Positions 1 through 34,981 of a stretch of 34,981 nt of DNA are shown here, one piece after another. The notes beneath the pieces are model-generated. The model saw nothing but the letters and a program-made list of their open reading frames with translations, searched no databases and was not told the origin of the DNA. The stretch lies in the NCBI GenBank assembly GCA_002841595.1, contig PHAD01000015.1, positions 1 to 34,981 of the forward strand, given 5' to 3'. Each line of letters opens with the position of its first letter. The stretch's first letter is position 1. The position numbers and the translations under genes were made by a program. The stretch comes from Firmicutes bacterium HGW-Firmicutes-12 (lineage in GTDB: Bacteria; Bacillota; Peptococcia; DRI-13; PHAD01).

Positions 1-1644
1 ACGCGTCATATCTTGCGGAAATGACACCTCGGTTACTTTAAGACCTGGCTTCAATTCCCGAACTCTCTCCAGCACTTTCCTTAGCATATAGTCAGCATCC
101 CAGTATTGAATAGGAGCATCCAAGCGATAATCATTGGTATATCCACCTGCCGCAAGTCCTAATTCGCGCATCACCTTAACACCAGGATAGGCCCAATGCT
201 CCATCACTGCTGGTCGAGGCGGGTCGTATTTGACAAGATATGCCCCTTGTTCCTTCAAGCTCTCCTGGAGTAAGTGAATAGCTTCGCCAGATTCGGACAT
301 ATCACGAAAACTAATACTATTCTCAAGAGAATAAGCCACCGCAACACCTGCGGCTTCTCCTACTGCCATGCCCACCGGCACAACTCGAGTGCTGCCATGG
401 GGAAGCGAGTCATAGGAGGCACTCCTTCCTACCACAAGGAGGTTGTCCACCTTCAAGGGTACTATAGAACGAAAGGGGATGCTATAGATGGCCGGTTTCC
501 CTGTTACGTTACCCAGATTATCCGGCGCTACCGGCTGGATATCCACCGGATAGCTGCCATGGGCTATCCTATCCCAATGATCACGGTTCTCAAGTACATC
601 GGTAATGGTCAGCCTATATTCACCTTGGATATGGCGAGTCTCTCTTACATAGAGCTGTTCGGCCGTATCAACAAGCTCAACCTTGGCAAAGCCCGGAAAT
701 TTCTCTTGCATGAACTCCAGAATATGTGGAATTTCTTTCTTCCCGCGTTCTATACCCAGGGCCTTAGACTCCGGATCAAGTCCATCTACGCCGAAGATAA
801 GTAAAGCGTTTATTAGAACAGACCCGTCTTTTTGCCGCGCCAGATTAGGCCCACGAAAGCGCATATTCTCGTCTTCAGGTTCATATTCCAAGGCTTGTTT
901 CCCGTAACCCCAGGCCACCTTGAAGGTAGCTCCGGCATTTGGGTCACCCCATTTAGGGCTTAGCTTACTAATAATCCGGTTGTAATTGTTATATATGAAA
1001 ACATAGAACCAATTTACTTCTTTGACACGGAATACCAGAGTGACCCCCATAAAGCTACCCTTTTGACCATAATCCTCTGCCCCTATAGTAAAGGGAACTC
1101 CCGAGGCCGCGGCGATATCAGCATCGGTAGTCGCATCGATAATCCTCTCCGCATAATACTCTTTCGCGCTCCCGTTTTCTTGGACAGTTACACCGACTAT
1201 TTTGTTCCCTTTGATAATAGGGCTTGTTACTTCGGTCTTAAGTAACAAGGTGATATTCTCTTCCTTTTGCACGAGCTGCCGGAAATAAATCTTGGCCTCT
1301 TCAACGTCGAAGGCATTCTCCATCCTATTAAAGAATTCTTCGAAGATGCCCCGGGTTAGAAGTTCTTTATCAGGCCCATAATTCATATCCAGGAAGTTTA
1401 AACGCCCAAGCGTGAACAACCCCCCCAGCGATTCGTCATCTTCAATGAGCAAAGTCTTGACGCCATTACGGGCAGCAGAAACAGCCGCTGCAATACCCTC
1501 TGGCTCACCACCAATGACGATGAGGGGATAGGAGTCAGCAACAGGTAATGTATCAGAAGCGAAGGTGATGGGGGCTATAGCTGGTACGCAAGCTATTAAT
1601 AATGCAATTATTATAAATGTTGAGTAAATTTTGTTCATATTCAC
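1..1644 (-). CDS. Exported FAD-dependent oxidoreductase with SLH-like segment (3' end outside window)
   Basis: An open frame of 548 codons runs off the left edge, so the C-terminus is missing. The N-terminus is a signal sequence with a long hydrophobic core. It contains L-I-A-C, which fits a lipobox, but the hydrophobic stretch continues past the Cys, so ordinary cleavage near TFA-SD is also possible. At about residues 41-65, IGGEPEGIAAAVSAARNG followed by an acidic end of strand (LIEDDE) is a dinucleotide-binding fold of the FAD_oxidored family. Near the visible C-terminus, EHWAYPGVKVMRELGL and a following RLDAPI resemble an S-layer homology repeat, suggesting a wall-associated enzyme. I chose the GTG at 1644 because GAGGTG (1652-1657) lies 7 nt upstream; the ATG two codons later is too far from it. 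The substrate cannot be told from the sequence. Confidence 0.75.
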   Translation of the reverse strand, partial: MNMNKIYSTFIIIALLIACVPAIAPITFASDTLPVADSYPLIVIGGEPEGIAAAVSAARNGVKTLLIEDDESLGGLFTLGRLNFLDMNYGPDKELLTRGIFEEFFNRMENAFDVEEAKIYFRQLVQKEENITLLLKTEVTSPIIKGNKIVGVTVQENGSAKEYYAERIIDATTDADIAAASGVPFTIGAEDYGQKGSFMGVTLVFRVKEVNWFYVFIYNNYNRIISKLSPKWGDPNAGATFKVAWGYGKQALEYEPEDENMRFRGPNLARQKDGSVLINALLIFGVDGLDPESKALGIERGKKEIPHILEFMQEKFPGFAKVELVDTAEQLYVRETRHIQGEYRLTITDVLENRDHWDRIAHGSYPVDIQPVAPDNLGNVTGKPAIYSIPFRSIVPLKVDNLLVVGRSASYDSLPHGSTRVVPVGMAVGEAAGVAVAYSLENSISFRDMSESGEAIHLLQESLKEQGAYLVKYDPPRPAVMEHWAYPGVKVMRELGLAAGGYTNDYRLDAPIQYWDADYMLRKVLERVRELKPGLKVTEVSFPQDMTR

Positions 1645-1680
1645 ATAGAAACACCTCAGTATTATTTCTTAGACAAGCCT

Positions 1681-1686
1681 ATTATA
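1681..1686 (-). promoter_or_regulatory. Candidate -10 box for the FAD oxidoreductase gene
   Basis: TATAAT on the minus strand, about 37 nt upstream of the GTG start and just downstream of the preceding gene's terminator. No good -35 hexamer lies at 16-18 nt, so this rests on the -10 match and position only. Confidence 0.3.
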
Positions 1687-1703
1687 TATTAATACTAGGA
1701 TAA

Positions 1704-1733
1704 CAAAAAGACCCCTTCGTAATAAAGGGATCT
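1704..1733 (-). terminator. Rho-independent terminator of the stalk-domain gene
   Basis: On the minus strand AGATCCCTT and AAGGGGTCT form a 9-bp stem (one G-U pair) around the 7-nt loop TATTACG, followed by a T-rich run. It lies 23 nt past the stop codon of the gene at 1757-2314 and separates that gene from the FAD oxidoreductase. Confidence 0.8.
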
Positions 1734-1756
1734 ACTATTGGAGATTTCAATAATTC

Positions 1757-2314
1757 TTATTCGTTCCATACCAGTTTGTCAAAAACAATCTCTTTTCTTA
1801 CATATCGGGCTAAGTCTCCCTTACCTTCCACTGTAAATACTCTACTATCCCCTGCTCCTATATCATCTATATGAATATGTATATGTCCGAGGTAGTCTCT
1901 TTCGTCATAATAATTAATTGTTAACTTTATATCTACCCAGCTTAAGTTATTATTCGTAATCTTTCCGGTAACCTGTGTAGTATCCGTCATCCATAAATAA
2001 TAATCTAGGTCAGACAATACTATAAGCTTTTCTATGGGCGCTTCCCGTACCTCTTCTTGTTTCTGTGTAATCCTGACACTCTGCGTTGAAGCGTCCCATT
2101 CTACATCTGCACCTAATGCTTCTCCAACCATGCGTAAAGGCACCATGGTGCGCCCATCAATTTGAAACGCAGGTACGTCTTGAGATACTAATTCAGCTCC
2201 GTCAACAAAAACTCTCACAACAGGGTAGTCTTTGTAATAGTTCGTTGCCACTGCAGTAGCACCTATTATGAATACAGACATACAAAGGAGCAATATAAGT
2301 ATGTACTTTTTCAT
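1757..2314 (-). CDS. Exported protein with one copper-amine-oxidase N1-like (stalk) domain
   Basis: The protein has 185 residues. Residues 1-24 are a signal peptide (MKKYILILLL core). Residues about 35-83 carry one stalk-domain unit with the hallmark DGRTMVPLRMVGEALGA followed by WDASTQSV, as in Pfam Cu_amine_oxidN1. Despite the family name, these domains show no catalytic residues and are usually surface modules. Residues about 95-185 form a separate beta-rich domain with VTGKITNNN, reminiscent of FxLYD-type folds; that resemblance is weak. GAGGAGG sits 5-7 nt before the ATG. A terminator follows directly, so it is probably monocistronic. Related stalk units occur at 4639-7362 and 10574-11149. 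Confidence 0.8.
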   Translation of the reverse strand: MKKYILILLLCMSVFIIGATAVATNYYKDYPVVRVFVDGAELVSQDVPAFQIDGRTMVPLRMVGEALGADVEWDASTQSVRITQKQEEVREAPIEKLIVLSDLDYYLWMTDTTQVTGKITNNNLSWVDIKLTINYYDERDYLGHIHIHIDDIGAGDSRVFTVEGKGDLARYVRKEIVFDKLVWNE

Positions 2315-2645
2315 AGCTTACCTCCTCGCAAATAATATTATTGACTGATAGTCGTAGCATCTAACATAATCATATTCCTGATATCTGCATACATGATAGC
2401 AAATAATCATATCTGAGTTTTATTAGTAGATACTTATAGTGCAGTGTTATGATCATACCCTCGGGACATATTCAGTTTATTGTTCGTTAGACATAGTGTA
2501 TATTACTTGTACTTCAATAAACTTACATCCTTTTTTTAAGTAATAAGTAAATTTGGGAATATTACTTCTCCAATTTTTTTCATTGCATATTTGAACAGCA
2601 TGTGTGAAAATTTAGTATAAATAATTATTTTTAAGGTGGTATGCT
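2315..2645. other. Intergenic region between divergent genes
   Basis: These 331 bp hold the upstream regions of the minus-strand stalk gene and the plus-strand lipoprotein gene. I see no open frame of note. It is very AT-rich. A 10-bp direct repeat (ATAATCATAT at 2366-2375 and 2403-2412) and an 8-bp inverted repeat (2538-2545 with 2560-2567) are visible. A weak sigma-A-like pair for the plus gene (TTGAAC, then TATAAA after 19 nt) lies near 2589-2619. No promoter can be assigned firmly. Confidence 0.5.
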
Positions 2646-3155
2646 ATGAAGAAAATAACTTTTATATTAATTCTCCTATCTCTTATTTCTATATCATCTG
2701 TTGCCTGTTCTCCATCAGGTTCACAAGCAACAGGTATTGGACTTGTTACAGATGATAAAAATGATGAGGAAGCTATAAAAGAAGTCGTCTCTGCCTATTT
2801 TCAGGCAATTAAGAATTATGAATGGGAAAGCTATGATATGAATGATGGTCTGGAATATTGGACCAATAAAGGCAAAGAAGAATGGTTGAGCAATCCCAAT
2901 AAACTCCCCAATTTAAAGAAATCGATACAGGAAAATGAAATATCTCGAGTGCTACAAGAAAGTGAAATAGATGTAATTGAGATTAATGGTGATGCGGCTA
3001 CTGTTGAAGCTATTACAATTGAAATGAGTAAAAGTATTAACCCACATTTTAGCGGTAAGGTTCAATCTTATGAATCTCTTGTTCTAATCAAAAATAACAA
3101 TGCGTGGAGAATTACAGATAGATCTGCACAAGTATTAGTCATACGAAAAGAATAG
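2646..3155 (+). CDS. Small lipoprotein, NTF2-like fold suspected
   Basis: The protein has 169 residues and is the only plus-strand gene in the window. The N-terminus has a lipoprotein signal with lipobox S-V-A-C, predicting lipidation at Cys21 and anchoring to the outer face of the membrane. The mature part starts with a polar linker, then EEAIKEVVSAYFQAI, a region with WTNKGKEEWL, and beta strands ending in NNAWRITDRS. This pattern, a helical start and then strands ending in a W-rich 'W+I' motif, is typical of NTF2/SnoaL-like lipoproteins of Firmicutes. The fold is inferred and the function is unknown. AAGGTGG lies 6 nt before the ATG at 2646; an ATG 5 nt upstream is closed by an immediate stop. 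Confidence 0.75.
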   Translation: MKKITFILILLSLISISSVACSPSGSQATGIGLVTDDKNDEEAIKEVVSAYFQAIKNYEWESYDMNDGLEYWTNKGKEEWLSNPNKLPNLKKSIQENEISRVLQESEIDVIEINGDAATVEAITIEMSKSINPHFSGKVQSYESLVLIKNNNAWRITDRSAQVLVIRKE

Positions 3156-3170
3156 TAATCGCATAATTTA

Positions 3171-3205
3171 GAAAAAGTGTGAAACCAAAGTGTTCACACT
3201 TTTTC
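3171..3205 (+). terminator. Terminator of the lipoprotein gene, possibly bidirectional
   Basis: GAAAAAGTGTGAA and TTCACACTTTTTC are perfect 13-bp arms around a 9-nt loop, with A- and T-tracts inside the stem. It starts 16 nt after the lipoprotein stop. The convergent TolC-like gene ends at 3328 with no better hairpin, so this one may serve both strands. Confidence 0.75.
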
Positions 3206-3327
3206 CGCGAAATCAAGAATATACAACTAGTAATATATTCTTATCAAAGATAACCACAAAGCATGAAATAAAGAAGGACATTTATAAATCGCTCTCATGC
3301 TGTAAACTCGGTTTATATATTATGCCA

Positions 3328-4440
3328 TCATAGCGACGAAATAAACATTCCCTCTTCTGCCAGAGAAGCCTTTCTTGCTGCTAAATAATAGTCATATACA
3401 GCTTTCTCATAATCCACTTGTGTTTGTTCGGAAGTTATTTTATAGCTATCAAATACTATTTTCGAAATAACACCCAGATCATATTGAAGTTTATGTGTTT
3501 CGAACTCTTTTTCCGCTATTTCATGTGCTATCCGACAATTGACGAGCGACTTCTGAGCTAGCAATAATTTTTCATATATATTTTTCACCGATAACCTCAT
3601 ACCATATACAGTATCAGCTTTAGTTAAATCTATCTGCTTAATCTCTAAATTTAGCCTCTCAACCTTATCCGAGGCTGTATATCTTTTTTCTTCAATCTCT
3701 TTTGCCTTGTCCTCTACTGTTCTGTTGAATTGCTCTATCGCCAAGGAAGCCTCTAATGCTTTGTCAAATGTATTCGTCTCACTATTATAGGTTGTAGGAG
3801 TAAAAGCAACAGGACTCAATACGAGGGGAGCCTCTATGTTTCTGCCCATGCTCCTATTAATGTTCCATCTTAATGTTTTATGGTTATCATGCAATTCCTG
3901 TAGTTTTATTTGTAAGTCTCTTACTTTCCTAACCTCTTTATCTAATGTAAACTGCGTACCCATACCTAAACTTACTTTAAGTTTTTCTATTTCTACAACT
4001 TTATTTTGAAGTTCATAGCTTAATTCTAACATCTCAATACTACTTTCCATATTTAAGATAGTGAGATATAAACTCTCCGTATTATATTCTATCTCTTTCT
4101 TAAGGTTACTTAGAATAGTTTTGCCATCTTCTCGCGCATAAACTGAAGCATCATAGGCCTTTTTGGCAACTTCCATCGATGATTTAAGATAATCTAATCC
4201 ACCTGAATTTTGCCATGCTGCCTTAGCCTGCTCATAAGATATCCATGTGTCACGTTCATTTACTCTGACTAGCTCATTATTATTTTCTTGTTGTTTCATC
4301 TCGGGGCTATTTTGGACCGCCAACCCCTTCGCTTCGCTTATTGTTACTAACTCCATATACGTTTCACCATATGTAATTACCGGGCTAAACATTAGAAGTA
4401 TTAATAGCACTATTATTGGTGCCTTATTTATTTTAAACAT
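3328..4440 (-). CDS. TolC-family (outer membrane efflux protein-like) exported protein
   Basis: The protein has 370 residues, with a signal peptide at 1-25 (IIVLLILLMFSP). Two similar halves follow, each rich in long alpha helices. The first starts with VTISEAKGLAVQNSPEMKQQ and holds a segment ending in SLGMGTQFTLDKE. The second has KLQYDLGVISKIVFDSYK and ends in YDYYLAARKASLAEEG. The 'Gxxxxxdxxxa' turn after each helical hairpin is the signature of OEP/TolC repeats. TolC proteins normally form trans-outer-membrane tunnels. Here neighbouring genes suggest a thick-walled cell, and no ABC, RND or membrane-fusion partner is adjacent, so its role is unclear. AGGAGG lies 10 nt before the ATG. It has its own sigma-A promoter. 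Confidence 0.7.
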   Translation of the reverse strand: MFKINKAPIIVLLILLMFSPVITYGETYMELVTISEAKGLAVQNSPEMKQQENNNELVRVNERDTWISYEQAKAAWQNSGGLDYLKSSMEVAKKAYDASVYAREDGKTILSNLKKEIEYNTESLYLTILNMESSIEMLELSYELQNKVVEIEKLKVSLGMGTQFTLDKEVRKVRDLQIKLQELHDNHKTLRWNINRSMGRNIEAPLVLSPVAFTPTTYNSETNTFDKALEASLAIEQFNRTVEDKAKEIEEKRYTASDKVERLNLEIKQIDLTKADTVYGMRLSVKNIYEKLLLAQKSLVNCRIAHEIAEKEFETHKLQYDLGVISKIVFDSYKITSEQTQVDYEKAVYDYYLAARKASLAEEGMFISSL

Positions 4441-4490
4441 TTCTAGTTGTCCTCCTATCTTCCGACTGACGGGTCGAAACCTACAAATTC

Positions 4491-4519
4491 ATTTTACGTA
4501 AAGGCACCTAAATAGTCAA
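4491..4519 (-). promoter_or_regulatory. Sigma-A promoter of the TolC-like gene
   Basis: Minus strand: TTGACT (4514-4519), 17-nt spacer, TAAAAT (4491-4496). A 10-nt palindrome TTTACGTAAA (4493-4502) overlaps the -10 box and could be an operator. Confidence 0.65.
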
Positions 4520-4597
4520 CAAGTATTTATACAACATCTTTATATATTCTATACTACATAATTGCTTCGATATTCATCTAAAATAAAAAAGAAATAG

Positions 4598-4628
4598 AAA
4601 AAAGGAGAGGCATAGCCTCTCCTTTTTT
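4598..4628 (-). terminator. Terminator of the S-layer-like gene
   Basis: Perfect 14-bp arms AAAAAAGGAGAGGC and GCCTCTCCTTTTTT with a 3-nt loop start 11 nt past the S-layer-like stop codon. The arms include A6 and T6, so the hairpin could also work on the other strand. Confidence 0.85.
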
Positions 4629-4638
4629 ATTGTTGTAT

Positions 4639-7362
4639 TTACTGTACGTAACTTACGGATTGGGTAGCAGCATCGTAGCTAACAGTAGCTCCGAAGGCTT
4701 CGCCAACTGCACGGAAAGGTAATACAGTACGTCCATCTTTAATCATAGCAGCAACATCAGCGGTAACTGTGCTTGTTACGCCATCTTTAACTACAGTTAT
4801 GGTATTGGAACCGATAACGATAGTTACAGTCATGTCGGAACGAGTCAGAGTTACAGTTTGAGTAGCTTCGTCCCAACCTATTTCTGCGCCAAAAGCGTCA
4901 GCAACAGGGCGAACAGCTACGAAAGTACGACCATCTTGGATGAAAGGAGCTACATCAGTAACACCAGCTACTCCGTCTTTCATGAAGCCAGTAGCGCCGA
5001 TGAACATAGTAACTTGACCAGCACCTACAACAACTTTAGGAGCTCCAAACTTAAGGTCAACTGATTGTGTAAAGGTTCTTGCTGGAGTACCAGTAGTAGT
5101 TATAACTACTTGAACCTTAACATCGCCAGCTACGTTACTACTGATTTTTAAATCAGCAGCACCTGTTTTCTGCATATCTGTCAGAATAGTAGATGGTGTG
5201 CTGCTACTAACAATTGCGCCAGATGGCTTGCTGATTACATAGTAATCAACGCTGACAGCTGTAACACCAGTACCAATAGCAATTGATTTGCCTTCTACAT
5301 CAACGAGTTGCGCTTTAATTACAGCGTCATTACCTATTTGAGTTGTAGCTTCAGCAGCTGTAAGAGTTAATCCGTTAGCAATCTTATTAATTGTCATTGT
5401 TGCAGATCCTGAAAGCTTTTTGTTCTTGTCAACTGCAGTAATCACCAATGTTCCAGCATACTTCTCGTCGCCAATTGCAAAGAAGTCACCAGCACCAGAA
5501 GTAAATGCGTTATCACCAGCGCCAACGGCACTTTGGATCATACGTACATCACTAGGTGTAAATACGATGTCTGCTAAAACTTCAGCAGCTGTAAGCTCTT
5601 TAGATACGCCAGCAGCGTCTATACGCTTAATGGTAGGAACACCAGTCTTAGTGTTCACGGAAATAGCAGATTGATCATATTTTACGGACAGATCTACAGC
5701 AGTTCCCTGCTTCTTAACTTCGAAAGTGAAGGATACTACCTGACCATTATCAAAATAAGCCTTGACGGTATGGGTTCCTTCTTTGTTTATTTCTCCACCA
5801 CCAATGGTCATCTTCAAGTAGCCTTCAGCAGTGTTGATAAATGAATAATCAGCTGTAGTGTTGTTGTTGTATATTTTTTCGTCCATGTTGGAATCAGAAG
5901 GACGAACAGTTGCTTCAAGCTTGAGTCCAATATTACCAGCAGCATAATTAACTGGTGTAGTAGCAATGGTAGCTGCGCCAACAGCAACTGCCCTAGTATA
6001 TTTAATCTGATTACCGTTTGTATCGGAGAACTTAAACTTCACTGAATAAGGAGCATCTTTTGCTACTGTTTCATTTCCGCCGGAAACTAACTCTACTTTA
6101 TACAGATCGTTAGCAGCAAATATAACATTTGTTGTTACATCTTTGTCACCAGCAGCAGCTTTAACACTGTATGTGCCAGGCTTAGTAGCTGAAACTTTTA
6201 CCTTTACAACACCAGTTGCGTCAGTTGTAGCAGTGGTTTTGTTAAGATTTACCTGAGTTTTGTTAGCTGATATAGTTACTTCTTGCCCTGAAACAGGAGC
6301 ACCGTTTGAGGCTGTAACTTTGAAAGTTATTTCATAAGTATCTATACTATTACCGTTAACAGTTGCTGAATTCCAAGCTGTAGCAGCTGCGAGACCATCA
6401 CCAGCAACAGCTGAGGCATCACTAGCTACAGGAGTTCCAATAACTGCAACAGCATTAGTAGATGGAGATGTGAATGTGATATCTTTTGTTGCAGCCAGAC
6501 CACAAGTTGTTGTGGAAGCAGCGCTTGCACCAGTCAAATATGCATATACTGAAGTAGTAGCAGCAGCATCAGTTAGACCAATACCAATTTTTGCAGCACC
6601 AACTACAGAAGACTTAACTTTGAATTCTGCTTTACCAGCTGCGTCAGTTGTAACAACATAGTTAGGAGCGGCACCAGTAGGAGCTGCACCCAGGTTAGCA
6701 GTATCAGCAGAGTTTCTGAAAATGTCAGTTGTTCCACGTGATGAAGCAACTACAAGTGCTCTACCACTTACAATATTATTAGAGGCATCATAAGCATATA
6801 CTGTAAACTTGATTGTTGAAGTACCATCGCCGACAACTGAAGTCTTGTCAGTCTCGACAATAGTTGCAAATGCGTTAGCACCGCCAACAATTGTTAAGCT
6901 AGCTAAATCAGCAGCTACAGCTGTAGCTCTGAGTTTGTAAGTTCCAACTGCAGGGTTTGTAACCGCCTGCGTTATTGTGTAAGTACCAGCAGCAAGGCCG
7001 CCAGCTACTTCGGTAATAACAAGAGCACCAGCAGCTGTAGTTGCAGCAGTCGCATTACCTGCAGCTATAGCTACACCTGCAGCAGTATCAAACGAAGCTG
7101 CAGCTGCTGCAGGAAATACACCTGCTTTAAGCACGTTAGCACTGTCAGTGAGATTAATGGTAACTACATCACCACTACCAGCTGCTATCGCTGGGATAGT
7201 TACATTAATAGTGTAAGTTGCAGTTGCACCTGTCTCATTTGTAGTGCTTGTAACTGTAGCTGCTGTTGCGTCTACAGCAGCAGCAAAAGCTGCCATTGGG
7301 AGTAAAGTCATCATGAACATCATTAATGTCAAGATGGCAAATAATTTTTTAGTAGATTTCAA
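4639..7362 (-). CDS. S-layer-like surface protein with C-terminal stalk domains
   Basis: The protein has 907 residues with a signal peptide (MKSTKKLFAILTLMMFMMTL, cleavage near AFA-A). The mature part is very rich in Ala, Thr and Val with few aromatic residues, and has several Ig-like beta-sandwich segments, for example around GAPVSGQEVTISANKT and TTDATGVVKVKVSATKPGTY. The C-terminal ~130 residues carry two copper-amine-oxidase N1-like units, with DGRT at about 810 and 876, each followed by the A-F-G-A and D-x-A-T-Q pattern. These probably take the wall-anchoring place that SLH domains have elsewhere. The start is TTG (7360-7362), with AGGAGG 8 nt upstream and no alternative ATG. The consensus promoter, long leader and strong terminator suggest very high expression as the main surface-layer protein. 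Confidence 0.85.
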   Translation of the reverse strand: MKSTKKLFAILTLMMFMMTLLPMAAFAAAVDATAATVTSTTNETGATATYTINVTIPAIAAGSGDVVTINLTDSANVLKAGVFPAAAAASFDTAAGVAIAAGNATAATTAAGALVITEVAGGLAAGTYTITQAVTNPAVGTYKLRATAVAADLASLTIVGGANAFATIVETDKTSVVGDGTSTIKFTVYAYDASNNIVSGRALVVASSRGTTDIFRNSADTANLGAAPTGAAPNYVVTTDAAGKAEFKVKSSVVGAAKIGIGLTDAAATTSVYAYLTGASAASTTTCGLAATKDITFTSPSTNAVAVIGTPVASDASAVAGDGLAAATAWNSATVNGNSIDTYEITFKVTASNGAPVSGQEVTISANKTQVNLNKTTATTDATGVVKVKVSATKPGTYSVKAAAGDKDVTTNVIFAANDLYKVELVSGGNETVAKDAPYSVKFKFSDTNGNQIKYTRAVAVGAATIATTPVNYAAGNIGLKLEATVRPSDSNMDEKIYNNNTTADYSFINTAEGYLKMTIGGGEINKEGTHTVKAYFDNGQVVSFTFEVKKQGTAVDLSVKYDQSAISVNTKTGVPTIKRIDAAGVSKELTAAEVLADIVFTPSDVRMIQSAVGAGDNAFTSGAGDFFAIGDEKYAGTLVITAVDKNKKLSGSATMTINKIANGLTLTAAEATTQIGNDAVIKAQLVDVEGKSIAIGTGVTAVSVDYYVISKPSGAIVSSSTPSTILTDMQKTGAADLKISSNVAGDVKVQVVITTTGTPARTFTQSVDLKFGAPKVVVGAGQVTMFIGATGFMKDGVAGVTDVAPFIQDGRTFVAVRPVADAFGAEIGWDEATQTVTLTRSDMTVTIVIGSNTITVVKDGVTSTVTADVAAMIKDGRTVLPFRAVGEAFGATVSYDAATQSVSYVQ

Positions 7363-7645
7363 ACTATATCCCTCCTAAATTTTCAAGGTTCTGAATCAAC
7401 CGTCTTTGACAGTTGATCTTTCTACCCGGGTTTATTTTCCCGGGGGCGGGTTCCTGCCACGGAAACAGTGTTTATTCTGGATACCGGGCATTTTATTAGG
7501 AACCATTACGTCCTACTATGTATCCACTGTGAATCTAAGTGGCCGTATCCCCCCTTTCAAAAATTCACTTAAGCAATTAACCTAAAACCTAAAGGTTTAA
7601 TTTTTGACCTTTAGAAAATTTAAACAATGTAATGGCAAGTTACTA
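7363..7645 (-). promoter_or_regulatory. Long structured 5' leader of the S-layer-like mRNA
   Basis: From the predicted start near 7645 the leader is about 280 nt and has no convincing small ORF. Hairpins seen on the minus strand: an 8-bp stem 7589-7596/7607-7614; a three-way-junction-like set P1 (7543-7550/7479-7487, one bulge), P2 (7538-7542/7524-7528) and P3 (7511-7515/7497-7501); a CCCGGG hairpin (7425-7430/7439-7444); and a 10-bp stem with an AAA loop (7395-7404/7408-7417) just before the Shine-Dalgarno. Competing complements also exist: 7549-7554 with 7442-7446, 7539-7543 with 7456-7460, 7525-7530 with 7465-7470, and 7498-7504 with 7449-7455. I do not recognise a known riboswitch. Stabilisation of the mRNA or regulation are both possible. 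Confidence 0.6.
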
Positions 7646-7651
7646 TACCAC

Positions 7652-7679
7652 ATTATATCACACAAGTTATTGAAGTCAA
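7652..7679 (-). promoter_or_regulatory. Strong extended sigma-A promoter of the S-layer-like gene
   Basis: Minus strand: TTGACT (7674-7679), 16-nt spacer ending in TGA, then the perfect TATAAT (7652-7657). The TGn just before the -10 makes it an extended -10 promoter. It is the best promoter match I find in the window. The rest of the intergenic region, 7680-7852, is AT-rich and shows nothing further; no clear terminator for tagA is visible there. Confidence 0.75.
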
Positions 7680-7852
7680 TATTTAGAACAGATTGAATAG
7701 CATAATGAAGATATATAAGTATTCTTATTCTACTTATCTTCCTAAATTCCTGCTAATATGTCGAAATATTCTTGTAATGTTCCTTTTTTAAAGTGCTTGT
7801 ATTAATTAACTGCATACTAAAGCTATTATATGCGCTTAATATCGGAATAGTA

Positions 7853-8602
7853 CTAATTTGAGCTATTCTTTCTTCTAAGCTTATTCCAAAGAACTGCGAT
7901 GAGGAACTTGGGCAGGGCCAACATTCTCTGCCACCGTGACGGCTGGCATAAAAGTCGGTAAAGCCATTCCAAGCCTAATCTCCGCATCAAAAACGGAGCT
8001 CTCTTGGCCGTACCGGCCAGGATATCAAAGGTTCCTCCTACACCAATTGAAATTGGTACCTGGAGTGGCTTGATGTTCTCCTGAATAAATTCTTCCTGTT
8101 TCGGAAAGCCGAGAGCTGCTAGAAGTATATCTGGCTTTACACCTTCTATATTCGCTACAACCTCGCTTGTTTCCTCTTGGGAATAATACCCGTGATGATA
8201 GCCCACTATCCTCAGTCTGGTATGTTTGCTTAATACATTCAGTACAGCCTTTTCAACGACTTCTTGAGTTCCTCCAAGAAAATACAGACCCCAACCTTTT
8301 TCTTCTGCAAGAGAGAAGATACGTTCGGAGAGATCTATTCCTGTGACGCGTTCGGAGATTGGTGCCCCCAGAAAGCGAGCGGCCAATACTACCCCGGAGC
8401 CATCAGCGGTCACTAAATCCGCATTACCTAAAATAGCATGAAAATCCTTTTCCATATAGGCCTTATAAATAATCTCAGCATTTGCTGTAACGATATGGCG
8501 AGGTTTTCCTTGTTCAACCATCATGCGTATCCATTCCAAGACCTCTTCCATGGACATGCGTGCCACTTTACTGCCTAGGATGGAAACTGTTTCTAAATTC
8601 AT
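7853..8602 (-). CDS. tagA: WecG/TagA/CpsF family glycosyltransferase (ManNAc transferase)
   Basis: The protein has 249 residues. By family it transfers N-acetylmannosamine from UDP-ManNAc to undecaprenyl-diphospho-GlcNAc, the first committed step of teichoic-acid-like or secondary wall polymer synthesis, at the inner membrane face. Family motifs: NAEIIYKAYM at 41-50, TADGSG at 65-70 (Asp67 matches the proposed catalytic Asp), GIDLSERIF, LGFPKQEEFI, and GVGGTFDILAGT near the C-terminus, followed by a basic tail with R-W-Q-R. The frame extends to an ATG at 8641, but the ATG at 8602 has an AGAGGAG upstream and gives the normal family length. UDP-ManNAc could come from WecB (26653-27810). Confidence 0.88.
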   Translation of the reverse strand: MNLETVSILGSKVARMSMEEVLEWIRMMVEQGKPRHIVTANAEIIYKAYMEKDFHAILGNADLVTADGSGVVLAARFLGAPISERVTGIDLSERIFSLAEEKGWGLYFLGGTQEVVEKAVLNVLSKHTRLRIVGYHHGYYSQEETSEVVANIEGVKPDILLAALGFPKQEEFIQENIKPLQVPISIGVGGTFDILAGTAKRAPFLMRRLGLEWLYRLLCQPSRWQRMLALPKFLIAVLWNKLRRKNSSN

Positions 8603-8716
8603 AGACGCAAAACTCCTCTTTTTTGTTCCCGCAATTCTCATATGTATAATACACAGGGTCCAAATTCACGGTTAACAAATTGGGTAATTAGTTCATGTGT
8701 ATGAAAGCAGAACTTT

Positions 8717-8725
8717 ATTATAACA
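8717..8725 (-). promoter_or_regulatory. Candidate extended -10 promoter of tagA
   Basis: Minus strand TGT followed by TATAAT (TATAAT at 8717-8722). The -35 region is poor. It lies about 115 nt upstream of the chosen tagA start and downstream of the LCP genes. Confidence 0.4.
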
Positions 8726-8758
8726 GCTTTATTCATTTTTAGATAGGGAAGTTTTTCT

Positions 8759-9697
8759 TCACGGGTTACTAGTTTCTCCGTAAACTCCCTCTAATATAGC
8801 GGCTAAGGCCTCTTTGTCCGGTATCCAGTAGCTTGCGCCAAAGTTAATATCATCTGGTGTTCCCGGTACTACTGAGGCTTTTAATTCTATGTTCTCAATA
8901 TCTCTTAGCTTATTTGCCAGAAGAATCATTTTCTGCAGCTTCATGTCAGTTTTGACATACTCGTTGAGCTCATCCAGCAAATCTGGTATTTTCCAAATAG
9001 TAGAAAAGGTTAAGGCCTGGTCAGCCAAAGCACGGAAGAATTTCTGCTGTCTTTCGATCCTGCCGATATCTCCTTTGCCATCACTGCGCCAGCGTACATA
9101 GGAGAGGGCATCATGCCCGTTAAGCTTTTGTAGACCTGCCTGTAAATCTATGCCTTCTTCGGGAAAATACATGCGCTGTTCTACATTAATACTTAATCCG
9201 CCTAATACATCAAGCATCCCGCTGAAGCCTTCAAAATTAGTTTCTATATAATAGTGCACCGGAAGATCGAGGAATTCCTCAACTGTGTTCACGGTTAATT
9301 CCGGTCCTCCCACGGCATGAGCATAATTTATTTTCCTGGTAACATCTTTTCCGGCAATAGCTACCCTCGTATCGCGAGGAATTGATAACAGGTGGATCTT
9401 CTTTTCCCTAATATCTATTGAAGCTAAGATAATTGTATCAGATCGGGACGGTTCATTCTCACGCTGATCCACCCCTAGCAGAAGAAGATTCAAGATATCC
9501 TCTGAAGCGTATTGGGATTGCTCTTCCCCCTCTTCTAATACCGGAATAAGGGGGTCAGAAAATTCCTGCGCTAACCAGAACCCCAGCAGTGCACAGAGCA
9601 CAAAAAATGCTATTAAAACGAAAATAGATAGTGGTGATAGCGTATATCTCTTTTTCCTGGCTAAGCGAGGAAGGTTTATTTCTTTGTCAGCTTCCAT
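8759..9697 (-). CDS. LytR-CpsA-Psr (LCP) family protein, second copy
   Basis: The protein has 312 residues. A basic cytoplasmic tail of about 22 residues is followed by one membrane helix (23-45) and an extracellular LCP domain. LCP proteins move undecaprenyl-linked anionic polymers onto peptidoglycan. Motifs for pyrophosphate and lipid binding: SDTIILAS at 86-93, IPRDTRV at 106-112, a central NYAHAVGG, and GDIGRIERQQKFF in the C-terminal half. The ATG overlaps the TAA of the upstream LCP gene (TAATG) with GGAGG 4 nt before it, so the two are translationally coupled. tagA follows after about 150 nt with its own candidate promoter. Confidence 0.92.
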   Translation of the reverse strand: MEADKEINLPRLARKKRYTLSPLSIFVLIAFFVLCALLGFWLAQEFSDPLIPVLEEGEEQSQYASEDILNLLLLGVDQRENEPSRSDTIILASIDIREKKIHLLSIPRDTRVAIAGKDVTRKINYAHAVGGPELTVNTVEEFLDLPVHYYIETNFEGFSGMLDVLGGLSINVEQRMYFPEEGIDLQAGLQKLNGHDALSYVRWRSDGKGDIGRIERQQKFFRALADQALTFSTIWKIPDLLDELNEYVKTDMKLQKMILLANKLRDIENIELKASVVPGTPDDINFGASYWIPDKEALAAILEGVYGETSNP

Positions 9698-10536
9698 TAT
9701 TCCTCCATATCAGGTTCCCAGAACCACAGTCCATCAATCTTCTTATTTTCACCCGGCAATACTTGGGTTTCTATACCGTTTTCCATAATTTCCGGGGCAA
9801 TCCTGGCTAAAGCAATCATTTCCTTGATTGTTAAGTCCGTGTCCACGTCTTCTTTGTAGATTGGTATCATTTGCGATATCTGCGTAAAGTTCTGTACCCT
9901 AAGGATTTCTTCTAACAGCAGAGTTATAACTTGCTGCTGCCTCTTGACCCTGCCTATATCCCCTTCCATAGTACCACGAAAACGAGAATACGCAAGCACC
10001 TGTTCACCATCTAAATGCTGTTTGCCGGCCTGTAGGTCTATCCCCTCAAGGGGCACGTACATCCTGACCGGAACATCAACTTCTATACCGCCTACTTCAT
10101 CGACCAGCTTCACCAAGCTATTAAAATTCACTACGACGTATCGATCAATTTCCACATCTAGAAAATCAGAAACTGTTTTGCTGGTTAATTCAATCCCACC
10201 ATAGGCATAAGCTGCGTTGATTTTATCCCAAGCTCCTTTAATCTTGACTCGGGTATCCCGAGGTATGGAAAGAAGCTGAGCTTTGGTGTTTTCTCCATCG
10301 AGTGAGGCTAAGATAATTGTATCGGCACGATCATTAACACCTTGCCGGCCATCCAAGCCCATGATAAGTACATTAAATTTGCCAAATTCTGATTCTTTTT
10401 CCTCCTGCCCGTTGGCGATAGGCGCAACCGGCTCTTGATCAAAGGGGAGCCTAAAGTATCTATCAAATCCCAAATAGCCAAAGCCCAGTACAATTACAAC
10501 TATCAGTACCGTATAATATATTTTCTTTAAATTCAT
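9697..10536 (-). CDS. LytR-CpsA-Psr (LCP) family protein, first copy
   Basis: The protein has 279 residues, with a single N-terminal membrane helix (about 6-22) and an extracellular LCP domain. Motifs: ADTIILAS at 71-78, IPRDTRV at 91-97, NAAYAYGG, and GDIGRVKRQQQV. The role should match its neighbour: attachment of wall polymer to peptidoglycan. The frame extends five codons further to an ATG at 10551, but AGGTGA sits 5 nt before the ATG at 10536, which I prefer. It is coupled by a 1-nt overlap to the next LCP gene. The two copies differ clearly in sequence, so this is an old duplication. Confidence 0.9.
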   Translation of the reverse strand: MNLKKIYYTVLIVVIVLGFGYLGFDRYFRLPFDQEPVAPIANGQEEKESEFGKFNVLIMGLDGRQGVNDRADTIILASLDGENTKAQLLSIPRDTRVKIKGAWDKINAAYAYGGIELTSKTVSDFLDVEIDRYVVVNFNSLVKLVDEVGGIEVDVPVRMYVPLEGIDLQAGKQHLDGEQVLAYSRFRGTMEGDIGRVKRQQQVITLLLEEILRVQNFTQISQMIPIYKEDVDTDLTIKEMIALARIAPEIMENGIETQVLPGENKKIDGLWFWEPDMEE

Positions 10537-10573
10537 TATCATCACCTGCATTCGCTGTCATTTCTAGCTTCCC

Positions 10574-11149
10574 TTAACGGAAAATGGTAACTGTCTGGTT
10601 AGCGCTGTCCCATTCGAAACTTGCCTCCATATATTGACCCACAAACCTAAGCGGTACCATGGTTCTGCCTTCAATAATGAAGGGTGGAGCATCTAGGGCT
10701 ACTTCTTTACCTCTAACCTTTGCTGTCTTCTTATCAATATACAATTCTATGGTGAGGCTATTTAATGTATATGTTACCTTGCGTGTGTTCCCATCCCACG
10801 CGAATTCTGCTCCCATGCACTCCCCGATAAAGCGAACTGGAACCATCGTTCTGTTGTTGTTGATAACGGGTGCTACATCTAGGACTGCTACGTTCCCATC
10901 AATCCAAGCCTTGGTCTGCCCGATAACCACTTTTATTTCCGTCGTCAGACTACTGCGCATTTCTCTTACTGCCCTATCCATTTCAGATATTGCTGTTTTC
11001 AGCTGGTCAATTTGCTGTTCCACGGGCTTTGTGGCAGCAGGAAGCCAGTTGTCAAAAAAATGCTTCGTCATTAGTTGTTCTTCAGCCAGCAAAGGCATGC
11101 TAAAAAGAAAAGCCATAAAAACAATTATTACAATTACGCGTTTAATCAT
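10574..11149 (-). CDS. Exported protein with two stalk (copper-amine-oxidase N1-like) units
   Basis: The protein has 191 residues, with a signal peptide at 1-22. A heptad-like helical segment (about 42-70, PVEQQIDQLKTAISEMDRAV) follows, then two stalk units: NNRTMVPVRFIGECMGA near 98-114 and EGRTMVPLRFVGQYMEA near 160-176, each followed by W-D. The coiled coil suggests it may oligomerise or stand off from the membrane. No catalytic residues are evident. The ATG at 11149 has AGGTG 5 nt upstream; an earlier ATG at 11170 lacks a site. It lies 37 nt upstream of the first LCP gene, so it is probably co-transcribed with the polymer ligases. Confidence 0.82.
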   Translation of the reverse strand: MIKRVIVIIVFMAFLFSMPLLAEEQLMTKHFFDNWLPAATKPVEQQIDQLKTAISEMDRAVREMRSSLTTEIKVVIGQTKAWIDGNVAVLDVAPVINNNRTMVPVRFIGECMGAEFAWDGNTRKVTYTLNSLTIELYIDKKTAKVRGKEVALDAPPFIIEGRTMVPLRFVGQYMEASFEWDSANQTVTIFR

Positions 11150-11205
11150 GATAGCACCTATTTTAAGCAACGTCTATTTTAACTTAACAATCACTATTCT
11201 ACACA

Positions 11206-11211
11206 ATTATA
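11206..11211 (-). promoter_or_regulatory. Candidate -10 box for the stalk-protein/LCP operon
   Basis: Minus strand TATAAT with a weak TTAAAA 16 nt upstream. It lies about 57 nt before the ATG at 11149. Confidence 0.3.
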
Positions 11212-11278
11212 ACCTAATCCTGCAATATTTTAAGCTGGTATATAATTGCTACATGTTCTTGGAGGTTTCTTAAACTGC

Positions 11279-11303
11279 AAAAGAGCAGCTGCACTGCTCT
11301 TTT
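11279..11303 (-). terminator. Terminator of the flagellar rod gene cluster
   Basis: AAAAGAGCAG and CTGCTCTTTT form perfect 10-bp arms with a 5-nt loop, 34 nt past the stop of the rod-binding gene. The T-run on the minus strand is only four bases; on the plus strand it is five. Confidence 0.65.
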
Positions 11304-11336
11304 TAATTAATATTATACTATTTTCTCTTTACTTCG

Positions 11337-11720
11337 TCACTCTTTCGTGTTGCCATTTTCTGTATTTGCGCTTTCCTGAGCTTTCAGTTGGTTGTATACC
11401 ATATCAGCAAGTCCCAAGTTGTTAGTAGATTTTGCCATAATCTCGCTATATCTCTCATCTAGCATATCTCGATATATCTTTTCTGCATTACTTTCTTTGA
11501 TTAGACCACCCTGCGGTACTGTAGCTCGCATTTGCGTCAGCATCTGGTGAATAAACATCGCTTCTATTCCTAGACAAGCTTCTCGGAGTTTCTGGTCATC
11601 TTGACCGCTCTCTTTGGCTTGCTCTAGTACTTTCTGGAAGTCACTGTTTGTTTTATTCTGGTAGCTATTTTGGGCAATCCTCCCTATATCCTGGGAGAAG
11701 CCTGTAGCATCGATCTTCAT
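11337..11720 (-). CDS. Rod-binding protein (FlgJ N-terminal domain-like)
   Basis: The protein has 127 residues, matching the N-terminal rod-binding half of FlgJ without the muramidase half of proteobacterial FlgJ. Core motif: ACLGIEAMFIHQMLTQMRAT at about 48-67, then GGLIKESNAEKIYRDMLDER and GLADMVYNQL. Such stand-alone proteins are thought to cap or chaperone assembly of the flagellar rod in the cell wall. It is the last gene of the mbl-flhO-flhP cluster, with GGAGG upstream of the ATG, and a terminator follows. Confidence 0.85.
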   Translation of the reverse strand: MKIDATGFSQDIGRIAQNSYQNKTNSDFQKVLEQAKESGQDDQKLREACLGIEAMFIHQMLTQMRATVPQGGLIKESNAEKIYRDMLDERYSEIMAKSTNNLGLADMVYNQLKAQESANTENGNTKE

Positions 11721-11749
11721 AAAATTATACCTCCAATACTTTAATGCTC

Positions 11750-12589
11750 TTAGCGCCTTAAATTGTTGGTCATACTCAAAAGTTCATCGGAGGTCTGGAT
11801 TGATTTGGAATTTATTTCATAGGCCCGCTGCGCGATAATCAGCTTTACCATTTCTTCTACTATTTTAACATTGGAGGATTCTAGAAATCCCGCCTGCAAA
11901 GCCCCCATATTACCTTGAGTCGGATTATCTATAGTGACGTTACCGCTGACCTCATTGCCTATATATATAGTAGACCCAATTGCTTCTAGAGCGGCCGGAT
12001 TGGCAAAATTGGCTAATTCGATGACCGGTGCCGCCGCACTACTAATATCTAACTTCTCTGTTGCAACAATTCCAGTTGTACTAATATGAATAGTGTTCGT
12101 ATCCGTATCCGGTTGTATATATTTCATGGTCTTTCCATTTACTGTCATTGAATTTGTAGTATTTACGTTCCCCTGCGAAGAAAGTAGTCGATAGCCGTTA
12201 GAATTAACCAGAAAACCTTCGGCATCTATTCTAAAATTACCTGCTCTTGTGTAACCCACACTACCATCAGGAAGCTCCACCATAAAGAATCCGCTTCCTT
12301 CAATGCAGACATCTAAATCATTACCGGTTTCTTGCAGCATGCCGGTCGAATAATCCTTTAGGGTTCCTGCAATTCTGACACCATGGCCGACCTCTATCCC
12401 CGTGGGGTTGAAAAATCCTTCTGTAGAAGCAACCGGCTTTCTAATTGATTGATACAGCAACGATTGGAAATCCACCCGACTTTTCTTAAATCCTGTTGTG
12501 TTTACGTTAGCTAAATTGTTGGAGATAACATCAATATTCGTCTGCTGAGCCAGCATTCCTGAGCTAGCTGTAAGTAGTGATCTCATCAT
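11750..12589 (-). CDS. flhP: Flagellar distal rod protein, FlgG/FlhP type
   Basis: The protein has 279 residues. The N-terminus (SLLTASSGMLAQQTNIDVI, then SNNLANVNTTGFKK) is the conserved Flg_bb_rod domain. A central beta domain contains GSGFFMVELPDG and YTRAGNF. The C-terminus has GFLESSNVKIVEEMVKLI followed by QRAYEINSK, the Flg_bbr_C domain. Length and motifs fit FlgG-type rod proteins (about 260-280 aa). Bacillus flhO and flhP occupy the same place downstream of mbl. Two adjacent ATGs are possible; AGGAGG lies 9 nt before the first. Confidence 0.9.
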   Translation of the reverse strand: MMRSLLTASSGMLAQQTNIDVISNNLANVNTTGFKKSRVDFQSLLYQSIRKPVASTEGFFNPTGIEVGHGVRIAGTLKDYSTGMLQETGNDLDVCIEGSGFFMVELPDGSVGYTRAGNFRIDAEGFLVNSNGYRLLSSQGNVNTTNSMTVNGKTMKYIQPDTDTNTIHISTTGIVATEKLDISSAAAPVIELANFANPAALEAIGSTIYIGNEVSGNVTIDNPTQGNMGALQAGFLESSNVKIVEEMVKLIIAQRAYEINSKSIQTSDELLSMTNNLRR

Positions 12590-12603
12590 CTAGGTATGCC
12601 TCC

Positions 12604-12643
12604 TTCACATGTGAACTAAGGTTCCCTCAATCGTTCGGGAACC
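12604..12643 (-). repeat. Hairpin and palindrome in the flhO-flhP spacer
   Basis: GGTTCCC (12620-12626) and GGGAACC (12637-12643) form a 7-bp stem. The 12-nt palindrome TTCACATGTGAA (12604-12615) follows, touching the flhP Shine-Dalgarno on the minus strand. There is no T-run, so it is more likely an mRNA processing or translation element than a terminator. Confidence 0.45.
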
Positions 12644-12686
12644 GGGAGGCCTCTGCACGCAGTCCGGCCTCAATTTAATTTGGTCT

Positions 12687-13430
12687 TTACAGTCGGCCTA
12701 TCTCATTGACAGCCTTTTCAAGAGTTCCATCTTGTGTTTGTATAGCCTTCTGATTCGCCTCATAGGCCCGGCTAATATTTATCATGTTAGCCATTTCTTC
12801 AATAGAGTCCGCATTACTGCTTTCTATAAAACCTTGGGCTACTTTCGATGTGAATAATTCTTCCGGGTTTGCGCCACGAAAAAGTGTAGAGCCTTCCTTA
12901 ACCGGATCTTCTGCAAAATTGACAATACGTAATTTGTCGACTTCGCGTCCGCCACTGACAATTCTTCCCTGTTCATCTACGGCGAACTCACCTCCGATGA
13001 TCACTATGGGGCCTTTATTGCCCATCACTGTGTATCCATCTGTTGTTACTAAGGAGCCATCGGGGCTAATATTAAACTCGCCGTTACGTGTATAGCGCTC
13101 GCCCTGAGGTGTATTCACAGTAAAGTATCCTTCATCCATCAAGGCTAACTGCAAGGGGTTCCCTGTCTGCTGTGTTGTACCAGAAGTATAACTGGTAACA
13201 ATATCCGCCAACTGAACCCCCATTGTCAACTTCCCTACATAGGGGGGCTTGTCCCCTCCAACGCTGGGATCATTTAACCTGTATAAGAGCATCTCAGGAA
13301 AAGACTTAGAAATTGCATTTTCTTTTTTGTAACCAGGAGTGTTACTATTCGATAGGTTATTAGAAGAAATTTCTTGTTGTTTGGTAAGATATGCCATGCT
13401 CAGTGCACTTGTATATAGTCCTTTTAGCAT
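12687..13430 (-). CDS. flhO: Flagellar rod/hook-basal body protein, FlgF/FlhO type
   Basis: The protein has 247 residues. The N-terminus GLYTSALSMAYLTKQQEISS followed by NNLSNSNTPGYKKE is the rod-protein domain. The middle contains DEGYFTVNTPQGERYTRNG. The C-terminus has QGFIESSNADSIEEMANMI and then RAYEANQKAIQT. It is shorter than the FlgG-type neighbour, as FlgF/FlhO proteins usually are. It would form part of the flagellar rod through the wall. AAGGGGG precedes the ATG. The spacer from mbl (13431-13491) is extremely A/T-rich, with runs of ten and eight identical bases. Confidence 0.9.
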   Translation of the reverse strand: MLKGLYTSALSMAYLTKQQEISSNNLSNSNTPGYKKENAISKSFPEMLLYRLNDPSVGGDKPPYVGKLTMGVQLADIVTSYTSGTTQQTGNPLQLALMDEGYFTVNTPQGERYTRNGEFNISPDGSLVTTDGYTVMGNKGPIVIIGGEFAVDEQGRIVSGGREVDKLRIVNFAEDPVKEGSTLFRGANPEELFTSKVAQGFIESSNADSIEEMANMINISRAYEANQKAIQTQDGTLEKAVNEIGRL

Positions 13431-13491
13431 ATGAACCCCCTTTCCTCTAATATGTATATCGTTTTTTTTTTAATATTGTTTATACTTTTTT

Positions 13492-14526
13492 TTAATACTT
13501 TGGTTGGCTTTTTAGAGAACGTGCGCTTTCCAGGGCATCAAGATGTAGCAGAGCCTTTGCTGTCCCAAGGGCTACGCAATTGATCGGATTTTCTGCCACA
13601 TGAACTGGGAGCTGGGTTTCGCGGGAAATATATTTATCAATCCCGTGTAACAAAGCACCTCCACCTGTTAGAATAATCCCTTTATCCATAATATCAGCAG
13701 ATAATTCGGGTGGCGTTTTTTCCAAGACTTCTTTAGCGGCACCTAAAATTGCCTCTAAAGGCTCCCTTATTGCTTCGTGAATCTCTTTTACATTCAAAGA
13801 AATATTTTTAGGTAACCCGCTTACTAAATCTCTCCCCCGTATTTCTATGGATGTCCTTTCTCTATCTTCGGGGAATGCAGAGCCTAATTCAATCTTTATT
13901 TCTTCGGCCGTGCGTTCTCCAACCATCAGGTTATGGAATCTGCGCATATAACGGACAATGGCCTCATCGAACTTGTCTCCGCCTATACGAATAGACTTGC
14001 TGGTAACAATCCCACCTAGTGAAAGGACGGCAACATCGGTAGTTCCTCCGCCAATATCGACTACCATCGAACCACTAGGTTCTCCGATCTCTAGCCCTGC
14101 TCCCAAGGCAGCTGCCATAGGTTCTTCGATTATAAAGGCCTCTTTTGCGCCAGCAGATATAGCTGCTTGCTTAACCGCTCTCTCCTCTACACTGGTCACT
14201 CCAGAAGGTACTCCTACCATTACACGAGGTTTAAAGAAAAACTTCTTCTGCAAGGATTTGTCGATGAAATAACGCAGCATCTTCTCCGTCACTTCATAGT
14301 CTGCAATAACCCCTTCCTTCATAGGGCGAATAGCAACAATATTGCCCGGAGTCCTTCCTAGCATTCTTCTGGCCTCTTCTCCTACTGCAATAATCTGTCC
14401 TGAGTTTTTGTCCATTGCCACAACCGAGGGCTCGTTTAATACAACTCCCTTATTCTTTACATAGACAAGTACGCTAGCTGTTCCTAAATCTATACCAATA
14501 TCTTCACCAAAATTAAAGAAGAACAT
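13492..14526 (-). CDS. mbl: MreB-like actin, Mbl type
   Basis: The protein has 344 residues. It is a bacterial actin that guides elongation-phase peptidoglycan synthesis under the membrane. Motifs: phosphate 1 [14 protein letters not shown] near 9-22, phosphate 2 [15 protein letters not shown], adenosine motif [13 protein letters not shown], and [18 protein letters not shown]. The N-terminal MFFFNFG may be the membrane-binding part. The frame extends to 14568, but the ATG at 14526 matches the family start and has AGGAGG 12 nt upstream, a rather long spacing. Its position directly after spoIIID matches mbl of Bacillus rather than the mreBCD locus. Confidence 0.9.
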
Positions 14527-14643
14527 GAGGCCACCAATCCTCCTACCAAAATTAAGTCTTGCCCTCATAACGAGGAGAAACTCTGTGGCTCATATCTTCT
14601 ACATGAAATGATTTTATTCCTTTTTTCTACAAGAAATTTTACA

Positions 14644-14901
14644 TTAATTTTCTTGTGCTTCCTTATATTTTCGCTTTGTTGCTTCTCCACCCCGCAAATG
14701 TCTCTCCGCCTTGTTCTGCTCTAATACATATTTTACTTGTGCTGCTAATTGTTTGTTAATAACAGGTAATCGCTCAGTCATGTCCTTATGAATGGTACTT
14801 TTACTGACACCAAAAACTGTCGCTGTTTGCCTGACTGTGGCAGTCGTATCCAGCATATAATGGCAGACTTCCAGTACACGTTTTCTTATATATTCTTGCA
14901 C
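14644..14901 (-). CDS. spoIIID: Sporulation transcriptional regulator SpoIIID
   Basis: The protein has 85 residues. It is a mother-cell DNA-binding protein that represses or activates many sigma-E genes during sporulation. The helix-turn-helix TVRQTATVFGVSKSTIHKDM lies in the middle, followed by the family hallmark TERLP and then RHLRGGEATKRKY, the basic tail that contacts the minor groove. I chose the GTG at 14901: it gives the family length (80-93 aa), and GGAGG sits 9 nt upstream. The longer frame to 14967 adds 22 residues without homology. A sigma-E-like promoter precedes it. Confidence 0.93.
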   Translation of the reverse strand: MQEYIRKRVLEVCHYMLDTTATVRQTATVFGVSKSTIHKDMTERLPVINKQLAAQVKYVLEQNKAERHLRGGEATKRKYKEAQEN

Positions 14902-14935
14902 TCCGCTTCCCCTCCGCAATACATATTTTTCTCTA

Positions 14936-14965
14936 AATGTATATGAGAGGAAATGAAAAAAATGC
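14936..14965 (-). promoter_or_regulatory. Sigma-E-like promoter upstream of spoIIID
   Basis: Minus strand: GCATTTT (14959-14965; 6 of 7 to KMATATT), 15-nt spacer, TATACATT (14936-14943; 7 of 8 to CATACANT). This fits the known sigma-E control of spoIIID in Bacillus. The match is by eye. Confidence 0.42.
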
Positions 14966-14982
14966 AAGTTTGTTTATATTTC

Positions 14983-15741
14983 TTATGGCAGGTACTTAAG
15001 TGGATTTATATTTTGCTCCTTCATTATCAATCTATAATGAAGATGTGGCCCAAGCTTCACTTCATTTAAGCCAGGTTGCCCTACAACGCCTATTATCTGT
15101 CCAGCTTTTACTACATCACCCTTTTTTGTTTTAGCCTCGTCAAGATGCGAATACTCGCTCTGCCAATCATTGCCATGAGCAATAAGAATTGTTATTTTAT
15201 CACCCTTAGAGCTTTTAATATTAACTACCTGTCCCCCTAATGAGGCAATGACCTCATCACCAACCTCCCCTTTGATATCGATACCGTCATGATAACGGTA
15301 ATCATCAAAGGTTTCCGAATAAACGAGTCCCATTTCCTGAATTACTTCACCTTTTAGTGGCCAGATTATTTGCTCGATGTTTTGTACGATATTTTCTTTT
15401 GCTTGTTCCTCTACAGGTACTGTAGTTGCAGGAATATCTTCCTCGAGGTCAACATCTTGATCTATGTTTTCTTCTTCTACATAAGCTAATTCATCTATAT
15501 AAGTTTCTTTATCAAGATTAGTTACATCCTCTGTATATTTTCCCTCATCTATATATGCTAATCGATCTGTGTAAGCAAATTTATCTTCATGCATTACCTC
15601 TTCTACAATTTGCGGGCTTGGGCTTTTTAGCATTGGAACTCCAAGTGTGAATACCAGTATTATAACTGCCGCATATATTCCTAGTATTCTTATATTTATA
15701 CCTTTATTCTTAATAATTCTTATAATTCTTTCTCTCAACAT
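14983..15741 (-). CDS. spoIIQ: SpoIIQ-like M23 (LytM) domain protein
   Basis: The protein has 252 residues: a short basic cytoplasmic end, one membrane helix (about 18-36), an acidic linker rich in Asp, Glu and Tyr (50-115), and a LytM domain (125-252). SpoIIQ is made in the forespore and binds SpoIIIAH across the intermembrane space during engulfment. Metal-site residues look complete: His151 and Asp155 (HDGID), His199 (SHL), His233 and His235 (HLH). Bacillus SpoIIQ is degenerate here, whereas clostridial forms can keep the zinc site, so endopeptidase activity is possible. GAGGTGG lies 6 nt before the ATG. Position after spoIID supports the assignment. Confidence 0.88.
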   Translation of the reverse strand: MLRERIIRIIKNKGINIRILGIYAAVIILVFTLGVPMLKSPSPQIVEEVMHEDKFAYTDRLAYIDEGKYTEDVTNLDKETYIDELAYVEEENIDQDVDLEEDIPATTVPVEEQAKENIVQNIEQIIWPLKGEVIQEMGLVYSETFDDYRYHDGIDIKGEVGDEVIASLGGQVVNIKSSKGDKITILIAHGNDWQSEYSHLDEAKTKKGDVVKAGQIIGVVGQPGLNEVKLGPHLHYRLIMKEQNINPLKYLP

Positions 15742-15747
15742 GATACA

Positions 15748-15810
15748 CCACCTCGGAAATAGTATTACCAGATTATTGGATCATTAATCTAGCTACTTTT
15801 TACGAGGTGG
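15748..15810 (-). promoter_or_regulatory. Shine-Dalgarno and complementary upstream arm at spoIIQ
   Basis: The spoIIQ Shine-Dalgarno CGAGGTGG (15748-15755) is perfectly complementary over 8 bp to CCACCTCG (15803-15810), which lies 8 nt past the spoIID stop codon. The loop would be 47 nt and holds the forespore-type promoter. A transcript reading through from spoIID could mask the site; one started at the internal promoter could not. Confidence 0.5.
15760..15789 (-). promoter_or_regulatory. Sigma-F/sigma-G-like promoter of spoIIQ
   Basis: Minus strand: GATTA (15785-15789; 4 of 5 to GYWTA), 15-nt spacer, GGTAATACTA (15760-15769; 10 of 10 to GGNRANAHTR). The predicted start is in or just before the Shine-Dalgarno, giving a very short leader. 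Bacillus spoIIQ is sigma-F dependent. Confidence 0.5.
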
Positions 15811-15818
15811 CTTTAAGT

Positions 15819-16835
15819 TTATTCTCTCCCTTTAACTAAGGCTAGATTCACGCCTTGGTAATAATGCTTCAGAATGCCCCCGTAATCCTTACCTTCCTTA
15901 GCTAAGGAGGCTGCCCCATACTGACACATTCCTACTCCATGACCGTAGCCTCGGCTAATAAACTTTATCTCATCTTTTTCTATTACCCAATTAAGTATGG
16001 TGGAAGGCAGACTCAATTTACTACGCAATTCAGCTCCGCTTACTTCCTGCCCAGAAACCAGTAGTGTTGTGATGCGGCCAGAGGCAGTTTTCTCTAGAAT
16101 TTTTATTATCCTTTGGTTTGATGAGGTGTGACTAACCGCGCGTGACTGTATACCCATGAGAGCGTTAAGCTTGCTTAATTTGAATATGTTTATTGCTTCT
16201 TTATTTCCCTCAGGATGATTGTTGCAGGGCACACTTCTCAAGTATGGTATCTCATATTTCCAGACGTTCTCGGAGTCTTCGGTTCCACAACCTCCACAGG
16301 AGGAGTGGTAGACAGGATCAATTAGATTCCCTTCATATAGTAGAACTTCTCCTTTTGTCTCAGAGACGGCTTGGGTGATCTTATTTTTATACGTTAGATA
16401 ACTTCTTTTGCACCAACGACTTTTCATTTCCTCCACACTAATATAGGCTTGGTTAATCGCAGAATCGGGACTAAGAACCGCTTTATTGTTAATTCTCGTT
16501 ATACGCGGGTCGGGTATCTGTATGCGTTTTACCGCGTATGTCCTGGCAGCTACAGCTTGGGCTTTTAAGGCCTCTAGAGGAAAAGATGCAGGCATTTCGG
16601 CAGCCACCACACCAACCACATATTCTTCTAGACCTAGTTCAATTACTTTTCCGCTCTCATGCAACAGTAATTGAACTCTAATTGTATCCCCTTCAATCAA
16701 CATTTCATGAGTTTCTTCCGTAAAGATGTATAGCGCTATTGGTATGAGTATTATCACTATTAATAATAGAAGAATACATTTACTTAGTAGCCTATATTTT
16801 CTTTTCCTTCTCCAGATGTACAACGACACCAGCAT
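15819..16835 (-). CDS. spoIID: Stage II sporulation protein D (lytic transglycosylase)
   Basis: The protein has 338 residues. It is a mother-cell membrane enzyme that cuts glycan strands during engulfment with SpoIIM and SpoIIP. A membrane helix lies near 20-37. The catalytic segment EEYVVGVVAAEMPASF followed by EALKAQAVAARTYA holds the active-site Glu80. The zinc-type cysteines are in SSCGGCGTED, and RGYGHGVGMCQYGA is near the C-terminus. The start is uncertain: AAGGTGG is only 3 nt before the ATG at 16835 but 9 nt before an in-frame GTG at 16829, and a TTG at 16838 is also open. It lies between murA and spoIIQ, as in Bacillus. Confidence 0.93.
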   Translation of the reverse strand: MLVSLYIWRRKRKYRLLSKCILLLLIVIILIPIALYIFTEETHEMLIEGDTIRVQLLLHESGKVIELGLEEYVVGVVAAEMPASFPLEALKAQAVAARTYAVKRIQIPDPRITRINNKAVLSPDSAINQAYISVEEMKSRWCKRSYLTYKNKITQAVSETKGEVLLYEGNLIDPVYHSSCGGCGTEDSENVWKYEIPYLRSVPCNNHPEGNKEAINIFKLSKLNALMGIQSRAVSHTSSNQRIIKILEKTASGRITTLLVSGQEVSGAELRSKLSLPSTILNWVIEKDEIKFISRGYGHGVGMCQYGAASLAKEGKDYGGILKHYYQGVNLALVKGRE

Positions 16836-16924
16836 CAACCACCTTAGTATTATCTAATCAGACTAATACTTATGCCTTTGTCGCCTCTTTTATGATTGTA
16901 CATATTTCAATTAAAGTATAATGT

Positions 16925-16952
16925 AAAAAAGCGCCGGTTAACCAGCGCTTTT
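16925..16952 (-). terminator. Terminator of murA
   Basis: On the minus strand AAAAGCGCTGG and CCGGCGCTTTT form an 11-bp stem (one G-U pair) with a TTAA loop, then a T-run. It begins right after the murA stop codon and separates murA from spoIID. Confidence 0.85.
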
Positions 16953-16953
16953 C

Positions 16954-18204
16954 TTAACTCCTACTAATGTTAGCTCCAACAGAGCGAAACTTGTCTACAA
17001 TACGATCATATCCTCTATCTATGTGATAAATATTGCCAATCTCCGTTACCCCTTCAGCAGCTAATCCTGCAATAATGAGAGCCGCACCTGCTCTAAGATC
17101 TGACGCTCTGACTAAAGCCCCGGTTAGTCGGTTCATTCCTTCAACTACCGCGCTACGTCCTTCAATCTTAATATCTGCACCCATCCTGCGCAGTTCTTCT
17201 GCATGCATAAATCTGTTTTCAAAGACCGTTTCAGTTAGGACACTTGTCCCCTGGACTACTGTAAGTAAAGACATAAATTGCGCCTGCATATCCGTAGGAA
17301 ACCCTGGGTAGGGAAGAGTCTTAATATCTACAGCCTTAAGCGGGTTACTAGCTCTGATATACAAACCATTTCCGACTTCTTCTATTTCTACCCCAATTTC
17401 AATCAGCTTGGCAATGACAGGTTTCAAATGGTCGGCAATAACGTTTTCAAGCATAAGTTCTCCACCAGTTATCGCTGCTGCTACCATAAAGCTTCCTGCC
17501 TCAATCCTGTCTGGGATAATTGTGTGTGTTGTAGAGCCAAGGTTCTTGACGCCCTCTATTTTGACGATCTTTGTTCCTGCTCCCTTAATACGTCCACCCA
17601 TACTATTGATAAAATTTGCTAGATCAACTATTTCCGGTTCCTCTGCTGCATTTTCAATGACTGTTACGCCATGGGCTAAAGAACCCGTCATTATAATGTT
17701 CTCAGTAGCTCCTACACTAGGGTAGTCTAAATAAATCCTAGCTCCAGTTAAGCGTGGAGCTTCGGCAATAATATAACCATGCTCCAGTTTAATTCTGGCT
17801 CCCATCGCCTCAAAACCTTTTAAATGAAGATCAATTGGGCGCGTTCCTATTGCACAGCCACCGGGCATAGATATTTTTGCTTTACCAAGCCTAGCTAGTA
17901 AAGGTCCCATGACTAAATTTGATGCTCTCATTTTACTAACATATTCATATGATGCTTCAAATTTATTTATCTTATTACAGTTGATGTCCAAGGTATGCGC
18001 GTCTATTATTTTAATTTTGGCGCCTACTTCTCCGAGTACATCACAGATAGTTTCAACATCAGTTAACCTAGGTACATCCTGAATACGACAAGCTCCATCT
18101 GATAGCAAAGAGGCCACAATTACTGGTAATACAGCGTTTTTTGCACCGCTTACTGTGATTGTTCCTTTTAATTGCTTACCGCCTTGTACAATTATTTTTT
18201 CCAA
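16954..18204 (-). CDS. murA: UDP-N-acetylglucosamine 1-carboxyvinyltransferase
   Basis: The protein has 416 residues, the normal length. It transfers enolpyruvate from PEP to UDP-GlcNAc, the first committed step of peptidoglycan synthesis in the cytoplasm. The catalytic loop [16 protein letters not shown] has Cys117, the residue attacked by fosfomycin. Lys22-Asn23 (SGAKNAVLP) are the conserved substrate-site pair. Also seen are [11 protein letters not shown] and [16 protein letters not shown]. The start is TTG (18202-18204) with AGGA 7 nt upstream; it gives the normal MurA N-terminus. It lies between ywmB and spoIID as in Bacillus (murAA) and has its own candidate promoter and a terminator. 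Confidence 0.96.
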
Positions 18205-18318
18205 TTATTTTTCCTGAATGACAAAACCGGTGGATACACTCCCTCATGGTTTTGCTTGCAGGCCCCCCCTTCTTATGCTTTTTTTCTATCTTTTTAAAAT
18301 GTGCTGTATTCATATCGT

Positions 18319-18327
18319 ATTATAACA
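18319..18327 (-). promoter_or_regulatory. Candidate extended -10 promoter of murA
   Basis: Minus strand TGT followed by TATAAT (18319-18324), directly past the ywmB stop. The -35 is weak. The same extended -10 string occurs before tagA. Between it and murA, CAAAACC and GGTTTTG can form a 7-bp stem in the leader. Confidence 0.4.
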
Positions 18328-18336
18328 TTATTTCTT

Positions 18337-19104
18337 TTAATAGTCCTGATAAATCACGGGGACACCTACATAAATATGTGTTGTATTCTCAAGCTCATCT
18401 ATACTAAAAGCAATATTTAGATTAATTTTCTTGCCTTGAATATACAAATACTGCTTTCCTTCACTCGTATAAAAGCATAGACTACTGTATCTATCCTGTA
18501 CAATACCTTCTATATACTCGGCATTTACGACTTTAGCTAAGTCTTTGATCCTGGCATTTCTGATTTTGGTAGTTGTCGTACCTGGATTCTCACCTTTAAA
18601 GGTTATACCTATTGGTTCAGTAAACCCAATATCTCTTAGTAATATGATCAAATCATTATATGCCTGCTGCGCGGTCAAGGGATCATCTGATGTAAATAGT
18701 GTTGCAATATAGGTACTGCCTTCCCCTTTGGCAGGATCGGGGATAGATTGTATTGAAAGTTGCGCATTATTACCGTTCTCGTTTTCGGCTATTATAGAGA
18801 GGCTCTTGATCCCATCATTTCTTAATTGGAAAACGGGCTTCTTCAGTGCGTCTATCCGGAGCGCCTGGGCCAATAACTGATAGGTACTATTAATCTCATC
18901 TTCCGTCATATTTCTATTGCTAATTTGTCCCCATGCCTGTAATTTTATTTCTTTTATATCTGTACCGGCAAGAGAAAATACTTTCCAGGCGAGCTCATAA
19001 TTATTTAGAATTGATATATGGTCATTATATAACGCCTGGCTAGGTAAGGCTATCAACAATAACAGGAATAGACTAACAAAGACAATTTGCACGGGCAATC
19101 TCAT
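18337..19104 (-). CDS. ywmB: YwmB-family exported protein
   Basis: The protein has 255 residues, with a signal peptide or anchor at 1-25 (IVFVSLFLLLLIALPSQA). The rest is a mixed alpha/beta domain with the features of the YwmB family (Pfam PF08680, sometimes labelled TATA-box-binding-like for its fold): an early ELAWKVFSLAGTDIKEIKLQ, WGQISNRNMTEDEI, a repeated-fold second half starting near GFTEPIGITFKG, and a final IYVGVPVIYQDY. The function is unknown. Its place between the ATP synthase operon and murA is the same as in Bacillus. GAGGAGA precedes the ATG. Confidence 0.85.
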   Translation of the reverse strand: MRLPVQIVFVSLFLLLLIALPSQALYNDHISILNNYELAWKVFSLAGTDIKEIKLQAWGQISNRNMTEDEINSTYQLLAQALRIDALKKPVFQLRNDGIKSLSIIAENENGNNAQLSIQSIPDPAKGEGSTYIATLFTSDDPLTAQQAYNDLIILLRDIGFTEPIGITFKGENPGTTTTKIRNARIKDLAKVVNAEYIEGIVQDRYSSLCFYTSEGKQYLYIQGKKINLNIAFSIDELENTTHIYVGVPVIYQDY

Positions 19105-19219
19105 GTTCTTCTCTCCTCATCTGTTTTTAGTATTATTATTGCCCTGCTAATTCCATTTTATTCCGAAAATTTCATATTCCACAGATAATAATGATAATAA
19201 TTAATAATATAGGGAATAA

Positions 19220-19265
19220 AAAACAGATAAACCGCAGTTAAATTTAACTGCGGTTTATCTGTTTT
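19220..19265 (-). terminator. 46-bp perfect palindrome, terminator of the ATP synthase operon
   Basis: Arms of 23 bp (19220-19242 and 19243-19265) match without a mismatch, with no unpaired centre. On the minus strand they are followed by a T-run. It lies about 100 nt past the atpC stop. The T4 on the other strand could also stop plus-strand transcription. The rest of 19105-19361 is AT-rich; I see only a small 6-bp hairpin (ATTGCT/AGCAAT) near 19272-19288. Confidence 0.85.
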
Positions 19266-19361
19266 AGGTTAATTGCTGTAAAAGCAATCGTTTAAAATAC
19301 TTCGCCACGATTTATTATAATCCTGCTACTTAAGGACTTAATTTTTTGCTAATAGCGAAAT

Positions 19362-19769
19362 TTACTTAGAGTAATCTGTTACTTGCAAACGGGCAAGGGC
19401 TCTTTTCAGGGCTAATTCAGCACGTTGGACGTCAAGACCACTCGGTCTCTCCTTCAGTCTCTGTGCCGCTCTTCCCTTGGCTGCTTGTGCCCTCTCCCTG
19501 TCAATCTCATTCGCTTTTTCAGCGCAATCAGCTAGCAGCGTTACCCTGTCGGGTCCTATTTCCATGAATCCCCCGCTGATTGAAAGAAAGTTAAGCTTCC
19601 CGTCACTGCGATACTTGACTGCACCAGGTAAAAGCCCCAAAATCATTGGTGCATGATTTGGCAATACACCTAAATACCCTTCAACTGCAGGTACAATAAG
19701 TGACGCTATTTCGGTGCTTAACAGGGTACGGTCAGGAGTTACGACATCAAGTTTGAGGGATTTAGCCAT
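19362..19769 (-). CDS. atpC: ATP synthase F1 subunit epsilon
   Basis: The protein has 135 residues. The N-terminal beta-sandwich has LKLDVVTPDRTLLSTEIASL and VEGYLGVLPNHAPMILGLLP; the C-terminal part is a helical hairpin (NEIDRERAQAAKGRAAQRL and LKRALARLQV). It links the gamma shaft to the c ring and, in bacteria, restrains ATP hydrolysis through its C-terminal helices. GGAGGGG precedes the ATG, with a gap of only 3 nt after atpD. It is the last gene of the operon, followed by the palindromic terminator. Confidence 0.96.
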   Translation of the reverse strand: MAKSLKLDVVTPDRTLLSTEIASLIVPAVEGYLGVLPNHAPMILGLLPGAVKYRSDGKLNFLSISGGFMEIGPDRVTLLADCAEKANEIDRERAQAAKGRAAQRLKERPSGLDVQRAELALKRALARLQVTDYSK

Positions 19770-19772
19770 GTT

Positions 19773-21182
<1,410 letters not shown>

Positions 21183-21208
21183 TTAGCTACTAAGCAACAT
21201 ATAGTTTC

Positions 21209-21231
21209 CGTTTACCGTTTATCGGCAAACG
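21209..21231 (-). repeat. Intra-operon hairpin between atpG and atpD
   Basis: Minus strand CGTTTGCCG and CGGTAAACG form a 9-bp stem (one G-T wobble) with the 5-nt loop ATAAA. There is no T-run, so it is unlikely to terminate; mRNA stability or processing is more likely. Confidence 0.5.
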
Positions 21232-21241
21232 AATATTTTTT

Positions 21242-22102
21242 CTATTGTGCTTTAAGGGCATCCGCGCCGCTAACAATTTCGGTAATCTCACGTGTAATCG
21301 CGGCTTGTCGAGCCCGGTTAAAGGAGAGAACTAATTTTCCTATCATTTCGTCGGCATTCTTCGTTGCGGAGCCCATCGCCGACATTCGTGCACCATGCTC
21401 ACTTGCCTTGGCTTCAGTTAAGCCTTGAAACACCTTGTTTAGAATATATTTTGGAAGAAGCATATCCAAGACCTGCGCAGGGGCCGGTTCATAGAGATAT
21501 TCGCTGGTCCCTGTTTCTTCCTGCTCTTCATAAGGAATCGGAAGAAGCTGTTTGATTACAGGTCTTTGTGTCAATGCAGATACAAATTCCTGATAAACAA
21601 GATATATCTCATCATACGTTTCATCAAGGTATGACTTTACAGCCACGTCTACTATTTCTTTGGCTTCGAGAACGGTGGGAACATCGTTAATCCCGATAAA
21701 CTCAGCAGTCATATTTCTCTGCCGACGCCGCAAATAGTCGCGGCCTTTACGTCCAACGGGAATGAATCCTTTTTCCGCATCTGTTATACGTGCTACTTCC
21801 ACCATGGTTTTACGAATTACATTGGCATTATAGCCTCCTGCTAGCCCACGGTCACCGGTAACCAAGATGAAGCCTACTGACTTTACTGGTCTTTTGACCA
21901 TAAAAGGGTGAACTTTATCTTGAGTAGAGGCAACAATACGTCCGAGTACCTCTTCGAGTTTCTCAGCATATGGGCGAGCGGCTATTACAGCACCTTGGGT
22001 CCGTCGCAGCTTAGCAGCCGCAACCATTTCCATGGCCTTTGTTATCTGTTGAGTGCTCTTTACACTACGGATACGGCGTTTGATGTCACGTACACCTGGC
22101 AT
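21242..22102 (-). CDS. atpG: ATP synthase F1 subunit gamma
   Basis: The protein has 286 residues. It is the central rotor shaft. The N-terminal helix (GVRDIKRRIRSVKSTQQITK, then AMEMVAAAKLRR) and the C-terminal helix (SEHGARMSAMGSATKNADEM followed by NRARQAAITREITEIVSGA) are the strongly conserved coiled-coil ends. The Rossmann-like middle contains GDRGLAGGYNANV. The ATG has GGTGGTGAAAG upstream. It lies between atpA and atpD, the usual order. Confidence 0.97.
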   Translation of the reverse strand: MPGVRDIKRRIRSVKSTQQITKAMEMVAAAKLRRTQGAVIAARPYAEKLEEVLGRIVASTQDKVHPFMVKRPVKSVGFILVTGDRGLAGGYNANVIRKTMVEVARITDAEKGFIPVGRKGRDYLRRRQRNMTAEFIGINDVPTVLEAKEIVDVAVKSYLDETYDEIYLVYQEFVSALTQRPVIKQLLPIPYEEQEETGTSEYLYEPAPAQVLDMLLPKYILNKVFQGLTEAKASEHGARMSAMGSATKNADEMIGKLVLSFNRARQAAITREITEIVSGADALKAQ

Positions 22103-22135
22103 TCTTTCACCACCTTTTCCTTACGCTAAATCACA

Positions 22136-22164
22136 CCCTGAAAACATTCAGGGCTTGCGCAAGC
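22136..22164 (-). repeat. Intra-operon stacked hairpins between atpA and atpG
   Basis: CCCTGAA (22136-22142) and TTCAGGG (22147-22153) form a 7-bp stem with a 4-nt loop. The 12-nt palindrome GCTTGCGCAAGC (22153-22164) abuts it. There is no T-run. Confidence 0.5.
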
Positions 22165-22178
22165 TATGCAGTTTCTCG

Positions 22179-24254
<2,076 letters not shown>

Positions 24255-24258
<4 letters not shown>

Positions 24259-24740
24259 GACACATCCCCCACCTCTTGTACGAATTGACTAATCATTTGT
24301 TCATGGTCTTCCGGCTTGATAGTTCTTTCTAATACTCTGCCGGCTGCTAACACCGCCAAAGTTGCAACCTCGTTGCGCAGCTCAGTCTTAGCCTTTTCTT
24401 TTTCCAGACGTATTTCTTCCTGAGCTTTCTTTATTACTTTTTCAGATTCTACTCGCGCCTCTTGGATGATCCCAGTTTTCGAATTCTCAGCTAGTTTAGT
24501 AGCTTTGGTGATAATCTCCTGGGCTTCTATACGAGCATTCTGCATTTCTCGGGTATATTCTTCTTTTACTTGCATTGCCTCATTGCGAGCATCATTTGCC
24601 TCATCAAGCCGGCTTTTAATATCCAACTTGCGTGCATCTAACATCCCCAATATAGGTTTATACAAGAATTTATTTAGAATGGCTACCAAAACTAGAAAAT
24701 TGACGATAGCCCAGATCATGTCGTGAATATTAACACTCAT
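24255..24740 (-). CDS. atpF: ATP synthase Fo subunit b
   Basis: The protein has 161 residues. An N-terminal membrane helix (about 6-27, IWAIVNFLVLVAILNKFLYK) is followed by a long charged helix of about 120 residues that makes the peripheral stalk coiled coil, ending with LAVLAAGRVLERTIKPEDHE. GAGGGGG precedes the ATG. A 101-nt spacer from atpE holds a small 5-bp hairpin (24791-24803) but no terminator-like structure. Confidence 0.95.
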
Positions 24741-24841
24741 CAGTTTAGCCCCCTCTTTTTATTGCTGGGCAAAGGGATTAATTCTGAGGGGCTAGCCGCT
24801 AGCTAATGCATACGGCCGCCGCCTCATCATTAAAAAAAAGT

Positions 24842-25117
<276 letters not shown>

Positions 25118-25137
25118 TTACAGCTTACAGGCAGTAT

Positions 25138-25866
25138 TTAGTGATGCTCAGCAGCAGCTGTTCCTATATACAGAGCCGCAAGCATTGTGAAAACAAAGGC
25201 TTGAATAAGACCAAATAGTATTCCTAAAAGCATCATGGGAATTGGAACGAATAACGGGACTAAAGCAAAAAGACTTGCTACAACCATTTCTTCCCCAAAT
25301 ATATTCCCATATAGACGCAAAGAAAGCGACAACGGTCTTACAAACTCTTCAATGATATTTAACGGCAAGAGAAAAGGAAGTGGTTGAACGAAGTGCTTGA
25401 AATAACCGATCCCCTTGGTTTTGACCCCAAAGTAATGGGTCGATATAAAAACAACGATAGCAAGTCCAGCCGTAACGCTTAATGTGCTGGTAGGGGCTTG
25501 TATTCCTGGTAATTTCCCGGCCCCGGGCAATAGACCCGAATAGTTTGAAGCCAGGATCAAGATGAAAAAACTACCCAAAAGGGGAAAATATCTTTTGGCC
25601 ATCTTTTCTCCACCCATTATCGGAGATAGTTGTTTAAAAAGAAGTTCCAATACTAATTCCATTGCATTTTGAAGTCGGTTTTCGGGAATCTTTTCAAGTT
25701 TTCTGGTTGCTAAATATGACAGCAGGAAAAGTATGATCATCAGACCCCACATGGTCGTAACTACGCTAGATACTTCCAGACCAAAGATTGAAAACAAGGG
25801 ACCAACGCCGTGTTCAGCTCCATGTTCTGCTGCCTCAGCCGCAAATACCGGTGTCGCAAAGAACAT
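25138..25866 (-). CDS. atpB: ATP synthase Fo subunit a
   Basis: The protein has 242 residues and about five or six membrane helices. The essential Arg is in RPLSLSLRLYGNIFGEEMV, and the last helix has GLIQAFVFTMLAALYIGTA. It forms the ion half-channels against the c ring. The N-terminus MFFATPVFAAEAAEHGAEHG looks like a shortened signal-type segment with an AxA-like site; an in-frame stop just upstream of the ATG fixes this start. GGGGTGA lies upstream and overlaps the atpI stop. Confidence 0.95.
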   Translation of the reverse strand: MFFATPVFAAEAAEHGAEHGVGPLFSIFGLEVSSVVTTMWGLMIILFLLSYLATRKLEKIPENRLQNAMELVLELLFKQLSPIMGGEKMAKRYFPLLGSFFILILASNYSGLLPGAGKLPGIQAPTSTLSVTAGLAIVVFISTHYFGVKTKGIGYFKHFVQPLPFLLPLNIIEEFVRPLSLSLRLYGNIFGEEMVVASLFALVPLFVPIPMMLLGILFGLIQAFVFTMLAALYIGTAAAEHH

Positions 25867-25872
25867 TCTGTA

Positions 25873-26172
25873 TCACCCCTTTCTGTCCGGTTTTTTGAAG
25901 AGATATTTAATAAAAAGAAAATTTTTGTTAAAGGTTAGTCCTATTGCCGTAGCAATAAGCATTGGCGTATTCTTGTAAACTAAAAACAATGTAACTAAAT
26001 TGATAATATAACGAGTGGCATATCTCATAAGAACAATATTCTTACCTTTACCGGGAGGCATAGTTTCAGCCTTTTTTTGTCCCTGTAAAAGAATAAAATA
26101 GTTTAAAGCAGAAACCGCTATACCAAATGCCAAACCCAGTAAGGCCGAGGGCATCCATATCGGCAATATCAT
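25873..26172 (-). CDS. atpI: ATP synthase subunit I
   Basis: The protein has about 99 residues with four predicted membrane helices (for example SALLGLAFGIAVSALNYFIL and NIVLMRYATRYIINLVTLFL). Family members help assemble the c ring and may carry magnesium. It sits directly before atpB as usual. The start is ambiguous: GAGGTG is only 1 nt before the ATG at 26172 but 7 nt before an in-frame TTG at 26166, which would remove two residues. Confidence 0.85.
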   Translation of the reverse strand: MILPIWMPSALLGLAFGIAVSALNYFILLQGQKKAETMPPGKGKNIVLMRYATRYIINLVTLFLVYKNTPMLIATAIGLTFNKNFLFIKYLFKKPDRKG

Positions 26173-26294
26173 TCACCTCAAATCGCCGCATTTGACAGTA
26201 TTCTAAATAATCCGATAAAACAGGTAAGACTTGTATAATTTGTGAACAAAAGTACAGAGGTGCACAAAAAAGTAATCTACAATTATCAGCAGGG

Positions 26295-26555
26295 CTATTC
26301 TTCTTCCTCGTTCTGCGACAGGTCCTTATCCAATGAGAGATCCCTATCCATCATCTTAACCTCGGCAAAGAGCCTTTTAAATACAGCTGCAATTGCCAAC
26401 ATTATTCCAATTATCATAAATACAGGCGCAGAATCGAAGCGGTTATCTAGCCATTGACCCCCCTGATATAGCAGATACACCGTAATTGCCATCGTCAAGC
26501 CGAAGCTTAGACCAAAATTTATGTATTTATATGCGGGTGATTTCTTGAAGCCCAT
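26295..26555 (-). CDS. atpZ: AtpZ/AtpI-family small membrane protein
   Basis: The protein has 86 residues. Two membrane helices (about 12-31 and 43-62, VFMIIGIMLAIAAVFKRLF) are joined by GGQWLDNRFDSAP, the hallmark of the Pfam AtpZ-type family (PF09527). The C-terminal tail is acidic (SQNEEEE). Members open ATP synthase operons and are proposed to act with AtpI in ion transport or c-ring assembly. GGGGAG lies 8 nt before the ATG. The 122-nt gap to atpI contains nothing recognisable. Confidence 0.85.
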   Translation of the reverse strand: MGFKKSPAYKYINFGLSFGLTMAITVYLLYQGGQWLDNRFDSAPVFMIIGIMLAIAAVFKRLFAEVKMMDRDLSLDKDLSQNEEEE

Positions 26556-26587
26556 TTTATATACTCCCCACTAAATAATAATACTAC

Positions 26588-26612
26588 AACTATTAGTATT
26601 TTACTAATAGTT
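26588..26612. repeat. Perfect 11-bp inverted repeat between wecB and the atp operon
   Basis: AACTATTAGTA and TACTAATAGTT flank a 3-nt loop. No T-run follows on the minus strand, so it may be a weak terminator of wecB, an operator for the atp operon, or both. Confidence 0.5.
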
Positions 26613-26652
26613 TATACTATTTTTTTAATTTTTTTTTAGAAAAGGCCTGAGC

Positions 26653-27810
26653 TTATAATTGTCCGAATGATTCCGGTCTTTGGGTACTCCAGCCCCAATA
26701 ATAGTAGAGCGCCTCTATGATCCTTTTGCTAGCTTGCCCATCTCCATACGGATTAACTGCTTGCGCCATTCTATTATATTCTTGATCATCTTCTAGAAGC
26801 TTTTTGGTTACATTATATATATTATCTCTTGCGGTACCAACCAATTGAACAGTTCCTGAGGCAACAGCCTCCGGCCTTTCTGTATTCTCGCGCAGTACTA
26901 GCACAGGTTTGCCCAAAGCAGGAGCCTCTTCTTGTAAGCCACCTGAGTCAGTAAGAACTAGGTACGCTTTATTAAGAAGATTAGCAAAAGGTTCATATTC
27001 CATGGGTTCGACAAGCAGTATCCTATTCTGACCGCCTAGTTCCCGTTGTACGACCGAACGGACAGCAGGATTCTTATGGACCGGAAATACTAGCGTAACA
27101 TCAGGGAACTCCTGTACAATATCCCGCACTGCCTTATACATCTGGCTCATTGGATCACCCAAATTCTCCCGTCGATGCGTGGTTACAACCAAAATCCTCC
27201 CCGTCGATGTATCTAGCTTTTGTAATACGGGATCGGTAAAAACATATTCTTTACGAACTGTTTGCACAAGTGCATCAATTACTGTATTGCCTGTAACGAA
27301 AATCCCCTCGCTATTGTATCCTTCTTTTAAAAGATTGGTCCTGGCCGTAAACGTCGGTGCAAAGTGCAAATCAGTGAGAGTGCCCGTTAATTGCCTATTC
27401 ATCTCCTCGGGAAAAGGAGAGTACTTATTTCCTGAACGTAATCCAGCTTCAACGTGACCAACAGGTATCTGCTGATAATAGGCCGCAAGTGCTCCTATAA
27501 AAGTGCTTGTTGTGTCACCATGAACTAAGACTATATCCGGCTTCTCTTTATTAAGAATACCCTGCAAACCCAATAATGCCTTTGCACTTATGTCGTACAA
27601 GGTTTGTCCCGTTTGCATGATATTTAGATCATAATGGGTATTAATTTTGAATAATTGTAAGACCTGATCCAACATTTCTCGATGCTGGGCTGTTACCGTA
27701 ACTACGCACTCTATACGAGGATCTTGTTGTAATTTAAGTACTAATGGCGCCATTTTTATCGCCTCCGGCCTAGTACCAAAAACGGCCATTACTTTACGAA
27801 GAGATGTCAT
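26653..27810 (-). CDS. wecB: UDP-N-acetylglucosamine 2-epimerase (non-hydrolysing)
   Basis: The protein has 385 residues. It interconverts UDP-GlcNAc and UDP-ManNAc in the cytoplasm, supplying ManNAc for wall polymers. Motifs: GTRPEAIKMAPL at the N-terminus, VHGDTTSTF, GHVEAGLRSGN, ALVQTVRKEY, VTTHRRENLG, and DSGGLQEEAPALGKPVLVL followed by RENTERPEA, which form the substrate and allosteric sites. The frame opens at 27831, but AGGAGA lies 9 nt before the ATG at 27810, which also gives the family N-terminus. Bacillus mnaA sits in the same place before the atp operon. It is a likely partner of TagA at 7853-8602. Confidence 0.95.
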   Translation of the reverse strand: MTSLRKVMAVFGTRPEAIKMAPLVLKLQQDPRIECVVTVTAQHREMLDQVLQLFKINTHYDLNIMQTGQTLYDISAKALLGLQGILNKEKPDIVLVHGDTTSTFIGALAAYYQQIPVGHVEAGLRSGNKYSPFPEEMNRQLTGTLTDLHFAPTFTARTNLLKEGYNSEGIFVTGNTVIDALVQTVRKEYVFTDPVLQKLDTSTGRILVVTTHRRENLGDPMSQMYKAVRDIVQEFPDVTLVFPVHKNPAVRSVVQRELGGQNRILLVEPMEYEPFANLLNKAYLVLTDSGGLQEEAPALGKPVLVLRENTERPEAVASGTVQLVGTARDNIYNVTKKLLEDDQEYNRMAQAVNPYGDGQASKRIIEALYYYWGWSTQRPESFGQL

Positions 27811-27830
27811 TCTGGTTCTTCTCCTGTGCA

Positions 27831-28142
27831 TTATTTTGTTAAATATTCTTTACCAATGAGCTTTTCTATATGTTTCGTAACAGCTTCGTCGATATTAAGG
27901 TTATATTGTTCTTCGAGTACGAACATCATAGTTACAGCAGTCTGGGCTACATCTAACAGCTCCTGTAATATTGACTCCATCACCTGAGACTCTTTGGGAC
28001 AACTAGGTTCCCCATTCATTCCTCGGAATTTACCAATTGCCTGAGCTAACTCACCGGTTTCTTCCATAAGCTTTAAAGCTGTAGATTCCATGGTTGGCGA
28101 CAATCTGTCCAGCCGCGGTAAGGCAATTATTTTCTGTTTCAC
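27831..28142 (-). CDS. MazG-like nucleotide pyrophosphohydrolase
   Basis: The protein has 103 residues. It has the all-alpha MazG fold: KLMEETGELAQAIGKFRG at about 24-41 supplies the first Glu pair, and ESILQELLDVAQTAVTMMF at about 56-74 supplies the E..D pair that binds magnesium. Such proteins hydrolyse (d)NTPs to monophosphates; the exact substrate cannot be told. The start is GTG, directly abutting the TAA of the dCMP deaminase gene, with GAGGA 7 nt upstream. The pairing with dCMP deaminase suggests a shared role in pyrimidine nucleotide pools (inference). Confidence 0.82.
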   Translation of the reverse strand: MKQKIIALPRLDRLSPTMESTALKLMEETGELAQAIGKFRGMNGEPSCPKESQVMESILQELLDVAQTAVTMMFVLEEQYNLNIDEAVTKHIEKLIGKEYLTK

Positions 28143-28595
28143 TTACTTTTCCTCCTCACCCCACGGTGTTAATTCAATACCCGCTGTTTTTAATAAGGAC
28201 AGTGCTAAGGTATCGGGATAAGGTCCCACGAAAACAATTCTTTTAATTCCAGCATTAATTAGCATTTTACTGCAAAGGATACATGGCTGCGAGGTTACAT
28301 AAAGAGTCCCTCCCACAACGCTAACGCCATGAACTGAAGCCTGAATAATGGCATTTTGCTCAGCGTGTAAGCCCAGGCATAATTCGTGTCTTTCCCCCGA
28401 AGGAATTTGTAGCTTATCGCGCATACAGCCAGTATCCGCACAGTGCGGAAGGGCGCTGGGCGCTCCATTATACCCGGTTGTAATAATGTGTTTGTCTTTA
28501 ACTATAATTGCACCTACCTTGCGGCGCAAACAGGTTGATCGGGTTGCTACTACTTTTGTAATTTCAACAAAATAGCTGTCCCATGAAGGGCGCAT
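28143..28595 (-). CDS. dCMP deaminase (ComEB type)
   Basis: The protein has 150 residues. It deaminates dCMP to dUMP for thymidylate synthesis. The zinc site is complete: His77 and Glu79 in LHAEQNAI, and Cys105 and Cys108 in PCILC. An additional Cys/His cluster (HCADTGC) near 51-57 is typical of dCMP deaminases and may hold a second zinc. I chose the ATG at 28595 because MRPSWDSYF is the usual family N-terminus and GGGAG precedes it. The frame continues to a TTG at 28640, which would overlap glyA. Confidence 0.93.
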
Positions 28596-28626
28596 ACCGC
28601 GCTCACTCCCATCTTTAGTTAGGATA

Positions 28627-29880
28627 TTAATCCCACGCAAAAAGCGGAAACCTACTGGTCAATTCTTTAACCATCTTTTCGGCCTTCTTCTTCATTTCCT
28701 CATCACCATGGTATGTTATTGTTAAATTGATTATTTCAGCTATAGTCTTCATTTCTTCTTCTTTCATACCACGTGTCGTTACTGCGGGAGTTCCAATCCG
28801 AACACCACTAGTAACAAAGGGACTTTGCGGGTCAAAGGGTATAGTATTCTTATTAACGGTTACACCAGCTTCATCTAGCGCATGTTCTGCGTCTTTGCCG
28901 GTAATATTCTTGTTCCTTAGATCTATAAGCATCAAATGGTTATCGGTACCACCAGAAACTATTCGGAACCCTTTACCACTTAATTCGGTCGCTAATGCAT
29001 GGGCATTCTTAAGCACTTGCTCCTGATATGTCTTAAACTGAGGTTCCATTGCCTCTTTGAAGGATACGGCCTTAGCTGCAATTACATGCATTAGCGGCCC
29101 TCCCTGATTTCCAGGAAATATCGCTTTATCAATTGCCTTAGCATATTCAGAGCGGCATAGAATCATCCCACCACGTGGTCCACGCAGAGTTTTATGAGTA
29201 GTAGTAGTAACAACGTCTGCATATGGAACCGGGCTTGGATGTAGTCCCACTGCAACTAATCCGGCTATATGGGCCATATCCACCATAAGATATGCTCCTA
29301 CCTCTTTGGCTATTTCTGATAGTCTTTTAAAGTCGAGAAAACGAGGATAGGCACTAGCACCGGCAACAATCATTTTAGGTTGTGCAGCACGAGCAATTTT
29401 TTGTACCTCATCATAATCGATAGTCTCTGTTTCCTGTTTCACTCCATAGGGAATAAAATTAAAATACTTGCCGGAGATATTCACCGGGCTACCGTGTGTC
29501 AAGTGACCACCATGAGAAAGGTTCATGCCTAAGACAGTATCTCCTGGCTCTAACAAAGCAAAATAAACCGCAAAATTCGCTTGTGCTCCTGAATGTGGCT
29601 GAACATTGGCATGCTCTGCTCCGAAAATAGCTTTTGCTCTATTCCTGGCTAATTCTTCAGCTTTATCTACCCATTCACAACCTCCATAATAGCGTTTGCC
29701 CGGGTAACCTTCCGCATATTTGTTGGTAAGAACCGAACCCTGTGTCGCCATAACTGCACGGCTGACAAAATTTTCAGAAGCTATTAGTTCGACTTTATCT
29801 AATTGCCTCTTTTCCTCACCGGCAATATAGCCTGCCAGCTCCGGGTCAACAGACAAAACATGCGTCTCAATATAATCCAT
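28627..29880 (-). CDS. glyA: Serine hydroxymethyltransferase
   Basis: The protein has 417 residues. It interconverts serine and glycine with tetrahydrofolate, the main source of one-carbon units. The PLP Lys230 lies in [49 protein letters not shown] and [15 protein letters not shown] are further family signatures. GGAGG precedes the ATG. The chromosomal neighbourhood (ywlG-glyA) is that of Bacillus, except that upp is missing and dCMP deaminase plus MazG take its place. Confidence 0.97.
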
Positions 29881-29893
29881 TTTCTCTTCCTCC

Positions 29894-30442
29894 CTAAGTT
29901 AGTTTGTATCTGGCTCGCTCCCCACCAATTAATTTTGGTCTGTACCTACCCATAGTCAGGTGTGCTTCGCCTATTTGGTTTTTCGTACCCCTCACAGGTA
30001 CAACAACTGGTCTCAGATGCATTCCTATGAAGGTATCACCAATATCTATACCAACATGGGCTTTTATTGTCTCAACGACGAGGGGCTGTTTAAAGACTTG
30101 CATGGCATGATAAGCGAGGCTTCCCCCTGCGCCTTGCATTGGGTAAACCGAGACTTCTTCCAAGTTATACTTTTCATGACAGGCTCTTTCTACAACCAAA
30201 GCCCGATTGAGATGCTCACAACACTGCACGGCTAGATAAAGACCTCTTTCTTCACAAAGGGGGTAAATCCCCTGCATTATTGCAGCAGCAATTTCAAGAC
30301 TAGAGTTTGTACCTATTGCCTTTCCGGCAACCTCACTCGTACTGCAGCCAACAATCATGATGTTACCCGACCTAAGCTGTGCAGCCTCCAAGAGTTCGTG
30401 TATTGCCACCTTAACATCAGCTGTTATTCTTGCATAATACAT
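29894..30442 (-). CDS. ywlG: TIGR01440/YwlG family protein
   Basis: The protein has 182 residues and belongs to the UPF0340 (DUF436) family. Features: [20 protein letters not shown] near 28-47, [33 protein letters not shown], and [20 protein letters not shown]. Paired Cys-Cys and conserved His suggest an enzymatic or metal site, but the function is unknown. It lies between rpiB and glyA as in Bacillus, with 13 nt to glyA and GGAGG before the ATG, and is likely co-transcribed. Confidence 0.9.
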
Positions 30443-30475
30443 CTAATGTACCTCCGCTACTTTCCAAGCCTAGTA

Positions 30476-30922
30476 TTATTTAAAATCCTTATCTATCGAA
30501 TTTATAATATCTACCCTGCGCTCATGCCGTCCTCCTGCAAAATCGACAGAAAGCCAAGCTTCCAATATTTCCAGGGCCAAGCCTCGTCCGATTACCCTTT
30601 CCCCCATTGTTAGTATATTGGCATCATTATGCTCACGAGAAGCCTTGGCAGAAAAAGTATCATGGCAAAGAGCGGCACGAATACCCGGTACTTTGTTTGC
30701 TACTATAGAAACCCCTATTCCGGTCCCACAGATTATAACTCCTCTGCTATGCCGTCCATCAGCAACTGACTTCGCTACTTCATAGGCTATGTTCGGATAA
30801 TCACACGTTTCTAAAGAATGTGTACCAAAATCTTCTACTATATGACCTTTTTTTTTCAACCATTCTTTTATTACTTCTTTTAACAGGTATCCTCCATGGT
30901 CTGATCCTAATGCAATACTCAA
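30476..30922 (-). CDS. rpiB: Ribose-5-phosphate isomerase B
   Basis: The protein has 148 residues. It converts ribose 5-phosphate and ribulose 5-phosphate in the pentose phosphate pathway. ALGSDHGGYLLKE at 4-16 and VIICGTGIGVSIVANK with catalytic Cys65 are clear. CHDTFSAKASREHNDANIL holds the His and Asn of the phosphate site. The start is TTG (30920-30922) with AGGAGG 7 nt upstream. It lies 11 nt after the YwlE-type phosphatase. Confidence 0.95.
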   Translation of the reverse strand: MSIALGSDHGGYLLKEVIKEWLKKKGHIVEDFGTHSLETCDYPNIAYEVAKSVADGRHSRGVIICGTGIGVSIVANKVPGIRAALCHDTFSAKASREHNDANILTMGERVIGRGLALEILEAWLSVDFAGGRHERRVDIINSIDKDFK

Positions 30923-30933
30923 AAGGCCGCCTC

Positions 30934-31638
30934 CTATAATTTTAAATAACGCTCTATCGCTTTACTAACATGCTCTCTCAACTGAGCAGCACAAGCTCGG
31001 TAATACTCAAGAGGTTGTCCAAAGGGGTCAATTATGTCCGGTTCACTTAATCGCTTTTCCATCTGACCCAAGAGCTCTTCTTCTCTCTCGGCAACCTTAA
31101 CTAACTTGTCCTCCCAGACGGCTAACTCTTGGTCGATTTGTTCCATTTCGGACTTTAGCTCTTGTTTTCTTTTTTCCAATCTCTCGATTACACTACGATG
31201 GTTTTTAAAAAAATCTCGTTTCTGCTCTTCGATATCAACGTAAAGTTTCTCTGCTTCTAATTTAAAGCTTTCCCATTCCGCCGTATCGGAACCATATTCC
31301 TTGATTAAATGTACCTTTTTTTCCGCATCCGGCACAAGCTGTGTAATATAGTTTTTGTGCCTTTTGGTCATAACTAGAATAAGGTCTGCTTTTGTAATAA
31401 GCTCCGGTGTTAGAGGTTGTGACCGATGTTCCTCTATATCCATTCCTTGCTCAACCATTACCATTTCGGCCTCAGGGGTCGGCGGTTCATCTGCAATAGC
31501 ACCAGTTCCAGCAGACACGATGTCTATCTTTGTACTTTCTTCAAGCTGCATTAAATAGTTTTTTGAAATAACCTTAGCCATATAACTGCGGCAAGTATTT
31601 CCAGTGCAGACAAAAAGAATTGTTTTTGTTGTAGTCAT
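30934..31638 (-). CDS. ywlE: YwlE-type low-molecular-weight protein phosphatase with coiled-coil insertion
   Basis: The protein has 234 residues, against about 150 for normal family members. The P-loop VCTGNTCRS has Cys11 and Arg17. Thr15 matches the Thr that gives YwlE its phosphoarginine preference over phosphotyrosine. The general-acid loop is DPFG, with Asp204. Between the KEYG strand end (113-116) and DPFG, about 85 residues are inserted, rich in Glu, Lys, Gln and Leu with heptad-like spacing (for example SVIERLEKRKQELKSEMEQI); this predicts an antiparallel helical hairpin or coiled coil. The catalytic residues are intact, so the enzyme is likely active. The insert may control access, oligomerisation or substrate choice. 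AGGAGG precedes the ATG. Confidence 0.88.
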   Translation of the reverse strand: MTTTKTILFVCTGNTCRSYMAKVISKNYLMQLEESTKIDIVSAGTGAIADEPPTPEAEMVMVEQGMDIEEHRSQPLTPELITKADLILVMTKRHKNYITQLVPDAEKKVHLIKEYGSDTAEWESFKLEAEKLYVDIEEQKRDFFKNHRSVIERLEKRKQELKSEMEQIDQELAVWEDKLVKVAEREEELLGQMEKRLSEPDIIDPFGQPLEYYRACAAQLREHVSKAIERYLKL

Positions 31639-31654
31639 CTAAAACCTCCTGTTA

Positions 31655-32239
31655 TCATACGAATAGTAATTTCACTCCAATAACTACCAGAATCAAACCA
31701 CCCAATATTTCTGCCTTTTCTCCTAGGGTACGGTTCAGTTTTTTACCAAAAACTAACCCGATTAGAGTCATTAGACCTGCAATTATTCCCATTGTTATAA
31801 CGGTGAGAAATAGGTCAACTTTTAATGCCCCTAAGCCGAAACCCACAGTTAAGGCATCGAGACTCACGCTTGCACCTAACAATATCAAACTAAGCGGACT
31901 GTTAATGCTAAGAATACTTCGTTTATCTTGCGTTGCTAGCCCTTTGTTTTTGGGTTGGCTTATGTATCCTAGCTCTTTTAAGCTTTTCCATAGAATGCTT
32001 AAGCCTATTGCGATGAGAACTAGTGCTCCAATTGAACTTGCCGTGGGGCCGGCAATTTTTCCCAAATATGTTCCCAGGTACAGTCCTAACAAAGGCATTA
32101 TTACGTGAAATAAAGTTACTATTGCTGTAACTGTAAGCATCTGCTTTTTATTAGCGCCACCTAAACCAATACTCACAGCTACAGAAAATGCGTCTATCCC
32201 TAGGGCGATAGACACCAATAGTACGGTTATATAATTCAT
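31655..32239 (-). CDS. mntP: Manganese efflux pump MntP
   Basis: The protein has 194 residues and six predicted membrane helices in two inverted halves. ALGIDAFSVAVSIGLGG in the first half and GASVSLDALTVGFGLG in the second carry the conserved Asp residues that pass Mn2+ out of the cell. The ATG at 32239 has GGAGG 5 nt upstream; a further in-frame ATG at 32251 has none. Many mntP genes are controlled by a yybP-ykoY manganese riboswitch, but the 55 nt to tsaC leave no room for one here. It is the ywlD equivalent in the Bacillus order. Confidence 0.92.
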   Translation of the reverse strand: MNYITVLLVSIALGIDAFSVAVSIGLGGANKKQMLTVTAIVTLFHVIMPLLGLYLGTYLGKIAGPTASSIGALVLIAIGLSILWKSLKELGYISQPKNKGLATQDKRSILSINSPLSLILLGASVSLDALTVGFGLGALKVDLFLTVITMGIIAGLMTLIGLVFGKKLNRTLGEKAEILGGLILVVIGVKLLFV

Positions 32240-32294
32240 ACTATCCTCCATGTAACGGTTTGAAGTTTTTTATATTTAATATTTTACCCTATAG

Positions 32295-33347
32295 CTAACA
32301 GCTTATCACTTTGTAGCCTGCCGATTTTAGCAACCTATTCATTATTGCCGTACCCAGACCCTCCTCATGATAAGTTTCCGTTAAAATGATATCCACCCCG
32401 GCAAGATCACAGTTTCTAAGTTCTTTATAGATACTCTGCGCGATTTTAGGCAAATCCTGGCGATTGCCGATATTTATCATATAGGTAGTACTAATATCTT
32501 TTACTTTTTGATAAATTTCATTAGTTAATAATAGCCCTACTTTGCTACCCTTAAGTGTATAATCTTCCACCATATCTTTAAGCTTACTAGCCACCTGCTC
32601 CGGCTCACCATCTAAAAGGATAACTGCTGCTCTCGGAGAATAATGGGTGTATTTCATACCGGGCGCTTTTGGAGCTTCAGAAGAATGATGCAACCCTGCG
32701 TCATATTCTACATGACCTATTAGAGGGATCAACTGTTCTATTGTCACACCACCCGGCCTTAGTATCGTCGGGACTTCTCCAGAAATGTCCAGCACTGTCG
32801 ATTCTAATCCTAGCCCGGTAGGGCCAGCATCAAGAATCACGTCTATAAGTCCATGCAAATCATTATATACATGGTCAGCCTCGGTAGGGCTGGGATAGCC
32901 AGAACGATTGGCGCTGGGTGCTGCTATTGGTACCCCGGCCTCTCTGATTAAGGCGAGCGCCACTTGATGCTTGGGCATACGTATTGCTACCGTTTCTAGT
33001 CCACAAGTTATCTCTTCGGGTATGAATTTGCTCTTAGAAAAGACTAATGTAAGCGGACCTGGCCAAAATTCTTCCATTAAAACTTGGGCTTTAAGCGGTA
33101 CTATACTCGCTAAATAGAATACATCTTTAAGGTTCGCTATATGAAGGATCAAGGGGTTATCATTTGGTCTGCCTTTAGCTTCGAATATCTTTTTAACCGC
33201 CTCAGAATCTAGACCATTAGCCCCCAAGCCATATACTGTTTCGGTGGGGAACGCAACCAGATTGCCATCTTTGATTATTTGAGCCGCTCTTTTGATAATA
33301 TCGCGTTCCGGCTCCACCTTTTTAAGGTGCCAGATTTCTGTTTTCAA
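32295..33347 (-). CDS. tsaC: L-threonylcarbamoyladenylate synthase (YwlC/Sua5)
   Basis: The protein has 350 residues. It makes threonylcarbamoyl-AMP for the tRNA t6A37 modification. The YrdC domain contains GNLVAFPTETVYGLGANG, KGRPNDNPLILHI and PSANRSGYPSPT. The linker KAPGMKYTHYSPRAAV leads to the C-terminal Sua5 domain, so this is the long Sua5 form rather than short TsaC. No ATG or GTG is available. The TTG at 33347 gives the typical MKTEIWHL start with AAAGG 9 nt upstream; the frame remains open to a TTG at 33413. An extended -10 promoter candidate overlaps the end of prmC. Confidence 0.92.
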   Translation of the reverse strand: MKTEIWHLKKVEPERDIIKRAAQIIKDGNLVAFPTETVYGLGANGLDSEAVKKIFEAKGRPNDNPLILHIANLKDVFYLASIVPLKAQVLMEEFWPGPLTLVFSKSKFIPEEITCGLETVAIRMPKHQVALALIREAGVPIAAPSANRSGYPSPTEADHVYNDLHGLIDVILDAGPTGLGLESTVLDISGEVPTILRPGGVTIEQLIPLIGHVEYDAGLHHSSEAPKAPGMKYTHYSPRAAVILLDGEPEQVASKLKDMVEDYTLKGSKVGLLLTNEIYQKVKDISTTYMINIGNRQDLPKIAQSIYKELRNCDLAGVDIILTETYHEEGLGTAIMNRLLKSAGYKVISC

Positions 33348-33384
33348 TATTCTCAACCTTTCCCATTTTTGCTCTATCGACGAT

Positions 33385-33413
33385 AGTATACCATTACCCG
33401 TCAAGCGGTACAA
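33385..33413 (-). promoter_or_regulatory. Candidate promoter of tsaC within the 3' end of prmC
   Basis: Minus strand TTGTAC (33408-33413), 17-nt spacer ending in TGG, TATACT (33385-33390). The 13-nt inverted repeat CTATCGACGATAG (33374-33386) overlaps the end of the -10 box and could be an operator. Confidence 0.35.
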
Positions 33414-34270
33414 GTAACTATCCTGTCATGTCCATTCCAATCTCTGATAATCTGAATATTTCCGAAGCCGTTCTCCTCCATGATTCTTTTGACCTCTTCT
33501 CCCTGCTTGTAGCCAATCTCCATCAACAAAATCCCTTGTTCCGTTAGAAAGTCTCGAGCACCTGCCCCAAGAATACGGTAAAATTGCAAACCATCCTTAC
33601 CTCCATATAAAGCAAGTCGCGGTTCCTTTTTAACATCAACAGGAAGCTCGACATATTCCGTAGCGCTTATGTAAGGAGGATTGCACGTGATTATATCGAA
33701 TTGTTTTGTCTCAAGTGCCAAGAACATATCACCACAGAAAAACTCTATCTTGTTGTCCACGCCATTTGCCTGGGCATTAATACGGGCTATTTCTAAGGCT
33801 TTGGCAGAGATATCCACAGCAAATACTTCACTATCAGGCAAGTAATAGGCCAAGCTAACCGCGATAGCTCCACTTCCAGTACATAAATCAAGAACCTTCG
33901 GCTGCTTTATATCTAACCCAAGCTTCAGTGCTTCATTAACCAGCAACTCAGTTTCCCCGCGGGGTATTAATACATCCGGGTTAACTTTGAAGCAAAGAGA
34001 CATGAATATCTGTTCCCCAATTAAATACTGCAAGGGTTCTTGAGCTACTCTACACATTATATAGTTCTTATAACTCTCCCAGCTAGCGGTTTCAAGGTAA
34101 TCATCCAGCGTAGTTAACAGTTTTATGCGACTCTTATTCCATGCCTTGCCCAAAAGCAGATTGGCTTCTAACCAAGCCGTTTGACTGTCATTTCCTAGTG
34201 GCTCCAGCAATGATACTCCCCATCGAAGTGCATCCTTCCCAGACGGCACATCTACTTTTTTGTTTTGCAT
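33401..34270 (-). CDS. prmC: Release factor glutamine methyltransferase
   Basis: The protein has 289 residues. It methylates the Gln of the GGQ motif in release factors. VLDLCTGSGAIAVSLAYYL is the SAM-binding motif (about 127-145), NPPY at 197-200 is the catalytic loop, and LIPRGETELLV precedes them. Adjacent prfA is its substrate gene. The start is uncertain: the ATG at 34270 gives the best family length but has only AAGGG at long spacing. ATG 34300 and TTG 34309 are also in frame, and the TTG has AAGGTG 7 nt upstream inside a hairpin. Confidence 0.92.
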   Translation of the reverse strand: MQNKKVDVPSGKDALRWGVSLLEPLGNDSQTAWLEANLLLGKAWNKSRIKLLTTLDDYLETASWESYKNYIMCRVAQEPLQYLIGEQIFMSLCFKVNPDVLIPRGETELLVNEALKLGLDIKQPKVLDLCTGSGAIAVSLAYYLPDSEVFAVDISAKALEIARINAQANGVDNKIEFFCGDMFLALETKQFDIITCNPPYISATEYVELPVDVKKEPRLALYGGKDGLQFYRILGAGARDFLTEQGILLMEIGYKQGEEVKRIMEENGFGNIQIIRDWNGHDRIVTCTA

Positions 34271-34314
34271 TATAAATGTTCTACCCTTTCTGTTGTTCAT
34301 TATACTCAAAACCG

Positions 34315-34345
34315 CACACCTTAAAAGTGTACGGTCTTTTTTTAC
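34315..34345 (-). terminator. Hairpin between prfA and prmC
   Basis: Minus strand ACCGTACAC and GTGTGCGGT form a 9-bp stem (one G-T wobble) around TTTTAAG, with an A7 tract before and T4 after. It resembles a weak terminator of prfA. On the plus strand the same hairpin has one C-A mismatch but is followed by T7. Confidence 0.45.
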
Positions 34346-34351
34346 CTGTTC

Positions 34352-34981
34352 TTAATCAATGCTTTTGAGTTTTTCAGATTGTTCCGAAGTAATCAGAGCA
34401 TCAATAAACTCGTCAAAATCCCCCTGGAGTACAGCCTCTAGCCTGTACGAGGATAGATTTATTCTATGGTCAGTAACTCGCCCTTGCGGAAAATTATATG
34501 TGCGAATACGTTCACTGCGATCACCGCTACCCACCATAATTTTCCGAGCACTAGCCACTTCCCCAGCTTGTTGGTCTTGCGCTTTTTCAAGTACGCGTGC
34601 TCTTAAAACTTTCAAGGCCTTATCTTTGTTCTTATGCTGTGATTTCTCATCCTGGCAGGAAACGACAATACCTGTAGGCAAATGCGTTATACGAACAGCT
34701 GACTGGGTTGTATTAACCGATTGCCCTCCCGGCCCGCTGGAACAGAATATATCTATTCTTATGTCGTTTGAACCAATCGCAATATCCACCTCTTCTGCTT
34801 CAGGCAGAACTGCTACTGTAGCAGCAGACGTATGTATCCTGCCACCCGATTCGGTTGCAGGTATACGCTGAACCCTGTGTACACCGCTTTCATATTTTAA
34901 GCGACTGAAGGCTCCCTTTCCTTCTATCATAATTATGGCTTCTTTAAATCCGCCAATATCAGTATAGTTCGACGAGAGCAT
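34352..34981 (-). CDS. prfA: Peptide chain release factor 1 (5' end outside window)
   Basis: The C-terminal 209 residues are visible; the full protein is usually about 355, so the start lies beyond the right edge and the ATG at the very edge is internal. The GGQ tip is in [18 protein letters not shown]. The stop-codon reading motif is PAT (of the P-x-T type) in [14 protein letters not shown], marking RF1 (UAA/UAG) rather than RF2. [20 protein letters not shown]-like spacing ([15 protein letters not shown]) and [11 protein letters not shown] are further signatures. It releases finished proteins at the ribosome. prmC follows and would methylate its GGQ. Confidence 0.97.

Follow-up and report, generated by a model that had tools for sequence, protein, structure and literature searches.

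The S-layer gene and its leader

S-layer proteins commonly rank among a cell's most abundant proteins, and the working of their long leaders is poorly known. The DNA studied here is a stretch of 34,981 nt from Firmicutes bacterium HGW-Firmicutes-12 (contig PHAD01000015.1), referred to below as the window. It carries an S-layer-type surface protein gene with its leader and, further along, atpC followed by a predicted small RNA (sRNA) gene (Table 1). Directly downstream of the S-layer gene, positions 3328-4440 (minus strand) encode a protein with an OEP (outer membrane efflux protein, TolC-type) domain, which is unusual if the host is single-membraned. Two more Cu_amine_oxidN1 proteins are encoded near the S-layer gene, at 1757-2314 and 10574-11170 (minus strand), and are possibly accessory surface proteins that share the domain.

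Table 1. Features of the S-layer leader and the sRNA locus, in window coordinates.
Feature	Positions	Strand	Sequence or remarks
S-layer-type surface protein gene	4639..7362	-	907 aa; signal peptide, Big_1 domains, C-terminal Cu_amine_oxidN1
Start codon of the S-layer gene	7362-7360	-	TTG
Shine-Dalgarno of the S-layer gene	7368..7376	-	AGGAGGGAT; context invariant in alignment of nine leaders
Hairpin B	7395..7418	-	GATCAACTGTC..GACGGTTGATT; two-sided changes at five pairs (nine leaders)
Hairpin A	7425..7444	-	CCCGGG..CCCGGG; most leaders fold a hairpin there, with differing sequences
Conserved helix, 3' arm	7449..7454	-	GGAACC; inner stem between the arms varies in sequence
Conserved helix, 5' arm	7499..7504	-	GGTTCC; pairs with 7454-7449 in 9/9 leaders
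Extended Shine-Dalgarno-like element (block ii)	7547..7558	-	GAAAGGGGGGAT; conserved in 22 leaders
Predicted sRNA target site (block i)	7572..7588	-	GTTTTAGGTTAATTGCT; exact antisense of the sRNA
5' hairpin	7589..7614	-	CTAAAGGT..ACCTTTAG; immediately upstream of the sRNA site
Leader promoter	7652..7679	-	TTGACT, 16 nt, TATAAT preceded by TG; 11/12 consensus match
sRNA gene, previously undescribed	19330-19215	-	about 80 nt; just after atpC
Predicted sRNA	19216..19293	-	about 75-80 nt; 5' hairpin ATTGCT..AGCAAT, open seed TAACCTAAA, strong terminator; 5' end predicted
sRNA antisense segment	19261..19277	-	AGCAATTAACCTAAAAC; complementary to 7588-7572
Sigma-H-like sRNA promoter	19301..19327	-	AGCAGGA, 14 nt, GGCGAA; conserved across families
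atpC (ATP synthase epsilon)	19362..19769	-	NCBIfam TIGR01216; the sRNA follows directly in nearly all genomes examined

Relatives of the leader DNA were found throughout the order, most of them preceded by TTGACTT..TGTGATATAATG. With a predicted RNA start near position 7645, the leader would be about 285 nt long. The strongest conservation in the leader alignments lay in the blocks TTTAGGTTAATTGCT and GAAAGGGGGGATnCGGCCAC, and TTTAGGTTAATTGCT was invariant in all nine aligned leaders of the order. Blocks i and ii were both kept in 22 leaders, with a gap of 11 to 16 nt between them, and the true ribosome-binding site (RBS) lay a further 73 to 196 nt downstream of block ii, behind hairpins. In families elsewhere in the phylum, the sequence from the blocks to the RBS was wholly different, and both blocks persisted. 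Most leaders of the order, and those of family f49, have the 5' hairpin; some (G018) lack it.

The original prediction had placed an unrecognised structured RNA at 7442-7554, with two competing sets of helices, some forming a pseudoknot. The leader as a whole (238 nt) was clearly structured, with a z-score of -2.96 (none of 200 shuffles as good), while the 113-nt stretch alone was only marginally better than its shuffles (z -1.76; 10 of the 200 folded as well), and the most conserved blocks sit at or beyond the 5' edge of that stretch. The seven proposed helices do exist as complementary strands in the window (P1 with seven of eight pairs in register). Across nine leaders of the order, however, the first set (P1, P2 and P3) was paired in 52% of cells, against 49% in shuffles, and three helices of the second set were likewise not conserved (GGGGG/CCCCC 67%, GCCAC/GTGGC 58% and ACAGTG/CACTGT 52% of cells). 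The remaining helix, GGTTCCT/AGGAACC, formed six pairs (GGTTCC/GGAACC) in nine of nine leaders. Individual folds of most leaders of the order showed this stem with a varying inner stem, followed by two hairpins, and a check for compensatory changes in homologous leaders found covariation in hairpin B and none in the competing sets.

As had been predicted, the leader matches no known class: a search of Rfam for riboswitches and sRNAs yielded nothing that reached the gathering score, and nothing above chance level at relaxed thresholds. A riboswitch-like switch is unsupported because its mutually exclusive helices neither covaried nor were conserved in the nine leaders. What stood of the original prediction is an undescribed, structured regulatory leader of an S-layer-type gene. 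Its conserved parts, as judged from these comparisons, are an extended Shine-Dalgarno-like element and a predicted site for sRNA binding; the hairpins that separate these from the RBS are of an ordinary kind.

A predicted sRNA gene after atpC and its pairing with the leader

Block i has an inverted copy at a distance of 11.7 kb, in the interval separating atpC from the gene that follows. This second copy lies within the predicted sRNA, upstream of which AGGA and GAA were invariant in an alignment of 14 genomes. Sigma-H promoters have a consensus of the type RNAGGAWWW / RNNGAAT, and the sRNA promoter likewise combines an AGGA -35 box and a GAA(T) -10 box at fixed spacing, which is 14 nt in the window. 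In the same 14-genome alignment, eight pairs of the terminator hairpin were altered on both sides. The sequence thus has the promoter and intrinsic terminator of a separate unit, as for a trans-acting sRNA, from which the transcript is predicted. A search of the literature found neither an sRNA located behind atpC nor one acting on S-layer leaders in these bacteria.

Covariance models (R1 and R3) built from sRNA alignments detected the gene in 16 of 46 genomes of the class and, beyond it, in 14 genomes from five families (f44, f45, f49, f53 and f58), where it also followed atpC. In most genomes the atpC stop codon lay 71 to 132 nt upstream of the seed. The named relatives include Peptococcaceae bacterium UBA5318, UBA5356 and UBA3933, Clostridiales bacterium DTU073 and Clostridia bacterium SV3-B14.1. 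R3 matches in family f22 (G055, G139 and G297) were excluded, the two that were inspected (G055 and G139) lacking the seed. Model matches on the opposite strand at sRNA loci reflected the palindromic terminator, and pattern matches in Acetobacter were taken as chance.

The antisense match between sRNA and leader in the window is perfect over 17 nt. A 16-nt block of it has exactly two copies in the host's 2.78-Mb genome, both at these loci, and a pattern search of that genome found no other site that was exact or carried one mismatch. When sRNA and leader were lined up genome by genome in 21 genomes of 12 families, a long duplex of about 14 to 19 bp was present in all 21, with a single internal mismatch (G119). 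Counted as a structure, 88.5% of cells were paired and 22 cells were altered on both sides, in genomes that are related, so that these counts are not independent events. The covariation score was 0.164, against 0.084 in shuffles, and neither the percentage nor the score was reached by any of 500 shuffles; slid registers gave at most 55% pairing. Of the ten cells in the core that were not Watson-Crick pairs, nine were G-U and one was a mismatch.

The two sides changed together. In G118 (f44) and G161 (f53) the sRNA has CCAAA and the leader TTTGG, and in G119 (f45) CCAAA faces TCTGG, while CCTAA is matched with TTAGG elsewhere, including sister genera (G154 of f44; G078 and G155 of f45). The far end of the duplex varies by clade with pairing retained, as in CCTAAAAC/GTTTTAGG of the window and CCTAAGGGCA/TGCCTTTAGG of G155. 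Cognate sRNA-leader pairs were predicted to bind better than swapped pairs: sRNAs with CCAAA gave -24.6 to -30.5 kcal/mol with their own leaders and -18.8 kcal/mol on average with TTAGG leaders. Complementarity is thus kept by compensatory change, as is required of a trans-acting sRNA. On this comparative evidence, the predicted sRNA and its leader site are kept as a matching pair, changes in one being compensated in the other, in several families of the phylum.

Co-occurrence of the two parts and the genes they accompany

Among the 46 genomes of the class, 12 had both the sRNA and the site, 27 had neither, four had the sRNA only and three the site only (Fisher p 1.5e-5, ignoring relatedness). 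A sample outside the class contained nine genomes with both, five with the sRNA only, one with the site only and the others with neither (Fisher p 4e-14, ignoring relatedness). The sRNA was found with no recognised leader in G020, G022, G031, G038, G077, G086, G091, G126 and G129, and the site with no sRNA in G012, G025, G033 and G133, some of these genomes being incomplete; in G012 the site is partly gone. Four genomes with an sRNA for which the search gave no site-bearing S-layer leader (G038, L044; G031, L045; G091, L159; G129, L160) may have another target. In family f7, the covariance search found no sRNA, and the S-layer leaders (G007 and G023) lack the site and keep the Shine-Dalgarno-like element with GGCCA.

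The target was always an S-layer-type gene, and its protein changed: the domains were Big_1 and Cu_amine_oxidN1 in the class and SLH in f44, f45, f49 and f53. Because the target protein differs by clade, the RNA module appears to be attached to the S-layer-type gene and not to one protein family. We consider it fairly likely that a hitherto undescribed sigma-H sRNA at the end of the atp operon serves, in several families, as the dedicated regulator of the S-layer gene, whatever protein that gene encodes, through a module of sRNA site and stabilising element retained even when an unrelated S-layer protein has taken over.

Proposed mechanism and alternatives

Against the anti-Shine-Dalgarno tail typical of Firmicutes (used in place of the genome's own 16S sequence), the Shine-Dalgarno-like element of the window gave -16.8 kcal/mol, compared with -12.3 kcal/mol for the RBS. 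With the same typical tail, GAAAGGGGGGAT and its variants GAAAGGAGTGAT and GAAGGGAGGGAT gave -14.4 to -17.4 kcal/mol and surpassed the leader's own RBS in 22 of 22 leaders. A value of -16.2 was reached by 12 of the 34,966 16-nt windows of the region. In 16 of the 22 leaders there was no ATG, GTG or TTG within reach behind the element. An element resembling a Shine-Dalgarno sequence, complementary to the 16S 3' end (as represented by the Firmicutes-type tail) and devoid of a translation start is what defines a STAB-SD, and we take the element to be a putative STAB-SD or 30S standby site. In cry3A mRNA, 30S binding to the STAB-SD blocks RNase J1 (PMC4113751). The cry3A element likewise lies in a 5' UTR, matches the 16S 3' end and has no translation start (PMC4113751); the present one differs in its fixed spacing to an sRNA site, and its stabilising effect is putative. 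The likeness suggests that S-layer mRNAs may carry a ribosome-binding stabiliser such as that of cry3A mRNA.

Sequence comparison establishes both elements, their co-conservation, the compensated pairing, the constant spacing and the link to S-layer-type genes. We infer transcription by sigma-H, 30S binding at the element and an effect on mRNA lifetime. In the mechanism proposed here, a small trans-acting RNA would be made just after atpC from its own sigma-H-type (transition-phase) promoter and would pair over about 14 to 19 bp with the S-layer leader, 11 to 16 nt upstream of GAAAGGGGGGAT. A 30S subunit would bind the Shine-Dalgarno-like element, and pairing would act on mRNA lifetime through this adjacent site. 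The leader is very probably the receiving half of an RNA regulator in two parts, in which a sigma-H sRNA acting beside a 30S-binding stabiliser would set the stability of the S-layer mRNA. The pair probably controls the amount of surface coat made. Such a regulator, concrete, testable and conserved in several families, would couple the making of the coat to the onset of stationary phase or sporulation, and the natural compensatory mutations point to a way of testing it.

In computed ensembles, binding of the site neither opened nor closed the RBS or the Shine-Dalgarno-like element consistently. Since accessibility was not consistently changed, the effect cannot be read off the structure, and unmasking of the RBS by the sRNA was rejected on the same inconsistent pairing probabilities. 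Pairing of GGTTAATT with an RBS-side GGGAATTAACC is possible in f9/f11 and is not general; leaders of these families (L014, L017 and L020) carry a second, internal GGGGGATT block and, on the RBS side, a stretch like GGGAATTAACC with which the sRNA site could pair.

With the sign of regulation close to even, the balance tips slightly towards protection over repression, since the duplex is expected to stop a few nucleotides outside the area that a bound 30S subunit covers, and not on it. Repression by the same RNA pair is a realistic possibility, somewhat short of an even chance: the sRNA would bar the 30S subunit or recruit RNase III/J and so end a very stable S-layer mRNA at entry into stationary phase. 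The duplex is long and often perfect, the element is strong, the RBS is partly hidden (unpaired 0.13 to 0.66 in the order), and sigma-H activity would coincide with the time at which S-layer synthesis should slow. Against this, the site never overlaps the element, and the gap between them is conserved. The S-layer leaders of G002 (L006) and of family f49 (L118, L119 and L150), moreover, have a sigma-H-like promoter of the type AGCAGG..GTCGAA in place of TTGACT/TATAAT, so that both RNAs would be made together there.

It is improbable that GAAAGGGGGGAT is instead the RBS of a short leader ORF and not a stabiliser. A start codon and short ORF do follow it in G001, G029, G033, G154, G155 and G161; in the other 16 leaders no start codon is within reach, and the base following GAT varies freely. 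A leader ORF was rejected as the start codons are not conserved.

The shared block might, with very low probability, be a DNA site for one transcription factor, present at two loci in opposite orientations, where concerted change could mimic covariation. Yet the deviations between copies are nearly all compatible with G-U pairing, which is not predicted for a DNA site; one copy of the block is internal to a transcript that ends in a terminator, and the other, in the leader, follows the promoter and keeps a fixed distance to the Shine-Dalgarno-like element; and its orientation is always antisense, with f7 lacking both copies. The cis-acting leader of the original prediction, toggling between two helix sets, is hardly credible, for all that the leader is structured and one helix conserved, given the lack of conservation of the other six helices, the absence of an Rfam match and the total divergence between the blocks and the RBS in clades that keep site and element.

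The proposed regulator has partial counterparts. In Escherichia coli, IstR-1 represses tisB at a ribosome standby site that likewise lies upstream of, and far from, a structured RBS; the organism and the genes differ, and in the S-layer leader the sRNA site lies beside the element and not on it. The Bacillus subtilis sRNA RoxS shields yflS mRNA from RNase J1 (PMC5419742), and is likewise a Firmicute trans-acting sRNA on an mRNA 5' region that offers a route to stabilisation against this nuclease. The two sRNAs are unrelated in sequence: RoxS binds at the 5' end, is under Rex control and has a C-rich seed, whereas the site described here is some 60 to 100 nt from the predicted 5' end and the present sRNA has a sigma-H-like promoter and an A/T-rich seed. 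SpoY and SpoX of Clostridioides difficile are also clostridial sRNAs tied to sporulation entry; unlike the present pair, they are Hfq-associated and act on spo0A, and the study on them does not describe S-layer control (PMC10267692).

Beyond the sRNA gene of the window, positions 14644-19104 (minus strand) hold a sporulation and cell-wall run comprising a YwmB-like ORF, murA, spoIID, a SpoIIQ-like M23 peptidase and spoIIID, which might also receive readthrough from the sRNA promoter.
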